In this document: positions 1 to 64,000 of the stretch, one piece after another | Position numbering within the stretch: position 1 is the stretch's first letter | How the letters are laid out: every line of letters begins with the position of its first letter | Assembly: GCA_002700095.1 (NCBI GenBank) | Contig: PACL01000062.1 | Coordinates: 38,281 to 102,280 of the forward strand | Reading direction: 5' to 3' | From: Fulvimarina sp. | Lineage (GTDB): Bacteria; Pseudomonadota; Alphaproteobacteria; Rhizobiales; Rhizobiaceae | DNA: 64,000 nucleotides | Translations under genes and position numbers: made by a program | The notes under the pieces: model-generated | The model's input: only the letters and a program-made list of their open reading frames with translations | What the model was told of the DNA's origin: nothing | Databases searched by the model: none

Positions 1-908
1 AAGGCGGCGCGGGCGATCTCGGCGATGCCGGCGACCGAGCCGATCAGCGAGGACGCCTCCAGCGGCATCAGGATCACGCGCTGGTTCGGGGCGGAGGCCA
101 GCTTGGCGAGGGCCTCGGTGTATTTCTGGGCGACGAAGTAATTGATCGCCTGGACGTCGCCGGCGGCGATGGCCTCGGAGACGAGCCGCGTCGCCGTCGC
201 CTCGGCCTCCGCCAACCTCTCGCGCGCCTCGGCTTCGCGATAGGCGGCCTCGCGCTTGCCCTCGGCCTGGAGGATCTGGCCCTGCTTCTCGCCTTCGGCC
301 CGCAGAATTGACGCATTGCGCGAGCCCTCCGCCTCGAGAATCTCGGCGCGCTTTTCGCGCTCGGCGATCATTTGCCTCGCCATCGCGTCGACGAGGTTCT
401 TCGGCGGGTTGATGTCCTTGATCTCGATGCGGGTGATCTTGATGCCCCAGGAATGCGACGCCTGGTCGACGACCCGCAGGATCTTTTCCGAGATGGTGTC
501 GCGGTTGGACAGGAGGTCGTCGAGATCCATCGAGCCCATGACCGAGCGCAGGTTGGTCATGACCAGGTTGAGGATCGCGTTCTCAAGGCCGGACACCTCG
601 TAGGCCGCCGCCTTGGCGTCGAGGATCTGGTAGAAGGCGACGCCGTCCGCCGCGACCGAGGCGTTGTCCCTCGTGATCACCTCCTGGGTCGGCACGTCGA
701 GCACCTGTTCCATCATGTTGATCTTGCGCCCGACGCGCTCGATGAAGGGGATCAGGATGGACAGCCCGGGGTGGAGCGTCCGGGTATAGCGGCCGAAATT
801 CTCGACTGTGTAGTTATAGCCCTGCGGCACGATCTTGATCGTCGACAGAAGCACGACGATGCCGAAGACCAGGATCACCAGGACGAGGATGCTGCCGGAT
901 GTGAGCAT
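1..908 (-). CDS. SPFH/Band 7 membrane protein, stomatin/QmcA-like (C-terminus cut by window edge)
   Basis: The N-terminal half opens with one hydrophobic segment (residues about 5-22), then the Band 7 block with the stomatin-type stretch VPQGYNYTVENFGRYTRTL and the family phrase HPGLSILIPFIERVG. A long alanine/glutamate/arginine-rich coiled coil (about residues 190-260) follows, rich in EAE and EREKRAE units. Family members form large oligomeric cages in the inner membrane and are linked to membrane microdomains and protease control; QmcA is the E. coli counterpart. The start is an ATG at 908. About 302 residues are visible and the stop lies off the left edge. An NfeD-like partner is often adjacent in this family and, if present, would lie outside the window. 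The family is clear; the exact subfamily is inferred. Confidence 0.9.
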   Translation of the reverse strand, partial: MLTSGSILVLVILVFGIVVLLSTIKIVPQGYNYTVENFGRYTRTLHPGLSILIPFIERVGRKINMMEQVLDVPTQEVITRDNASVAADGVAFYQILDAKAAAYEVSGLENAILNLVMTNLRSVMGSMDLDDLLSNRDTISEKILRVVDQASHSWGIKITRIEIKDINPPKNLVDAMARQMIAEREKRAEILEAEGSRNASILRAEGEKQGQILQAEGKREAAYREAEARERLAEAEATATRLVSEAIAAGDVQAINYFVAQKYTEALAKLASAPNQRVILMPLEASSLIGSVAGIAEIARAA

Positions 909-1110
909 AAGGATCTCCAGGGGCCGCCGGCGCCATCGCCCGGACGGGCGTTGCGAGAGGCCCCTGGTGACTATCGCGCGATCGGCCGGGAAGGCAAGCG
1001 CGACCGGTTGGCGGAGTCTGACGGGGCGGCGCTGCTGGGATGGCGGGACGCGCGCTGAAGAATGACCGGCACGATGCCGTGTGCCAGTCACCTCGCGCGG
1101 TCTCCCGGCC

Positions 1111-2652
1111 TCATCCCGCGAGCAGCGGGAAGGTCACGCCGATCGCCCAGGCGAAGGCCAGCGCATTTGCGAGGGCCGCCACAAGCGGTTGGCCCGTCGC
1201 CCGATAGATCCAGGCGCTGAAGGCGCCGAACACCAGGAAGAACAGGGCGATGACCGGGACGATGATGATCAGGAAGAACAACCGCTCGAAATCGAGGGCG
1301 ACCGCGAAGGCCAGCGAGACGACGAAGGCGAGCTTCGAGGCCGGATAGGCGAGGCGCGCCGATCCCGGCCCGCGCGTCGCCCATTCGTCGGCGATGAAAT
1401 AGGCGAGCGTCCCGACCAACATGGCCAGCACCAGCGCGGCGCGGGCCGGCGTCGGCACGAAGGAGGTCACGAAGCTGTCGATCGGCCAGACGAGGGCGAC
1501 GAGGTAGAACGCGGCGACCGCGAGCGCGGCGACGATGGTCCCCGGGGAGGCGATGCTGGCCGCGAAGCGCTGCCCGTCGCCGCGCCGGAGCCAGCGCAGG
1601 CACAGCGCGGTGAGGAGGCCGTAGACGAGGAAATGGACGGCGAGATAGTCGCCGACGAGGACCGGCAGGAAATGCGTCGGCAGCACCCGCAGGAGGAGCG
1701 GCGTGGCAATCGCCGGCACCAGCAGCGCCGGCCACAGGCGCCGCCACCTCAGGCCGGCGCCCGCCGGCGGCTCGCAGAGGCGGGGAAGCATCGGCGCCAG
1801 CTGGCGAGCCAAAAGCGTGCAGCCGGCGATCAGCAGCATGATCCAGGGGCCGCGCCCGGCGATCACCGGCGGCTCCGGCCTGTCCACGGCGAAGACCGCA
1901 TCGAGCCACCCGAGAGCCTCCCGCAGGCTCGCCTGGCTGAACAGCACGCTGGCATGCTCGACATTCGGGCTGAAGGCGGCGCGCCGTGCCGTGCCGGCGG
2001 AGGGATCACCATAGGTGACGCCGGGCTCGGCGGCAGTGGGGGCGGTCGCGAGCCCTACCACGCGCAGCGCCTCGCGCTTCAGCATGCCCTCCCATTCGCC
2101 GACGATGACCAGGAGGTTGCGGGGCTCTTTCGCCGTCACCAACGGCGAGAACATCGAGACGGCGATGGTCGCCGCGACGTCGGGCCGCGCCTCGGCGAAG
2201 CGGACGACGATGTCGGAGGCCATCGAATGCCCGAGCACCGCCAGCCGGCCGTCTCCGAGCGTCCTCGCATACGCCGCGACCTCTGCCGTCTCCTCGACGA
2301 GGGCGCGGGTGGCGCCCTGCTCCTCGGTGATGCTGCCGGCGAGCGCGGCCGGATTGCGACCATGGCCGAGGAAATCGAAGGTCACCGCGACGTAGCCGTT
2401 GCGCGCGAAGGCGAGGGCGAAGCTCTGCATCAGCTGCTGCGAGCCGGCAAAGCCATGGGCGATTACGACGACGGGCCCCAGTGCCTTGCCTTCCGGCCGG
2501 AAGATCGTCGCCGGTGTGTCGCCGATGACCGTCGGCTCGATCGTCACGCCGGTCTCGGCCGCATGGAGCTTCAGGAGCGACAGGCCGATGGCTGCAAGGG
2601 CGAGCAGCGCCAGCAACATCGGAACGATCGGACGCAGGCGAGGCGCCGTCAT
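1111..2652 (-). CDS. Alpha/beta hydrolase fused to a polytopic membrane domain
   Basis: 513 residues. A membrane anchor (about 8-28) is followed by an alpha/beta-hydrolase domain: the oxyanion-side motif VIAHGFAG (about 63-70), then the nucleophile elbow GHSMAS with Ser143. From about residue 270 the protein turns into several hydrophobic segments and stays membrane-like to the end. The hydrolase part should be a serine esterase, lipase or amidase; whether the domain faces cytoplasm or periplasm is not settled by the sequence. Its ATG overlaps the stop of the upstream F420-hydrogenase-beta-like gene by 4 bp (ATGA), so the two are probably translated together. No substrate can be named. The fusion of a hydrolase with a large C-terminal membrane domain is less usual than a soluble hydrolase. 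Confidence 0.8.
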   Translation of the reverse strand: MTAPRLRPIVPMLLALLALAAIGLSLLKLHAAETGVTIEPTVIGDTPATIFRPEGKALGPVVVIAHGFAGSQQLMQSFALAFARNGYVAVTFDFLGHGRNPAALAGSITEEQGATRALVEETAEVAAYARTLGDGRLAVLGHSMASDIVVRFAEARPDVAATIAVSMFSPLVTAKEPRNLLVIVGEWEGMLKREALRVVGLATAPTAAEPGVTYGDPSAGTARRAAFSPNVEHASVLFSQASLREALGWLDAVFAVDRPEPPVIAGRGPWIMLLIAGCTLLARQLAPMLPRLCEPPAGAGLRWRRLWPALLVPAIATPLLLRVLPTHFLPVLVGDYLAVHFLVYGLLTALCLRWLRRGDGQRFAASIASPGTIVAALAVAAFYLVALVWPIDSFVTSFVPTPARAALVLAMLVGTLAYFIADEWATRGPGSARLAYPASKLAFVVSLAFAVALDFERLFFLIIIVPVIALFFLVFGAFSAWIYRATGQPLVAALANALAFAWAIGVTFPLLAG

Positions 2653-3941
2653 CGCAGCCCTGTGCCGTCCGTCCCGGCGGGTTCGCCGGGTGCGCCCTCG
2701 CCGGGGCGTGGTGTGAGCCCGTAGGGAGCGACGAGCGTCCAGACGTGCGCCGGGATCATGCTGCGCATCCGGCGCGGGACGTTGCGGCGCAGATGCAGCA
2801 CGGTCTCGATCGCCTTCATCTCAACGCGGGCGCGGGCGAATTCGAGGCCGCGCGGGCCGATCCTCGGCATCAGCCAACCGACGATCGGGCGCAGCCAGGG
2901 CGGCATGCGGCGGAGCGGCAGGCCGCCGGCGGCGAGCTCGGTATTGGCCAGGAAGCCCTTGACGGCACCCTGGCGCCTGCCCCGGCTGCGAAGATCTCGG
3001 GTCTCGAGCTCGGTGCCCAGAAGTGCGACGAGCTCTTCGCCGCGCTGGTTGCGCACCAGGAGCCACTGGTCGCCTTCACCGGCCATGTAGCCGACGGTGA
3101 CGTCGGCCAGGACGTTGGTGTAGTCGACGCAGGTCCGGCAGGTCAGCGGGAAGAAGTCCGGCGGCAACTGCGAGATCGGCAGCTTCAGGAACGGGATCGC
3201 CTTCACCCGGCCGTCGGCAAAGCGCAGTTCGACATGGTAGTCGGCGCGAAATTCCAGATAGGTGATCGCTTCTGGATCGTCGGCGAGCAGCGCGAGAAAG
3301 TCGTGGAAGCGCTCGGTGGTCGTGTTGTCGGAGCAGGGCGTGCCGATCACGTAGAGCTTGTCGAGGCCGAGTTCGGCCTCCAGTGCGCGGAGCGCATAGA
3401 CCTGGCAGGGAATGCCGATCACCGCCAGCCGCTTGTAGCCCTTGTCGCGGGCCGGCTCGACGAGGGACAGAAGCGGCGCAAAGCCCATCCGCATGCCCCG
3501 GCAGGCCGCCATGCCCTCGGCCGCCGTCACGATCACCGGGATCGGTCGCCAGCGATCCGCCGGGTCGGGCGCCATGGTCAGCACCGCGTCGACGGCACCG
3601 GTTTCGAGCAGGCGCTCGGCGATGCGGGTGGTGATGCCCGTCCACTGGGCGCCGCCGCGAGGGGGCGCGAGACGTGCCCGCACCATCCGCCGGAACGGGC
3701 CGAAATGCCGCTCGTCCGGGCGTTCGGGATCGCGGGCGCGTCCGTGGACCGCAGCTTCGAGGGCCGGATAGTCGGGCTTGATGAACTGGCAGGCCTTGCC
3801 GCAACGGCCGGGCTCGGCGGTGCGGGAGATCCCGCAATCGGTGCACAAGGAGCGGGGGACGGCCGGCATGACCGGCGGAGCCCACGCCATGCCGGTGTCC
3901 CGATCCGTACCAGCCTCGCAAGCGTCGTCGATGCGCACCAA
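2649..3941 (-). CDS. F420-hydrogenase beta-subunit family Fe-S flavoprotein, BciB/HCAR-like
   Basis: 430 residues. An N-terminal cysteine set (C33, C36, C47, C51) looks like an iron-sulfur site. The phrase GAQWTGI follows near residue 97, then GIPCQVYALRALE (about 176-188), IGTPCSDN (199-206), a second cysteine pair CRTC (268-271), and a C-terminal half with VTVGYMAGEGDQWLLVRNQ. From memory, this order and wording match the ferredoxin-dependent 8-vinyl reductase BciB and 7-hydroxymethyl-chlorophyll a reductase (HCAR) group within the FrhB/FdhB family. In phototrophs these reduce a tetrapyrrole side chain. No photosynthesis gene is seen nearby, so the substrate is open. The start is uncertain: TTG at 3941, GTG at 3938 and ATG at 3890 are all possible. 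It is coupled by a 4-bp overlap to the membrane hydrolase downstream, and ferrochelatase lies upstream. Confidence 0.8.
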   Translation of the reverse strand: MVRIDDACEAGTDRDTGMAWAPPVMPAVPRSLCTDCGISRTAEPGRCGKACQFIKPDYPALEAAVHGRARDPERPDERHFGPFRRMVRARLAPPRGGAQWTGITTRIAERLLETGAVDAVLTMAPDPADRWRPIPVIVTAAEGMAACRGMRMGFAPLLSLVEPARDKGYKRLAVIGIPCQVYALRALEAELGLDKLYVIGTPCSDNTTTERFHDFLALLADDPEAITYLEFRADYHVELRFADGRVKAIPFLKLPISQLPPDFFPLTCRTCVDYTNVLADVTVGYMAGEGDQWLLVRNQRGEELVALLGTELETRDLRSRGRRQGAVKGFLANTELAAGGLPLRRMPPWLRPIVGWLMPRIGPRGLEFARARVEMKAIETVLHLRRNVPRRMRSMIPAHVWTLVAPYGLTPRPGEGAPGEPAGTDGTGLR

Positions 3942-4128
3942 TCATCCACCCTGTCGCCGCCCAGTGGACCCGGCTGGCCGGGTTCCGGCGTCAGGCCTGC
4001 GGAAACTGGCGGCGCGGCGAGGCTTTCACACTTCGCGGCCCGTTCCAAGACGGGTTGTCAAATAAACTGGACAGGTGGCTGGCGACCAGAAACAGACAGG
4101 CCGTCGATCACGGTGGCCGACGCTCCGG

Positions 4129-5190
4129 TCAGTCCAGCCAGCCGCGCAGCTCGCGGCGCACCATCGCCTCGATGACGTCCATGCCGGCCTCGGAATCGTT
4201 GAGGCAGGGGATGTGGGTGAAGTTCTCGCCGCCGGCCTCGTGGAAGATCTCGCCGGCTTCGCCCGCGATCTCCTCCAACGTCTCCAGGCAGTCGGAGACG
4301 AAGCCGGGATTGAGGACGGCGATGTTCTTGACGCCCTCCTTGGCGAGTTTCTCCACCGTCTTGTCGGTATAGGGCTGCAGCCACTCTTCCGGGCCGAAGC
4401 GGGACTGGAAGGTGGTCATCAGCCGGCCCTTCGGCCAGCCGAGGCGCTCGTCGAGAAGGCGCGAGGTCTTCTGACAGTGGCAGTGATAGGGGTCGCCCTT
4501 GCGGAAATAGCTCTGCGGAATGCCGTGGTAGGAGCAGATCACGTGCTCGGGCTCGAAGTCGAGGGTGGCGAGATGGCTCTCGATGGAGCGGGCGAGGGCG
4601 TCGATATAGACCGGCTCGTCGTGATAGGCGGGCACGGTCCTGACCGCCGGCATCCAGCGTTGGGCCATCATGTGCTCGAAGAACTTGTCGTTCACCGTCG
4701 CCGTGGTCGAAGCCGAATATTGCGGATAGAGCGGATAGACTAGGATGCGGTCGCAGCCCTGGCTCATCAGGTAGTCGGTCCGCTCGGCGATCGATGGATT
4801 GCCGTAGCGCATCGCCCAGTCGACGACGATCTCGCCATGGCCGGCCATGCGCACCGCGAGCTTCTCGCCTTGGGCGCGGGTGAAGGTGCGCAGCGGCGAC
4901 TCGTTGCGCTCCTTGTTCCAGATCTCGGCATAGGCGGCGCCGGATTTCTTCGGCCGGGTGTTGAGGACGATGCCGTAAAGGATCGGGTACCAGGCGATAC
5001 GCGGCCACTCGATGACGCGCTTGTCGGAGAGGAACTCCTTCAGATAGCGCCGCATCGGCTTGTAGTCGGTGCCGTCGGGGGTGCCGAGATTGACGAGAAG
5101 AACGCCGATCTTCGCCGTCTTGACCGGAGGGTGTCCGGCTGGGAGAGGGCCGGTCGCGCGCTCGGCGACCGTCTGGGTAAGGGCGTTCAT
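4129..5190 (-). CDS. hemH: Ferrochelatase
   Basis: Inserts Fe2+ into protoporphyrin IX, the last step of haem synthesis; class I enzymes act at the cytoplasmic face of the membrane. Visible signatures are GVLLVNLGTPD near the N-terminus, LVYPLYPQYSASTT in the middle, and the active-site motif CSYHGIP (His about residue 222), followed by YHCHCQKTSRLL. The C-terminal part carries NPGFVSDCLETLEEI, which includes the second conserved acidic stretch. The 353-residue length is typical. I chose ATG at 5190; an in-frame GTG at 5205 is the alternative. A 188-bp gap separates it from the BciB-like gene downstream on the same strand, so co-transcription is possible but unproven. Confidence 0.97.
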   Translation of the reverse strand: MNALTQTVAERATGPLPAGHPPVKTAKIGVLLVNLGTPDGTDYKPMRRYLKEFLSDKRVIEWPRIAWYPILYGIVLNTRPKKSGAAYAEIWNKERNESPLRTFTRAQGEKLAVRMAGHGEIVVDWAMRYGNPSIAERTDYLMSQGCDRILVYPLYPQYSASTTATVNDKFFEHMMAQRWMPAVRTVPAYHDEPVYIDALARSIESHLATLDFEPEHVICSYHGIPQSYFRKGDPYHCHCQKTSRLLDERLGWPKGRLMTTFQSRFGPEEWLQPYTDKTVEKLAKEGVKNIAVLNPGFVSDCLETLEEIAGEAGEIFHEAGGENFTHIPCLNDSEAGMDVIEAMVRRELRGWLD

Positions 5191-5205
5191 CCTGTCATCC
5201 CGCAC

Positions 5206-5558
5206 ATGGTTCGTTGTCGTCGTCGGCCGGAAGGACGCAGGTGCATCCTACGCCTCGCTGCAAGCCGGTCGCCACGACGGCCGGCGTCGTGGCACTCGCC
5301 CGCCGCCCGGTCGCCGAGCGCTCCCGATATAGGTGCCGCCGGCGGGATTTTGAATGCGTCGAAAGACCCGGTCATGCGGCTCGAGGCCGCACGACCGGAT
5401 CTTTTATGCATTCCATGGGCACCTTGCGCCCGCCGGCTCGGGCAGGTTCCCCGATGTCGCAGACCGCGCACCATCAGACCCCGCCCGGTGCAAAGCCCGT
5501 TCTGACCGCATGCCCGGTTCGGCGTCTCTTTGCCCTGCCTCGCGCCCGAGCGAGGCCG
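5206..5558. other. Intergenic stretch between hemH and omp10
   Basis: No credible gene. It presumably holds the hemH promoter on the minus strand and one strong hairpin (listed separately). Confidence 0.6.
5368..5405. terminator. Strong hairpin with short T-run, possible terminator
   Basis: Arms CCGGTCATGCGGC (5368-5380) and GCCGCACGACCGG (5386-5398) pair with a single A/C mismatch around the loop TCGAG. On the plus strand ATCTTTTAT follows; on the minus strand GTCTTTC follows. It lies downstream of omp10 on the minus strand, so it could end that transcript. The better T-run on the plus side leaves open a short plus-strand RNA. Confidence 0.5.
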
Positions 5559-5927
5559 TCAGACCCGGGTGAACTCGAAGCGCGTCCCGCTGGAAGCGGC
5601 ACAGGCGAGCCGGTTCGACTGGACCAGATTGCAGTTCGCCGACTGCTGCTGGTTCGTCGTCCGGGATGTGTAGAGGATGTTGATCTGGCCGGGCCCGAGC
5701 TGGGAATAGGTGCCGGTCGCGAGCACGCCGCCGGTACCCTGCTCGACCGAGGCGAAGCGGCCGTTGTTGAACGTCGCGCTGTAGGCCACCGGCCCGCCGA
5801 GGGCGTTCCACCGGCCCTCGACGCCCTGGGGCTGCGGCGCGACCGAGGCGCGCTCGCTGGTCGTGCAGGCGCCGAGCAGCATGGCGATGAACGTGGCTGC
5901 GACTGCCGTCTTGCGTGTCCGCATCAA
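5559..5927 (-). CDS. omp10: Outer-membrane lipoprotein, Omp10 family
   Basis: 122 residues with a lipoprotein signal peptide: basic start MMRTRK, a hydrophobic core, and lipobox LLGAC with the lipidated Cys at about residue 21. The mature part reads VEGRWNALGG...FNNGRFASVEQG...LATGTYSQLGPGQINI and ends CNLVQSNRLACAASSGTRFEFTR. This follows the pattern of Brucella Omp10 (EGSW, FNGG, AEGNYLYLSP, NCALVSPTQLNCTSSAGSRF), including the paired cysteines. Omp10 is a small lipid-anchored outer-membrane protein; its biochemical role is not established. It stands alone on the minus strand between hss and hemH. Confidence 0.85.
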   Translation of the reverse strand: MMRTRKTAVAATFIAMLLGACTTSERASVAPQPQGVEGRWNALGGPVAYSATFNNGRFASVEQGTGGVLATGTYSQLGPGQINILYTSRTTNQQQSANCNLVQSNRLACAASSGTRFEFTRV

Positions 5928-6097
5928 GAATACCTCATGCTCGGCGAGCGTGGCGCGTTGCGCCGGGCCGGTTTGCGTCTTCTCGTCAATGTTTCATGAC
6001 GAGACGGTGCCTCGGTCAAGGGGCAATCGCGACGAAACCGCCGCTTTCGTCCGGTTCCCCCAAACAAAGACGCGAGGAGGAACCGGCCGATGATCGC

Positions 6098-7543
6098 TCA
6101 GCGCACGAGAATGTTCTTGAACTGCCAGGGATCTTTCTCGTCGATGTCCTCCGGGAAGAGGCCCGGCCGGTCAACGAGCGGCGTCCAGTTGGTGTAGTAG
6201 CCCTTCACCGGCCCGAGATACGGCGTCTGGATTTCCAGGCAGCGCTTGTAGTCCATCTCGTCGGCCTCGACGATGCCGGCCTCCGGGTTCTCCAGTGCCC
6301 AGACCATGCCGGCGAGGACCGCCGAGGTCACCTGCAGACCGGTGGCGTTCTGGTAGGGGGCAAGCTGGCGGGTCTCCTCGATGGAGAGCTGCGAGCCGTA
6401 CCAGTAGGCGTTCTTCTCGTGACCGTAGAGGAGGACGCCGAGCTCGTCGATGCCGTCGACGATCTCGGTCTCGTCGAGGACGTGAAGTTCCGGCTGGATC
6501 TTGCCGGCGGCGCCGAACAGTTCGTGCAGCGACAGGACTGCGTCGTTCGCCGGATGGTAGGCGTAGTGCGACGTCGGGCGGTAGGTGACGTCGCCGTCCT
6601 TGTTGTAATGGGTGAAGTAGTCGGCGATCGAGATCGACTCGTTGTGGGTCACCAGAAAGCCGTACTGGGGTCCCGGCGTCGGGCACCAGGAGCGCACCCG
6701 GGTGTTGGCGCCCGGCTGCTCGAGATAGATCGCCGACTGGTGGCCCTTCTTGTGGCGATGGGCGTTCTTCGGCATCCACTTCTCATGGGTGCCCCAGCCG
6801 AGTTCCGACGGCTGCATGCCTTCCGACAGGAAGCCCTCGACCGACCAGGTGTTCCAGAAGACGTTCATCGGCTTCGGCGACTTGGCCCGCTGGGTATCGC
6901 GCTCGGCGATGTGAATGCCCTTGACGCCGGCCTTCTTCATCAGCTTGGCCCAGCCCTCGCGGTCGTCCCATGTCGGCTCTTCGAACTCCATGCCGGTGTC
7001 CTTGGCGATGTCGACCAGCGCCTTCTTGACGAACCAGGAGACCATGCCGGGATTGGCGCCGCAGCAGGAGACGGCGGTGGTGCCGCCGGGATGCTTCCTC
7101 TGCTCCTTGCGAACGGTCTCGCGCAGCGCATAGTTCGTGCGCTCGGCGTTCGACATGTTCTTGTCGAAGTAGAAGCCGAGCCAAGGCTCGACCACGGTAT
7201 CGATATAGAGGACGCCGAGCTCGCGGCACAGCTTGATCAGGTCGAGCGAGCCGGTATCGACGGAGAGGTTGACGCAGAAGCCCTGGCCTTCGCCCTCGGT
7301 CAGGAGCGGCGTCAGGAGCTCTTCGTAGTTCTTGCGGGTCACCGCCTCGTTGACGAAGCGGATGCCCTTCTCGTCGAGCAGGCCGCGCACGCTCTCGTCG
7401 GGATCGATAACCACCATGCGGCTGCGGTCGTAGTCGAAGTGCCGCTCGATCAGCGGCAGGGTCCCCCTGCCGATCGAGCCGAAGCCGATCATCACGACGG
7501 GGCCGGAGATCTTCCCATGGACCGGATGCTGTGTATCAGCCAT
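6098..7543 (-). CDS. hss: Homospermidine synthase
   Basis: NAD-dependent enzyme that makes sym-homospermidine from putrescine (or putrescine plus spermidine), the typical rhizobial polyamine. The N-terminal Rossmann motif VVMIGFGSIGRG is clear, followed by the family stretches VEPWLGFYFD, SCCGANPGMVSWFVKKAL, GWGTHEKWMPKNAHRH, NESISIADYFTHY and a conserved C-terminus ending GPVKGYYTNWTPLVDRPGLFPED. At 481 residues it matches known bacterial enzymes (about 475-485). I chose ATG at 7543; an in-frame TTG at 7555 abuts the AAGGAG and would leave no spacer. The decarboxylase at 46.5 kb could supply putrescine. It is transcribed alone, divergent from the aldolase gene. Confidence 0.96.
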   Translation of the reverse strand: MADTQHPVHGKISGPVVMIGFGSIGRGTLPLIERHFDYDRSRMVVIDPDESVRGLLDEKGIRFVNEAVTRKNYEELLTPLLTEGEGQGFCVNLSVDTGSLDLIKLCRELGVLYIDTVVEPWLGFYFDKNMSNAERTNYALRETVRKEQRKHPGGTTAVSCCGANPGMVSWFVKKALVDIAKDTGMEFEEPTWDDREGWAKLMKKAGVKGIHIAERDTQRAKSPKPMNVFWNTWSVEGFLSEGMQPSELGWGTHEKWMPKNAHRHKKGHQSAIYLEQPGANTRVRSWCPTPGPQYGFLVTHNESISIADYFTHYNKDGDVTYRPTSHYAYHPANDAVLSLHELFGAAGKIQPELHVLDETEIVDGIDELGVLLYGHEKNAYWYGSQLSIEETRQLAPYQNATGLQVTSAVLAGMVWALENPEAGIVEADEMDYKRCLEIQTPYLGPVKGYYTNWTPLVDRPGLFPEDIDEKDPWQFKNILVR

Positions 7544-7970
7544 GTTCGCTTGCAACTCCTTGGGCGCGAATTCGAGGCGCCAGGCGAGATCCCGGACGCT
7601 TAGAGGTCAGGGAACGGTTGGCGCCGCGCTAGACGGTTTCCGTGTCAAATAAAAGCGAAATGTCGGCTTCAACCCGAAAAAGCCGATCGGCGGGATCGAA
7701 CCCCCGACACCGGCCTCTCTCGGCCGCCGAAGGAGCAATGTCGAGCGGGCTCCGTCGCGCCCTGCAGGAGGCCTCCGCACGCCGTCGTGGACCTTGGCGA
7801 ACACCGTGATGGCAGCTTTTTTCAAGACTTTGACGGGACGGGCGGATTTTAATCGATTGGCATCCGCCGCGTCGTCTGGACGCCGCAGAGATATGCCTAC
7901 AAAAGAAGCGGCAGGCATGGCTCCGCCTTGCGTTCTCGTTTCCCGTCGTTTGCCGAAGGACACCGATATC
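7544..7970. other. Intergenic stretch between hss and the aldolase gene
   Basis: About 430 bp holding divergent promoters. On the minus strand, 7680-7715 resembles the T-arm of a tRNA (GGGGGTTCGATCCCGCC), but no matching acceptor or anticodon arm lies upstream, so no tRNA is called. The reading frame could be extended upstream of 7971, but that extension has no family similarity I recognise. Confidence 0.5.
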
Positions 7971-8882
7971 ATGCTCAGAACCGAAGTCGTGCGGAACATT
8001 CTCTCCTGGTACGAGGGCGAGACCCCGGGGCTGAAGAGCAACCTTTCACGGCTCCTGATGCATGGCCGCCTGGGCGGCACGGGCCGCATGGTGATCCTGC
8101 CGGTCGACCAGGGCTTCGAGCACGGCCCGGCCCGCTCCTTCGCGCCGAACCCGGCCGCCTATGATCCGCACTATCTCTACGAGCTCGCGATCGAATCCGG
8201 CGTCTCCGGCTATGCTGCGCCGCTCGGCCTTCTGGAGCAGGGCGCCGACACCTTCGCCGGCGAGGTGCCGCTGATCCTCAAGGTCAACAGCGGCAATTCG
8301 CTGGTCTCCAACCAGGACCAGGCGATCACCGGCACGGTCGAGGACGCCATGCGGCTCGGCTGCGTCGGCGTCGGCTTCACCATCTATCCGGGCGCCGAGG
8401 CCTCCTACGACATGATGGAGGAGCTGCGCGAGATCAGCCACGAGGCGAAGTCCCGCGGCCTGATCTCGGTGGTCTGGTCCTATCCGCGCGGCGGCAAGGT
8501 GACCAAGGACGGCGAGACCGGCCTCGACATCATCGCCTATGCCGCGCACATGGCGGCGCTCATGGGCGCGACGATCATCAAGGTGAAACTGCCCACGGCC
8601 CATGTCGATCTCGATGCGGCGAAGTCGGTCTACGCCAAGAACGAGATCAAGGGCGAGACGGCCGCCGACCGGGTCCGCCACATCATGCAGGCCGCCTTCA
8701 ACGGCAAGCGCATCGTCGTCTTCTCCGGCGGCGCGGCCAAGAACACCGACGAGCTTCTCGAAGAGGTGCGCGGCATCCGCGAGGGCGGCGGCAACGGCTC
8801 GATCATCGGCCGCAACTCGTTCCAGCGCTCGAAGGCAGACGCCATCGCGCTGCTCAACCAGGTGATGGACATCTACGCCTGA
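7971..8882 (+). CDS. fbaB: Class I fructose-bisphosphate aldolase (DhnA/FbaB type)
   Basis: Schiff-base aldolase that cleaves fructose-1,6-bisphosphate to dihydroxyacetone phosphate and glyceraldehyde-3-phosphate (or the reverse in gluconeogenesis). The 303-residue TIM-barrel sequence shows VILPVDQGFEHGP near residue 44, GCVGVGFTIYPGA, SVVWSYPRGG, GATIIKVKLPT with the likely Schiff-base lysine region at 204-206, and IVVFSGGAAKN plus SIIGRNSFQR near the C-terminus (the phosphate-binding end). This is the archaeal/DhnA-type family rather than the eukaryotic class I type. The start at ATG 7971 has GAAGGA at 7955-7960; the open frame continues upstream but without family similarity. Single-gene unit. 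Confidence 0.92.
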   Translation: MLRTEVVRNILSWYEGETPGLKSNLSRLLMHGRLGGTGRMVILPVDQGFEHGPARSFAPNPAAYDPHYLYELAIESGVSGYAAPLGLLEQGADTFAGEVPLILKVNSGNSLVSNQDQAITGTVEDAMRLGCVGVGFTIYPGAEASYDMMEELREISHEAKSRGLISVVWSYPRGGKVTKDGETGLDIIAYAAHMAALMGATIIKVKLPTAHVDLDAAKSVYAKNEIKGETAADRVRHIMQAAFNGKRIVVFSGGAAKNTDELLEEVRGIREGGGNGSIIGRNSFQRSKADAIALLNQVMDIYA

Positions 8883-8974
8883 TCAGGCAGGCGCCTCGCC
8901 CGGCGCCCCACGCGCCGACGGCCAAATCGTCGCGGCGGCTAACCATTTGCCGGCCGCCGCGCTATGATCGGCAG

Positions 8975-9460
8975 ATGGCGAAGGCGCGGACCATCGGCGG
9001 ACATGGCTTCGGGACGAACGGTCCCGCAAAAACCGGGCGGCGGCTGTCATGGCTCGCCGCCTTTTTGCTGCTTGTCGGCCCGCTGTTGTTTTCCGGCTCA
9101 CTTGCGCCGGCGATGGCCGCCGAACTCCTGATGTTCGAGCAGCCCGGTTGCCCGTTCTGCCGCAAGTTCGACGCCGAGATCGCGCCCGACTATCCCCGGA
9201 GCCGCATCGGGATGCTAGCGCCGCTTCGCCGGGTGAACATCTTCGACGACCGCCGTGGCGGCATCCCCGGCCTCACGCCGGCGGTCTTCACGCCCACCTT
9301 CGTGCTCGTCGGCGACGACGGAACCGAGATCGGTCGACTCGAAGGCTATCCCGGCCGCAAGTGGTTCTATCCCGAGATCGAGGCGCTGATGGAGGGGCGA
9401 GAGACGTCTCCCGGGAAAGCGAATCCGGCGGGCCGGTCCGAAGCGCCGGCGGGGCGGTGA
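8975..9460 (+). CDS. Exported thioredoxin-fold protein
   Basis: 161 residues. A signal peptide spans about 1-49 (hydrophobic core LAAFLLLVGPLLF, cleavage near APAMA). The mature domain begins ELLMFEQPGCPFC with redox cysteines 59 and 62, and later has TPAVFTPTFVLV with the cis-proline, and GRLEGYPGRKWFYPEIE. This resembles the small SoxS/SoxW-like periplasmic thioredoxins. It should act as a thiol-disulfide reductase or oxidase in the periplasm; no partner is adjacent. The tail after about residue 145 is low-complexity. No sox genes are seen in the window, so no sulfur-oxidation role is claimed. Confidence 0.8.
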   Translation: MAKARTIGGHGFGTNGPAKTGRRLSWLAAFLLLVGPLLFSGSLAPAMAAELLMFEQPGCPFCRKFDAEIAPDYPRSRIGMLAPLRRVNIFDDRRGGIPGLTPAVFTPTFVLVGDDGTEIGRLEGYPGRKWFYPEIEALMEGRETSPGKANPAGRSEAPAGR

Positions 9461-9599
9461 CCGTGCGCGCGGGGCTATCAGGTTTCGACCCGTCCAGGCC
9501 GTCGTGAGCCATGATGGCTCGTCCGACAGCGCTATTGCCAATCGCATCTGCCGTTTCGATATCCGGGGTCACCGACCGAACTCATGAGGACCCGACCCG

Positions 9600-10376
9600 A
9601 TGGATATTCAGCGCCTTCTCTCCGATTTCCTCGGCAGCCAGACGCAAGGGGGCTCGTCATCGCGCCGCGATCCCTATCGCGACGGTGACAAGGCGCGGGG
9701 CGGAAATTCGGGCGGCTCCCTGATCGATCAGGTCGGCGGCATGCTTCAGGGGCGAGGCGGTTCGATGGTGACCAGCGCCGTCGTCGGCGGTCTCGCCTCG
9801 CAGCTCTTCAAGAAGAAGCGCGGCAAGTCCTTCGGCGGCAGTGCTCTCAAGCTCGGCGGCGCCGCGCTGGTCGCTGGCCTCGCCTACAAGGCCTATCAGA
9901 ACTACCAGGCGAAATCCGGGACCACCGCACTGCCCGGCGCCGAGCCCGTGCGGAACCTGGCCCCGGCGCAGAGCCCCGACGAGGTGCCGGAGCCCCATGG
10001 CACCGCCTTCATGCCCGCCGGCGAGGAGGACGATCGCGCCCGGCTGATGCTGTCGGCCATGATCGCCGCCGCCAAGGCCGACGGCTATATCGACGCCGAC
10101 GAGGAAAATGCGATCTTCGGCAAGATCGACGAGATGGACATGGCGAGCGACGAAAAGGCCCTCGTCATGGACGAACTGCGCCGTCCCAAAACCGTCGACG
10201 ATCTCGCCTCCGCAGCGAAGACGCCCGAAGTCGCCATGGAAATCTACACCGCCTCGGTGCTGGCCATCGACGCCGACCACCCGGCCGAACGCGCCTATCT
10301 CGACCTCTTGGCGGCACGGCTCAACCTGCCTGCCGATCTCGCGCGGGAGATCCGGCAGACGGCGGGCGCGGAGTAA
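9600..10376 (+). CDS. DUF533 / TerB-like family protein (YebE-type)
   Basis: 258 residues in two parts. The N-terminal half is glycine-, serine- and lysine-rich with a hydrophobic stretch (about 45-100, including LGGAALVAGLAYKAYQNYQ) that may associate with membrane. The C-terminal half (about 135-258) is a helical TerB-like module with RLMLSAMIAAAKADGYIDADEENAIF and the repeat-like ending AERAYLDLLAARLNLPADLAREI. The acidic D-G-x-I-D-x-x-E pattern is typical of TerB-like domains. Family members are of unknown function; E. coli YebE is envelope-stress induced. The ATG overlaps no neighbour. A hairpin at about 10384-10412 may end transcription. Confidence 0.8.
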   Translation: MDIQRLLSDFLGSQTQGGSSSRRDPYRDGDKARGGNSGGSLIDQVGGMLQGRGGSMVTSAVVGGLASQLFKKKRGKSFGGSALKLGGAALVAGLAYKAYQNYQAKSGTTALPGAEPVRNLAPAQSPDEVPEPHGTAFMPAGEEDDRARLMLSAMIAAAKADGYIDADEENAIFGKIDEMDMASDEKALVMDELRRPKTVDDLASAAKTPEVAMEIYTASVLAIDADHPAERAYLDLLAARLNLPADLAREIRQTAGAE

Positions 10377-10523
10377 GGGGCGAAGCGGCGACGGTCCCGT
10401 TCCGTCGTCGCGGCGCTTTGCTGAACGAGGCTCGATCGGCAGCTTTCGACCCTCTTTGATACCCGAACGGCTGGACAGCTTACCCAGACGCAGAGGTTTG
10501 CTGAGGTCGTCGGGCGGTTTCGA

Positions 10524-11105
10524 TCATCGAAGGTCGTGCAGGTCCTTCCCAAGATGGTTCGTCAGCGTCCAGTCGGAGAAGTGGACCGCCAAACCCGCTC
10601 GCTCCGGCGTGCAGCACATTGGGCCGACCCGGTAGTTGATTTATTCCGGGAACGGACAGAGCCGCACGAGCGGCCAGAGCCGACCGTCGGTCGACGCTTG
10701 CACACGGAGGACACCGTCGGCCAAGGATACGCGCATCCAGAAGTCCATCGGATCGCCGTCGAAGCGTCCCGTTGCCCAGTCGGACCGCTCGTTCGTCAGG
10801 ACGCTGCCGAGGAGGGCATGTCCATCCGAGAACTCGAGCCCAGCCTTGATCCAGTGCCGCTCGTCGACCCGGACCATGATGCCGGCTTGGTCGTAGAGGC
10901 GTTCAAACTTCGCCCGGATGCGCACCTGCGCGGTGAAGCCGTCGCCTGTTTCGACTCCAAGGAAGTGGCCGTTGTCGCGCGTGAAGCCGTAATGCGTCTC
11001 GCGCCAGAAGTCGGTCCGCTCATCGGTCACCATTCGAAGGCTGTCGGAGCCAAGCTCGGCCTGAATTGGTTCGTTCAGCCAGAAACTCTTCCTCAGATCC
11101 GTCAT
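10524..11105 (-). pseudogene. DUF1349 family gene interrupted by an in-frame TAA
   Basis: The first 154 codons (11105 down to 10644) give a convincing DUF1349/YbfC-type beta-sandwich: RTDFWRETHYGFTRDNGHF, YDQAGIMVRVDERHWIKAGLEF, SDWATG and DGRLWPLVRLCPFPE. A TAA at 10641-10643 then stops it. In the same frame, translation resumes as INYRVGPMCCTPERAGL and continues to HFSDWTL, exactly the family's usual C-terminal part (VGPM, PER, F), ending at a TGA at 10524-10526. The full frame would encode 192 residues, the normal family length. A single nonsense change (or a base-call error) therefore truncates the protein by about 20%. Members resemble lectin/glucanase-like domains; function unknown. Confidence 0.85.
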
Positions 11106-11391
11106 CGACCCTCGTCCTTGGTTCGGCTGACGATGTCAGAGCACCGACCCGCGGGCTCATTGCTCAATCGCAATATCTGTATCTAGTCAGCGCACCGGAG
11201 CACGGTCGACCGGACGCTGCAACGCGTGCCTGGCTGCTTGCGCTGGCTTTACCCCCTAAGGTTTCCCGGCTGCTTTCCACCCAACCCAGAAATTCCTCTC
11301 GCGCCTCCCGCCCGATTGCGTGTGGCCCCGGACGCCCCTAAATTCGATCGATTCGCGTGTATCTCTCGGTCTTTCGAACTCGGAGCGGCCC

Positions 11392-14300
11392 ATGTCTGCG
11401 ACTGCAGCTTCCACCCGCGCGGGCGGCAACTTTCCGCCGCCCTTCTGTGCGCCGTTCTCCATCGACGACCAGGCGGCGGTCTCGGCGCTGCTCAAGGCAT
11501 CGAGCCGCTGGACCCATGACGAGGACAAGGTCGACGAGCGCGCCCGCGCGCTGATCGTCGGCATCCGCAAGGCGGCCGGCGGCATCGGCGGCGTCGAGGA
11601 TTTTTTGCGCGAGTTCGGGCTTTCGAGCCGTGAGGGCCTCGCGCTGATGATCCTGGCAGAGGCGCTGCTGCGGGTTCCCGACGCGGCGACGCAGGACCGG
11701 CTGATCGAGGAGAAGATCGGCGCCGGCGACTGGGCCCATCACGAGGGTGGCGAAGACCGTCTGATGACCGCGGCCTCGGCCTGGGCGCTGGGCATCTCGG
11801 CGCGGATCATCCGGCCCGGCGAGACGCCGCAGGGGGTGATGGCGGGTCTCGTCAAGCGCCTCGGCGGGCCTGCCGTGCGCCAGGCGACGCGCCAGGCGAT
11901 GCGCTTCCTCGGCCGGCACTTCGTCCTCGGCGAGACCATCGAGGACGCGCTGGAGCGGGCGCGGGCGTATGAATCCAAGGGCTATCGCCATTCCTACGAC
12001 ATGCTGGGCGAGGGCGCCCGGAGCATGGAGGACGCCGAGCGCTACTATCGCTCCTATGCAGGCGCGATCGAGAGGATCGGCCGCAAGGCCGGCAACAAGA
12101 CGCTGCCCGACCGGCCGGGCATTTCGGTCAAACTCTCGGCGCTGCATCCGCGCTACAATCCGCTGCAGCGAGAGCGGGTGCTCGAGGAACTGCTGCCGAA
12201 GGTGATCGCGCTCGCCGAGCAGGCGCGCGGCTACGATCTCAACCTCACCATCGACGCCGAGGAGGCCGAGCGCCTCGAACTCTCCCTCGACGTCATCGAC
12301 GCGCTTGTGAAGCGTTTCGACTTCAAGGGCTGGGAGGGCTTCGGCCTCGCCATCCAGGCCTACCAGAAGCGTTCGCTCGCCGTCATCGAGCATGTCGACG
12401 CGCTCTGCGAGGCGGCCGGCATCCGGATGATGGTGCGCCTCGTCAAGGGCGCCTATTGGGACACCGAGATCAAGCACGCCCAGGAAAAGGGCCTTGAAGG
12501 CTATCCGGTGTTCTCGCGCAAGCCGGCGACGGATCTCTCCTATCTCGTCTGCGCCAAGGCGCTGCTCGACCGCCGGGCGCGGATCTATCCGCAGTTCGCC
12601 ACCCACAACGCGCTCACCGTCGCGACCATCCTCGAAATGGCCGGCAAGGACCCGACCGGCTTCGAGTTCCAGCGCCTGCACGGCATGGGCGAGGCGCTCT
12701 ACGAGACGCTGCGCCGCTCCGGGCCCAAACCCGTCGCCTGCCGCATCTATGCGCCGGTCGGCGGCTACCGTGACCTCCTCGCCTATCTCGTCCGCCGGCT
12801 GCTCGAAAACGGCGCCAACTCCTCCTTCGTCGCGATGGTCGGCGACGAGGACATTCCCGTCGACGACCTCCTCCAGCGGCCCCGGTCGATGCTCGAAGCC
12901 GGCCCGGCGCGGCATCCGAAGATCGGCCTGCCGAAGGATCTCTTCTCGCCGCGCCAGAACTCCGCCGGCATCGAGACAGGCGACCGGCGGGCGCTGGGCA
13001 GCCTGATCTCCGAGCGCCGCCGGGTCTCGGTCGACAGGCTGGAAGCGCGCTGCGAGGCGGCGGCGGCCAAGGGCGGATCGACGCCGGTCGCGGTTCTCTC
13101 GCCGGTGGATGGCGCAAGGCTCGGCACCAGCCATCATCTGTCGGCCGAGGCCGCCACCACCCTGGTGTCGGAGGCGGCGAAGCATTGCCGCTCGGCCGAG
13201 GCCGTGCCGGCGGCGCGGCGGGCCGAAGCTCTGCGCAAGGCCGCCCAGATGATGGAAGCGAAGGAGGCCGAACTCCTCGCCATCCTCGCGGCCGAAGGCG
13301 GCAAGACGCTGGACGACGGCATCGCCGAAGTGCGCGAGGCGGTGGATTTCCTGCGCTTTTACGCCGACGAGGCGATGCGGCTCTTTGCCGCGCCGGTGCC
13401 GCTGCCCGGGCCGACCGGCGAGGAGAACCGCCTGACCTACCGCTCGCGCGGCGTCGCGGTGGCGATCTCGCCGTGGAACTTCCCGCTGGCGATCTTCACA
13501 GGACAGGTCGCCGCGGCGCTCGCCGCAGGCAACGTCGTCATCGCCAAGCCGGCCGAGCAGACGCCGCTGATCGCGGCGAAGGCCGTAGAGCTGCTGCACG
13601 AGGCGGGCTTTGCCAGGGAGCACCTTTATCTCGCGCCCGGCGACGGCAGCACCGGCGCGGCGCTGACCTCCCACGATCTCACCGCCGTCGTCGCCTTCAC
13701 CGGCTCGACGGAGACCGCCTTTGCGATCAACCGGGCGCTCGCCGCCCGCAACGCGCCGATCGCGCCGCTGATCGCCGAGACCGGCGGCATCAACGCGATG
13801 CTCGCCGACGCCACGGCGCTACCCGAACAGGTGGCGGACGACGTGGTGATGTCGGCCTTCCGCTCGGCCGGCCAGCGCTGCTCGGCGCTGCGCCTCCTGT
13901 TCCTGCAGGAGGACGTCGCCGACAAGATCCTGGAGATGATCGCCGGCGCGGCAAAGGAGTTGACCGTCGGCGATCCGCGCGAGCTTGCCACCGACATCGG
14001 CCCGGTCATCGATGCCGAACAGCTTGCCATGCTGAGGGACCATGTCGAGCGCATGGGGCGCGAGCAGAAGATCCGCTACAGCGGCGAGGTTCCGGCGGAG
14101 CTGGCCGGCAAGGGGCACTACTTCGCCCCGCACATCGTCGAGCTCGACCGGCCGGAGGCGCTGGACCGGGAGGTGTTCGGCCCGGTGCTGCATGTCGTGC
14201 GCTGGAAGGCGCGGGACTTCGACAGGATTCTCGACGCCATCGATGCCACGGGTTTCGGCCTGACGCTTGGCGTGCACAGCCGGATCAACCAGACGGCGGA

Positions 14301-14520
14301 AAATGTCATCGCACGCCTAGCCGTCGGTAACCTGTATGTGAACCGCAATATCATTGGTGCAATCGTTGGGTCCCAACCCTTTGGCGGATCGGGTCTTTCC
14401 GGCACAGGGCCGAAGGCCGGCGGCCCCAATTATTTGGCACGTTTTGCTCGCGAACAGGTGATTTCGGTCAATACTGCCGCCGCCGGAGGTAACGCCAGCC
14501 TGATTGCGATGGAATCGTAG
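11392..14520 (+). CDS. putA: Bifunctional proline dehydrogenase / P5C dehydrogenase
   Basis: Two-step oxidation of proline to glutamate: an FAD-dependent proline dehydrogenase barrel, then an NAD-dependent aldehyde dehydrogenase with substrate channelling. The 1042-residue chain lacks the N-terminal ribbon-helix-helix DNA-binding domain of enteric PutA. PRODH signatures (about 180-460) include YDMLGEGARSMEDAERYY, LSALHPRYNP, MVRLVKGAYWDTEIK and FEFQRLHGMGE. P5CDH signatures (about 540-1030) include ISPWNFPLAIFTGQ, AETGGINAM with the general-base Glu796, and FRSAGQRCSALR with the catalytic Cys830. It ends shortly after QPFGGSGLSGTGPKAGG, as in short PutA proteins. The start at ATG 11392 has GGAG 7-10 bases upstream; upstream codons look non-coding. 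No AsnC/Lrp regulator is adjacent. Confidence 0.96.
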   Translation: MSATAASTRAGGNFPPPFCAPFSIDDQAAVSALLKASSRWTHDEDKVDERARALIVGIRKAAGGIGGVEDFLREFGLSSREGLALMILAEALLRVPDAATQDRLIEEKIGAGDWAHHEGGEDRLMTAASAWALGISARIIRPGETPQGVMAGLVKRLGGPAVRQATRQAMRFLGRHFVLGETIEDALERARAYESKGYRHSYDMLGEGARSMEDAERYYRSYAGAIERIGRKAGNKTLPDRPGISVKLSALHPRYNPLQRERVLEELLPKVIALAEQARGYDLNLTIDAEEAERLELSLDVIDALVKRFDFKGWEGFGLAIQAYQKRSLAVIEHVDALCEAAGIRMMVRLVKGAYWDTEIKHAQEKGLEGYPVFSRKPATDLSYLVCAKALLDRRARIYPQFATHNALTVATILEMAGKDPTGFEFQRLHGMGEALYETLRRSGPKPVACRIYAPVGGYRDLLAYLVRRLLENGANSSFVAMVGDEDIPVDDLLQRPRSMLEAGPARHPKIGLPKDLFSPRQNSAGIETGDRRALGSLISERRRVSVDRLEARCEAAAAKGGSTPVAVLSPVDGARLGTSHHLSAEAATTLVSEAAKHCRSAEAVPAARRAEALRKAAQMMEAKEAELLAILAAEGGKTLDDGIAEVREAVDFLRFYADEAMRLFAAPVPLPGPTGEENRLTYRSRGVAVAISPWNFPLAIFTGQVAAALAAGNVVIAKPAEQTPLIAAKAVELLHEAGFAREHLYLAPGDGSTGAALTSHDLTAVVAFTGSTETAFAINRALAARNAPIAPLIAETGGINAMLADATALPEQVADDVVMSAFRSAGQRCSALRLLFLQEDVADKILEMIAGAAKELTVGDPRELATDIGPVIDAEQLAMLRDHVERMGREQKIRYSGEVPAELAGKGHYFAPHIVELDRPEALDREVFGPVLHVVRWKARDFDRILDAIDATGFGLTLGVHSRINQTAENVIARLAVGNLYVNRNIIGAIVGSQPFGGSGLSGTGPKAGGPNYLARFAREQVISVNTAAAGGNASLIAMES

Positions 14521-14551
14521 CAACCCGGACACAGTCGGGCGAGGGAACCCG

Positions 14552-14733
14552 TGCTACATTGTCCGAGTTAAGTCAGGGCTTGCAGTGGCCGCCGCTTTCC
14601 TCCCATGCGGACCGGCCGCCTATCCTGACCGAGTAGCAAGCAGTGGCAAACGGCATATCCTCCTGATGCCCGAAGCCGACATTGCGCGTAGAAGAAGAGC
14701 CCGGCGATCTCCTCCCACGCCGGGCTTTTCTTT
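14552..14733 (+). ncRNA. Candidate small RNA with three anti-Shine-Dalgarno hairpin loops
   Basis: Three hairpins follow one another in the putA-fhs gap. Outer arms TGCTAC (14552-14557) with GTAGCA (14633-14638) and GTCAGG (14572-14577) with CCTGAC (14624-14629) enclose hairpin 1, stem GGCCGCCGC (14587-14595) against GCGG and CGGCC, with loop TTTCCTCCCAT. Hairpin 2 has arms GGCAT (14652-14656) and ATGCC (14666-14670) with loop ATCCTCCTG. Hairpin 3 is a 9-bp terminator with loop ATCTCCTCCCA. Each loop exposes CCTCC, the anti-Shine-Dalgarno core. This is the pattern I recall for alphaproteobacterial cuckoo/CcsR and alpha-r14 (NfeR1) RNAs, which bind ribosome-binding sites of target mRNAs. The 5' end is inferred from pairing, not from a promoter. 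Confidence 0.72.
14698..14733 (+). terminator. Rho-independent terminator of the small RNA
   Basis: Perfect 9-bp stem AGCCCGGCG (14698-14706) with CGCCGGGCT (14718-14726), an 11-nt loop, then TTTTCTTT. It could also end readthrough from putA. Confidence 0.85.
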
Positions 14734-14877
14734 GTCTGCCAAGCAGTTACGCCAGCAATACCGTCATCTCGCGACCTGTCTTCGACATCCCCTGGTTTTC
14801 CGGCGCATCGGCCTGTGGCCATGCGCAGGCGCCTTGCGTATGCTGCTGCCAAAATCATCGACCGTAGGGAGACAGCC

Positions 14878-16557
14878 TTGAGCGCATTCAACTCCGACAT
14901 CGCCATTGCGCGCGCCGCGAAGAAGAAGCCGATCAAGGAGATTGCCGCGCGCCTCGGCATGTCGGAGGAGGACATCGTCCCCTACGGCCACGACAAGGCC
15001 AAGGTCTCGGCGCCGTTCCTGAAATCGCTCGAGAGCCGTCCCGACGGCAAGCTGATCCTCGTCACCGCCGTCAACCCGACGCCGGCCGGCGAGGGCAAGA
15101 CGACGACGACGGTCGGCCTCGGCGACGGGCTGAACCGGATCGGCAAGAACGCCCTCATCTGCATCCGCGAGGCCTCGCTCGGGCCCTGCTTCGGCGTCAA
15201 GGGTGGGGCCGCCGGCGGCGGCTATGCCCAGATCGTGCCCATGGAGGAGATGAACCTCCACTTCACCGGCGATTTCCATGCGATCACCACGGCGCACAAC
15301 CTGCTCTCGGCGATGATCGACAACCATATCTACTGGGGCAACGATCTGCAGATCGACAGTCGCCGGGTGACGTGGCGCCGCGTTCTCGACATGAACGACC
15401 GGGCGCTGCGCCAGATCACGGCTTCATTGGGCGGCGTCGCCAACGGCTTTCCCCGCGAGACCGGCTTCGACATCACCGTCGCCTCCGAAGTGATGGCGAT
15501 CCTGTGCCTGTCGAACGACCTGAAGGATCTGGAGAAGCGCCTCGGCGACATCATCGTCGCCTATCGCCGCGACAAGACCGCGATCACCGCCCGCGATCTC
15601 AAGGCCGACGGCGCGATGGCGGTGCTCCTGAAGGACGCGATCCAGCCGAACCTCGTCCAGACGCTGGAGAACAACCCGGCCTTCGTCCATGGCGGGCCCT
15701 TCGCCAACATCGCCCATGGCTGCAACTCCGTCGTCGCCACCAAGGCGGCGCTGAAGCTCGCCGACTACGTCGTCACCGAAGCCGGCTTCGGCGCCGATCT
15801 GGGCGCGGAGAAATTCTTCGACATCAAGTGCCGCAAGGCCGGGCTGAAGCCCTCGGCAGCGGTCGTCGTCGCGACGGTCCGGGCGATGAAGATGAATGGC
15901 GGCGTCGCCAAGGCCGATCTCGGCGCCGAGAACGTCGAGGCGGTGAAGGCCGGCTGCGCCAATCTCGGCCGCCATGTCGAGAACGTCAAAGGCTTCGGCG
16001 TTCCCGTCGTCGTCGCGATCAACCACTTCTCCGCCGATACCGACGCCGAGATCCAGGCGGTCAAGGACTATGTCGCGACCCTCGGCACCGAGGCGATCGT
16101 CTGCCGCCACTGGGCGGAGGGCTCGGCTGGGATCGAGGGCCTCGCCCACAAGGTGGTGGAACTCGCCGATGGCGGCACCGCCGACTTCAAGCCGATCTAT
16201 CCGGACGAGATGGGCCTGTTCGAGAAAATCGAGACGGTGGTCAAGACGATCTATCGCGGCTCGGAAGTGACGGCTGACAAGTCGGTGCGCGACCAGCTCG
16301 CCGCTTGGGAGGAGGCCGGCTACGGCCATCTGCCGGTCTGCATGGCAAAGACCCAGTATTCCTTCTCCACCGACCCGACCAGGCGCGGCGCGCCGACGGA
16401 CTTTTCCGTCCATGTCCGCGAGGTGCGGCTGTCGGCCGGCGCCGGCTTCGTCGTCGCCATCTGCGGGCAGATCATGACCATGCCGGGCCTGCCCTCGCAG
16501 CCTGCGGCCGAATCGATCTATCTCAACGAGCAGGGCGAGATCGAAGGCCTGTTCTGA
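14878..16557 (+). CDS. fhs: Formate--tetrahydrofolate ligase
   Basis: Makes 10-formyltetrahydrofolate from formate, ATP and THF, feeding purine synthesis and one-carbon pools. The 559-residue chain has the ATP-binding loop [18 protein letters not shown] (about 66-83), [46 protein letters not shown], and the late stretch [17 protein letters not shown] chose TTG at 14878, which has GGGAGA six bases upstream and gives the family's usual length (about 556-560). An ATG at 14815 would add 21 unrelated residues. Only 23 bp separate it from the ABC ATPase downstream, so the two are likely co-transcribed. Confidence 0.96.
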
Positions 16558-16580
16558 CGCGTTCCGGAGCTCAAGCACGC

Positions 16581-17666
16581 ATGACTGCCATATCTGTCCG
16601 CGGGGCGGTCAAGCGCTTCGGCGATGCTGCCGCCGTCGACGACGTCACGCTCGACATCGCCAATGGCGAGTTCGTGGCGCTGCTCGGGGCGTCCGGCTGC
16701 GGCAAGACCACGCTCCTGCGGCTCATCGCCGGCTTCGAGACGTTGACCGGGGGCGCGATCCGCTTCGGCGAGCGGCTGGTTGCCGGTGAGGGCGCCCATG
16801 TGCCGCCGGAGAAGCGCAACGTCGCCATCGTCTTCCAGTCCTACGCCCTGTGGCCGCACATGACCGTCGCCGAGAATGTCGGCTATGCGCTGCGGGTGCG
16901 CGGTCTGAACAAGGCGGACCGCGACCTGAAGGTGGGCGAGGCGCTCGACGCCGTCGAACTCTCCGGCTTCGAGGAGCGCCGCCCGGCGGATCTGTCCGGC
17001 GGCCAGCGCCAGCGCGTCGCGCTCGCCCGCTGCCTGGCGATGAACCCGGACGTCATCCTCCTCGACGAGCCACTGGCCAATCTCGACGTGCATCTGCGCG
17101 CGTCGATGGAAGAGACCTTCCGAGCCTTCCACGAGCGCACCGGCGCCACCATGGTCTACGTCACCCACGACCAGGCCGAGGCGATGGCCATGGCCGACCG
17201 GATCGCGGTGATGGAGAAGGGCCGCATCCTGCAGGTGGCCGACCCCGCGACGCTCTATGCCGAACCTTGCGAGGAGCGCGTCGCGCGCTTCGTCGGCAAT
17301 GGCCGGGTGGTGGATTGTACCGTGCTCGGCCCGGCGGAGGGCGCAGTGTCACGGGTGTCGCTGTTTGGCGGCGGGACGCTGGTGCGCACTGGCGCGGGCG
17401 CGCCGACCTCCGGCGCCGCCCGGCTGGCGCTGAAGCCGGAAAGTCTGACGATCGGTGACGAAGGCTTCTCGGCGAAGGTTCGCAGGGCGGTCTTCAAGGG
17501 CGCCCACACGCTCTATGAAGTCGAGCCCGAAGGGGCGCCGGGCGTCCTGCTGCCAGTCGCCGACGCGGCGCGCTTCGGCATCGGCGAGGTGGTGCGCGTC
17601 GCGGTGAAGGACGGCTGGCTGTTGCCGGCCGGCGCGGGCAAGGCGTCCTTCGCCGAGGCGGCCTGA
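16581..17666 (+). CDS. ABC transporter ATP-binding protein, FbpC/PotA type
   Basis: 361 residues. Walker A GASGCGKTT (about 36-44), Q-loop FQSYALWPHMT, signature LSGGQRQRVALAR, Walker B VILLDEPLANLD and the H-loop VTHDQAEAMAMADR are all present. A C-terminal TOBE-like regulatory domain (about 240-361) follows. This type powers importers for ferric iron, spermidine/putrescine, sulfate or 2-aminoethylphosphonate. No permease is adjacent. The only matching permease and binding protein in the window (20983-23674, minus strand) lack an ATPase, so I infer that this is their motor, although it lies on the opposite strand behind fhs. The start at ATG 16581 is set by family alignment; the upstream frame is the shadow of fhs. 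Confidence 0.9.
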   Translation: MTAISVRGAVKRFGDAAAVDDVTLDIANGEFVALLGASGCGKTTLLRLIAGFETLTGGAIRFGERLVAGEGAHVPPEKRNVAIVFQSYALWPHMTVAENVGYALRVRGLNKADRDLKVGEALDAVELSGFEERRPADLSGGQRQRVALARCLAMNPDVILLDEPLANLDVHLRASMEETFRAFHERTGATMVYVTHDQAEAMAMADRIAVMEKGRILQVADPATLYAEPCEERVARFVGNGRVVDCTVLGPAEGAVSRVSLFGGGTLVRTGAGAPTSGAARLALKPESLTIGDEGFSAKVRRAVFKGAHTLYEVEPEGAPGVLLPVADAARFGIGEVVRVAVKDGWLLPAGAGKASFAEAA

Positions 17667-18014
17667 AAGGCATCACGCCACCGTGCATTGATCAGAACCC
17701 CTGCGCCCGATGCCGCATGGTGATTGAGACGATTTTCCAAAGGCTATGCCACATGTCCGGTCACAACGGCGTGCGCTCCACACGGATGTGATGAACGACG
17801 AGAAACGGATGTCGATCGCGGCAACGTCGCGCCCGGTTCCAGGGAACACCCGTCGCGCCGCGCGATGAGGTGCCAGAAACAACGTCGAATCTTCGCCATC
17901 TTGAACCCTCGCTTGGCCGAACGGATCCTGTCCATCATTACGTAAATGCAACGTAATGAAGGCTGCGCTCGCTTCGAAGTACGGGAATACAAATCCTGTA
18001 CAGATGAGGGCGCT
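17667..18014. other. Intergenic stretch before the AraC regulator
   Basis: Visibly lower in G+C than its surroundings. No gene is recognised. It holds one perfect palindrome at 17936-17958, listed separately. Confidence 0.5.
17936..17958. promoter_or_regulatory. Palindromic operator candidate upstream of araC-type gene
   Basis: CATTACGT (17936-17943) and ACGTAATG (17951-17958) form a perfect 8-bp inverted repeat with a 7-bp spacer, ending 56 bp upstream of the AraC-family start. Spacing and symmetry suit a dimeric regulator. Confidence 0.5.
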
Positions 18015-18929
18015 ATGCGTGGCACCGCTTTCAGCGGCACTCCCGACCAAGTCTCCGATATTGCGGAGAACCATCCGCAGATCGAAGGAGACGGCATTTT
18101 CGGGATCGAACAACGGTGGAGCATGCCGTTGGGAATCTGGCGGGCCCGGCGGGGCTTCGATGTCTGGTACCGCCCGCATGACCACGCCACATTGAGCTTC
18201 GTGCGGTCCGGAGGTCCCGTGGAGCGCGTCGACGGCCGCTTCGCTGGACGACGCGGCGGCGCCCATCCGGACAGTTTCATGCTTTATCCCGGCGGAGAGG
18301 CGCGCCGATACCGGGCCGAGGGACCTGTCTCCATCTGCCAGATATACTTCAAGGCAGAGTTCGTCGCGGCGATCTTCGAGGAAAATACTGATGTCTCGTC
18401 GGTTGGACTTGAACTGCGCGACGACCGGATCCTGACGAAGGATGCCCAGCTCCGCCGGATGGTCGACTTCTACGTCGACCGCGCACGCGACGGGACCGAA
18501 CCACCGTCTCTGCTGGAGGCGCAGAGCCACAGCACGCTGCTGACGATCCATCTTCTGCGTCACCATTCCAACCGGACGGTTCCTTCCGGATCGGCTCGAA
18601 TGGGGCTGGCACCGAAGGCTTTGCAACGTGTCCTGGATTTCATCGAGGCCCATCTTGCCGAGGACGTGTCGCTTGCGCGCATGGCGGGCGTCGCAGGCCT
18701 GTCGCCCCGCTATTTCTGCACCGCCTTCCGCCAGTCGACGGGGCTTCCACCGCATCGATATGTCACGAGGCTCCGCATCGAGAGGTCGAAGACGCTCCTG
18801 CTGCGCGGCGAGCGCCTGGCGGACGTTGCCCTGCTGTGCGGCTTCAGCTCCCAGCAGCATTTCACGTCGAGCTTCCGCCAAGCGACCCACCTCTCTCCCG
18901 GTGCCTGGTTGAGAATGGCGAAGACCTGA
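18015..18929 (+). CDS. AraC-family transcriptional regulator
   Basis: 304 residues. The N-terminal region (about 40-150) has the cupin-like effector-domain pattern YRPHDHATLSFVRSGG and MLYPGGEARRYRAEG. The C-terminal 100 residues form the double helix-turn-helix: VLDFIEAHLAEDVSLARMAGVAGLSPRYFCTAFRQSTG, then HRYVTRLRIERSKTLLL and the second HTH VALLCGFSSQQHFTSSFRQ. It should bind DNA as an activator responding to an unknown small molecule. I chose ATG 18015 (GAGGG just upstream); an in-frame ATG at 17946 lies inside the palindrome and is less likely. The secreted-protein gene 122 bp downstream is a plausible target. Confidence 0.88.
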   Translation: MRGTAFSGTPDQVSDIAENHPQIEGDGIFGIEQRWSMPLGIWRARRGFDVWYRPHDHATLSFVRSGGPVERVDGRFAGRRGGAHPDSFMLYPGGEARRYRAEGPVSICQIYFKAEFVAAIFEENTDVSSVGLELRDDRILTKDAQLRRMVDFYVDRARDGTEPPSLLEAQSHSTLLTIHLLRHHSNRTVPSGSARMGLAPKALQRVLDFIEAHLAEDVSLARMAGVAGLSPRYFCTAFRQSTGLPPHRYVTRLRIERSKTLLLRGERLADVALLCGFSSQQHFTSSFRQATHLSPGAWLRMAKT

Positions 18930-19051
18930 TCTCCGACGACCACCGAACGAACCTGTAAACGGCCGGAAGTAATCGGAATACCGCAAGGGCGGAACGGCTT
19001 ACCCAAAGGGCGCGCAACGAGGCGCATCATCCTAACCTGGGTAACATCGAT

Positions 19052-20278
19052 ATGACGTTCAAACGAGACGGCAGACAGAGCAGCGGCTTCATCGCACTCG
19101 CAATCGTCGGAGCGAGCTTCCTCATTCACGATGCAGCCGCCGAGGTGATCAATCGAGGCGTTGAAGGTAAACCCCTGCACGAAGCGCGCCCCGCGCCCAA
19201 ATCGATCTTTCCGGACCAGCATATCGTCGTAGCCCAGCCATCGCCCTCCGAGGTCAACCCCTCGTTCCTTGGTCCGGTTCTCTTGATGAAGTCGGCGATC
19301 GTCGATCTCGAGGCGGGAAGCGTGACCTTGCCGCTCCGCCCGGGCAAGCTCGCCTCGGGCGAGGCCGTCTGGTCGATCCTCACCGATGTGACGGACGAGA
19401 ACCTCGCCAATCTCCACGGCATCAACTATTCGGCCAAGCTCGCCTACGGGGTCACCGGCAAGGCGTCGCGCAAGGCCCGGTTCGAGAAAGACGGCACCTT
19501 CACCTTCGAGGCGGGCAAGGTGGACTTCTCGCCCGCCCACAGCGTGACGCCGGGCGAGGCGCCGAATTTCTTTCCGCCGACGGCGTTCCAGCCGGGTTCG
19601 GTCGGCGACGCCGACTACTCGCCGCTGGTGGCGCTCGACAACGCCAAGAACGCCGTCTTCAACATGCCGATGGTGGCCTTCGACGTCTCAGCCGAGGCGT
19701 TGGACGCGATGTGCGACGGCAATCCGGACTACACGAAGGTCCATGACAAGGTGCTGAAGATCTGTCCGCGCGACGGGACCGTGACGCTGCAGATGACGCT
19801 CGGCTACACCTTCGGCAAGCCGATCTTCTACATCTCGACCGAAGCGAACCATCCCCTCATCGCAGCGCTCGAGACGGCGACGCTGGCGCCGGCGACGAGC
19901 GACCTGCCCTTCGCCCTGGAGGACGCAGCCCCCGGCGAGTCGGCAGAACGCATCTATGCCATCGCCAACGGTCCGACGGGCATCGACAACCCCTTCCGCC
20001 AGGGTGTCAACAGCGCGCTCTCGGATGCGGGTAGCCACGGGCCGCTGAACGTCCTCGGCGGAATCCCGACGATCAACCTCGACTACAGTCCGATGTGGCG
20101 GCTGTTCCCGGTCAAATGGACCGACGCCGCCATCGAGAAGGGCTACCGGACGAAGATGACCGACGCGATCGCCATCGAGGATGCCGGCGCGAAGGGCATC
20201 ATCGAGAGCCTCGAGGGCGGACCGCCGAAAGCCGTGGGTTTCCTCGTCAATTGCCCGGTCGTCTACCGGGTGAATTGA
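19052..20278 (+). CDS. Secreted protein of unknown function
   Basis: 408 residues. A signal peptide is visible (basic start MTFKRDGR, hydrophobic FIALAIVGASFLI, cleavage near DAAAE at about residue 30). The mature part is rich in beta-type alternation and contains ESAERIYAIANGPTGIDNP, GGIPTINLDYSPMWRLFPVKWTD and an ending LVNCPVVYRVN. There is a cysteine pair in the middle (MCDGNPDY...LKICPRDG) that could form a disulfide. I do not recognise a named family and make no functional claim. It lies between an AraC regulator and another small exported protein, all on the plus strand, suggesting a small accessory unit. Confidence 0.75.
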   Translation: MTFKRDGRQSSGFIALAIVGASFLIHDAAAEVINRGVEGKPLHEARPAPKSIFPDQHIVVAQPSPSEVNPSFLGPVLLMKSAIVDLEAGSVTLPLRPGKLASGEAVWSILTDVTDENLANLHGINYSAKLAYGVTGKASRKARFEKDGTFTFEAGKVDFSPAHSVTPGEAPNFFPPTAFQPGSVGDADYSPLVALDNAKNAVFNMPMVAFDVSAEALDAMCDGNPDYTKVHDKVLKICPRDGTVTLQMTLGYTFGKPIFYISTEANHPLIAALETATLAPATSDLPFALEDAAPGESAERIYAIANGPTGIDNPFRQGVNSALSDAGSHGPLNVLGGIPTINLDYSPMWRLFPVKWTDAAIEKGYRTKMTDAIAIEDAGAKGIIESLEGGPPKAVGFLVNCPVVYRVN

Positions 20279-20485
20279 TCCATGGGCAGCAGCGCGGCGT
20301 AACGCCTTGCGCATCCTGCCGCCGCCAGAGCTTGGCCCACGGCCGCCCGGAGCGGCCGTGACCTCGTCGGCGATCGTCCGACGTGAGCGCCGTTCCTCAT
20401 CCCTGCGGGAAAGAGGCGCACCGCCGGTGGACGGTCGACACGGCCCCATTCCCTTCATCCGAACGAGCGTCAGAGGACTTGCCCG

Positions 20486-20938
20486 ATGTTGAAACGATTG
20501 CGCGCCCTGCTTCTTCTCTGCGCTGGCCTTGCGACAGCGCTTCCGTCGGTCGCCGTGGCGGAAAGCGTCGATCTGATGGTCGGCGATCCGTCCGGCCGGA
20601 ACGTGACATTCACGTTCGAGCGCGATGCGAACCGAAAACCGGTGTCGCTCACCATCACGACGATGAGGCTCGGCAACCCGGGCGCCAAACTCTCCATATG
20701 GATCGACAGGAACCCGGCCGCTCTCCTGTCCCACATCCTGACGGAGCAGGATTGTCGATATTCGGACGCGGGCTCGGCCTGCCGGCTTTCGATCGACGGG
20801 GCGAGCGACAGATACCGCGGGTTTCTGTTGTCGTTCGAGCGCGGGCTGACGGCCCATGTCGAAGTTCGGAATGCCAACGTGATGGAGATGCGGGAGGATG
20901 TTTCGCTGGTCGGCTTCCGGAAGAAGTACCGCCCTTGA
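20486..20938 (+). CDS. Small exported protein, weakly IalB-like
   Basis: 150 residues with a signal peptide (MLKRLRALLLLCAGLATALPSVAVA, cleavage after about residue 25). The mature part has LSIWIDRNPAALL, two cysteines spaced as in LTEQDCRYSDAGSACRLSID, a hydrophobic FLLSFERG, and an ending VSLVGFRKKY. That order (basic/charged strand, CxnC, final GF..Y) recalls invasion-associated-locus-B (IalB) proteins of rhizobia and Bartonella, but the resemblance is weak and the N-terminal IalB half is missing. Periplasmic location is inferred. It is convergent with the permease gene, 44 bp apart. Confidence 0.65.
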   Translation: MLKRLRALLLLCAGLATALPSVAVAESVDLMVGDPSGRNVTFTFERDANRKPVSLTITTMRLGNPGAKLSIWIDRNPAALLSHILTEQDCRYSDAGSACRLSIDGASDRYRGFLLSFERGLTAHVEVRNANVMEMREDVSLVGFRKKYRP

Positions 20939-20982
20939 CCTGCCATCGGTGATGCCTCTGTCGCCCGAGCGCCAGCGCGGCT

Positions 20983-22686
20983 TCAGTCTGCCCAGGGCAG
21001 GACGCCGCGCGGCAGACGGCGCGCGAAGAGCGCCGTCGCGCCCATGATGGCGACGATCGCCACCACCGTCACCACCGCCACCGCCGAGGCGAGCACCGTG
21101 GAGCCGCCGTCGTCGAGATTGAAGACGACGACCCCCAGCGTCTCGTTGCCCGCCGACCAGAGCAGCGCCGAGACGGTCAGCTCGTTGAAGCTGGTCATGA
21201 AGGTGAGGACGGCGCCCGCCGCCGCCGCCGGGGCGAGCAGCGGGAAGAGCACCGTGCGCAGCCGGAAGAGATAGCCGGCGCCGGTCATCCGCGCCGCCTC
21301 GTCGAGCCCCCGGTCGAGTTGCTGCACCGCACCGATCACGGGGCGCAGCGACAGGGTCAGAAAGCGGGCGAGATAGGCGAAGAAGATGATCCAGATGGTG
21401 TTGTAGAGGCTGAAGCCGAGGATCGGCAGCGGCCGGATGAAGATCAGGATGGCGGCGATGCCGAGGACGATGCCGGGCAGGGCGTAGGGCACCTCGGCAA
21501 GCATCGCGAGGCTCTTGAGCAGCCGCCCGCCGCGCCAGACGATCATCGCGGCGAAGGGCACGGCAAGCAGCATCAGGAGGAGCGAGGCGCCGGCGGCGAG
21601 GAAGAAGGAGTTGCGGAAAGCCCGCACCGTCGCATCCTGGCGAAACAGCACCTCGGCGTAGTTGCCGAGCGTCATGGTCTTTTCCGACAGCGGTACGCCA
21701 TAGGCGGTGACCAGAGACGTTGCCACGAGGGCGAGGAGCGGAATGACGAGGATGACGACGATGATCCCCCATGCGGTGATCTCGGCCGCCAGCCGCGCCC
21801 GTCCGAGCCGATAGCGCAGCGCCTGCGACGGCGCGCCGACGCTGCGGAAATCACGCCGGCCGATCAGCAGGGACTGCGCCGCGAAGCCGGCGAAGGCGAG
21901 GGCACCCACCAGGATCGAGAGCACCGCGACGTCGGAGATGATCGACGGGCCGAAGCTCGCCAGCCGCTGGTAGATGAGGGTCGGCAGCACCGTGTAGCCG
22001 GCCGGGATGCCGAGCAGCGCCGGGATGCCGAAATTGCCGATCGCCGAGACGAAGGCGAGGGCGGAGCCTGCGACGAGCGCCGGCGTCATCATCGGCAGGA
22101 CGACAGTGCGCAGCACGAAGAGCCGACCGGCGCCGCAGGCCCTTGCCGCCTCGATCATCTCGCGCGGCAGGCCGCGCAGGCCGGCCCGCACGGCGAGGAA
22201 CACCAGCGGCGCATGCTGGATGCCGAGGAGCAGGATGATCCCTTGCGCGCTGTAGAGCGGGTTCGGCGCGCCGAGCGGCGGGGCAAGGTCGAGGGTGATC
22301 AAAAGCGGGCTCGACGGCCCGGCGAGCTGCGCCCAGGACAGGGCCGTCACCTGCGGCGGGATCATCAGCGGCAGGAGGAACGCGAAGACCAGCGCCGCCT
22401 TCGCCCGGATGTCGGTGAGCGCCACGGCCAGCGCGAAACCCGTCCCGAGGACCAGCGAGATCGCCGTCCCGAAGATCGACGTGACCAGCGAGTGCCAGGT
22501 CGCCGTCCATGTCGAGCCGGCGGCGAGCACCGAGACGAGGTTCGACGGGTCGAGCCGGCCTCCCGGCGCGATCGCCTCCAGGAGGAGGCGCGCCATCGGC
22601 AGGACGGAGACGAGGAGGATGAAGACGACGAGGACGGCGAGAGCCAGGCCCTCGCCGTCCGGTCTGCGCTTGACGAATGCGATCAA
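20983..22686 (-). CDS. ABC importer permease with duplicated inner-membrane domain (FbpB type)
   Basis: 567 residues with about twelve membrane spans arranged as two homologous halves. The EAA loops read EMIEAARACGAGRLFVLRTVVLPM in the first half and RGLDEAARMTGAGYLFRLRTVLFPLL in the second, each the docking site for an ATPase. Duplicated permeases of this kind serve ferric iron (FbpB/HitB), thiamine (ThiP) and 2-aminoethylphosphonate importers. It starts 4 bp after the binding-protein stop, so the two form an operon. No ATPase gene follows downstream on this strand, which is unusual; the candidate is at 16581-17666 on the other strand. Confidence 0.92.
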   Translation of the reverse strand: MIAFVKRRPDGEGLALAVLVVFILLVSVLPMARLLLEAIAPGGRLDPSNLVSVLAAGSTWTATWHSLVTSIFGTAISLVLGTGFALAVALTDIRAKAALVFAFLLPLMIPPQVTALSWAQLAGPSSPLLITLDLAPPLGAPNPLYSAQGIILLLGIQHAPLVFLAVRAGLRGLPREMIEAARACGAGRLFVLRTVVLPMMTPALVAGSALAFVSAIGNFGIPALLGIPAGYTVLPTLIYQRLASFGPSIISDVAVLSILVGALAFAGFAAQSLLIGRRDFRSVGAPSQALRYRLGRARLAAEITAWGIIVVILVIPLLALVATSLVTAYGVPLSEKTMTLGNYAEVLFRQDATVRAFRNSFFLAAGASLLLMLLAVPFAAMIVWRGGRLLKSLAMLAEVPYALPGIVLGIAAILIFIRPLPILGFSLYNTIWIIFFAYLARFLTLSLRPVIGAVQQLDRGLDEAARMTGAGYLFRLRTVLFPLLAPAAAAGAVLTFMTSFNELTVSALLWSAGNETLGVVVFNLDDGGSTVLASAVAVVTVVAIVAIMGATALFARRLPRGVLPWAD

Positions 22687-22690
22687 GCGG

Positions 22691-23674
22691 TCAGCCGCCG
22701 AAGATTTCGGCGAAGCGCTTCTTGTTGGCCTCTTCGTCGGCCAGCGCCTTCTCGGCGTCGAAGGACATCAGCTTGATCTCGTCGCGGGCGGGGAAGCCGG
22801 CGGGACCGGCAACGCCGTCGCGGGCCGGCAGATAGCCCTGCGTGGCGGCGAGCTTCTGGCCCTCCTCGGAGAGGAGGAAGTCGACGAAGGCTTTGGCGGC
22901 TTCCGGGTTCTTGGCGGTCTTCAGGATCGCCACCGGCTCGGTGACCGCCGAAACGCCTTCGGTCGGGAAGACGAAGTTCACTGGCGAGCCCTTGGCCGCC
23001 TCGCGGATCGGCAGATAGTCGACGATGACGCCATAGGCGGACTGGCCGCCGGCGACGGCCTTCAGGATGCCGCCATTGCCGCCGGCCGCCGTCGCGCCGT
23101 TCTTTGCCAGCGCCTCGACATAGTCCCAGCCGAGATCGGGGTTCTGGGTGATCGCCGCGAGATGGACGAGGGCGGCGCCGGAGGTGAGCGGGCTCGGCAT
23201 CGTCACCTGGCCCTTCGCGTCCTCCTTGGTCAGATCCTTCCAGGAGGTCGGCGTCATTCCGGCGCGGGTGTTGTTGACGATGCCGGTGGTGATCAGCTTC
23301 GTCGAGAAGTAGGTCTTGCCCTTGTCGTGGAGGCCGTCCTCGAACCCGCTCGTGTCGGCGTCCTCATAGGCCATCAGACGATCGTCGCGCTTCAGGCCCT
23401 CCATCGTCACGCTGTCTGCGATGAGGAGGAGGTCCGGCTGCGGGCTGCCGGCGGCGAACTCGGCCTGCAGCTTCGCCATCACCTTGGTGGTTCCGTCGCG
23501 CACCCACTCGACGTCGACGTCGGGATTGGCCTTCTCGAAGGCGTCGACGGTCGCCTGCGCGTCCTCGTTGGGCTGGCTGGTATAGAGCACCAGCTTGCCC
23601 GAGGCGGCGAGGGCGGGGGCAGCGGCGAAAAGCGCCGCGAGCGAGACGGCGAGAAGGCTGGCTTTGCGGATCAT
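22691..23674 (-). CDS. Periplasmic solute-binding protein, FbpA/AfuA-type
   Basis: About 327 residues. A signal peptide (MIRKASLLAVSLAALFAAAPALA) precedes SGKLVLYTSQPNEDAQATVDAFEKANPDVDVEWVRDG, the characteristic opening of the class that binds ferric iron, thiamine or phosphonates. The stretches KLQAEFAAGSPQPDLLLIAD, TAAGGNGGILKAVAGG and PEAAKAFVDFLLSEEGQKL match the family. The double-tyrosine iron ligand typical of FbpA is not obvious to me, so phosphonate or another ligand is as likely as iron. I set the start at ATG 23674, preceded by GGAG at good spacing, rather than at 23719. It is the first gene of the operon with the permease. Confidence 0.9.
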   Translation of the reverse strand: MIRKASLLAVSLAALFAAAPALAASGKLVLYTSQPNEDAQATVDAFEKANPDVDVEWVRDGTTKVMAKLQAEFAAGSPQPDLLLIADSVTMEGLKRDDRLMAYEDADTSGFEDGLHDKGKTYFSTKLITTGIVNNTRAGMTPTSWKDLTKEDAKGQVTMPSPLTSGAALVHLAAITQNPDLGWDYVEALAKNGATAAGGNGGILKAVAGGQSAYGVIVDYLPIREAAKGSPVNFVFPTEGVSAVTEPVAILKTAKNPEAAKAFVDFLLSEEGQKLAATQGYLPARDGVAGPAGFPARDEIKLMSFDAEKALADEEANKKRFAEIFGG

Positions 23675-23835
23675 GGGAAGCATCTCCGAGATCGGGTTCA
23701 GGATCGGCGCCAGGGCCATAGCACCGTTCGAGCCTGCGGAGTAACCGCTGCGTCATGACAGAGGCATGACACCCGCGTGACCCGGGCTGAAGCCTCGCTC
23801 GCTGGACCGACGAGCCGGGAGCCGGTGGCCGGGCT

Positions 23836-25230
23836 TCAGGCCGCTTCCGTATTCCCGCGGCGTTCGCCCGCCATCCGCCGGCCCATCTCCTGCAGCTCGG
23901 CCACGGCGCGGTCGGTGGCTGACGGCGGGCAGAGATAGTCGCAGACCTCGTCCATTCGCCTGAGGGTGCGGCAATGGACGTCCTCCATCAGGATGTGGGC
24001 AAACTCGCCGTTGCGGCCGATGCTCCAGAGCCCGTCGATGCCGGTGGAGCGCGCGAAGCGCTGGCGCTCTTCCTCGTAGTCGAGCCGGTAGACGGGATAG
24101 GAGACCGGCGTCCTCATGATGCCGCCAGCGCCGAGATGCTTGCGCCGCAGATGCGGATAGATCTCGCAGATGCCGTCGAGGCAGAGGGCGGCGAGTGTTT
24201 CGTCCGACATCGACCAGTGTTCGTCGCCGATCTCGCAGCCGATGTCGGCGGTGATCAGCGTCTTGCCTTCCGGTGCCAGCCACGGCATCGAGATCGGCGT
24301 CTCGGTCAGCCGGAAGAACGGCATGGAGCGATCCGGCACCCAGAGCATCGTGTCCGGCAGGTGGTGGCGACCTTCGAAATGAAGGTTGACGAAGATCATC
24401 GGCCGGTAGCGGAAGCGCGCCAGATGATCGAGGGCGTCCGATCCCTCGACGAGTTTCGGCAGGACGTGGACCGGCGCCGTCGAGATCACCGCGGAGGCCT
24501 CGATGGTCTCGCCATGGACGCGCAGGCCGCGCGCCCGGCCGTCCTCGACGAGGATCTTCTCGACCGGCGATTCGAGCTTCACGAGATGCCGGACCTTGTC
24601 GAGCGTCGGCTCCAGCAGCCGTGCGATGCCACCCTCCGGATAGACGTGGTAGATGCCGGCATTCTCGGACCGCTCGTGGGAATAACCGATGCAGACCGCG
24701 CGTCCGGTGAGGCGGGCGGCAGCTTTCAGGTAGAGGGTCTTCAGCGCCCCGTTCGACATCTTCTCGCCGACCGCCGGGGAGAGTTCGCTGGCAGGCGTGC
24801 CCGACCACGCCTCGGCAATCGGGATCGCCACCGCCTCGGCGAGGGCGTCGCCGTAGTGGTCGCGGAACCAGTCCTCGGCAGTCCGGAGCTCGGGATGGCG
24901 GAAGCGGCTCGCCACCGCGCCGCGCACGAAGCGCGGCGAGCGCATCAGCCCGAACGGATAGCCGTAGGAGGCGCCGCCGAGATGCACCGCTTCGCCATAG
25001 TGCTTGACCGGGCGGCAGATGTCCGCTGCGCCGAGTGCCGCGGCCAGCCGGTTGTTGACGAAATGCGCGCCGAAGTCATAGGTGAAGCCGGCCGGGTCCT
25101 TGAAGGACGCCATCATTCCGCCGACAGATTTGCCCGCCTCATAGACGGTCACTGGCAAGCCCCGCCGCTGCAGTTCGGCTGCGGCCGTCAGTCCGGCGAT
25201 GCCGGCCCCAAGAATGGCGATCGGATGCAT
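23836..25230 (-). CDS. FAD-dependent amine-oxidase-fold oxidoreductase
   Basis: 464 residues. The N-terminus has the dinucleotide fold AILGAGIAGLTAAAELQRRGL followed by VYEAGKSVGGMM, and then YDFGAHFVNNR. A late FAD-contact block reads RSTGIDGLWSIGRNGEFAHILMEDVH. The arrangement matches NAD(P)/FAD oxidoreductases of the protoporphyrinogen oxidase / phytoene desaturase / UDP-galactopyranose mutase superfamily. Context does not point to one substrate. It is divergent from nothing close: a 310-bp gap lies upstream and 161 bp downstream to the binding protein. The start ATG at 25230 directly precedes the dinucleotide motif, as expected. Confidence 0.85.
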   Translation of the reverse strand: MHPIAILGAGIAGLTAAAELQRRGLPVTVYEAGKSVGGMMASFKDPAGFTYDFGAHFVNNRLAAALGAADICRPVKHYGEAVHLGGASYGYPFGLMRSPRFVRGAVASRFRHPELRTAEDWFRDHYGDALAEAVAIPIAEAWSGTPASELSPAVGEKMSNGALKTLYLKAAARLTGRAVCIGYSHERSENAGIYHVYPEGGIARLLEPTLDKVRHLVKLESPVEKILVEDGRARGLRVHGETIEASAVISTAPVHVLPKLVEGSDALDHLARFRYRPMIFVNLHFEGRHHLPDTMLWVPDRSMPFFRLTETPISMPWLAPEGKTLITADIGCEIGDEHWSMSDETLAALCLDGICEIYPHLRRKHLGAGGIMRTPVSYPVYRLDYEEERQRFARSTGIDGLWSIGRNGEFAHILMEDVHCRTLRRMDEVCDYLCPPSATDRAVAELQEMGRRMAGERRGNTEAA

Positions 25231-25540
25231 GCTGCGTTCCCCTGCCTCGGCCCGGGAGCGCCCGCCGTTCCTTCGGAAGACGGCATTCGTCCTGCACCGG
25301 GAAGCTGCCGCGGCAGCTCCCGACGGCTGGCGAACCGTAAGCCGGACTTCGCTAACGATCCGTTGGCGAGGGGCGAAGGCGAAAAAGCTGCGCGGGAATC
25401 ATCGGCGGGATCGTGAAGAACCGGTTACCAGGCCCATCACGCCCCATCACATTGGCGCGATCACCCGGCGAGGGCTCTGCTGGGTCCGCACCGCTCGACC
25501 GGCGGGCGCCGCCTCCGACGCCCGCGTGCTCGCAACGCCG
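25231..25540. other. Intergenic stretch with a 16-bp palindrome
   Basis: No gene recognised. The perfect palindrome AGCTGCCGCGGCAGCT lies at 25303-25318, 73 bp upstream of the oxidoreductase start. It may be an operator, or the hairpin of an mRNA leader. Confidence 0.4.
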
Positions 25541-27154
25541 TCAGGCCGCCGAATCCCGGTCCGGCAGGAACTGGTAGAGCCAGGTCTCGGTCAGGGTCTG
25601 GTCGCCGCGGCGCAGATAGGCGCGAAGATCCACCGGGTCGACGTCTTCGGCCTTGAGATCGAAGGTCATGCGCCAGGCGGTCCCGACCTTCACCGAATAG
25701 CAGTCGATGTTGGACAATTCGCCCCGCGAGGTGGAGACCACGGCCTTGACGCCCTTGGTGTCGCGATCGAGCTTGGCGACGAAGCCGCCGTCGAAATCGA
25801 CCGCGAACTTGACGACGCCCTTCGGCCTCGGCTGGCCGGCGATGCCGCCGCGGCCGATGCGCGTCGCGGTGACGGCGCTGACCTCGGCCGGCCGCGGCTC
25901 GTCCTTGCCCCAGGTGAGGCGGTAGGAGAGGGGGATCTCGTCGCCTTTTCGAACCGGCTTGCCGGAGACCCAGTAGACGACGATGTTGTCGTGGATCTCG
26001 TCGTCGGTGGGGATCTCGACGAGTTGCACCTCGCCCTCGCCCCAGTCACCCTTCGGCTCGATCCAGACGCTCGGCCGCTTCTCGTAGAAGACGCCGTCGT
26101 CCTCGTAGTTGGAGAAGGCGCGATCGCGCTGCAACAGGCCGAAGCCCTTCGGGTTCTTGTCGGAGAAGCTGGAGGTGCGAACCGCGGACGGGTTGTTCAG
26201 CGGCCGCCAGATCCGCTCGTTGGCGCCGGTCCAGATCGCCAGCCCGTCGCTGTCGTGGACCTCGGGTCGCCAGTCGACGCGGTCCGGCCGGTCGGTTTCG
26301 GAGAACCAGAACATCGAGGTCAGCGGCGCCAGGCCGACGCGGTCGATCTTGTCGCGGGCGAAGAACCGGCTGTCGATGTCCATGACGACCGGGCCGTGCT
26401 TGCCGACATCCATGCGAAACACGCCGGTCATGCGCGGCGAGTCGATCAGGCAGGTGATGACGAGCTCGTGGCCGGGGGTCGTCGAGCGCTCGAGGAAATA
26501 GTCGGTGAAGCGCGGAAACTCCTCCGGCGTCGGCATGGCGACGTCGATCGCGAGGGCGCGGGCGGAGAGGCCGAACTGGTTGAGTTCGCCGGAAGAGCGG
26601 AAATAGGCGGCGCCGAGAAAAGCCAGCCAGTCGGTCTTCTGGTCGGGCGCCATGACCCGGAGGCCGGCATAGCCGATGTCCTTCGGCAGCTTGCGCGCCG
26701 GGCTGTCCTCCGGCATCTCGAAGACGGCGGGGTCGTAGCGCAGCTGGCGCGACTTGTCGCCGTCGACGACATGGATGCCGACGGGAAGCTGGAAATACCG
26801 GCCGAGATGGAAGAGGCGGACGGGCGCCTTGCCGTCGGCGACTTCAAGCGTCGCCTCCGGCCTGTACTTGATCTTCCAATGGGCGTCGAAGTCGATCTGG
26901 TCGAGCACCTCGGGATCGCGCGAGCGCGTCTCGATATAGGGCTGCATCGCCATGCGCCGGGCATGGTCGGCGAGAAGGTCGAAGGAGAAGGGCTTTTCCG
27001 CCGCGAAGGACAAGAGATTGTCCTCGGCAAAGGCGCGGCCTCCGGCCGGCAGCAGGCCGAGGGCTGCTGCGGCAGCGAGGAAGGACCGGCGGCTCAGCCC
27101 GGACGAGCGGCTCGGATGCGCGGCGCCCTCGGGCGCCGCGGAAGGATTTCGCAT
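25541..27154 (-). CDS. Periplasmic glucan biosynthesis protein, OpgG/OpgD family
   Basis: 537 residues. A twin-arginine signal is visible (LSRRSFLAAAAALGLL ... RAFA), pointing to OpgD-like Tat export. The mature part shows the OpgG core: FDLLADHARRMAMQPYIE, FDAHWKIKYRP, FHLGRYFQLPVGIHVVD, GYAGLRVM, FLGAAYFRSSGELNQFGLSARALAID, and TSMFWFSETDRPDRVDWRPEVHDSDGLAIW, with a C-terminal immunoglobulin-like domain. The family shapes osmoregulated periplasmic glucans. The usual opgH glycosyltransferase is not adjacent. I chose ATG 27154, which has TAGGGG at 7 bases; further in-frame starts up to 27202 exist. Confidence 0.93.
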   Translation of the reverse strand: MRNPSAAPEGAAHPSRSSGLSRRSFLAAAAALGLLPAGGRAFAEDNLLSFAAEKPFSFDLLADHARRMAMQPYIETRSRDPEVLDQIDFDAHWKIKYRPEATLEVADGKAPVRLFHLGRYFQLPVGIHVVDGDKSRQLRYDPAVFEMPEDSPARKLPKDIGYAGLRVMAPDQKTDWLAFLGAAYFRSSGELNQFGLSARALAIDVAMPTPEEFPRFTDYFLERSTTPGHELVITCLIDSPRMTGVFRMDVGKHGPVVMDIDSRFFARDKIDRVGLAPLTSMFWFSETDRPDRVDWRPEVHDSDGLAIWTGANERIWRPLNNPSAVRTSSFSDKNPKGFGLLQRDRAFSNYEDDGVFYEKRPSVWIEPKGDWGEGEVQLVEIPTDDEIHDNIVVYWVSGKPVRKGDEIPLSYRLTWGKDEPRPAEVSAVTATRIGRGGIAGQPRPKGVVKFAVDFDGGFVAKLDRDTKGVKAVVSTSRGELSNIDCYSVKVGTAWRMTFDLKAEDVDPVDLRAYLRRGDQTLTETWLYQFLPDRDSAA

Positions 27155-27631
27155 GTGTTTGCCCCTACGCATGGATGCGAGCGCTTGCCTGCGCCCTGTC
27201 ATGTGGCCGCAGAGTCAGCGGCATTTTGTCATCGGTAAGGCGAAATCTGCATTTGCGCCAGGCAGTCAGTGAGCTTGCTCATAAGTTTTGCAGGGATGGT
27301 GAATGCGGTTTTTGCGATGGCGGATCCGTCAGGATTTCCGCTTCCATTCCTCCAACTCGTTGGCGTGAAATCGCAAATTTTCATCGGTAAATCGAAGGGC
27401 GTGACCCGCCATTTGCGCACGGGCCGCTCGCCGGGGGGAGGCATGTCAGCCCATGGACTGTGGGCGAAGGTCAGGCGTCCGGCACACCGAACCGCTCTGC
27501 CGCTTGGCGACATCTCGCTGCGCCGGGCGCTCCTTTCGACCGGACGTCGCATTTTCATCAGAGTAACGCGCGATGCTCCGGCGATACCGGAGCCGCGGCA
27601 GCCGGTTCCCCGCGCAAGGAGATCCCGCCTC
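27155..27631. other. Long intergenic region between OpgG/D and DUF2147 genes
   Basis: About 475 bp, visibly richer in A+T than its surroundings, with divergent promoters expected. TCATCGGTAA occurs twice (27229-27238 and 27381-27390), and GAAATC..GCA..TTTGCG-like stretches recur, but no clear structure or gene emerges. Confidence 0.4.
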
Positions 27632-27976
27632 ATGACAATCGCTCGTTTCGCCCTTGTGGCGGTATTTTCCGTCGGCCTTGCCGGCACCGCTTCCGGCCAG
27701 GCCATCACCGGCGACTGGCTGACCGAGAATGGCGAGCGGGTGACGGTCGAGCGCTGCGGCAAGGCTTATTGCTCGGTGGTGGCCACCGGCACCTACCGGG
27801 GTCAGCGCATCGCCGAGGTCGCCGGCCCCGGGCCGGAATATCCCGGCACGATCACGGATCCGAGTGCCGGCAAGACCTACAAGGGCTCGATGACGGTCCG
27901 CGGCGCGCAGCTCGACCTGAAGGGCTGCCTGATGGGGATGTTCTGCAAGACCGTCCAGAGCTGGCGCCGCCCGTAA
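27632..27976 (+). CDS. DUF2147 exported protein
   Basis: 114 residues. A signal peptide (MTIARFALVAVFSVGLAGTASG) is followed by the typical DUF2147 opening ITGDWLTENGERVTVERCGKAYCSVV, in which a small beta-barrel carries a cysteine pair (RCGKAYC). The C-terminus GAQLDLKGCLMGMFCKTVQSWRR has the second cysteine pair of the family, here unusually close to the end. Family members are periplasmic, lipocalin-like and of unknown function. The ATG at 27632 is preceded by AAGGAGAT at 27617-27624. It is convergent with the amidase gene, 20 bp apart. Confidence 0.88.
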   Translation: MTIARFALVAVFSVGLAGTASGQAITGDWLTENGERVTVERCGKAYCSVVATGTYRGQRIAEVAGPGPEYPGTITDPSAGKTYKGSMTVRGAQLDLKGCLMGMFCKTVQSWRRP

Positions 27977-27996
27977 GCGCCAAGGCGTGCCCGGCG

Positions 27997-29475
27997 CTAC
28001 CCCTCACGCCGCCGCGCCAAAGCGAGGAGGCCCGCCTCCCGCCCGTGCGGCGCGATGAGCTGCAGGCCGGCTGGCAGCCCGTCCCTGAAGCCGGCAGGCA
28101 TGGCGAGGACCGGGCAGCCGGACAGGGTGCCGGGGGCGACGCACTCCATCCAGCGATGGTAGCTGTCCATCCGCCGTCCGGCGATCTCCTGCGGCCAGCG
28201 CCACTCGGCCGGGAAGGGCCAGACCTGGGCGGCCGGCAAAGCGAGGACGTCGAAGCGCGCGAAGAGTTCGAGGATCCGCAGGTGCCAGGCGGTGCGGATC
28301 TCGCCGGCGGCGAAGACGTCGAGGGCACTCAGCCCCCTGCCGCCCTCGATCTCCCATTGCAGCTCCGGCTTCAACAGCTCGCGGGTCGCCGGATCGTCGA
28401 AGAGCGGGCCGAACTTGCCGGCGACGGCGACATGGCGCTGGACGACGAAGCTCTGCCACAGCCGTTCGGCGTCGAAGCCGAGATCGGCGGGTGCGGTGTC
28501 GGTTTCGGGAATGGCGGCGAGCGCACTGAGGCAGGTGTCGAGGATGCCCGGCTCGAAGGCGAGGTGGCCGCCGAGATCGCCGAGCCAGCCGATGCGCACG
28601 GGCCGGTCGCCGATCGGTGCGGGGCGCGAGACGTCCGGCAGCCCCGCCGACAGCGGCTGGCGCGGGTCCGCTCCGGACTGGACCAGGAGCAACCGCTCCA
28701 GATCGTCGATCGTCCGGGCCATCGGGCCATCGGTCGAGAGCGACGCTTCGAAGACGTTGCCGGCGGCAAGGCTCGGCACCCGGCCGAAGGAGGGGCGAAG
28801 GCCGTAGACATTGTTGAAGGCGGCGGGATTGCGCAGCGAGCCGCCCATGTCCGAGCCGTCGGCGATGGGCAGCATGCGCGTCGCGAGCGCCACGGCCGCA
28901 CCGCCGGACGAGCCGCCGGCGCTTTTCGCCGGATCGAAGGCATTGCGGGTGGTGCCGAAGACCTCGTTGAAGCTGTGCGAGCCGAGCCCGAATTCCGGCG
29001 TGTTGGTCTTGCCGACGACGATGGCGCCGGCCGCCCTGATCCTTGCGGTGGAAAGCCCGTCGAAGTCGGGCACGTGGTCGCGGTAGATCGGCGAGCCGAA
29101 GGTGGTCGTCAGGCCCTTGGTCGGCGACAGGTCCTTGATGGCGATCGGCAGGCCGTGCAGCCGCCCGAGCGCCTCGCCGGACGCCACCGTCGCGTCTGCC
29201 GCGCCGGCCTCGGCGAGGATCTCCTCGCGCGGGCGGAGCGACACGATGGCGAGATGGTGCGGATTGGCTGCGTCGATCCGGTCGAGAAAGGCGGTGACGA
29301 CCTCCACCGAAGACAGCTGCCGCGTGGCGATGGCCCCGGCGAGTTCCGTGGCGCTCGCGGCGCAGATGGCGGGGATCTCTCCCGCCGGTGCGCGCAGCGA
29401 GCCGTCGTCGGCGAAGGGCGACGTCGCGTCGCCCTCTGCCGTCGTTCCCGGCGACGGGACGATCCCTTGCGTCAC
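27997..29475 (-). CDS. Amidase signature family hydrolase
   Basis: About 492 residues. The Ser-cisSer-Lys triad is visible: Lys in LPIAIKDLSP, the nucleophile block AGGSSGGAAVALATRM, and the cis-Ser in SDMGGSLRNPAAFN. The ending WMECVAPGTLSGCPVLAMPAGF is typical. The substrate is an amide of unknown type. The start is uncertain: GTG at 29475 is chosen because family similarity begins soon after it, while a TTG at 29538 would overlap the end of the preceding peptidase gene by about 30 bp. It is the last gene of the minus-strand peptide/amide run that begins at 38720. Confidence 0.88.
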   Translation of the reverse strand: MTQGIVPSPGTTAEGDATSPFADDGSLRAPAGEIPAICAASATELAGAIATRQLSSVEVVTAFLDRIDAANPHHLAIVSLRPREEILAEAGAADATVASGEALGRLHGLPIAIKDLSPTKGLTTTFGSPIYRDHVPDFDGLSTARIRAAGAIVVGKTNTPEFGLGSHSFNEVFGTTRNAFDPAKSAGGSSGGAAVALATRMLPIADGSDMGGSLRNPAAFNNVYGLRPSFGRVPSLAAGNVFEASLSTDGPMARTIDDLERLLLVQSGADPRQPLSAGLPDVSRPAPIGDRPVRIGWLGDLGGHLAFEPGILDTCLSALAAIPETDTAPADLGFDAERLWQSFVVQRHVAVAGKFGPLFDDPATRELLKPELQWEIEGGRGLSALDVFAAGEIRTAWHLRILELFARFDVLALPAAQVWPFPAEWRWPQEIAGRRMDSYHRWMECVAPGTLSGCPVLAMPAGFRDGLPAGLQLIAPHGREAGLLALARRREG

Positions 29476-29509
29476 GGCCGAGGCCCGGCGAGGCGAGCGA
29501 TGCCGGACA

Positions 29510-30643
29510 TCAGTCGAGCTCCGCCAGGAGGCCGGCAATGAGGCGGCCGCGCGAGGCGAGGCTGGATACCTCGATGTGCTCGTTCAGCGTATGCACGTCG
29601 CGGCCAACGACGCCGAGGCCGTCGAGGGTCGGCAGGCCCATGGCGCCGGTGAAGTTGCCGTCCGAGCCGCCGCCTTCCGAGGCATGGGCGAGATCGAAGC
29701 CGAGTTCGTTACCGATGCGCCGGGCTCTGCCATAGAGCTCCATCGTCCCCTCGCTGGCCTCCCAGACCGGACGCACGACGCTCTTCTCGACGAAGAAGCC
29801 GGTGCCGTCCGGATTGCGCTCGTCGAAGGCGAGGATCTTCGCGGTGCCCTCGTCGAGATCGCCCTGCCGCTTGGCCATGGAGAGGCATTCCGCCCGGGCG
29901 GTCGTCGGCACGCAGTTCACCCACTGGCCGCCATGCATCACCGAGACCGAGAAGGTGCAGTCCTCGTTCGTCATGTCCTCGATCTCGATCAGCTTGCGGG
30001 CCATCATCTTGACCGCCGACTGGCCGGCCTTCAGCGCGGCGCCGGCGTGGCTCGGCCGGCCGACGGCGGTCAGGTGGTAGCGGGCGATGGCGTAGCGCCC
30101 GGTGACCACCGTGTTGCGGGCCCAGGCGGGTTCGGGAACGAGGACGTACTTGTTCTTCGCCGCCTCGGCTTCGATGAGTGCTCTGGTGCCGGGCGTGCCG
30201 ATCTCCTCGTCGGAGGTCAGCAGCACGGTGACGGGCAGGGGCGTTGCGACGCCCATGTCGGCCAGCGCCTTGACCGCATGGATCGCGGCGAAGTTGCCGC
30301 CCTTCATGTCGCAGATGCCGGGGCCCCAGCAGATGTCGCCCTCGCGACGGAACGGCAGCTTCTCCAGCGTGCCGAGCGGATGCACCGTGTCGAGATGGCC
30401 GACGATCAGGATGCCGGGCTCGCCCTGCCGCGGATGCGGGAACGTGCCGCGAGCGCAGTTGCCGAGGCCTTCCGGCCCGGGGATGATCTCGACCGAGAAG
30501 CCGAGCGCCTCCATGTCTTCGCCGGCCAGCGCCATCATCCTGTCGACGGAGGGCTTGTCGTAGGTCGGGCTTTCGCACTCGACCCAGCGCTTGAGGCCCT
30601 TGATCATCTCCTCCGCGTCGAGCGGAACCTTGGTCACGTCCAT
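29510..30643 (-). CDS. M20 zinc peptidase, glutamate carboxypeptidase (CPG2) type
   Basis: 377 residues. Metal-site motifs in order are GHLDTVHPLG (His and Asp), GPGICDMKGG (bridging Asp), TSDEEIG (general base and metal Glu), VVPEPAWA-like Glu region, and the closing DVHTLNEHIEVSS with the final His. A dimerisation domain lies between. CPG2-type enzymes release C-terminal glutamate or related acidic residues from peptides and folates. The start ATG 30643 has AAGGA nine bases upstream. The gene is 53 bp from the preceding M20 gene, so two different M20 peptidases sit side by side. It fits the glutamyl-peptide breakdown inferred for this locus. Confidence 0.9.
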   Translation of the reverse strand: MDVTKVPLDAEEMIKGLKRWVECESPTYDKPSVDRMMALAGEDMEALGFSVEIIPGPEGLGNCARGTFPHPRQGEPGILIVGHLDTVHPLGTLEKLPFRREGDICWGPGICDMKGGNFAAIHAVKALADMGVATPLPVTVLLTSDEEIGTPGTRALIEAEAAKNKYVLVPEPAWARNTVVTGRYAIARYHLTAVGRPSHAGAALKAGQSAVKMMARKLIEIEDMTNEDCTFSVSVMHGGQWVNCVPTTARAECLSMAKRQGDLDEGTAKILAFDERNPDGTGFFVEKSVVRPVWEASEGTMELYGRARRIGNELGFDLAHASEGGGSDGNFTGAMGLPTLDGLGVVGRDVHTLNEHIEVSSLASRGRLIAGLLAELD

Positions 30644-30696
30644 GTCTGTCAGTCCTTGCAAAATGTCGAAATCGCTGTCGCTCGTCCGCCGCCGCC

Positions 30697-31860
30697 TCAG
30701 ACGGCGAGCCGCCGCTCCACCACGCGGGCGAGCAGGCTCGAGCCGATCGGCAGGATCGCGTCGTCGAGGACGAAGCCGGGGTTGTGCACCGGTACCGACC
30801 CGCCATGGCCGACCCAGCAATAGGCGCCGGGAACGGCGAGGAGCATGTCGGCGAAGTCCTCGCTGCCCATCATCGGGTTCGGGTCGGTGAGGACGTTCTC
30901 CGCGCCGACGATCTCGACGGCGGCCTGACGCATCGCCTCAGTCTCGGCCGGATGGTTCTCGAGGACGGAGAAAACGTCGCGGATGTCGATGTCGATCTCG
31001 CACTGGTACATGACCGCGGCGCCGGCGCAGATCTCGCGCATGCGGCTCCGGATCAGATCGCCCACCGCGTCGTCGAAAAAGCGGATGGTGCCGCCGAGCT
31101 CGGCGGTCTCCGGCACGACGTTGTAGGCCGACCCGGCGTTGAACTTGGTGATCGACAGGACCGCCGGCAGCATCGGATCGACGTTGCGGCTGACGATGCT
31201 CTGGAGGCTCTGGGACAGCGACGTCGCGATGACGATCGGATCCCTCGAGTCGTGGGGCCGGGCTCCGTGGCTGCCGCGGCCGCGGATGGTGATGTCGAAG
31301 AAGCTCGCCCCGGCCATCGCCTTGCCCGGGAAGACGGCGATCTGGCCGAGGTCGTGGACCGGGCTGTTGTGGAGGCCGTAGATCTCGTCGCAGGGAAAGC
31401 GCTCGAACAGCTTCTCGGCGATCATCGCGCGTGCCCCGCCGAGCCCTTCCTCGGCCGGCTGGAAGACGAACATCGCGGGGCCGGCGAAATCCCGCCGGGC
31501 GGCCAGATAGCGGGCGGCGCCGAGCAGCATGGTGGTGTGGCCGTCATGGCCGCAGCCATGGAAGGCGCCGGGGTTCTGCGAGCGGTAGGGAAGGTTGGTC
31601 TGCTCCTCCATCGGCAGAGCGTCCATGTCGGCCCGAAGACCGATCGTGCGCCCCGCGCCGCCGGTGCCCCGCAGGATGCCGACGACGCCGGTGACGCCGA
31701 TGCCCTCATGCACCTCGTCGAGGCCGTACTCCTTCAGCTTCGCGGCGACGATCGCCGCCGTGCGCTTCTCCTCGAAGCCGATCTCCGGATGGGCGTGGAG
31801 ATCGCGGCGGATCTCGGTCAGATCCTGGGCGAAGCTCTGGATCTCGGGAATGATGGTCAT
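30697..31860 (-). CDS. M20 family amidohydrolase (hippurate/aminoacylase type)
   Basis: 387 residues. Visible motifs: LTEIRRDLHAHPEIGFEE at the start, LRADMDALPMEEQT, FHGCGHDGHTTMLLGAARYL, FQPAEEGLGGARAMI and the late HNPGFVLDD. This is the HipO/AbgB-like branch of M20D, which removes an N-acyl or amide-linked group from amino acids (hippurate, N-acetyl amino acids, indole-acetyl amino acids). The exact substrate is not shown by sequence. ATG 31860 has GAGGA eight bases upstream. It belongs to the run mlrC-M20-M20-amidase. Confidence 0.92.
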   Translation of the reverse strand: MTIIPEIQSFAQDLTEIRRDLHAHPEIGFEEKRTAAIVAAKLKEYGLDEVHEGIGVTGVVGILRGTGGAGRTIGLRADMDALPMEEQTNLPYRSQNPGAFHGCGHDGHTTMLLGAARYLAARRDFAGPAMFVFQPAEEGLGGARAMIAEKLFERFPCDEIYGLHNSPVHDLGQIAVFPGKAMAGASFFDITIRGRGSHGARPHDSRDPIVIATSLSQSLQSIVSRNVDPMLPAVLSITKFNAGSAYNVVPETAELGGTIRFFDDAVGDLIRSRMREICAGAAVMYQCEIDIDIRDVFSVLENHPAETEAMRQAAVEIVGAENVLTDPNPMMGSEDFADMLLAVPGAYCWVGHGGSVPVHNPGFVLDDAILPIGSSLLARVVERRLAV

Positions 31861-31913
31861 GGCAGTCCTCGTGGGCATGGTCCGGCGGTCGCTCGCCCGC
31901 CGCATGGAGGGTT

Positions 31914-33422
31914 TCAGACGAAGGCGGGGCCGGTCGGCGACAGGTCGATTCCGCTGCGCAGTTTCTTGAAGGGCAGGGCGGCCGGCGAGACCGGCATTGG
32001 GCCGGGCGCCGCCGCGACGAGGATCGTCTCGGCGATCGGCGCGAAGTCGGCGCGGAAATGCACCGAGCTCTTCACCACGAGGATCGCCTGGGCCTCCGGC
32101 TCGATGCCGAGAAAGCGGAACATCTCGCGGTCGGCCATCTGCGCCTTGCGGCTGACGACGACGATGGCGACGCCGCCGACCCGAAGCCAGGCCGAGGGCC
32201 CGAGCTGCATCCGGGCACCTCCATAGAAGGGCCCGGAGGCGACGAACTCGCCGTCGGAAAGGGCCATCACCTCTAAGGCGCCGCTATAGGGCGCATCGCC
32301 GAAGACGCCCCTGGCGCCGCCCAGTGCGCCGTGGATCGTCGCGCCGACGCCGGCTTCGTGCGCCGCCACTGCCATCGCCGGATCGAAGATCGCACCAATC
32401 GCCGCGCGCGTCGCGCCGGCCTCGATCAGGGCCTTCAGCATGCCCATGGTGTTGGAGTCGCCGCCGGCCCCGGGATTGTCCTGGGTGTCAGCGATGACCA
32501 CCGGCCGGCTCGAACCGTCGGCGATGCGCTGGGCCTCGCGCACCGCCTCCAGCGGATCGAGGCTCTGCCCGGCAAAGGCGAGGCGGGCGGCCGAGACCTT
32601 TTCGAAGATGACATCCGCCGCCGCGTCTGCCGCCTCGCTGGTGTCCGCATAGGCGACGACCGACGGCCCGCAATCGTGGATGTCGGCGGCCGGAAAGCCG
32701 CAGAGGAAGGAGACCGAGGGGACCTGGTCCGTCTCCATCTCCGCCACGGCCCGGTAGATCGACGCGTTGGGCTCCATGTCGGTCGATTGCCAGGCGATCG
32801 GGATGAGGAAGGGGACCTGCCGGAAGGCCTTCCGGTACCGCTTGCCGGCGAGGAGGGGGGCGAGGGCGGCCGCCGCGCGCCGGCCGGTCTCGGCCATGTC
32901 GACATGGGGATAGGTGCGGTAGGCGACGAGGATGTCGGCGTGGTCTACCATTGCAGGCGAGACGTTGCCGTGGAGGTCGAGGCTGGCGACGACCAGCACG
33001 TCCGGGCCGACGACCGCGCGCACCCGGGCGAGAAGCTCGCCCTCGCCATCCTCCAGGTGCTCGGCGACCATGGCCCCGTGCAGGTCGAGATAGACGCCGT
33101 CGAGGGGCAGGGCGTCGGCGATCGCGGCGACGAGGCGCGAGGCGATGGCCTCATAGGCATCCTCGGTGACGTGGGCCGAGGGAACGGCGGCGCACCACAG
33201 CGTCGGCACCAGCGACCAGCCCTCCGCTTCGGCCGTCTCGACGAAGCCGCAGATGGCCATGTTGACGTCGCGGGTCGCCTCCAGCATCGCCGGCCCCTCC
33301 GACAAAGGCGGCCAGCCGCCGCCATGTCGGAACGCCGCGAAATCGGCCTTGGTGGGCGCGAAAGTGTTGGTCTCGTGCATGAATCCGCCGACGGCGATGC
33401 GCGGCGAAGGAACGCGGTCCAT
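31914..33422 (-). CDS. mlrC: M81 family metallopeptidase, MlrC type
   Basis: 502 residues. The start IAVGGFMHETNTFAPTKADF and the later LDLHGNVSPAMVDHADILVAYRTYPHVDMAETG hold the conserved His/Asp residues proposed to bind zinc. The C-terminal half has DTQDNPGAGGDSNTMGMLKALIEAGA. MlrC was named from microcystin breakdown in sphingomonads, where it acts on linear peptide products, but most relatives sit in peptide-catabolism clusters without microcystin. No mlrA or mlrB is seen here. It begins 9 bp after the ATPase stop, so it is part of the transporter operon. Confidence 0.93.
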   Translation of the reverse strand: MDRVPSPRIAVGGFMHETNTFAPTKADFAAFRHGGGWPPLSEGPAMLEATRDVNMAICGFVETAEAEGWSLVPTLWCAAVPSAHVTEDAYEAIASRLVAAIADALPLDGVYLDLHGAMVAEHLEDGEGELLARVRAVVGPDVLVVASLDLHGNVSPAMVDHADILVAYRTYPHVDMAETGRRAAAALAPLLAGKRYRKAFRQVPFLIPIAWQSTDMEPNASIYRAVAEMETDQVPSVSFLCGFPAADIHDCGPSVVAYADTSEAADAAADVIFEKVSAARLAFAGQSLDPLEAVREAQRIADGSSRPVVIADTQDNPGAGGDSNTMGMLKALIEAGATRAAIGAIFDPAMAVAAHEAGVGATIHGALGGARGVFGDAPYSGALEVMALSDGEFVASGPFYGGARMQLGPSAWLRVGGVAIVVVSRKAQMADREMFRFLGIEPEAQAILVVKSSVHFRADFAPIAETILVAAAPGPMPVSPAALPFKKLRSGIDLSPTGPAFV

Positions 33423-33431
33423 GGGTTTCGA

Positions 33432-35158
<1,727 letters not shown>

Positions 35159-35159
<1 letters not shown>

Positions 35160-36061
35160 CACGCCTGCCTCTTCTTGCCGAGCTTGGGGTCCATGACGTC
35201 CCTTGCGGTGTCGCCGAGGATGTTGATCGACAGGATGGTGATCGAGAGGAACAGGCCGGGCCAGAAGATCAGGCTGGGCTTGAGCTGGAAGTACAACCGG
35301 CCCTCGGACATGATGTTGCCCCAGGAGGGCGTCTCGGTGCCGATGCCGGCGCCGAGGAAGGAGAGGATCGCCTCGGTGAGGATCGCCGAGGCGCAGACAT
35401 AGGTCGCCTGGACGATCAGCGGGGCGAGGGTGTTCGGCATCAGGTGCCGCCACATGATCTTCGGCAGGCTGGAGCCGACGGCGATCGCGGCCTCGACATA
35501 GGGCTCCTCGCGGGCCGACAGGACGACCGAGCGCACCAGCCGCACGACGCGCGGGATCTCCGGGATGGTGATGGCGAAGAGCACCGTCCACAGGCTGGAG
35601 CCGGCGAGCGAGACGATGGCGATGGCCAGCAGGATCGACGGGATCGCCATCAGCCCGTCCATGATGCGCATCAGGATCGCGTCGAGCCAGCGGAAGAAGC
35701 CGGCAAACAGCCCGAGCGGCAGGCCGATCAGGACCGCGACGAGAGCCGCCCCGATGCCGACGATCAACGACATCCGGGCGCCGTAGAGCGTTCGCGACAG
35801 GACGTCGCGGCCATAGGCGTCGGTGCCGAAGGGGTGAGCGGCGGAGGCGCCCTGCAGTCGCTCCATCGGGTTCATCGCAATCGGATCGTAGGGTGCGATC
35901 AGCGGGGCGAGCAGCGCCGCGACGACGATGACGAACAGGCAGACGGCGGCGATGGTCGGGGCGAGCTTCAGGTCGGCCATGTCGATGCGCGGCAGCAACT
36001 GACGCTTGATCACCGGCTGGCTCGCGGCGGGAGCGGTGGGAGCGGCGTCTCGGTTGGCCAT
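35159..36061 (-). CDS. Peptide ABC transporter permease, DppC/GsiD type
   Basis: 300 residues. After a polar N-terminal 35 residues there are six membrane spans. The opening AAVCLFVIVVAALLAPLIAPYDP and GTDAYGRDVLSRTLYGARMSL are diagnostic of DppC-type permeases, and the docking loop EPYVEAAIAVGSSLPKIMWRHLMPN marks the ATPase contact. It pairs with the DppB-type protein encoded just upstream (one-base TGATG overlap) to form the channel, and overlaps the ATPase gene downstream in the same way. Confidence 0.95.
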
Positions 36062-37002
36062 CAGTAGCGGATCCTCGGGTCCATGAAGGCGTAGGAGATG
36101 TCGATCAGGAGGTTGATGACGACGTAGATCCCGCTGGTCAGAAGGATCAGAGCCTGGATGACCGGGTAGTCGCGGGCAAGGATCGCATCGACGGTGAGCC
36201 GGCCGAGGCCGGGGATGTTGAAGACGCTCTCGGTGACGACGACGCCGGAGATCATCAGCGCGAAGCCGGTGCCGACGACGGTGAGGATCGGCACCGCGGC
36301 GTTGCGCAGCGCATGGCGGAAGAGGACGATCCGCTCCGTCAGGCCCTTCGCCCGAGCGGTGCGGATATAGTCCTCGTCGAGGACCTCGAGCATCGCCGCA
36401 CGGGTCATCCGGGCGATCAGCGCGATGTAGATGGTCGCCAGCGTGAAGGCCGGCAGGACGATGCGGGCGAGAAACGGGCCCACCCCGTCAAAGACGCTCC
36501 GGAAGCCTTGGACCGGCAGCAGCCGCAGGTCGATCGCGAAGATCTGGATGAAGATGTAGCCGGTGACGAAGACCGGGATGGAAAAGCCGAGGACGGAGAT
36601 CGCCATCACGGCGTTGTCGGTCAGGCTGCCATGGCGCCACGCGGCGATGACGCCCATCGGGATCGACAGGACCAGCGTGATGATCATGGTAACGATGGCA
36701 AGGCTCAGCGTCGGCTCGAGCCGCTGGCCGATCAGCGTCAGCACCGGCGTGCGGGAGATCAGCGAGGAGCCGAAGTCGCCGGACAGGAGCTGGCCGCTCC
36801 AGGTGACGAACTGGGTCAGGAGCGGCTCGTTGAGGCCGAGGCTGTCGCGGATGCGCTCCAGCTGATCCGGTGTCGCCATGTCGCCGGCGATGATCGCCGC
36901 GGGGTCGCCGGGCGTCAGCCGCAGCAAGAGGAAGACGAACAGCGCCACGACCAAGAGCACGGGGACCGATGCCAGGATGCGGCGAGCGATATAAGCCAGC
37001 AT
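36061..37002 (-). CDS. Peptide ABC transporter permease, DppB/GsiC type
   Basis: 313 residues, six membrane spans. It opens MLAYIARRILASVPVLLVVALFVFLLLRLTPGDPA, the standard DppB start, and carries the docking stretch YIRTARAKGLTERIVLFRHALRNA. The C-terminus ends IDISYAFMDPRIRY, as usual. It forms the inner-membrane channel with the DppC-type partner. The gene lies 104 bp after the binding-protein stop and overlaps the next gene by one base. Confidence 0.95.
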   Translation of the reverse strand: MLAYIARRILASVPVLLVVALFVFLLLRLTPGDPAAIIAGDMATPDQLERIRDSLGLNEPLLTQFVTWSGQLLSGDFGSSLISRTPVLTLIGQRLEPTLSLAIVTMIITLVLSIPMGVIAAWRHGSLTDNAVMAISVLGFSIPVFVTGYIFIQIFAIDLRLLPVQGFRSVFDGVGPFLARIVLPAFTLATIYIALIARMTRAAMLEVLDEDYIRTARAKGLTERIVLFRHALRNAAVPILTVVGTGFALMISGVVVTESVFNIPGLGRLTVDAILARDYPVIQALILLTSGIYVVINLLIDISYAFMDPRIRY

Positions 37003-37106
37003 GAAGGGATGCCTCGGGGCACGGGACAGGTTCGCCGCCCGTCATCTCGGGCGGCGCAGGAGATCCGGCGCCGCCCATCGGAAGGCGCCGCCGGAACGCT
37101 CGCTTG

Positions 37107-38720
37107 CTACTCGGACTTGGTGACGCTCCAGAACACCGGAACCGGCATTTCCAGCATGCCGTCGAGGGTGTTCGAGATGGTGGCGGGGATGAGGTACTCG
37201 CCGACCGGGATGTAGTTCACCACCTCGTAGGCATGGGCTTGGATGTCGGCGGCGATGGTCTTGCGCTCGTCCTCGCTGGTCGCGGAAGCGAATTTCACCC
37301 GCATCTCGTCGAGCTTGGTGTCGTCCGGCCAGCCGAACCAGGCCGCCGCCTTGCCGCCGCCGTTGAGCATCGGGTTGTTGATCGGGCTCCAGACTTCCGG
37401 AACGATCCAGTTGGTGAAGAAGAGGTTCCAGCCGCCGTCCTTCACGCTGGCCTGGCTTGCCCGGCGGGTGACGAGGGTCTGCCAGTCCATCGGCTGCATG
37501 TCGACTGTGAAGCCGCCCTGGCGCAGCAGCTGCGCCGCGACCACCGGCTGGGCGGCGAGCGAGGCGACGTCGGTCGGCTGCATCAGGACGATCGGCGTGC
37601 CGTCGTAGCCGGCCTCCTTCAGCATTTCCTTGGCCTTTTCGGGCTGCGGCCCGTTGAGGATCGGCTCCGCCCCGGCCTCGGTCGCATAGGGGGTGTCGCA
37701 GCCATACATCGTGCCGTAGACCTTCATGTAGTCGGGATTGCCGACGAGAGCCGCGAGGATCGGCTGCTGGCCGAGCGCCGTCAGGGCGGCGCGGCGGATC
37801 TCGACCTTGTCGAAGGGCGGGTTCAGCCAGTTCAGCCGGGCCATGGTCTGGTAGCCGTACTTGCCGAGGGTCTTGACCGTCAGGTCGGGGTTCGCCGACA
37901 GCAGCGGCAACAGGTCGATCGGAGTCTGCTCGAGGAAGTCGATCTCGCCGGAATTGATGGCGTTCACCGCCGTCTGGGCGTCCGGCATCACCACCCAGGT
38001 GACCTTGTCGACCTTGACCACCTTGCCGCCGGCGGTCCAGCTCGGCGGCTCGTCCCGCGGAACGTAGTCGGCGTTCTTCTCATAGACGGCCCTGACGCCC
38101 GGCTCGAACTCGGCCTCGACGAACTTGAACGGTCCGGAGCCCGTATAGTCGGTGATCGCCTCGCTCGACGGCGTCTTGGCCACCCGCTCCGGCATGATGA
38201 AGGTCGGCAGGCCGGAGGGCTTCGCCATCAGCTCGATGGCGTAGGAGAACGGCTGCGAGAGCTTCATGACGAAGGTCTTGTCGCTCTCGGCCGCAAGGCT
38301 CTCGACATATTTGAACAGCATCTGGGCGCCGCCGTCCCGCTCGCCCCAGCGCTTCAGCGAGGCGATGGCGTCGGCCGAGGTCACCGGCTGGCCGTCGGTC
38401 CACTTCAGCCCGTCGCGCAGGGTGAAGGTGTAGGTCAGCTGGTCGTCCGACACCATCCACGAGGCCATCTGCGGCTGCGGCTTCAGGTTCTCGTCCATGC
38501 CGAGAAGCGTGTCGTAGATCATGTAGCCGTGGTTGCGGGTGATGTGCGCCGTGGTGATCACGGGATCGAGGACCCGGATGCCCGAATGCATCACCGCGCG
38601 GATCTCCTGCGCGGCAGCGGGGCCGGCGGCGAAGCCGGTGAGGGCGAGGGCGGAAGCCAGAAGTGCCGAGCGGACGAGCCGGGCCGGTCGGAAGGCGGAA
38701 GCAGGGGAGAAGAAGGTCAT
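37107..38720 (-). CDS. Extracellular solute-binding protein family 5 (peptide binding)
   Basis: 537 residues. A signal peptide (hydrophobic ALLASALALTGFAAG, cleavage near AAAQ at about 38) precedes the mature family-5 fold: RVLDPVITTAHITRNHGYMIYDTLL, YTFTLRDGLKWTDGQPVTSADAI, YTGSGPFKFVEAEF, EIRRAALTALGQQPIL. These proteins deliver peptides, glutathione, opines or related compounds to DppBC-type permeases. It is the first gene of the minus-strand operon. Its start region is divergent from the IclR gene across a 150-bp control region that contains a palindrome. Confidence 0.94.
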   Translation of the reverse strand: MTFFSPASAFRPARLVRSALLASALALTGFAAGPAAAQEIRAVMHSGIRVLDPVITTAHITRNHGYMIYDTLLGMDENLKPQPQMASWMVSDDQLTYTFTLRDGLKWTDGQPVTSADAIASLKRWGERDGGAQMLFKYVESLAAESDKTFVMKLSQPFSYAIELMAKPSGLPTFIMPERVAKTPSSEAITDYTGSGPFKFVEAEFEPGVRAVYEKNADYVPRDEPPSWTAGGKVVKVDKVTWVVMPDAQTAVNAINSGEIDFLEQTPIDLLPLLSANPDLTVKTLGKYGYQTMARLNWLNPPFDKVEIRRAALTALGQQPILAALVGNPDYMKVYGTMYGCDTPYATEAGAEPILNGPQPEKAKEMLKEAGYDGTPIVLMQPTDVASLAAQPVVAAQLLRQGGFTVDMQPMDWQTLVTRRASQASVKDGGWNLFFTNWIVPEVWSPINNPMLNGGGKAAAWFGWPDDTKLDEMRVKFASATSEDERKTIAADIQAHAYEVVNYIPVGEYLIPATISNTLDGMLEMPVPVFWSVTKSE

Positions 38721-38773
38721 GCGTGCGTCTCCGGAAGGGCGCGGCAGGGCCGCTGACGAGAACCCGCCAGCAT

Positions 38774-38790
38774 TTAGCGCACTGCGCTAA
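38774..38790. promoter_or_regulatory. Palindromic operator candidate in the peptide-operon/IclR control region
   Basis: TTAGCGC (38774-38780) and GCGCTAA (38784-38790) form a perfect 7-bp inverted repeat around ACT. It lies 54 bp upstream of the binding-protein start and 83 bp upstream of the IclR start. It is a natural site for the adjacent IclR protein to control both directions. A second, imperfect dyad occurs near 38835-38850. Confidence 0.55.
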
Positions 38791-38872
38791 TGATATGCGG
38801 ATTGAGGTATGGTAAGAACGAGGCTACGAATTAGTCAACATCGATTGTCGAATAAAAAGAGTGCAGCGCAGC

Positions 38873-39640
38873 ATGGAGCAGGACAAGCAGAGGCGGCGCA
38901 ACGGACATTTCATCGGGTCGCTGGAGAAGGCGATGCGGCTCCTTGAGGCCTTCGGTCCGGAATCACCCCGCATGGGGCTCACCGAGCTCGCCCGCCAGAC
39001 CGGCTTCGACCGCTCGACGGTGCAGCGGCTGACCACGACGTTCCATGAACTCGGCTATCTCGACAAGGACCCGGCGACCCGCCGCTACAGCCCGTCGATC
39101 CGCATGAGCGAGCTCGCCAACGCCTATCTGTGGTCCGACGATCTCATGCGGGCGGCGATGCCGCGGCTGATCGACCTGCGCCAGAAGCTCGGCGAGACCA
39201 TCAACTTCGCGCGCCTGTCCGGGACCGACATCGTCTACACGGCGCGGCTGCCGAGCGCCCGGACGAGCTACGACGCGACGATCATCGGTCGCCGCGCGCC
39301 GGCCCTCAACACCTCGAGCGGCCGGGTCATGCTGTCGCGGCGCAGCCCCGACGAGCGGGCCGCGGGGGTCGAGACATGGCCCCTTCACCGCTACACCGAG
39401 GCGACGCTGATGGACCGCGCGCAGATCCTCCAGCGCGTCGAACTGGCGGCGCGGCAGGGATACGCGATCGCCAAGGACGAGTTGCGGATGAACGAGCTCG
39501 CCGTCGCCGTCGCGGTCGGCCGCGGCGAGGCATCCGGAGGGGCGGTGCAATGCTCGGTCAGCGGCACGGTGTGGACCCCCGAGCGTCTCGTCGCCGAGAT
39601 CGTCCCATCGCTGCTCGACGCCGCCAACGCCATCACCTGA
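38873..39640 (+). CDS. IclR-family transcriptional regulator
   Basis: About 255 residues. The N-terminal winged helix (about 15-75) reads GSLEKAMRLLEAFGPESPRMGLTELARQTGFDRSTVQRLTTTFHELGYL. The C-terminal effector domain includes INFARLSGTDIVYTARLPS, PALNTSSGRVMLSR and the ending stretch RMNELAVAVAVGRG plus GAVQCSVSGTVW. IclR proteins act as effector-responsive tetramers or dimers. It is divergent from the peptide importer operon and directly precedes the gamma-glutamyltransferase gene (98 bp), so it probably governs both. I chose ATG 38873; an in-frame GTG at 38861 is possible. Confidence 0.92.
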   Translation: MEQDKQRRRNGHFIGSLEKAMRLLEAFGPESPRMGLTELARQTGFDRSTVQRLTTTFHELGYLDKDPATRRYSPSIRMSELANAYLWSDDLMRAAMPRLIDLRQKLGETINFARLSGTDIVYTARLPSARTSYDATIIGRRAPALNTSSGRVMLSRRSPDERAAGVETWPLHRYTEATLMDRAQILQRVELAARQGYAIAKDELRMNELAVAVAVGRGEASGGAVQCSVSGTVWTPERLVAEIVPSLLDAANAIT

Positions 39641-39738
39641 GCCGACCCGCCGCGGTCTCGCCCCGAGGCCGATTCGCCCTCCCGAACTGCCAGGCCCCAC
39701 GCCGGACCGCACGCCGGACCGCACCGCAAGGAGCTTCC

Positions 39739-41361
39739 ATGACCAACTTCTCCCGCTCGACCATCGTCATCAAGCCCGCCTGCGTATCGAAGGGCGGCAT
39801 CGTCGCCGCGCAGCACCGCCGCGCCGCCGAGATCGGTGCCGAGGTGCTGGCCGCCGGCGGCGACGCGGTCGACGCTGCGACCGCGGTCTCCTTCGCCATC
39901 GGGGTGGTGGAGCCCTGGATGAGCGGGCCGGCCGGCGGCGGTTCAATGATGGTCTGGCGGGCAAACGAGGCGAGGCCCTACGCCGTCGACTACGGCATGC
40001 GGGCGCCGGCGGCGCTCGATCCGCGTGATTTTCCGCTGTCGGGGGAGGGCGTCGCCGGCGACCTGTTCCCGTGGCAGCGGGTGGTGGACGACCGCAACAT
40101 CGAGGGCGCTTCGGCCGTCGCCGTCCCGGGTACCGTCGACGGCATCGGCCTTGCCCACGAACGCTGGGGCAGGATGCCCTGGCGCGACCTCGTCGAGCCG
40201 GCGGCGGCACTGGCCCGCGAGGGCATGCGGGTGGACTGGTATGCCGCGCTGATCATCGCCTCGGCGGCGCGGTCGCTGGCGAAGGACCCGGACGCGGCGG
40301 CGCTGTTCCTGGAAGACGGGCTGTTCCCGCCGATCGGCGGCTGGACGGCGCTGACCGACATCCGGCTGAAGATGCCGCGCTTCGCCGACACCTTGGATGC
40401 GATCGCCCGCGGCGGCCGGCGTGCCTTCTTCGAGGGCGATGTCGCCCATGAACTCGCCCGCGACGTCCGCGACAAGGGCGGCTCGCTGAGCGTGGAGGAT
40501 CTCGCGGCCTATCGCGCCGAGGTCCAGCAGCCGGCGTCGATCGAGGCCTTCGGCGGCCGCCTGCATGCGACGCCGACGCTGACCGCCGGGCCCACCATCG
40601 TCGACACCTTTCGCCGGCTGTCCGCAATGGTGCCGCCGGAGGGGCGCGCCGGCAAGCTGGCGGCCATGGCCGATACGCTGTCTGCCGCCTATGCCGAGCG
40701 GCTGGCGACGATGGGCGACCACGAAAGCCCGCTGGCGCCCGGCTCGACGACGCATTTCTCGGTGATCGACCGACACGGCAACATGGTGGCGATGACCCAG
40801 ACGCTGCTGTCGGTGTTCGGGGCGCGGGTGGTCTCGCCGTCGACGGGGCTCCTCCTCAACAACGGCATCATGTGGTTCGACCCCGAGCCGGGGCGGCCGA
40901 ATTCGCTCGGCCCCGGCAAGCGCTGCCTGATGAATGTTTGCCCGGTGATCGGCGAAGCCGCCATCGGAACGGCCGAAGAAACGCGATTCGCCATCGGCGC
41001 CTCGGGCGGGCGCAAGATCCTGCCGGCGGTCGCTCAACTCGCTCATCGCCTGATGGCGGATGGGGAGGATCTGAACGCTGCCTTCCACGCCCCCCGCATC
41101 GACGTCTCCGGCGGCGAGACGGTGATCGCCGACGCGGCCTTCGCGAGCGAGGACCTGTCGGAGCTTCGCCGGGCGTTCCAAGTCGAGACCGCGCCTCGGA
41201 CCGTCTTTCCCTACGCCTTCGCCTGCCCGGCGGGCGTCATGCGCCGGGGCGACGTCAATTCCGGCGCGACCGAGATCATGTCGCCCTGGGGCGATGCCGT
41301 CGCCGAGGCGGCCGTCGGTCCGGATGATGGAACGTCACGCGATCGCAGCTCGGGTGATTGA
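39739..41361 (+). CDS. Gamma-glutamyltransferase family hydrolase without a signal peptide
   Basis: 540 residues. N-terminal nucleophile hydrolase fold: AAEIGAEVLAAGGDAVDAATAVSFAIGVVEPWMSGPAGGG in the large subunit, and the self-cleavage site GSTTHFSVIDRHGNMVAMTQTL, whose Thr337 is the expected nucleophile of the small subunit. ASGGRKILPAVAQL near the C-terminus is also typical. The family removes gamma-glutamyl groups from glutathione and related compounds. Unlike the periplasmic E. coli enzyme, the N-terminus (MTNFSRSTIVIKPACV) has no signal peptide, so action in the cytoplasm after import is inferred. The start ATG 39739 has AAGGAG at 39728-39733. Confidence 0.93.
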   Translation: MTNFSRSTIVIKPACVSKGGIVAAQHRRAAEIGAEVLAAGGDAVDAATAVSFAIGVVEPWMSGPAGGGSMMVWRANEARPYAVDYGMRAPAALDPRDFPLSGEGVAGDLFPWQRVVDDRNIEGASAVAVPGTVDGIGLAHERWGRMPWRDLVEPAAALAREGMRVDWYAALIIASAARSLAKDPDAAALFLEDGLFPPIGGWTALTDIRLKMPRFADTLDAIARGGRRAFFEGDVAHELARDVRDKGGSLSVEDLAAYRAEVQQPASIEAFGGRLHATPTLTAGPTIVDTFRRLSAMVPPEGRAGKLAAMADTLSAAYAERLATMGDHESPLAPGSTTHFSVIDRHGNMVAMTQTLLSVFGARVVSPSTGLLLNNGIMWFDPEPGRPNSLGPGKRCLMNVCPVIGEAAIGTAEETRFAIGASGGRKILPAVAQLAHRLMADGEDLNAAFHAPRIDVSGGETVIADAAFASEDLSELRRAFQVETAPRTVFPYAFACPAGVMRRGDVNSGATEIMSPWGDAVAEAAVGPDDGTSRDRSSGD

Positions 41362-41456
41362 ACGCCGCGGGGGATGCACGCCGTTGCAGAATGTGCATGG
41401 CTGCCATGTATCGGATGCTCTGGCTGCAGGACGTCGATCGTGGGAAAAGCTTTTCA

Positions 41457-41528
41457 GGCAAGCAACTCCTCCCAAACGTTTGCCGAACTTTGAGAGCCCG
41501 TCCGGATCCTCCCCCGGACGGGCTTTTT
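41457..41528 (+). ncRNA. Second candidate anti-Shine-Dalgarno small RNA (two hairpins visible)
   Basis: Hairpin A: GGCAAGC (41457-41463) pairs with GTTTGCC (41478-41484), one G-U, and its 14-nt loop contains CTCCTCCC at 41466-41473. Hairpin B: GCCCGTCCGG (41496-41505) pairs perfectly with CCGGACGGGC (41514-41523), loop ATCCTCCC, followed by TTTTT, which makes it a rho-independent terminator. Both loops expose the anti-Shine-Dalgarno core, as in the RNA at 14.6 kb. The RNA may begin further upstream (AAAAGCTTTT and CATGGCTGCCATG lie at 41445 and 41397), so the 5' end is open. The terminator could also serve the gamma-glutamyltransferase gene. Confidence 0.7.
41495..41528 (+). terminator. Rho-independent terminator (GGT gene and/or small RNA)
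   Basis: 11-bp perfect stem (AGCCCGTCCGG against CCGGACGGGCT), 8-nt loop, T-run to 41528. Confidence 0.85.
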
Positions 41529-41643
41529 CGTTCGGGCCGCCTTTTGTGGCGCGTGCCGTCGATGCCGCGGGCCTTCACGCGGACAGGGACATCCGTCGGC
41601 TCAGCCGCCCGGTGCCGGTCCGCCGCCGCAGGCCGATCGCCGA

Positions 41644-42021
41644 TCAGGCGCCGCGATCCGCTCCCTGAGTGTCGTCCTCGTCTTCATCCATATTCTCTGC
41701 CGCGATCTCCGCCTCGTCCGCCGCATCGGCCGGATCGACATGGCGGCGCGCGCCCCACGCGTCGAGAACCGCATTGATGTCGTCGGCGACGAAGAAGCGG
41801 GCGGCGTCCCGGTCGTAGCCGTCGTCCATCAGCGCGTCGTAGTCGGTGTGTTTGTGCCGGATGCGGGCGACCGCCGCGAGCCATACGGCGGCCTCCGGCG
41901 ACAGGCTGCGCATGCGACGCGATCGGGCCGCCTCGCGAATCGCCTCGGCGTCGAGGAAGGGCGCGCGCGGGATGGTCGCCGTCACCGCCCGCACGATGCG
42001 CCTCTGTCGTTCCGTCGCCAT
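41644..42021 (-). CDS. DUF2293 domain protein
   Basis: 125 residues. The core RRIVRAVTATIPRAPFLDAEAIREAARSRRMRSLSPEAAVWLAAVARIRHKHTDYDALMDDGYDRDAARFFVADDINAVLDAWG matches the DUF2293 pattern of small alphaproteobacterial proteins (RHxHTDYD..LxxGYDRDAAR). The C-terminal 30 residues are acidic and probably disordered. Function unknown. It follows the TrmO-like gene by 8 bp on the same strand, so it is likely the second gene of that transcript. Confidence 0.8.
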   Translation of the reverse strand: MATERQRRIVRAVTATIPRAPFLDAEAIREAARSRRMRSLSPEAAVWLAAVARIRHKHTDYDALMDDGYDRDAARFFVADDINAVLDAWGARRHVDPADAADEAEIAAENMDEDEDDTQGADRGA

Positions 42022-42029
42022 CGCCGCCG

Positions 42030-42512
42030 TCAGCCCTCCTGCGGCCGGTCGACCGACCCGTGATAGGGCTTGATGTCAAGGAGCGGCGTGCCGTCGACGA
42101 CGTCGATCGCATCGATCGAGACGAGGCCTGCCTCGATGTCGAGCGCCTCGATCCGCACGAGATGCAGCCCGATGGGATTTGGGCGCACCGGTGAGCGGAG
42201 CGAAAAGGTGCCACGCGCGGTTTCGGCATGGCGCGGCTTCTGCAAGGCGAGGTCCCGCGCGGCGCCGTCCAGCCAGCTCAGGCAGAAGACGTGGTCGCCG
42301 GGGAGAAGGCCCACAAGCGCTTCGCGGAAGGGCCGGTCGACCTCGAGACGTCCCGCCGCCCCGGCCTCGAGCGCGGCCCGGCGGTTCTTCGGGCAATCGT
42401 CGCGCGTTGCGAAGGGCGAGCGCAGCCGGCCGATGAAGATGAGGCCGGCATCCTCGAAGCCGGGCAGGGAGGCGGAAAACGGCTTCTCGCCGGGGCGGGG
42501 TGGTCGGGGCAC
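42030..42512 (-). CDS. trmO: tRNA (N6-threonylcarbamoyladenosine37-N6)-methyltransferase TrmO family
   Basis: About 160 residues. Signature stretches: IGRLRSPFATRDDCPKN at the start, GLLPGDHVFCLSWLDGAARD, and the catalytic core GTFSLRSPVRPNPIGLHLVRIEALD followed by LLDIKPYHGSVD. TrmO (YaeB/TsaA) uses S-adenosylmethionine to methylate t6A37 of tRNA-Thr and has an unusual beta-barrel fold. I chose GTG 42512 because family similarity starts soon after it and AGGAG lies upstream (13-base spacing, somewhat long); the frame stays open to 42635. It is divergent from SahR. Confidence 0.82.
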   Translation of the reverse strand: MPRPPRPGEKPFSASLPGFEDAGLIFIGRLRSPFATRDDCPKNRRAALEAGAAGRLEVDRPFREALVGLLPGDHVFCLSWLDGAARDLALQKPRHAETARGTFSLRSPVRPNPIGLHLVRIEALDIEAGLVSIDAIDVVDGTPLLDIKPYHGSVDRPQEG

Positions 42513-42650
42513 GCTCAGGACGGATCTCCTCTTCTCGAATCGTGATGAAAGCCGACGGCCGGGCGCGGCGTCTGATGCGCAACGCTGCCTGGGGGAACGG
42601 AAAATCGGCGTCGGCGGGCGGAAACGCCTTGCCAAACGTCTCGGCGTGAC

Positions 42651-42670
42651 ATAAACATATCTTTATATCG
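42651..42670. promoter_or_regulatory. AT-rich operator/promoter candidate upstream of SahR-metF
   Basis: In very GC-rich surroundings, ATAAACATATCTTTATATCG stands out. It contains the inverted pair ATAAA/TTTAT (42651-42666) and the repeated element ATATC-TTT-ATATC (42657-42669). It lies 15-34 bp before the SahR start, where an autoregulating ArsR-type repressor would bind. From memory, SahR sites are built on ATATC-type half-sites. Confidence 0.5.
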
Positions 42671-42684
42671 TAATCGAGTGTGTC

Positions 42685-43698
42685 ATGTTGGACGTCCGCA
42701 AATTCGCCTTCGAGCCCTTCGTCGATCTGCTGCGCGCGGCGGCCGAGCCGACGCGGCTGAGGCTCCTCGTCCTCCTTGCCGCCGCCGATCTGACCGTGAG
42801 CGAGCTTACGACGATTCTCGGCCAGTCGCAGCCGCGCATTTCCCGGCACCTGAAGCTGCTCGCCGAGGCGGGCCTGATCTCGCGCTATCAGGAGGGCTCC
42901 TGGGCCTTCTTCCGCGCCTCGGATGATCCGGTGGCGCTGCCGGTGATGCGCGCCCTCGTCGGCTGGATCGACGGCGAGGATCCGGTGCTCGCCCGCGATG
43001 CCGAGCGCCTCGCCGAGGTGCGGGCGCGCCGGGCCGAGCGCGCGGCGGACTATTTCGCCCGAAACGCCGAGGAGTGGGATCGCATCCGCTCGCTCCACGT
43101 CTCCGACGCCGAGGTGGAAGCGGCGCTGAGCCAGGCGCTCGGCCGCAAGCGATTCGACACGCTGCTCGACGTCGGCACCGGCACCGGGCGCATGCTGGAG
43201 GTGCTGGCGCCGCGCTGCGAGCGAGCCGTCGGCATCGATTCCTCCCGCGAGATGCTGGCGGTGGCGCGGGCCAAGCTCGACGAGGCCAAGGTCACCAACG
43301 CGCAGGTGCGGCTGGGGAGCGTCTACCACCTGCCGGTCGAGCGGGGCGGCTTCGACCTCGTCCTGATCCATCAGGTCCTGCACTATCTCGACGATCCGGC
43401 GAAGGCCGTGCGCGAGGCGGCGGCGGCGCTGTCGCCGGGCGGTCGGCTCGCCATCATCGATTTCGCGCCGCACGAGATGGAGTTCATGCGCAGCGAATAC
43501 GCCCATCTGCGGCTGGGCTTCTCCGATCAGTCCCTTGCGTCCTACGCGGAGGCGGCGGGGCTCGAGGTCCGCTCTCTCGTCCACCTGACGACCAAGTCTG
43601 CGCAGGCGGAGGAACTCACCGTCACCATCCTCCTTGCCGAGGATCAGCGCCTTCTCATCGCCGCGAACGACGCGGCGCAAATCGCCATGACAAGCTGA
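42685..43698 (+). CDS. ArsR-type regulator fused to a SAM-methyltransferase domain (SahR-like)
   Basis: 337 residues. The N-terminal winged helix (about 10-95) reads LLRAAAEPTRLRLLVLLAAADLTVSELTTILGQSQPRISRHLKLLAEAGLI. A Rossmann methyltransferase domain follows (about 140-260) with motif I LLDVGTGTGRMLEVLA and later LVLIHQVLHYLDDPAKAVREAAAALSPGGRLAIIDF. This two-domain layout directly before metF is what I recall for alphaproteobacterial SahR, which senses S-adenosylhomocysteine to control methionine-cycle genes. No cysteine metal site of the ArsR kind is seen in the HTH. It is separated from metF by 10 bp, so the two form an operon. The methyltransferase domain may be only a ligand sensor. 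Confidence 0.85.
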   Translation: MLDVRKFAFEPFVDLLRAAAEPTRLRLLVLLAAADLTVSELTTILGQSQPRISRHLKLLAEAGLISRYQEGSWAFFRASDDPVALPVMRALVGWIDGEDPVLARDAERLAEVRARRAERAADYFARNAEEWDRIRSLHVSDAEVEAALSQALGRKRFDTLLDVGTGTGRMLEVLAPRCERAVGIDSSREMLAVARAKLDEAKVTNAQVRLGSVYHLPVERGGFDLVLIHQVLHYLDDPAKAVREAAAALSPGGRLAIIDFAPHEMEFMRSEYAHLRLGFSDQSLASYAEAAGLEVRSLVHLTTKSAQAEELTVTILLAEDQRLLIAANDAAQIAMTS

Positions 43699-43708
43699 GG
43701 AAACAACC

Positions 43709-44617
43709 ATGAGCCAGGTCAACGCCCTGTCGAATTCCGGCATCCGGGTCTCGTTCGAATTCTTCCCGCCGAAGTCCGAGAAGATGGAGGAGAACCTGTG
43801 GCGCTCGATCGAGCGGCTGGCGCCGATGCAGCCGACCTTCGTCTCGGTCACCTACGGCGCCGGCGGCTCGACCCGGGAGCGCACCCACCATACGATCGAG
43901 CGCATCCTCAAGGAGACCAGCCTCGTCCCCGCCGCGCACCTGACCTGTGTCGACGCGTCGCGCGAGGAAGTCGACGAGGTCGTCCGCCAGTATCGCGATA
44001 CCGGCGTGAAGCACTTCGTGGCGCTGCGCGGCGACAGCCAGACGGGCGTCGGCGGCAAGTACATCGCCCGGCCGGACGGCTATCGCAACGCGGTCGAGCT
44101 GGTCGCAGGCCTGAAGAAGATCGACGACTTCGAGATCTCGGTCTCGGCCTATCCCGAGAAGCACCCCGAGAGCCCGGACTTCGCCACCGACATCGACATG
44201 CTGAAGCGCAAGGTCGACAACGGCGCGACCCGGGCGATCACCCAGTTCTTCTTCGACAACGACGTCTTCGAGCGTTATGTCGAGCGTGCTCGCAAGGCCG
44301 GGATCTACATCCCCATCGTGCCGGGCATCGCGCCGATCCACGACTTCACCAAGATCGCGCGCTTCGCCAGCGCCACCGGCGCCAGCATCCCGGCCTGGCT
44401 CGCCGCCCGCTTCGAGGGGCTGGAGGAGGACGAGCAGACCCGCTCGCACGTCTCCGCCGCCTTCTGCGCCGAGCAGGTCCTCGACCTCACAAGGCGCGGC
44501 ATTTCCGACTTCCACTTCTACACGATGAACCGCGCCGATCTGGTCTATTCGATCTGCCACATCCTCGGCCTGCGGGCTGCGGCGCCGGTTGGCGAGGATG
44601 CCGCCGCGGCGGCATGA
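43709..44617 (+). CDS. metF: 5,10-Methylenetetrahydrofolate reductase
   Basis: Reduces methylene-THF to methyl-THF for methionine synthase; FAD-dependent TIM barrel. 302 residues with the diagnostic VSFEFFPPKSEKMEENLW at the start, FVSVTYGAGGSTRERTH, AAHLTCVDASREEVDEVV, FVALRGDSQTG, KVDNGATRAITQFFFDND and VPGIAPI near the end. ATG 43709 has GAGGA eight bases upstream. It is co-transcribed with the SahR-like gene and ends before an 11-bp hairpin terminator. Together with fhs (14.9 kb) it belongs to folate one-carbon metabolism. Confidence 0.97.
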   Translation: MSQVNALSNSGIRVSFEFFPPKSEKMEENLWRSIERLAPMQPTFVSVTYGAGGSTRERTHHTIERILKETSLVPAAHLTCVDASREEVDEVVRQYRDTGVKHFVALRGDSQTGVGGKYIARPDGYRNAVELVAGLKKIDDFEISVSAYPEKHPESPDFATDIDMLKRKVDNGATRAITQFFFDNDVFERYVERARKAGIYIPIVPGIAPIHDFTKIARFASATGASIPAWLAARFEGLEEDEQTRSHVSAAFCAEQVLDLTRRGISDFHFYTMNRADLVYSICHILGLRAAAPVGEDAAAAA

Positions 44618-44656
44618 GGCCGCGTCGCCCATCCTGTCGAGATGCCTGAAACGAAC

Positions 44657-44682
44657 GAAAGGCCGGGTTTCCCCGGCCTTTC
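44657..44682 (+). terminator. Hairpin terminator after metF
   Basis: Perfect 11-bp stem GAAAGGCCGGG (44657-44667) with CCCGGCCTTTC (44672-44682), loop TTTC, followed by TGATGTGT. The T-run lies inside the 3' arm. Confidence 0.7.
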
Positions 44683-44803
44683 TGATGTGTCGTCCGTCCC
44701 ATGAATGGAAATATCGGGACGGAAACTCCGGACGGCCAACCATCCATCGAGCCGGTCGGGCTCGGGACGCCGCGGCGGCCGCCGCTTCAGGCCCTGACCG
44801 TGA

Positions 44804-44890
44804 TCAGGGCACGTAACCTGTCACCATGGCCGCGAGAAAGGCGAAAGCCGCGCAGATCATGATGAGGTTGAGCGAACGCGTGAGTTGCAT
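44804..44890 (-). CDS. 28-residue membrane microprotein
   Basis: A short frame encodes MQLTRSLNLIMICAAFAF followed by LAAMVTGYVP: a basic N-terminus and one hydrophobic helix. A strong GAGGAG (44900-44905) lies nine bases upstream of the ATG at 44890. The perfect ribosome-binding site and the clean membrane-helix composition argue for a real gene despite its size. I recall similar tiny inner-membrane proteins (basic start, SLNL, then a single helix) in other rhizobia, but cannot name a family. It sits alone in the gap between metF and the second amidase. Insertion in the inner membrane is inferred; function unknown. Confidence 0.65.
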   Translation of the reverse strand: MQLTRSLNLIMICAAFAFLAAMVTGYVP

Positions 44891-45058
44891 GGTGTCGGGC
44901 TCCTCTGTGCATTCAACCGGCATAGGTTAACGAATAGCTGCGGCGCGTAAAGTCCCAATCGTCGCTGCAGCGCGGTATGAATGCAAAGGAGCGCCGGGAG
45001 TTTCGGCCGCACCGGGCGATGCAACTGCGAAGACGGTGTAAAAATATATCTCCCGTTC

Positions 45059-45073
45059 GTCCCTGTCAGGGAC
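45059..45073. repeat. 15-bp palindrome
   Basis: GTCCCTGTCAGGGAC is a perfect inverted repeat (7 + 1 + 7) in an AT-leaning gap downstream of the amidase stop. On the minus strand it could be a weak terminator hairpin; a protein-binding site is the alternative. Confidence 0.4.
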
Positions 45074-45120
45074 AGGATCGACAGCGTTCCAGCCGTCGAT
45101 ATTTAATCATAATCTCGAAC

Positions 45121-46401
45121 TTATTGTCGAACGAGAAGATCCTGCAGCAGGCCGGCGACGGCCAGCGCCCGCTCGTCGCGCCCAAAGCGGGCGATCACCG
45201 ACACTCCGAGCGGCAGCCCCTCGGCGGTGGCAAGGCCCGGCACGCTGACGACCGGGTTGCCGGTCAAAGTCCAGAGCTTGTTCATCTGCGCGTCTCCGGT
45301 CGAGGCGAGTGTCACCGGGGCGGCGCCTAGCGCCGACGGCGCCAGCAGCACGTCGGCGCTCTCGAACAGCGAGGACGCCGCCTTGCGGGCGATGCGCGCG
45401 GCCCGGCGCGCCTCGTCATAGGTGGAAGGCTCCAGCTTCGCCGCCTGCTCGAGGACGGCCCGGACCATCGGCCCGAGTTCCGATCGGTGATGATGGAACT
45501 CGTCCGACAACGCCATCACGGCCTCGAACCCCTGGATCGCGCCATGCCAGTCCCGCGCCGACGCGAGTGCGGCGGGCTCGTCGATTTCCACGAGGCGGGC
45601 GCCGGCCCGTTCGAGAAGGCGTGCGGCCTCGGCGACGGCCTCGATCATCGCCGGCTCGACCTCGATGTCGACGGTGCTGCGATAGAGGCCAATGGTCAGC
45701 CCGGCGGCTTCGGGAAGGCGCGCCGAGGCCAGTTCGCGGCCGGTGATCAGTTGTGCCGCCAGCGCCAGGTCCATCGCCGTCGCGGCGACGAGCCCGGCGG
45801 TGTCGAGCGTATAGGAGAAGGTTTTCATGCCCACCGTCGGCAGCAGGCGGAAGCTCGGCTTGAAACCGGCGACGCCGCAGAAGGAGGCCGGCCGGATCAC
45901 CGAGCCGCCGGTCTGGGAGCCGAAGGCAAGTGGCACCATGCCCGCCGCCACGGCCGCCGCCGAGCCCGAGGACGAGCCGCCCGGCGTGTGCTCCAGGTTG
46001 CGCGGGTTGCGGGTCGGGGTGGGGTCGAGGCTGGCAAATTCGGTGGTCGTGGTCTTGCCGATGATCGCCGCACCGGCGACCCGCGCCATGGAGACGAGGG
46101 CCGCGTCGGTGACCGGCCGGTGGTTGCGGTAGATCGGCGAGCCGTGCTCGGTCTCCATGTCGCGGGTGTCGTAGATGTCCTTGACGCCGATGGCGACGCC
46201 GGCGAGCGGGCCCCTGTGCGCCGAAGCCGCAACCAGGCTCTCGCGAGGTGCGGTCCGCAGGAAGGCGCCGATCGTGCCGTCCGCCGCGGCGATCCGCTCC
46301 TCTGCGGCCTCGATCTCCCGTGCGGGGCTGGAGCGTCCGGAGGCGACGGCTTCGACGACGTCGGTAAGGGAGGTGGCGGCGATCGGATGGCGGTTCGGCA
46401 T
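45121..46401 (-). CDS. Amidase signature family hydrolase (second copy, different subfamily)
   Basis: 426 residues. Triad region: Lys in AIGVKDIYDT, nucleophile block HTPGGSSSGSAAAVAAG, cis-Ser in SQTGGSVIRPASFCGVAGFKPSF. The ending WTLTGNPVVSVPGLATAEGLPLGV is typical. It is shorter than, and clearly not a duplicate of, the amidase at 28.0 kb. The substrate is unknown. ATG 46401 starts just before ATSLTDVVEAVASG, the usual N-terminal helix; upstream codons look non-coding. It is divergent from the decarboxylase gene, with about 170 bp between them. Confidence 0.92.
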   Translation of the reverse strand: MPNRHPIAATSLTDVVEAVASGRSSPAREIEAAEERIAAADGTIGAFLRTAPRESLVAASAHRGPLAGVAIGVKDIYDTRDMETEHGSPIYRNHRPVTDAALVSMARVAGAAIIGKTTTTEFASLDPTPTRNPRNLEHTPGGSSSGSAAAVAAGMVPLAFGSQTGGSVIRPASFCGVAGFKPSFRLLPTVGMKTFSYTLDTAGLVAATAMDLALAAQLITGRELASARLPEAAGLTIGLYRSTVDIEVEPAMIEAVAEAARLLERAGARLVEIDEPAALASARDWHGAIQGFEAVMALSDEFHHHRSELGPMVRAVLEQAAKLEPSTYDEARRAARIARKAASSLFESADVLLAPSALGAAPVTLASTGDAQMNKLWTLTGNPVVSVPGLATAEGLPLGVSVIARFGRDERALAVAGLLQDLLVRQ

Positions 46402-46572
46402 GGGCCTTTTGACCTTCGGGGACTGGCGTTGCACGGTTCGGTGGAACCGTGGGTAGCGCCCGAGCGCGGCTCGCGACAAGCGAAAACCCTCGCGCTCGAA
46501 TGACATGGCCGGTTCGACCTTCGCCTCTGGCGCCCCATGTTCCGCCGCGCCACCATCACGGGAGACGCCAGC

Positions 46573-47793
46573 TTGCAGAGCTTTTCAACGGCCAGGGACG
46601 CGGCTCTGACCCTGCGCCCGGACGTGCCGGTTTACTGCTTCCGCCCGGAGGTCCTCACCGCCGACGCCAGGGCCTTCATTGCCGCCTTTCCGGGCGAGAC
46701 GGCCTATGCGGTGAAAACGAATGGCGAGCCGATGGTGCTGGAGACGCTGGCAAAGGCGGGCATCTCCACCTTCGACGTCGCCTCGCCCGGCGAATTTGCG
46801 GCGGTGAAGGCGGCGAAGCCCGACGCCGAGATGCTCTACATGCATCCGGTCAAGGCGCAGTCGGACATTCGCCTCGCTCTGGAGACCTACGGCATCCGCG
46901 TCCTCTCCCTCGACCACGAGGACGAGGTGGCGAAGATCCTGCGGATCGTGCGGGCGCTCGACATCGACCCCGGCACCGTGACGCTGTTCGTGCGCATCCA
47001 GACCAAGGGCCATGCCGCCTATGAGCTGTCGAAGAAGTTCGGCGCCGCGCCCGCCCATGCGGTCGAGCTCCTGCAGCGCTGCCACAAGATCGGCTTCAAG
47101 GTCGGCCTGTGCTTCCATGTCGGCTCGCAGATCGAGGATCCCGACACCTACGAGCGCGCGCTGGCATCCGCCGACTGGGTGCGCAACCGGGCCGACGTGC
47201 CGCTGGCCGGTCTCGACGTCGGCGGCGGCTTTCCCGCCGAATACGGCCATGACCCGCGCCGCAAGAAGAAGGAGATGCCGGGCATGGCGGAGATCATGCC
47301 CCGGCTGAACTCCGACATCGCGGAATGGGGCTTTGCCGACATGCCGCTGGTCGCCGAGCCCGGCCGGGTGATCGTCGCGCGGGCCTTCTCGCTGATCGTC
47401 CGGGTTCTGCTGAGAAAGGGCAAGCGGCTCTACATCAACGACGGCATCTGGGCGTCCCTGTCGGACTCCTGGACCGGCAAGATCACCCTGCCGGCCCGCT
47501 TCATCCCCGATCCCGCCCGCGTCGCCCGCAATGGAGACCCGGCCAGGATCGGCGCCTTCAAGGTCTGCGGCGCGACCTGCGATTCGGTGGACATCCTGTC
47601 CCGGCCGTTCTGGCTGCCGGAGACGGTCGACACCGGCGACTGGATCGAGATCGGCCACATCGGCGCCTATTCGCTGTCCCTGCGGACCCGCTTCAACGGT
47701 TTCTACCCGGACACCTTCGTCGAGGTCACCACGCCCTTCGACGCCGGCGAGAAGGCCGAAGGCTACGCCAGCCTGGAAACGATGGCCGACTGA
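46573..47793 (+). CDS. PLP-dependent ornithine/lysine/diaminopimelate decarboxylase family (fold type III)
   Basis: About 406 residues. The alanine-racemase-type barrel carries the PLP lysine in TAYAVKTNGEP, LCFHVGSQIEDPDTY, the glycine loop LDVGGGFPAEYG, EPGRVIVARAFSLIV and the catalytic cysteine stretch FKVCGATCDSVDILSRPFWLPE, ending IGHIGAYSLSLRTRFNGFY. The CGATCDSxD motif favours ornithine (or lysine) decarboxylation to a diamine. Putrescine from this enzyme would feed homospermidine synthase encoded at 6.1-7.5 kb. The TTG at 46573 has GGGAGA at good spacing and is preferred; an in-frame ATG at 46537 has no ribosome-binding site. A 9-bp hairpin follows. Confidence 0.9.
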   Translation: MQSFSTARDAALTLRPDVPVYCFRPEVLTADARAFIAAFPGETAYAVKTNGEPMVLETLAKAGISTFDVASPGEFAAVKAAKPDAEMLYMHPVKAQSDIRLALETYGIRVLSLDHEDEVAKILRIVRALDIDPGTVTLFVRIQTKGHAAYELSKKFGAAPAHAVELLQRCHKIGFKVGLCFHVGSQIEDPDTYERALASADWVRNRADVPLAGLDVGGGFPAEYGHDPRRKKKEMPGMAEIMPRLNSDIAEWGFADMPLVAEPGRVIVARAFSLIVRVLLRKGKRLYINDGIWASLSDSWTGKITLPARFIPDPARVARNGDPARIGAFKVCGATCDSVDILSRPFWLPETVDTGDWIEIGHIGAYSLSLRTRFNGFYPDTFVEVTTPFDAGEKAEGYASLETMAD

Positions 47794-47804
47794 GGGGGCA
47801 CCGG

Positions 47805-47846
47805 CAGCGCGACGTTTGCGTCGATGTCGCGCTGGAGAAGGTTTTT
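47805..47846 (+). terminator. Hairpin terminator candidate after the decarboxylase gene
   Basis: Perfect 9-bp stem CAGCGCGAC (47805-47813) with GTCGCGCTG (47826-47834), then TTTTT after seven bases. The gap between stem and T-run makes it weaker than a textbook terminator. Confidence 0.5.
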
Positions 47847-47902
47847 ATTGCACGGCTACGCAACCAGTGGTTATCCTTGCGGGTAAACTCGGGGAGGTCG
47901 CT

Positions 47903-49090
47903 ATGATGGTCAATGAAGGCAGTGAAGGCCGGGGCGGCGATGCAGAGCATTTTTCTCGCCTGTTCGAGTGGCTGAACACCAATGCGGACAGACTGCTCGA
48001 CGATCCCGCCACCAATCTTGTCGCCGTCGGCATTGGCAAGAAGAGCGCCGGACGCATCGACGATGACTCGCCATTCTGCATTACCGGCTTCGTCGAAAAG
48101 AAGCTCTCCGAGAAGGAAATTGCATCGCGGAGCATGTCGCTCTTCGCGGATGCTGCGGCAGCCGTATCGAATGTCGGCCAGCCGAAATCGCTGGACTTCG
48201 AGATCGACGTCATCGAGACCGGTTCACGCTTTCGCGCCCGGCCCGGACTTCAGTTCCCGGCGGCCCAGCGTGGGCTGCGTGGCGGTGCTGCTCCGACGCT
48301 CGATCTGCAGAAGCGGTTCGAAACGATCCGCAAGGGGATCGGTATCACCAATCCCCACCGCTCCTATCCCGCATCGCTCTCGGTCGGGACGCTCGGCTTC
48401 TTCGTAAGGGACGAAGGCGGCACGACATTTCTCGTCTCGAACAACCACGTCATCGCCGACGAGAACAAAGCGAGGAAGGGCGACAGCATCGTCCAGCCGG
48501 GAACGCTCGACCTGACGCAGAGCGAACTCAACCTCATGCCGACGCTGGCCAAGCTCCGGGCGCAACTGGAGATCGCCAAACTCTCAGCATTCGTCGACAT
48601 CCATTTTCACAATCCGCAGGCAATTCCCTTCAATGAGGTCGATTGTGCCGCCGCGGAGATTTTGTCCGACAAACGGGACTTCTCCGAGATCGCACGTATC
48701 GGACTTGGAGGCGATCTGTCCGGTGTCGCCACGCCTTTCACCATTGATCCGGTTACTGGCGAGGTCACGGGACTCACCCGTGTCTATAAAGCGGGTCGGA
48801 CGACCGGGTGGACCGAAGGGGAGGTCACCCAGTTGGCAGTGGTGACCGATGTTCGGTATGGCGCTGGCCTTGCTCGCTTCCGCAATCAGCTCGGGATCGC
48901 TGCCTCTCCGGACAATACCGGCCCCTTCAGCCGCGCCGGAGACAGCGGTAGCGCGATCGTCAATGCGCGGCAGGAACTCGTCGGGCTGCTCTTCGCCGGG
49001 AGCGAGATGCAGACACTGGCCAACCCGATCCAACCGGTTCTCGACGCACTGTCAGGTGCTCTCGGCGCAAAGGCGCTGACCGTCATTTGA
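47903..49090 (+). CDS. Trypsin-fold serine protease with N-terminal prodomain-like module
   Basis: 395 residues, no signal peptide. Catalytic triad candidates are His182 in FLVSNNHVIADEN, Asp247 in FNEVDCAAAEI and Ser348 in RAGDSGSAIVN. AGRTTGWTEGEV near 298-308 is also typical of this cytosolic trypsin-like group. The N-terminal 115 residues (NLVAVGIGKK, FCITGFVEKKLSEKEI, LDFEIDVIETGSRFRA) form a separate small domain like the pro-modules of related proteases. ATG 47903 has GGGGAGG six bases upstream. Codon usage is less GC-biased than in neighbours, which hints at transfer. An 84-residue gene follows 101 bp later and resembles the N-terminal module. Confidence 0.85.
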   Translation: MMVNEGSEGRGGDAEHFSRLFEWLNTNADRLLDDPATNLVAVGIGKKSAGRIDDDSPFCITGFVEKKLSEKEIASRSMSLFADAAAAVSNVGQPKSLDFEIDVIETGSRFRARPGLQFPAAQRGLRGGAAPTLDLQKRFETIRKGIGITNPHRSYPASLSVGTLGFFVRDEGGTTFLVSNNHVIADENKARKGDSIVQPGTLDLTQSELNLMPTLAKLRAQLEIAKLSAFVDIHFHNPQAIPFNEVDCAAAEILSDKRDFSEIARIGLGGDLSGVATPFTIDPVTGEVTGLTRVYKAGRTTGWTEGEVTQLAVVTDVRYGAGLARFRNQLGIAASPDNTGPFSRAGDSGSAIVNARQELVGLLFAGSEMQTLANPIQPVLDALSGALGAKALTVI

Positions 49091-49191
49091 ACGGCCAAAA
49101 CTGGACACTTGGGAGGAAAAGACCAAAGCTGACGAATGAGACTCATCCAAACCCTGGCGCGGGATGATCTCGTCAGCCGATGAGGACAACG

Positions 49192-49446
49192 ATGTCGACG
49201 ATAGCGAATTATGGTGAGGTTCAGCGTGCGCTGCAGACGGACACCGAGCAGATCCTTGCCCAGATCCCGGTCTCGCCCGTCACACTGTCGATGCCGATGG
49301 ACGGAGCTGGCCCGCGCATCTGCGCGAGCGTCAAGCGCGATGATACCTCGCGCGTACCGGCCAGTGTGAACGTTGTCCTCGATGGCAACCCGGTCGAGAT
49401 TGTCGTCGAGGCTGTCGGCGACTACCAGGATTTCAAGGCGCTCTGA
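49192..49446 (+). CDS. Small partner protein, prodomain-like
   Basis: 84 residues without signal peptide or membrane segment. After a helical start (STIANYGEVQRALQTDTEQILAQI) it reads ICASVKRDDTSRVPASVNVVLDGNPVEIVVEAVGDYQDFKAL. The phrase "strand - P-x-S-V-x-V-x-x-D-G-x-x-V-x-I-x-V-E ... F-x-A-L" resembles the N-terminal module of trypsin-like proteases such as the one encoded just upstream. ATG 49192 has GAGGA five bases upstream; ATG 49180 is an alternative. I infer a protease partner, inhibitor or folding aid, but no family was confirmed. Confidence 0.65.
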   Translation: MSTIANYGEVQRALQTDTEQILAQIPVSPVTLSMPMDGAGPRICASVKRDDTSRVPASVNVVLDGNPVEIVVEAVGDYQDFKAL

Positions 49447-49534
49447 GCGACGGAGGTTCCGTGTGAAGGGCCACTCTCCCTGCCGCAAGAGAGTTGAAGG
49501 AGGGACGCGTTAGCTGATCCGTCGCATTTGAGGC

Positions 49535-49969
49535 TTAACGCTTCGGCGTGATGTCCTTCATCGGCCGGATGTCGCCGCGGGAATCGATCATGCCGTCGTG
49601 GCCGAAGTGATCGAGGATGATGGCGAGGTTCTTGCGGTTGGCCTTGAAGAACAGGTCGAAGACGTCGCCGACCAGCGGAACCGCGCCGAGGCCGAAATCG
49701 ACGCCGACATTGGCCAGCATCTTCGCCAGCTTGTGCGACGGCATGCCGAGGCGCCGCGCCTCGTTGACGATCCACAGGGACACCATCGCGGTGCCGGCGT
49801 CGCCGACGCCGGGGATGAGGCCGACGATCGAATCGCCGCCGAAGCTGATCCCGGTCCCGGGAATCCGGATCGCCGTGTCCATGACCCGGGCCACCTTGGC
49901 GACGCGCCGGAGCCGGCGCAGGTGGTCGACTTCGTCGAAGGCATCGGTCGGAGCGTAAGTCGCGCTCAT
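49535..49969 (-). CDS. DUF4112 protein
   Basis: 144 residues. The block LDTAIRIPGTGISFGGDSIVGLIPGVGDAG (read here as MDTAIRIPGTGI...) followed by VSLWIVNEARRLGMPSHKLAKMLANVGVDFGLGAVPLVGDVFDLFFKANRKNLAII is the DUF4112 signature: two glycine/proline-rich hydrophobic hairpins around an amphipathic helix. Membrane association is likely; function is unknown. ATG 49969 has GGGAGA nine bases upstream; the frame continues to 50029 but without similarity. Stands alone on the minus strand. Confidence 0.88.
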   Translation of the reverse strand: MSATYAPTDAFDEVDHLRRLRRVAKVARVMDTAIRIPGTGISFGGDSIVGLIPGVGDAGTAMVSLWIVNEARRLGMPSHKLAKMLANVGVDFGLGAVPLVGDVFDLFFKANRKNLAIILDHFGHDGMIDSRGDIRPMKDITPKR

Positions 49970-50232
49970 GGTGTCGTATTCTCCCGGTGATCTTCGCAAC
50001 GGATGCGAATGGCTCTGTCGCCATTTCATATGGTGAAGCGATCAGACGGGAAAAAGATCCGGAATTCGCAGGCCGATCACGGTCGCGGCCATGGAGCCGG
50101 TGCTACAGGGACGAGGGCCTTTCGAGATCTGCGAAAAATAAGCCCGCCTTTCCGCATGGCGCGACAAACCACGACCAAGGTTGTCGCCTGTGATGGCGAA
50201 TCGATTTTTCTTGCTCGGACCGGAGATGCCGC

Positions 50233-51645
50233 TTGGAAGAAACCGCTGCCGGCCATGCCGGCGACCTGACCGTCATCGCCTTCGTCATCCTCGTTGCGGT
50301 GGTCTCCGGCCTCGGCCTGATGCGGCTGCGGCAGCCGCCGCTGGTCGGCTTCATCCTGGCCGGGGTGTTTCTCGGCCCCTCCGTCCTCGGCTTCGTCTCG
50401 ACCTCCGACGAGAACGTCACGATGCTTGCCGAGATGGGCGTCCTGATGCTGCTCTTCTTCATCGGGATGGAGCTGTCGCTGAAGGCGTTCGTCGCGACGC
50501 TGAAGCCGGCGCTGGTGATCGCCAGCGGCCAGCTCCTCGCGGCGATGGCGATCACCTTCGGCCTGAAGCTGATCTCCGACGCCACCCTCGCCGAGGCGAT
50601 CATCCTCGGCTTCATCATCGCCCTGTCCTCTACTGTGGTGGCGATGAAGATGCTGGAGGACATCGGCGAGCTGCGCGGCGAGCCCGGCCGGATCGCCGTC
50701 GGCGTCCTGATCGCCCAGGATATCGCCGTGGTGCCGATGCTCTTGATCTCGACGTCCCTCGGCGCCAGCGAGGAGATCGCCTGGGCGAGCCTGATCGTGA
50801 AGATCACCGTCGCAGTCGCGGTGCTCGCCGGGCTGCTGTGGTATCTCGGCCGGCGGCCGAAGCTGAAGCTGAGCTTTGCCGCGGCGATCGAGGACAATGT
50901 CGAGATCCTCGCCCTCGGCTCGCTCGCCTTCTGCTTTGCCGCCGCCTCGCTGTCCGGCATCGTCGGCCTGTCGCCGGCCTATGGCGCTTTTATCGCCGGC
51001 CTCGTGGTCGGCGCCTCGAGCCTGCGCTCGCGGGTGATCCACGTGGTCGAGCCGATCCAGTCAATCCTGCTGGTCGTGTTCTTCCTGTCGATCGGCCTCC
51101 TGATCGATCTCGGCTACATCGCCGCCAACTGGGAACTCGTCCTGATCGCGGCAGTGTTTGTCGTCCTCGCCAAGACAATCCTCAACGTCCTGTTGATCCG
51201 GCTGGCCGGGCTCGGCCACAAGACTGCGCTCGAGGCCGGCCTGTCGATGGCGCAGATCGGCGAGTTCTCCTTCGTGCTGGCGGCGGCGGCCTTCGCCTCC
51301 GGTGCGATCGGCGCCGATGTCTACCGGCTGGCTCTGGCGGTCACCGCGATCACGCTCCTGGTTTCGCCGGCCTGGATGGCGCTGACCCGGCGGATCGAGG
51401 GCGAGGCCCGCTTCGGCTATCACGAGTTCCGCGCCGCCCTCGCCGAGATCTACGAGGGGCAGGTCGAGACGGTCGAGGATCTCGGCTTCTGGCTGAAGGT
51501 GCGGGCGCGGGCGATCCGGCGGGCCTGGCGTCGCAGGCGGGCGACGCGGAAGGCGGCAGGGCAGCAGGGCGGCGAGGTGCCGGCCGAGCCGACGAGACAG
51601 CCGCTAAACCTGCCGATGCCGGGGAGCAAGGCGCCGGGAGAATAA
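50233..51645 (+). CDS. CPA2-family monovalent cation/proton antiporter
   Basis: 470 residues, about 12 membrane spans. LRQPPLVGFILAGVFLGPSVLGF, LLFFIGMELSLKAF, IALSSTVVAMKMLED, VGVLIAQDIAVVPMLL (acidic residue of the ion path) and LEAGLSMAQIGEFSFVLA are typical of KefB/KefC/RosB-like proteins. There is no C-terminal TrkA-N/RCK nucleotide-binding domain; instead the tail is a short basic stretch, so K+/H+ or Na+/H+ exchange would be regulated differently from KefC. The start is TTG 50233 with GGAG eight bases upstream. Confidence 0.93.
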   Translation: MEETAAGHAGDLTVIAFVILVAVVSGLGLMRLRQPPLVGFILAGVFLGPSVLGFVSTSDENVTMLAEMGVLMLLFFIGMELSLKAFVATLKPALVIASGQLLAAMAITFGLKLISDATLAEAIILGFIIALSSTVVAMKMLEDIGELRGEPGRIAVGVLIAQDIAVVPMLLISTSLGASEEIAWASLIVKITVAVAVLAGLLWYLGRRPKLKLSFAAAIEDNVEILALGSLAFCFAAASLSGIVGLSPAYGAFIAGLVVGASSLRSRVIHVVEPIQSILLVVFFLSIGLLIDLGYIAANWELVLIAAVFVVLAKTILNVLLIRLAGLGHKTALEAGLSMAQIGEFSFVLAAAAFASGAIGADVYRLALAVTAITLLVSPAWMALTRRIEGEARFGYHEFRAALAEIYEGQVETVEDLGFWLKVRARAIRRAWRRRRATRKAAGQQGGEVPAEPTRQPLNLPMPGSKAPGE

Positions 51646-51915
51646 GCCTCTCGGTGCCGCGATCATGGCCGCCACCTCGACTCGCGCGGCGCGATGACGC
51701 TATCTGCGCACGTCGGTTCCTGATTGGGCCCCGTAACTGGGCCCGTGATCGGGGCCCTGCTCGGGACCTGCATCTCGGCTGTATGGAAGTTCGCAGGTGC
51801 GGCCGGGATCCTCCACTCGTATCGCTCCGGCAGCTGCCGCGAGGTTCGGCTGTGCGGCGCACCATCTTGGGGTATGGACGGGGGGCCAGTGCCGCTCGAT
51901 GGAGACGAGACGAGA

Positions 51916-53163
51916 ATGACGCAGCCGTCGGTTCAGGACAGCAGCCTCGATGGGAGAAGCGTCGCCTTTCGCCGTCACGTCTTCTACATTCACGGCTTCG
52001 ATCCCCGCGGCGCGCCGATCTATCACGGTCATTTCCGCGGCGGTCTCGACGCCGCCTCCCGGCGGTGGCAGCGCCGGATCACGGTTCGGGAAGAGCCGGA
52101 AGCGGCGGTGGCCACCGGCGCCTGGACGGTGGATGCGATCGGTAAGGCAACCGGCCAGCGCGTCGAGACGCGCTACGAGATGCTGGTCTGGACCGACATC
52201 GTCAGCCGCTACTGGTTCCCGCGCCGGCAGGTCAGGCTGGCGATCGAGTCCTTCCGCTTCGCCTTTGCCACTTGGCGGCGCGGCATCCTGAAGCGCTTCC
52301 GTCGGCCGGCCTGGGCGCTCTATGTCGCCATCCTGATGACGCCGGCGCTGGTTCTCCTCGGCGTGCTGGTGGCGCTGGCCGCTGTCGCCGTGACGCTCGC
52401 TACGGTATCCGTCGCAGCGTCGAGCCTCGGGGCGACGGCCGGGGTCTCGGCCGCCGCGGCGATCTTTGCCTCCATCGCGATGCTGGTCCTCCTCGCGATG
52501 GGCTGGAACCGGCTCAAGGCCTGGCTGAACATCTGGTGGGTGACACGCTTCCTCGGCTATCTCCGCGGAATGGCCGATGGCGCGTTCGAGCGATCCGAGG
52601 AGCGGGCCGAGGCCTTTGCGGAAAGGATGTTCGAGGTGTGGCGGCAGGGCGAGGTGGACGAGATCCTCGTCGTCGGCCACAGTCTCGGCGCGATCTCTCT
52701 GGTCAGGGGAGGGGCGAGGCTGCTCCGCCGGCTATCCGAGGCGGCGACGGGCGATCCGCATGGTGCGAGCGGCGGCCCGAGGATCGTGCTCCTGACCCTT
52801 GGCCATACGGTGCCGCTCTATACGCTGCTTGGCGGCGACGCGCAGTTCCGGCGGGACCTCGCCGACATCGCGGCGAGCGAGCGGCTGCTCGTCCTCGATG
52901 TCACCTCCGGCTCCGACCCCGGATCGAGCTGCCGCATCCCGCTGGTCGAGGGAATCGATCTCGGCGATCGGCCGTCGCGGGTGATCAGCCGTGAGCCGGA
53001 TTTCCATGACATCCTCGAGCCGGAAACCTTCCGCCGCATCCGCATGCGGCCCCTCGACTTTCACTTCCAGTATCTCAAACCCTCCGAGCGCGGCCATGGC
53101 TTCGACTATTTCGAGCTGGTGACCCGCCCGCGACCCATCGAAACGAGCGTCGCCCAGCCATGA
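51916..53163 (+). CDS. Membrane-anchored alpha/beta-hydrolase-like protein, coupled to P450
   Basis: 415 residues. The N-terminal part has HVFYIHGFDPRGAPIYHGHF, an oxyanion-type motif. Two hydrophobic hairpin segments (about 135-165 and 178-197) follow, and then the nucleophile elbow ILVVGHSLGAISLV with Ser256. A late DFHFQYLK may hold the catalytic His. Thus a lipase/esterase-like fold is interrupted by a membrane hairpin between strands. The substrate is unknown; a lipid is plausible given the membrane anchor. Its stop overlaps the P450 start by 4 bp (ATGA), so the two are translated together. ATG 51916 is chosen because the frame upstream shows no similarity. Confidence 0.78.
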   Translation: MTQPSVQDSSLDGRSVAFRRHVFYIHGFDPRGAPIYHGHFRGGLDAASRRWQRRITVREEPEAAVATGAWTVDAIGKATGQRVETRYEMLVWTDIVSRYWFPRRQVRLAIESFRFAFATWRRGILKRFRRPAWALYVAILMTPALVLLGVLVALAAVAVTLATVSVAASSLGATAGVSAAAAIFASIAMLVLLAMGWNRLKAWLNIWWVTRFLGYLRGMADGAFERSEERAEAFAERMFEVWRQGEVDEILVVGHSLGAISLVRGGARLLRRLSEAATGDPHGASGGPRIVLLTLGHTVPLYTLLGGDAQFRRDLADIAASERLLVLDVTSGSDPGSSCRIPLVEGIDLGDRPSRVISREPDFHDILEPETFRRIRMRPLDFHFQYLKPSERGHGFDYFELVTRPRPIETSVAQP

Positions 53164-54566
53164 GCCACGAGTTCCATCCCGTCCTGCCCAAGGCCAAGGA
53201 CGTCCATCCCGACAAGCCGCTGGACCGCATCCGCGGCCATCTGCGCTCGAGCCTCGGCCTGTTCCTGAAGGGTAGCTACGGCTTCATCGGCGTCAGCCGG
53301 CACAAGATCCCGTCGCTGCCCTTCATGAAGAGGCGCGACCTCTACAACGTCCGCGACCCGGCGGTGATCCGCGACATCCTGGTCAGGCGCTACAGGGAGT
53401 TCCCAAAGGGCGCCCTGATGGAACGGATGATGCGCAAGCTCTCCGGCTATTCGATCTTCGTCTCCAACGGCGAGGCCTGGGAGCGCCATCGCCGCATCGT
53501 CGACCAGGCCTTCAGCCATGCCGGGGTGAAGAACGTCTTCCCGCTGATGCGCGACGCCTCCGATGCGGCGGTCGCCCGCCTCGCGGCGCAGGCCGACACC
53601 GGGGCGGAAGTCGCGATCGACGCCGAGATGACGCATTTCGCCGGCGACGTGATCTTCCGCACGATCTTCTCCGAGCCGATGTCGGCGGAGGATGCGCGGC
53701 GCATCTTCTCCGCCTTCGACGAGTTCCAGGCCATCGCCTTCGCGCAAGGGATGATCGGCCTCGTCGGCGTGCCGATCCACTGGCTGTGGTCGAACCGGCG
53801 CGCCCGCAAGATGGCGAAGGAGATCCGCGACGTTCTGAACGGCCCGCTGCAGCGCCGGCTGAAGGCGGTGCGCGAGGGGCGGTCGGTGCCGACCAACGAC
53901 ATCCTCTCGGTGCTGATGACCGCCGAGGATCCGGTGACGAAGACGAAGTTCGAGGGCGAGGAACTGCTCGACCAGATCGCCATGCTGTTCCTCGCCGGCC
54001 ACGAGACCTCGGCGGCGGGCCTCGGCTGGGCGCTCTACTGTCTCGCCAACCGGCCGGACGTGCAGGCGGAGATGCGGCAGGAGGCGAGGGCGGTGCTCGG
54101 CGACAGGCCGCCGGAATTTGCCGACATGAAACGACTTGAGCGGACCCGCGACGTCTTTCGCGAGGTGCTGCGGCTCTATCCGCCGATCGCCTATCTGTCG
54201 CGCGACACCCAGAAGCCGGAGCGGCTGGGCGACCAGGACGTGCCCTGCGGCTCGCCTGTCGTCGTGCCGATCTGGCTGATGCACCGGCATACGGAATACT
54301 GGCATAGCCCCAACGAGTTCCAGCCCGACCGCTTCGCCTCGCCGGACACCCGCGAGGCCCAGCGCTGCGCCTACATGCCGTTCTCGATGGGCGCGCGGGT
54401 CTGCGTCGGCGCCTCCTTCGCGCTGCAGGAGGCGGCGCTCGTGCTGGCCGAGATCGTCCGCCGTTTCGAGGTCAGCCCGGTTCCCGGCCACGAGCCGGAG
54501 CCGGTGTCGCGGCTGACGGTGCGTTCGGAGAACGGGATCCGGCTTTTTGTCCGGCTGGCGGGTTGA
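53160..54566 (+). CDS. Cytochrome P450
   Basis: 468 residues, soluble. The I-helix oxygen-activation motif AGHETS (279-284), the ExxR motif EVLR (Glu335-Arg338), the PERF-like EFQPDRF region (387-392) and the haem-binding loop PFSMGARVCVGASFA with ligand Cys415 are all present. The sequence resembles the bacterial P450s that look like eukaryotic fatty-acid hydroxylases, judging from HRRIVDQAFSH and the long, lipid-type N-terminal half. No ferredoxin or reductase gene is adjacent. It is coupled to the hydrolase gene by a 4-bp overlap. Hydroxylation of a fatty-acyl or terpenoid lipid is inferred, not shown. Confidence 0.95.
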   Translation: MSHEFHPVLPKAKDVHPDKPLDRIRGHLRSSLGLFLKGSYGFIGVSRHKIPSLPFMKRRDLYNVRDPAVIRDILVRRYREFPKGALMERMMRKLSGYSIFVSNGEAWERHRRIVDQAFSHAGVKNVFPLMRDASDAAVARLAAQADTGAEVAIDAEMTHFAGDVIFRTIFSEPMSAEDARRIFSAFDEFQAIAFAQGMIGLVGVPIHWLWSNRRARKMAKEIRDVLNGPLQRRLKAVREGRSVPTNDILSVLMTAEDPVTKTKFEGEELLDQIAMLFLAGHETSAAGLGWALYCLANRPDVQAEMRQEARAVLGDRPPEFADMKRLERTRDVFREVLRLYPPIAYLSRDTQKPERLGDQDVPCGSPVVVPIWLMHRHTEYWHSPNEFQPDRFASPDTREAQRCAYMPFSMGARVCVGASFALQEAALVLAEIVRRFEVSPVPGHEPEPVSRLTVRSENGIRLFVRLAG

Positions 54567-54732
54567 TTCTCAGTCCCAGATAAGACAGTTCCACGAACAA
54601 TTAGAGCGGTCGCGGCGAGGAACCCCCGTTTTCCTGAGAATCCCTTGCGGAATGTCCGTAAATCCAACATGATCTTCGCAGATGCACAAGCTCAGCTGTG
54701 GGGATGGGCTTGCGGCAGACCGGGGAGATCAG

Positions 54733-56514
54733 ATGGCGAGCGAAGAAAAGTTTCACGTCGTTTTCGTCAAACCGACGCATTACGACGACGATGGTTACCC
54801 GCTGCAATGGCGGCGCTCCACCATCCCGGCCAATTCGCTCGCCTGTCTCAACGGTATCGCCGCGGACTGCGTCGCCCGCAAGGTTCTCGGTGACGTTGAC
54901 GTGGTGATCCACACGATCGACGAGACCAATACCCGCATCAAGCCGAAGACGATCATCGAGATGATCCGCGCGGACGGCGGCAAGGGCATGCTCGCGCTCG
55001 TCGGCGTGCAGTCGAACCAGTTTCCCCGCGCCATCGATGTCGCCCGGCCGTTTCTGGCGGCCGGCATCCCGGTCTGCCTCGGCGGCTTCCATGTGGCGGG
55101 GTCGCTCGCCATGCTCGACGAGACGCCGCCCGAGATCGAGGCGGCGAGCCGCATGGGCATCAGCTTCTTCGTCGGCGAGGCTGAGGGCGGACGCTTCGAC
55201 CAGGTGCTGCGCGACGGCTACGCCGGTACGCTGCAGCCCTACTACCGCCACGACGCGGACTTGCCGGGCCTTGAGGGCGCGGAGATCCCGTTCCTCGACC
55301 GGGCCCAGGTCGAGAAGACCTTCGGCCTCTATTCGAGCTTCGACATCGGCCGTGGCTGCCCGTTCCAGTGCTCCTTCTGCACGATCATCAACGTGCAGGG
55401 CCGCGTCAGCCGCTTCCGTTCGGCCGATGATCTCGAGGCGATCGTGCGCGCCAACTGGGCGATCGGCATCGACATGTTCTTCGTCACCGACGACAATCTT
55501 GCCCGCAACCGCAACTGGGAAGCCTGCTTCGACCGGCTGATCCAGCTTCGCGAGAAGGACGGGATCAAGATCCGGATGCAGATCCAGATCGACACGCGCG
55601 CTCACAAGATCCCGGGCTTCATCGACAAGGCGGTTCGTGCCGGCGTCGATCAGGTCTTCGTCGGAATGGAAAATATCAATCCCGACAATCTCATCGCGGT
55701 GAAAAAGAACCAGAACAAGATCGTCGAATATCGCGAGATGTTCCTCGAGTGGAAGATGCGGTCGGTGATGATCACCGTCGGCTACATCATCGGCTTTGCG
55801 AACGACACGCGGGAATCGATCCTGCACGACGTCGACGTGATCAAGCGCGAACTGCCGATCGACCTGATCTACTTCACCAACCTGACGCCGCTGCCGGGCA
55901 GCGAGGACCATCAGACGCTGTTCAGGAAGGGCGTCTGGATGGACCCTGACCTCAACAAATACGACCTCAACCACCGCGTCACCCATCACGAGAAGATGTC
56001 GGACGAAGAGTGGGACCAGGTCTATTCGGAAGTCTGGGGCCGGTTCTACTCCTGGGATCACATCGAGACGATCATGAAGCGCATGCGGGCGACCGGCTCG
56101 ACCCGCAAGATGATGCTGCTCTTCCGAATTCTCGGCTATCGCAACTACTACATGGTCTATGGCTGCCACCCGCTGGAAGGCGGCTACATGCGCATCAAGT
56201 CGCGGCGCGACCGCCGCCACGGGATGAAGATCGAGAACCCGCTGACCTTCTATGCCCGCTACGCCTTTTCGGAAGCGCGCGCCGTCGCCCTTATGTTCCG
56301 GGACTATCTTCGGATGAAGCGGATGGCCGATCGCATCTGGGCCGATCCTGCCGCCGAAGAGTATCGCGACCTCGCCATCACCCCGCCGGATGCCGATGAA
56401 CTGACGCTGGCGCTCTATTCCGAAACGCGCGGCACCTCGGCCGAGATCGCCCGCATGCGCCGGCAGGAAGTGCTCGTGCGCAATGCCCGCGCCAAGAAGG
56501 AACAGGCCGCCTGA
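54733..56514 (+). CDS. B12-binding-domain radical SAM protein
   Basis: 593 residues. The N-terminal B12-type Rossmann domain (about 50-170) has LVGVQSNQFPRAIDVARPFL and GIPVCLGGFH; the classical DxHxxG cobalamin motif is not visible. The radical SAM cluster motif is GRGCPFQCSFCTII with Cys209, Cys213, Cys216. Later parts (NLTPLPGSEDH, DLNKYDLNHRVTHHEKMS) match the extended family. Such class B enzymes often methylate inactive carbons or cyclise tetrapyrroles (BchE, HpnP-like). The substrate is unknown. ATG 54733 has GGGGAG at 54722-54727. It follows the P450 by 166 bp on the same strand. Confidence 0.9.
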   Translation: MASEEKFHVVFVKPTHYDDDGYPLQWRRSTIPANSLACLNGIAADCVARKVLGDVDVVIHTIDETNTRIKPKTIIEMIRADGGKGMLALVGVQSNQFPRAIDVARPFLAAGIPVCLGGFHVAGSLAMLDETPPEIEAASRMGISFFVGEAEGGRFDQVLRDGYAGTLQPYYRHDADLPGLEGAEIPFLDRAQVEKTFGLYSSFDIGRGCPFQCSFCTIINVQGRVSRFRSADDLEAIVRANWAIGIDMFFVTDDNLARNRNWEACFDRLIQLREKDGIKIRMQIQIDTRAHKIPGFIDKAVRAGVDQVFVGMENINPDNLIAVKKNQNKIVEYREMFLEWKMRSVMITVGYIIGFANDTRESILHDVDVIKRELPIDLIYFTNLTPLPGSEDHQTLFRKGVWMDPDLNKYDLNHRVTHHEKMSDEEWDQVYSEVWGRFYSWDHIETIMKRMRATGSTRKMMLLFRILGYRNYYMVYGCHPLEGGYMRIKSRRDRRHGMKIENPLTFYARYAFSEARAVALMFRDYLRMKRMADRIWADPAAEEYRDLAITPPDADELTLALYSETRGTSAEIARMRRQEVLVRNARAKKEQAA

Positions 56515-57021
56515 GGCGGCGGCGGACGCGGCGATCGGCTGGCCGCGGCCGCAGATGCTGCGCATGCCGAAGGCATCGGGGTGGACGGCGCGCGCCCGGC
56601 TCGTCGCCTCGCCTCCGCATTCATTCCGGTTATGACCGTCGGCCTCTCGCACGGGGCGCGACAGAATGCCGCCGCCGGGAGCAACGCGCGGCCAAACTCG
56701 CGAGAAACCGTTTGCAAGACCGGCCTTATGGTCTGCTCGGCTGCCGCAGCGGCCCGATCGCCGATCGGCCTGATCGATCAGACAGCATCAATCGGACAGC
56801 CTGTCTTCCCCGCCATGTCGCGCTCGCCACAAATTCGAGTTGACGTGAAATCAAAAGCCTACCACCATGGCTCAATTGAAATGCATGCCTTTCGTTTGTG
56901 CAGCGGGGCCAGTCTTCACGTTCGTCTCTGACGGCGATGCTGTCTTCTTTCGCGGGTCTCGTTGCGGTTTGTTGGAGCGTCGGCAGCATGCCGGCGGTCG
57001 GATCGCGGAAAGGACCGCCGC
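56515..57021. other. Long intergenic region upstream of the symporter gene
   Basis: About 500 bp without a credible gene. A possible promoter (TTGACG at about 56842, 17-bp spacer, CACCAT) lies in an AT-richer part. Several short GC palindromes (GGCCGCGGCC, GCCGATCGGC) occur, but no extended structure. Confidence 0.4.
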
Positions 57022-58362
57022 ATGTCTCTCACGATGAAGATCCTGATCGGGATGCTCGCCGGCGTGGTCGTCGGTGCGGCGATCAACACGCTCGACATCG
57101 CCTTCCTGAACGACGTCGTCGTCGCCGGATTCTTCGGCATGATCGGGACGATGTTCGTCAACGCCCTGAAGCTTCTCGTCGTGCCGCTGGTGTTTTTCTC
57201 GCTGATCTGCGGCGTCGCCGGCATCGGTGACATCCGCCTGCTCGGCCGGGTCGGCGGCAAGTCCTTCGCTCTTTACATCTTCACGACTGCGGTCGCGATC
57301 GGAACGGCGATCCTGCTCGCCCAGCTGATCGGGCCGGGGCAGGGCTTCGAGATGCAGGGCGTCGATGCCAGCGGTATTGCCGCCAAGGAGGCTCCCTCGG
57401 TCTGGGAGGTCTTCGCGAACATCGTGCCGACCAATCCGATCCAGTCCTTCGCCTCCGGCGAGATGCTGCAGATCATCTTCTACACGGTGCTTCTGGGCGT
57501 CGCGGTGGTCATGCTGGGAGACCAGTCGGCGCCGTTCGTCCGGGCCTGCGAATACATGAACGAAGTGATGATGAAGATCGTCTCCATCATCATGGCGGCC
57601 GCCCCCTACGGCGTCTTCTGCCTGATCGCCAAGACCTTTGCCGAACAGGGCATCGACCTTTTTGTCCCGGTCATGGCCTATGTCGCGACGCTGGTCGGGG
57701 CGCTGTTCCTGCATCTCTTCGTCACGCTGATGATCCTCCTGAAGCTGTTTTCCGGGCTCAACCCGTTCACCTTCATGAAGAAGATGCGGGCTGCGCAGAT
57801 CTTTGCCTTCTCGACGGCAAGCTCCAACGCCACCATTCCCGTCACCCTGCAATGCGTGACCGAACGGATCGGCGTGAAGAACTCGGTCGCGTCCTTCACG
57901 ATCCCCTTCGGCGCCACCATCAACATGGACGGCACAGCGATCATGCAGGGCGTCGCGACCGTCTTCCTCGCCAATGTCTATGGCATCGAACTCGGCGTCT
58001 CCGGCTACCTGACCGTCATCGCCATGGCCGTCCTCGCCTCGATCGGCACCGCGGGCGTTCCTGGCGTCGGGCTGGTGATGCTGACGATGGTGCTCAACCA
58101 GGTGGGCCTGCCGATCGAGGGAATCGCGCTTATCCTCGGCGTCGACCGCTTGATGGACATGATCCGGACCGCGGTGAACATCACCGGCGACGCGGTGGTC
58201 TCGACCATCGTCGCCACGATGGAGGGCGAGTTCGATCAGTCGGTCTTCGACGATCCGAACGCCGGCATCGAGACCCCGCACGACCTCGACATCGACCCTG
58301 CGGCCGAGGAGCGGCTGGCCGGCGAGGCGAGGCGCCATCCGCGGCCGCAACCTGCGGAATAG
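57022..58362 (+). CDS. Dicarboxylate/amino acid:cation symporter (DAACS/GltP type)
   Basis: 446 residues. The family's elevator-transporter motifs are clear: FSTASSNATIPVTL (hairpin 1 serine-rich loop), IPFGATINMDGTAIMQGV (unwound helix 7, NMDGT), GTAGVPGVGLVMLTMVL (hairpin 2) and ILGVDRLMDMIRTAVNITGD (helix 8). The DRxxDMxRTxxNxxGD pattern binds the substrate and sodium or proton. Acidic amino acids or C4-dicarboxylates are the likely substrates. ATG 57022 has GGAAAGGA upstream. The C-terminal 30 residues are polar. Stands alone. Confidence 0.94.
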   Translation: MSLTMKILIGMLAGVVVGAAINTLDIAFLNDVVVAGFFGMIGTMFVNALKLLVVPLVFFSLICGVAGIGDIRLLGRVGGKSFALYIFTTAVAIGTAILLAQLIGPGQGFEMQGVDASGIAAKEAPSVWEVFANIVPTNPIQSFASGEMLQIIFYTVLLGVAVVMLGDQSAPFVRACEYMNEVMMKIVSIIMAAAPYGVFCLIAKTFAEQGIDLFVPVMAYVATLVGALFLHLFVTLMILLKLFSGLNPFTFMKKMRAAQIFAFSTASSNATIPVTLQCVTERIGVKNSVASFTIPFGATINMDGTAIMQGVATVFLANVYGIELGVSGYLTVIAMAVLASIGTAGVPGVGLVMLTMVLNQVGLPIEGIALILGVDRLMDMIRTAVNITGDAVVSTIVATMEGEFDQSVFDDPNAGIETPHDLDIDPAAEERLAGEARRHPRPQPAE

Positions 58363-58620
58363 CCATCGGGCGCCGGCGGTCTGACCCTTGGCCGCCGGGC
58401 CACGATCGGCGGTCGCAAAGCCGCGGTCGTCGACGCGGCAACGATCGTCAGGGCAGTCATCCGTGCCGAGGCGGAACGACGAGCCCGGATGCCGTCGCTT
58501 CCGGATGAGCCGACGGCAGAGTCGCTTCGTGGCAAGCCACCTGTCTCGGTCGCTGTCCCTTCCGGCGCCCTGTCCTATGTGAGGTTGCAAGGCAACCGGC
58601 AGAAAGGACACCGTTTCAGG

Positions 58621-60333
58621 GTGAGATTCCAACCAACCGTCGTTTCGGCGCTCGTTCTTCATCTCCTGCTCGTGCTCTTCACGGCGCCAGTCGCGCAGGC
58701 GCAGGACTCCGCCGCCGGCAGCTTCTTCAAGGTGGAATCCCTCCATGAGGGCCTGGAGCCGGCCGGGGGTCCCGTCCTTCTCGACACTCCGCAGTCGATG
58801 ATGGAGACCTTCATCTTCGCGGCCGAGGGTGAAGACTGGAACACCGCCGCCTATGCCCTCGACCTGTCGGAGATCCCGCGGGATCTCCAGGCCAAGATGG
58901 GGCCCGTTCTCGCCAAGCGGCTCTACGAGGTGATGCAGCGGGCGATGTGGCTCGACTGGGGAGACCTGCCGGATCGCCCGGACGCGATGCTCGCCAGCGC
59001 CTCCAACAAGAACCCGATGGCCGGCGAGCCTCGCCGCAATATCCGCCTCTCCATCCTCGAGCTTCCCGACCGCCCGGTCTCGATCCGGATTGCCCGCGTG
59101 AAACCGCAGGACGGCGAACCGGTCTGGGTGTTTTCCAGCCAGACGGTCGGCAACATCATGGAGATGCACGCCGTCTTCGGACCGACCGGCTTCGAGGGGC
59201 GCCTGCCGGAATTCCTGCAGCAGCGGGCCTTCTGGACCCTCGCGGTCTGGGAGGTGATCGCCCTGCCGCTGATCCTGCTCGGGGCCGTTCTGGCGGCGGC
59301 GCTCGCCTATCGTGGCCTCAGCGAGGTGCAGAAGCACCAGCCGACGCGGACCGGCACCCGCATCATCGAGATGATCAAGGTGCCCTTCGCGCTGATGGTC
59401 TGCGTCGGTACGTTCTCGCTGGTGAAGAGCATGCTCTTCACCTTCTCCGGCGCGGTGAACATGTTCCTCGGCCCGCTCCAGTCGGCGCTGTTCGTCATCG
59501 CGCTGGCGCTGGTCGCGGTGCGGGTGGTGGACGCGATCCTCGACCGGGTCGTGCGCCAGAACATGGAGGAGCTGACGGAATCGGGCGCTGCCAACGAGCG
59601 CGATCTCTACACCAACATCTCGGCGGCACGGCGCGTCGCGATCGTCGTCGCCTTTCTTGTCGGCACCGCTCTGGTCCTCATCCAGGTCAACGCCTTCCAG
59701 ACCCTCGGCTTCTCGCTGCTCGCCTCTGCCGGCGTCATCGGCCTGATTTTCGCCTTCGCGGCGCGCTCGATCCTCGCCAACATCATGTCCAGCCTGCAGA
59801 TCGCGCTGGCGAAGACCGCGCGGATCGGCGACGCCGTGCTGTTCGACGGCCAGTGGTGCTACGTCGAGAGCATCAATTTCACCTATGTGCAGCTGCGCTC
59901 GTGGGACAACCGCCGGCTGATGGTGCCCGTCAGCGAGTTCGTCTCGACGCCGTTCGAGAACTGGACCAAGCAGGACACGACGTTGACCAAGACCGTGGAG
60001 CTGACGCTCGACCACCGGGCCGATGTCGACAAGCTGCGGGCGGCGTTTCAGAACTTCGTCGACCAGTCCGACGACGTCATCGACAAGGACCAGGCGAAGG
60101 TCCAGGTCATCGGCCAGGATGCCACGGGGATGACGGTCTGGTTCGTCGCGGCGGCCGAGGACCCGTCCGCCGGGTGGTCGATGCAGTGCCGGCTGCGCGA
60201 GGAGATGCTGAAGGCGGCGGTCCGGCTGGAGGCCGAGTATTCCGAAACGCCGGCCGAGCGGCCCTCCTACCTACCGCGCGAGCGCGAGATGATCGTCGGC
60301 GAGTTCGGCGCCCGCAAGCAGTCCGCCGAGTGA
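58621..60333 (+). CDS. MscS-family mechanosensitive channel
   Basis: About 570 residues. A signal-peptide-like N-terminus (VLHLLLVLFTAPVAQAQ) leads into a 170-residue periplasmic domain. Several membrane segments follow, ending with the pore helix FSLLASAGVIGLIFAFAARSILANIMSSLQIALAKTARIGDAVLF, which carries the Gly/Ala-rich packing pattern of MscS TM3. The cytoplasmic beta domain includes WDNRRLMVPVSEFVSTPFENWTK. It releases solutes under osmotic downshock. I prefer GTG 58621 because signal-peptide features begin there; AAAGGA lies 12 bases upstream. An ATG at 58489 would add 44 basic, unrelated residues. Confidence 0.92.
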   Translation: MRFQPTVVSALVLHLLLVLFTAPVAQAQDSAAGSFFKVESLHEGLEPAGGPVLLDTPQSMMETFIFAAEGEDWNTAAYALDLSEIPRDLQAKMGPVLAKRLYEVMQRAMWLDWGDLPDRPDAMLASASNKNPMAGEPRRNIRLSILELPDRPVSIRIARVKPQDGEPVWVFSSQTVGNIMEMHAVFGPTGFEGRLPEFLQQRAFWTLAVWEVIALPLILLGAVLAAALAYRGLSEVQKHQPTRTGTRIIEMIKVPFALMVCVGTFSLVKSMLFTFSGAVNMFLGPLQSALFVIALALVAVRVVDAILDRVVRQNMEELTESGAANERDLYTNISAARRVAIVVAFLVGTALVLIQVNAFQTLGFSLLASAGVIGLIFAFAARSILANIMSSLQIALAKTARIGDAVLFDGQWCYVESINFTYVQLRSWDNRRLMVPVSEFVSTPFENWTKQDTTLTKTVELTLDHRADVDKLRAAFQNFVDQSDDVIDKDQAKVQVIGQDATGMTVWFVAAAEDPSAGWSMQCRLREEMLKAAVRLEAEYSETPAERPSYLPREREMIVGEFGARKQSAE

Positions 60334-60440
60334 TACCGTCGGCTCCGGTCTTCGGCGCCTGGGGGGTGCCGCTCAAAAGCCGCGGGGGCTTGACAAGCAT
60401 GGGCCGGGGGCAGCCGGCCATCCGGCCGCCGGTATCGCCG

Positions 60441-61115
60441 TCACGTCGCCAGGTAGCGGTCCGGCCGGTGGTTGATGGCAAGGAAGCCGTTGAGCACCAC
60501 CGCGCCGATGAGCGAGAAGACCACCGCCGTGAAATCGACGACGAAGAGCGCGACGGCGAGAATTGCCAGGTCGAAGGTCAGCTGGACGAGTCCAGCTCGG
60601 AAGCCGAAGCGGTCCTGCAGGTAGATCGCCAGGATCCCGGCGCCGCCGAGGCTGGCCCGGTGACGGAAGAGCGCGAGGAGCGCGAAGCCGATCAGGAGCC
60701 CGCCGATCACCGCGCCGGCGAGCGGATCGACATGCTCGATCGAGAACACCAGCGGCAGCCAGTAGGAGACCAGTGACAGGAGGCCGATCGCCGCGAAGGT
60801 CTTGATGGTGAAGGCACGGCCCATGCGCCCGACGGCGAGGGCGTAGAAGGGAATGTTGATCAGGAAGAAGGCGAGGCCGACATTGATGCCGAAGACGTAG
60901 GAGACGATCAGCGCCAGGCCCGCCACGCCGCCGGTGAGGAATTTCAGATGGGCGAGGATCGCCAGCCCCAGCGCCGCCAGGAGGACGCCGGTGAGGATCG
61001 CCTGGGCGTCCTCGGCAGGGCTGTGATGGGTCGCGGTCGCCGACCAGTCGCCAAAGCGCGATTGCCTGCGGGCGGCAGGTTCGGCCCCCTCTTGGGTCTC
61101 GGCGGACTGGCTCAT
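60441..61115 (-). CDS. YitT-family membrane protein
   Basis: 224 residues. A polar N-terminal 35 residues precede five to six membrane spans. LTGGVAGLALIVSYVFGINVGLAFFLINIPFYAL and DPLAGAVIGGLLIGFALLALFRHRASLGGAGILAIYLQDRFGF are the two glycine-rich repeats of the YitT/DUF161 family. Function is unknown; some members are annotated as putative transporters. ATG 61115 has GGAG at seven bases; ATG 61121 is only one base from it. Convergent with the MscS gene and divergent from the exonuclease gene. Confidence 0.88.
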   Translation of the reverse strand: MSQSAETQEGAEPAARRQSRFGDWSATATHHSPAEDAQAILTGVLLAALGLAILAHLKFLTGGVAGLALIVSYVFGINVGLAFFLINIPFYALAVGRMGRAFTIKTFAAIGLLSLVSYWLPLVFSIEHVDPLAGAVIGGLLIGFALLALFRHRASLGGAGILAIYLQDRFGFRAGLVQLTFDLAILAVALFVVDFTAVVFSLIGAVVLNGFLAINHRPDRYLAT

Positions 61116-61251
61116 CGGCATGCTCCGGTTGATGCTGCACTGCGAAAGCTAAACGCTAGCGCGTGCGAGCGGCCAAGGGAAGTGCGTCGGCGGCAGGGGT
61201 GCCCTGCATGCGGCGCTTCGTTGCGTGGCTACGCGCCCTAAGTCACGCCCG

Positions 61252-62265
61252 ATGATCAAGCCCGAAGACCTCCTGCGCCCCACCCCCGAGGGCCTCTACT
61301 GCCCGCCCGGAAAATTCTTCATCGACCCGGTCCGCCCGGTCGACCGGGCGCTCGTGACCCATGGCCATGCCGACCATGCGCGGCCCGGCAATGCCAGGGT
61401 CATGGCGACCCGCGAGACGCTGGACATCATGGCGCTGCGCTATGGCGAAGACTTCTGCGCCGAGCGGCAGGTGGCAAAGCTCGGCGAAAGAGTCCGGATC
61501 GGCGAGGTGACAGTGTCGTTTCATCCGGCCGGCCATGTTCTCGGCTCGGCGCAGATCGCGGTGGAGTGGCAGGATCTCAGGATCGTCGCCTCGGGCGACT
61601 ACAAGCGCCGGGCCGATCCGACCTGTCTCGGCTTCGAGCCAGTTCCCTGCGACGTCTTCATCACCGAGGCGACCTTCGCGCTGCCGGTCTTTCGCCACCC
61701 GCCGACCGCGGACGAGATCGGCAAGCTCCTGACCTCCCTCGAGCATTTCCCCGAGCGGGCGCATCTCGTCGGCGCCTATGCGCTGGGCAAGGCGCAGCGG
61801 GTGATCCGGCACCTGCGCGATGCCGGCTACGACGCGCCGATCTACATCCATGGCGCCCTGAAGAAGCTGTGCGACTATTACCAGAGCGAGGGCATCGATC
61901 TCGGCGAACTGCGCCCGGCGACCGTAGAGGGTGGCCGGAAGGGCGATTTTGCCGGCGCCGTGATCGTCGGTCCGCCCTCGGCCTTCGCCGACAAATGGGC
62001 CCGGCGGTTCCCCGATCCGGTGGCAAGCTTCGCCTCGGGCTGGATGCGGGTGCGCCAGAGGGCGCGCCAGCGCGGCGTTGAGCTGCCGCTGATCGTCTCC
62101 GACCATTGCGACTGGGACGAACTGACGGACACCGTCGAGGAACTGGCGCCCCAGGAGCTCTGGGTCACCCACGGGCGCGAGGAGGCGCTGGTGCGCTGGT
62201 GCGAACTGCGCCAGATGCGGGCAAGGCCGCTGCATCTCGTCGGCTACGAGGACGAGGCGGAATAG
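61252..62265 (+). CDS. Ligase-associated DNA-processing exonuclease (MBL fold)
   Basis: 337 residues. Metallo-beta-lactamase motif VTHGHADHARPGN (His37, His39, Asp41, His42), the AGHVLGSAQIAVEW strand and a later SDHCDWDEL plus ELWVTHGREEALVRWCE match the SNM1/CPSF-like exonucleases found beside ATP-dependent DNA ligases in bacterial repair operons (with an Lhr helicase and a phosphoesterase). Here, however, no ligase, Lhr or phosphoesterase follows; the next gene is a MarR regulator. ATG 61252 starts IKPEDLLRPTPEGLYCPPG, as in relatives; ATG 61225 is an alternative. Confidence 0.9.
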   Translation: MIKPEDLLRPTPEGLYCPPGKFFIDPVRPVDRALVTHGHADHARPGNARVMATRETLDIMALRYGEDFCAERQVAKLGERVRIGEVTVSFHPAGHVLGSAQIAVEWQDLRIVASGDYKRRADPTCLGFEPVPCDVFITEATFALPVFRHPPTADEIGKLLTSLEHFPERAHLVGAYALGKAQRVIRHLRDAGYDAPIYIHGALKKLCDYYQSEGIDLGELRPATVEGGRKGDFAGAVIVGPPSAFADKWARRFPDPVASFASGWMRVRQRARQRGVELPLIVSDHCDWDELTDTVEELAPQELWVTHGREEALVRWCELRQMRARPLHLVGYEDEAE

Positions 62266-62339
62266 GCCGCCGGGCCGCGAACCCCGCTGCCGGCTCCAGG
62301 ACATTCGTACCGGGCGGATCGAGCGATCCGTCTTGCGGT

Positions 62340-62377
62340 GATTTGCATAACGGTTTATATAACGGGTTATGTAAATC
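62340..62377. promoter_or_regulatory. Palindromic operator for the MarR-family regulator
   Basis: GATTTGCATAAC (62340-62351) and GTTATGTAAATC (62366-62377) are inverted repeats matching in 11 of 12 positions, 14 bp apart. Between them ATAACGG is repeated (62347-62353, 62359-62365). It ends 10 bp before the MarR start and overlaps its Shine-Dalgarno edge, as expected for autorepression. Confidence 0.75.
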
Positions 62378-62387
62378 GGAGGTCTGC

Positions 62388-62891
62388 TTGACGGAAGATG
62401 TCGTCCGGTCCCTCGGCCTGTTGTGCCTCGGGACGCATCTGAAGCGGCTGGGCGAGCGCCTGCAGGGCGAGACGGACACGATCGTCGCGGCGCGCGGGCT
62501 CAGCCTCAGCGCAAGCCAATATCCCTATCTCGCCTGCCTCGACCGCCTCGGACCGCTGACGCTGGGCGATCTGGCGGAGGCCGTCGGGGTCAGCCAGCCG
62601 GGCGCGACACGCACCGTCAACACGCTCGTCGAGCAGGGAATCCTCCAGGTCGAGCCATCACCGGGCGATCAGCGCCGGAAGATCACCGCCCTGTCGGATG
62701 AGGGTCGGCGGCTGGTGGCGATCGGCAAGGCGGAGATCTGGCCGCAGATCGCCGCCGCAGTCGGCGACCTCTGCGCCGGGCTCGAAGGGCCGCTGCTCGA
62801 TCAGCTGAACACCATCGAAGACAGGCTCAGGGAGAAGCCCCTCGCAATGCGGGGAACATCGCCTGCAACCGTGAAGGACCGACATGGCTGA
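62388..62891 (+). CDS. MarR-family transcriptional regulator
   Basis: 167 residues. Winged-helix core: LSLSASQYPYLACLDRLGPLTLGDLAEAVGVSQPGATRTVNTLVEQGILQVEPSPGDQRRKITALSDEGRRLV, with the recognition helix VSQPGATRTVNTL and the wing GDQRRKITAL. The dimerisation helices flank it. The start is TTG 62388 with an ideal GGAGG at 62378-62382, five bases away; no ATG fits the family length. A strong palindrome directly upstream is the likely self-operator. Its stop overlaps the acetyltransferase start by 8 bp, so the two form an operon. Confidence 0.92.
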   Translation: MTEDVVRSLGLLCLGTHLKRLGERLQGETDTIVAARGLSLSASQYPYLACLDRLGPLTLGDLAEAVGVSQPGATRTVNTLVEQGILQVEPSPGDQRRKITALSDEGRRLVAIGKAEIWPQIAAAVGDLCAGLEGPLLDQLNTIEDRLREKPLAMRGTSPATVKDRHG

Positions 62892-63567
62892 CCCTCTCGA
62901 CAGGCCGATCTGGACGGCCCTCACCACCCGCCAGGCCCATCTCGCAGAGGGAGACGCGCATGCTCGCCGCTATCTTCCCGACGTCAGCTCGTTCACGGCG
63001 AGCCGCGACGACGGCGAGGCAAGCCTTGCGGCTCTGGCACGGCTCGCCGAGCCGGGCGGGACGATGCTGTTTCTGCAGGCCTGTCCCATCGTCCTGCCGC
63101 CGCAGCTGGTGGAGAGACAGACGGCCGAGGCGGTCCAGATGGTCGCCGAGGCGCCGTTTCCCGCGATTGACGATCCGCGTGTCGAGCGCCTCGGATTGGC
63201 CGATGCAGAGGCGATGCTGGCGCTCGCCGAACTCGCCAAGCCCGGGCCGTTCACGCTGAAGGCTCAGAGCTTCGGTGCTTTCTGGGGCGTCAAGGAGGAG
63301 GGGCGGCTCATCGCCATGGCGGGCGAACGGCTGAAGCTGCCCGGCATCACCGAGCTGAGCGGCCTTGCGACCCATCCGGACAGGCAGGGCGAGGGGCTCG
63401 GTAAGCTGCTCTTCAACTTTGTCGCCGGGCAGATATCGGCGCGCGGCGAGGCAGTGTTCCTGCACGCCTATGCCTGGAACGAGACGGCGATCCAGCTCTA
63501 TGAGCGGCTCGGATTCCGGCTGCGCTGCGCCATGAACGTCGCCTTCGTCGAGCCGCGCCTGCCCTGA
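62884..63567 (+). CDS. GNAT-family N-acetyltransferase
   Basis: 227 residues. The C-terminal half holds the acetyl-CoA motif A: ELSGLATHPDRQGEGLGKLLFNFVAGQI, then FLHAYAWNETAIQLYERLGFRLR (motif B), both standard for GNAT/FR47-like enzymes. The N-terminal half (YLPDVSSFTAS, TMLFLQACPIVLP) matches the fused amino-terminal extension of this subgroup. The acceptor is unknown. It overlaps the MarR gene by 8 bp, so its level is set by that regulator, which suggests a response to a small phenolic, drug or metabolite. Confidence 0.88.
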   Translation: MADPLDRPIWTALTTRQAHLAEGDAHARRYLPDVSSFTASRDDGEASLAALARLAEPGGTMLFLQACPIVLPPQLVERQTAEAVQMVAEAPFPAIDDPRVERLGLADAEAMLALAELAKPGPFTLKAQSFGAFWGVKEEGRLIAMAGERLKLPGITELSGLATHPDRQGEGLGKLLFNFVAGQISARGEAVFLHAYAWNETAIQLYERLGFRLRCAMNVAFVEPRLP

Positions 63568-63739
63568 GGCGGATCGGTCGCAGGAGCAGGCAGCCGGTCT
63601 CCCCGCCGCCGGCCCCGCATTCATGCCTGACTTCGGCTTTCCGCGTGACCCCGTTCATCGCCGAGGGTGTCCTGTGGTCGAATCGGCTAGGATCGCGATT
63701 CTCGATTGATCCTGACGAAGCCTGGGAGGAGAACGCATC

Positions 63740-64000
63740 ATGGATCTCGGATTGAAGGGCAAGCTCGCGGTCATCACCGGCGGCTCGGTCGGCATCGGGC
63801 TGGCGGTGGCCGAAGGGCTGGCGGCGGAGGGCGCCGATCTCGTCCTCGCCGCGCGCGGCAGGGAGCGCGTCGAGGCGGAGGCTGCCCGCATTGCCGAGGC
63901 ACATGGCGTGCGTGCCGTCGGCGTTTCGGCGGACGTCGCGGGTGTCGAGGGTACCGAGGCGGTGATCGCGGCGGCCCGGCTGATGGGCGGCACGGACATC
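63740..64000 (+). CDS. Short-chain dehydrogenase/reductase (C-terminus cut by window edge)
   Basis: The first 87 residues are visible. The cofactor motif GKLAVITGGSVGIGLAVAEGLAAEGADLVLAARG (TGxxxGxG) and GVSADVAGVEG mark a classical SDR; the Ala-Arg-Gly after the second strand favours NADP(H). The catalytic YxxxK lies beyond the window. The ATG at 63740 has GGGAGGAG at 63724-63731. Substrate unknown. Confidence 0.9.
   Translation, partial: MDLGLKGKLAVITGGSVGIGLAVAEGLAAEGADLVLAARGRERVEAEAARIAEAHGVRAVGVSADVAGVEGTEAVIAAARLMGGTDI

Follow-up and report, generated by a model that had tools for sequence, protein, structure and literature searches.

The window, i.e., the whole 64 kb stretch of DNA that was analysed, carries two genes on the + strand that flank the element described here. 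Upstream lies putA (11320–14520), encoding a proline dehydrogenase/aldehyde dehydrogenase with the Pfam domains Pro_dh, Aldedh and Pro_dh-DNA_bdg, and downstream lies fhs (14878–16557), encoding a formate-THF ligase (Pfam FTHFS), the start of which is likely to be the TTG at 14878 as inferred from the sequence. The gap between them (14521–14877) harbours three hairpins with CCTCC in their loops (14572–14733). Based on fold, covariation and covariance model R1, we propose that they belong to a small RNA of ~167 nt on the + strand (14567–14733), with a predicted start and with a terminator-like hairpin as its end. Among named genomes, the first match of the PutA protein was Aurantimonas sp. 22II-16-19i (97% identity), followed by Jiella species, which assigns the window to the Jiella/Aurantimonas group.

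The coordinates of the three CCTCC motifs agreed with the preliminary description. Hairpin 1 (14572–14629) consists of the outer stem GTCAGG/CCTGAC (14572–14577 with 14624–14629) and an inner stem (14585–14597 with 14605–14619) and exposes UCCUCCC in its loop; the loop of hairpin 2 (14644–14679) holds UCCUCCU; and hairpin 3 (14691–14733) is terminator-like, with CUCCUCCC inside an 11-nt loop. The CCTCC motifs are located at 14599–14603, 14659–14663 and 14711–14715, the third being surrounded by CTCCTCCC, and the loop sequences read UUCCUCCC, UCCUCCUG and CUCCUCCC. Folding of 14567–14733 yielded the three hairpins with all CCTCC motifs unpaired (MFE −70.6, z = −3.56), which was equalled by none of 200 shuffles, and the longer stretch 14540–14745 resulted in z = −2.29, with 4 of 200 shuffles equally good. 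Hairpin 3 had been described as a perfect 9-bp terminator with a T-run. Its G+C core of 8-9 pairs is indeed present, but the whole stem comprises 16 pairs (14691–14706 with 14718–14733), and the T-run is interrupted (TTTTCTTT) and lies partly within the stem. Hairpin 3 is missing from the output of the terminator scan, probably because its loop of 11 exceeds the permitted 8.

The element was found in all 10 genomes of the genus that were examined, in nine of them by DNA search and in J. flava (G002) by synteny together with the model. CCTCC occurs in all three loops of seven copies and the CTCC core in all three loops of nine; CTCCC replaces CCTCC in loop 2 of J. avicenniae and in loop 1 of J. 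flava, and J. mangrovi has lost the motif of loop 2. The longer CCTCCC is kept in loop 3 of all ten copies and in loop 1 of nine. RNAalifold applied to the 10-genome alignment gave the same three hairpins and, in addition, a short upstream helix of 5 pairs showing no compensatory change, which was left out of the pair counts. Over the 38 hairpin pairs, 89.9% of the cells were paired (98.8% in hairpin 3), a figure that is favoured by deriving the structure from the tested alignment itself. Changes on both sides were observed at 15/38 pairs compared to 7.4 ± 1.7 in shuffles (0/500), which ignore relatedness, and 4 to 8 in slid controls, which retain it. Compensatory changes are present in all three hairpins. 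The relatives thus bear out what the preliminary description had proposed to look for, namely conserved loop motifs with compensated stems.

The two outer arms described earlier as perfect pairs fared differently. GTCAGG/CCTGAC changed on both sides at five of its six pairs and is supported. The letters of TGCTAC/GTAGCA (14552–14557 with 14633–14638) are present, but not a single compensatory change was detected in the 10 genomes and the arm did no better than its own shuffles, so that it was rejected as RNA structure. As TGCTAC is part of the conserved promoter-like block, the transcript probably extends from 14567 to 14733.

Outside the genus, covariance model R1 matched 120 of 247 family genomes at E ≤ 0.001, many of these matches being weak or restricted to the terminator part. 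Among the 26 non-genus loci examined, putA and/or fhs adjoin the match in five, from three other genera: both genes in G231, G073 and G074, putA in G120 and fhs in G168. These five include four of the five best non-genus R1 scores; the remaining one, in G248, appears by eye to be an ar14-like RNA at another place. Also by eye, the motif core was recognized in three loops in G074 and G120 and in two loops in G231, G073 and G168, where the terminator loop is without motif. Two loci, one from a MAG (L025) and one from Aureimonas glaciei (L044), contain putA with no such RNA visible by eye behind it.

The promoter-like block of the window (14531–14560, + strand; ACAG-N20-TAnnnT) ends in TGCTACATT, resembling an extended −10 element. 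In the form ACAG-N19-21-TAnnnT it precedes the RNA in 13 of the 15 putA/fhs-linked loci, the spacer being N20 and in one case N21; G074 and G120 are without it. The version TGnTAnnnT was found in 10 of the 15, which are the 10 Jiella-group loci. The promoter scan listed no TTGACA-type promoter. An EcfG-type promoter (GRAAM-N16-18-xGTY) was considered and is not claimed, as it fits 10/10 Jiella-group loci and 0/5 of the others.

Regarding its class, the architecture is in line with cuckoo RNAs (Reinkensmeier and Giegerich 2015) as described in citing papers, i.e., hairpins with anti-Shine-Dalgarno (anti-SD) loops and freely varying stems that are found using a thermodynamic matcher. Rfam at gathering scores reported nothing in the window. 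In a permissive search, ar14 (RF02344) was the best match with 32.7 bits and E = 2.7e-4 (651 bases), so that the covariance search suggested earlier named a family, but with a score below the cut-off of 58.8; all 10 genus copies likewise remained below it (22.6-40 bits, E 1.2e-5 to 0.085). For ar14 (NfeR1/SmelC397 of Sinorhizobium meliloti), PMC10746234 and PMC7143759 describe three hairpins with anti-SD loops, variable stems and predicted targets that are mostly transport genes. The RNA between putA and fhs shares the three hairpins, the anti-SD motif left unpaired in each loop and the variable stems. It differs by its sub-cut-off score, by a longer hairpin 1 with outer stem, by a CCUCC(C) core instead of CCUCCUCCC repeated identically in all three loops, and by being a single copy beside putA/fhs. 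Furthermore, the RpoD promoter motif given for NfeR1 in PMC10746234 (CTTAGAC-N17-CTATAT), searched in exact form with spacers of N16-18, had 0 matches in the window. Since score, loop motif and promoter do not agree, we did not file the RNA as ar14; the earlier comparison to ar14 and cuckoo RNAs holds for the general design of an anti-SD hairpin RNA and fails for strict ar14 membership.

Higher-scoring ar14-like copies, two or more close together, are present in all 10 genus genomes, with one above the cut-off in seven. In the window's genome these array copies reach 49-56.3 bits, and three of them follow in tandem behind a 47-residue protein with Pfam domain DUF1127; they were seen on contigs C10 and C20, perhaps representing one locus due to assembly overlap. 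A DUF1127-like protein accompanies the arrays in nine of the 10 genomes, the exception being G001 (motif search, with Pfam on one). This arrangement resembles CcsR1-4 of Rhodobacter sphaeroides with CcaF1/DUF1127; in PMC10253847, the name CIN1 locus refers to CcsR-like RNAs located next to DUF1127 genes, and CcsR RNAs are reported to modulate C1 metabolism and stress defence. In contrast to CcsR1-4, which were compared by description as given there, the RNA studied here is a single unit, and its direct upstream neighbour is putA instead of a DUF1127 gene. SmelA075 and SmelA099, described with three and four hairpins carrying CCUCCUCCC in PMC3927594, share the loop design according to that description and belong to other S. 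meliloti loci. AbcR1/2 (ar15), for which PMC7143759 gives anti-SD motifs and solute-binding protein mRNAs as targets, differ in that they carry two CU-rich motifs and show partial homology to SuhB, and no such match was among the 7 listed in the permissive Rfam search. The RNA is probably a diverged, solitary cuckoo-type anti-SD RNA and not a member of ar14. RNAs of this kind are already known from rhizobia, and the present one would be a new and divergent relative of them. Within titles and the beginnings of abstracts in a limited literature collection, no paper was found that connects an RNA of this type with putA, Jiella or Aurantimonas.

As far as the sequences tell, structure, loops and promoter-like block are conserved, and the element recurs beside putA/fhs and outlasts a broken or missing putA. 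We consider it likely that it constitutes an independent gene for a trans-acting anti-SD small RNA with its own promoter, which would block translation of several mRNAs. Alternatively, the hairpins might form the 3′ UTR of putA; read-through and processing would then yield the RNA during proline catabolism. This would be in accordance with putA, or a C-terminal piece of it, being located directly upstream in 14 of the 15 linked loci, and with the terminator scan, in which no + strand entry falls between the stop codon of putA and the RNA. However, RNA and promoter-like block are retained in G001 (L011), where within 1.5 kb upstream only about the last 147 PutA residues match, in pieces, in G007 (L014), where within the same distance only about the last 80 match at low identity, and in G168, which has no putA within 3.2 kb upstream. 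The putA frame breaks in G001 may partly be errors, as its assembly completeness is 84%. Overall, an origin from the putA transcript appears rather unlikely.

A somewhat smaller chance is given to a decaying leftover ar14 copy that has no present function. In its favour, the RNA scores 32.7 bits compared to 49-56.3 for the arrayed copies in that genome, and the loop 2 motif has been lost in J. mangrovi; yet this is opposed by the compensatory changes in all three hairpins and by the near-complete retention of CCTCCC in loops 1 and 3. That the RNA acts in cis on fhs, as its leader or attenuator, is very improbable: fhs directly follows in 13 of the 15 loci, but is not found within 7.5 kb downstream in G005 and is separated from the RNA in G120 by a gene encoding RTX repeats together with a polysaccharide lyase domain, and a terminator-like hairpin plus ~144 nt lie between the RNA and the fhs start. 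Cis control of fhs was rejected on the basis of these two genomes. As the RNA persists in two genomes where fhs is not adjacent and in three where putA is broken or missing, neither neighbour is needed, and it consequently looks like an independent gene; the position between proline and one-carbon genes pointed out in the preliminary description is correct, but dependence on either neighbour is not borne out. Finally, chance hairpins can practically be dismissed, because, even though hairpins are common in G+C-rich sequence and 44 with a CCTCC loop and at least 5 pairs occur on both strands of the window, 14572–14733 is the only triple run compared to 0.044 expected (Poisson estimate), in line with the earlier argument that chance would hardly place the motif in every loop, and conservation and covariation contradict such an origin.

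As an independent small RNA gene, the element would have a promoter of its own immediately behind putA and be transcribed from ~14567 to the end of the terminator-like hairpin at 14733. Its three hairpins would present CCUCC(C) unpaired, and each loop could pair with Shine-Dalgarno sites of the GGGAGGA type, thereby keeping ribosomes off several mRNAs. These would probably come from genes for solute-binding proteins and from further genes of uptake or catabolism. The mode of action would most likely be that of NfeR1 (ar14), which is an Hfq-independent transcript of ~123 nt. Transcription, RNA–RNA pairing, targets and repression are all predictions of this model.

Candidate targets were searched for with TGGGAGGA-N3-10-ATG, TGGGAGGA being complementary to UCCUCCCA of loops 1 and 3, which resulted in 46 sites compared to 3 for the backward control. 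The first 30 of the 46 sites were examined, giving 27 ORFs of at least 60 residues, nine of which encode solute-binding proteins and 12 transport proteins in all. The control AAAGGAGA had 22 sites (backward 2) with 20 ORFs, two of which look like one protein; none encodes a solute-binding protein and one a transport protein. The second control, CGGGAGGA, had 57 sites (backward 14), of which the first 30 were examined; 6 of 26 ORFs were assigned to solute-binding proteins and 8 of 26 to transport, 25 ORFs having been scanned and L228 being counted unscanned as no match. Fisher p values for solute-binding proteins were 0.006 for TGGGAGGA versus AAAGGAGA, 0.029 for CGGGAGGA versus AAAGGAGA and 0.54 for TGGGAGGA versus CGGGAGGA. 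As TGGGAGGA is not different from CGGGAGGA, the signal fits any cuckoo-type loop or simply strong SD sites. Sites of the GGGAGGA type thus appear to lean to uptake genes, but strong SD sites alone could explain this lean, and nothing in the signal separates the RNA from its array relatives. Duplex energies between the loops and the ribosome sites of fhs and DUF1127 (−8.5 to −12.1 kcal/mol) did not single out a target. Solute-binding protein genes are plausible targets, and TctC, DctP and Peripla_BP_4 genes (L193, L170, L194) are among the candidates.

More tentatively, and with considerable doubt, a separate, vertically inherited anti-SD RNA lineage with its own promoter may have resided at putA-fhs since before the genus Jiella arose, outliving putA in some genomes and running beside the DUF1127-linked multi-copy arrays, and might place nutrient uptake under a brake that answers to another signal, for instance proline or the osmotic state. 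If so, two anti-SD systems would share targets and respond to different cues. With this RNA, the anti-SD hairpin RNAs gain a solitary, syntenic branch, which is missed by the curated Rfam model at its cut-off. Within a single genome, a set of similar array copies can be compared with a diverged single copy that has another promoter-like block; owing to this natural comparison, it becomes directly testable why a bacterium maintains numerous RNAs sharing one loop.

Several further elements were observed. The arrays at L001:1344-1990 (G000:C10) and L099-L124 show a CIN1-like arrangement with a DUF1127 small-protein gene, and in L001 the array loops could pair with the GGAGG ribosome site of this gene. 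A second anti-SD element in the window (41436–41529, + strand) is located 75 bases after a gamma-glutamyltranspeptidase gene and consists of two hairpins with the loops CTCCTCCC and TCCTCCCC (CCTCC at 41468 and 41508). It scores 38.5 bits with the ar14 model, and single sites with similar scores are present in G002, G004, G008 and G009. A weak ar14 match of 26.8 bits at C38:28312-28430 on the − strand (L239, G000) was rejected, as it is the antisense of the strong SD site of a solute-binding gene; the antisense of strong SD sites is thus a source of false positives for the ar14 family.
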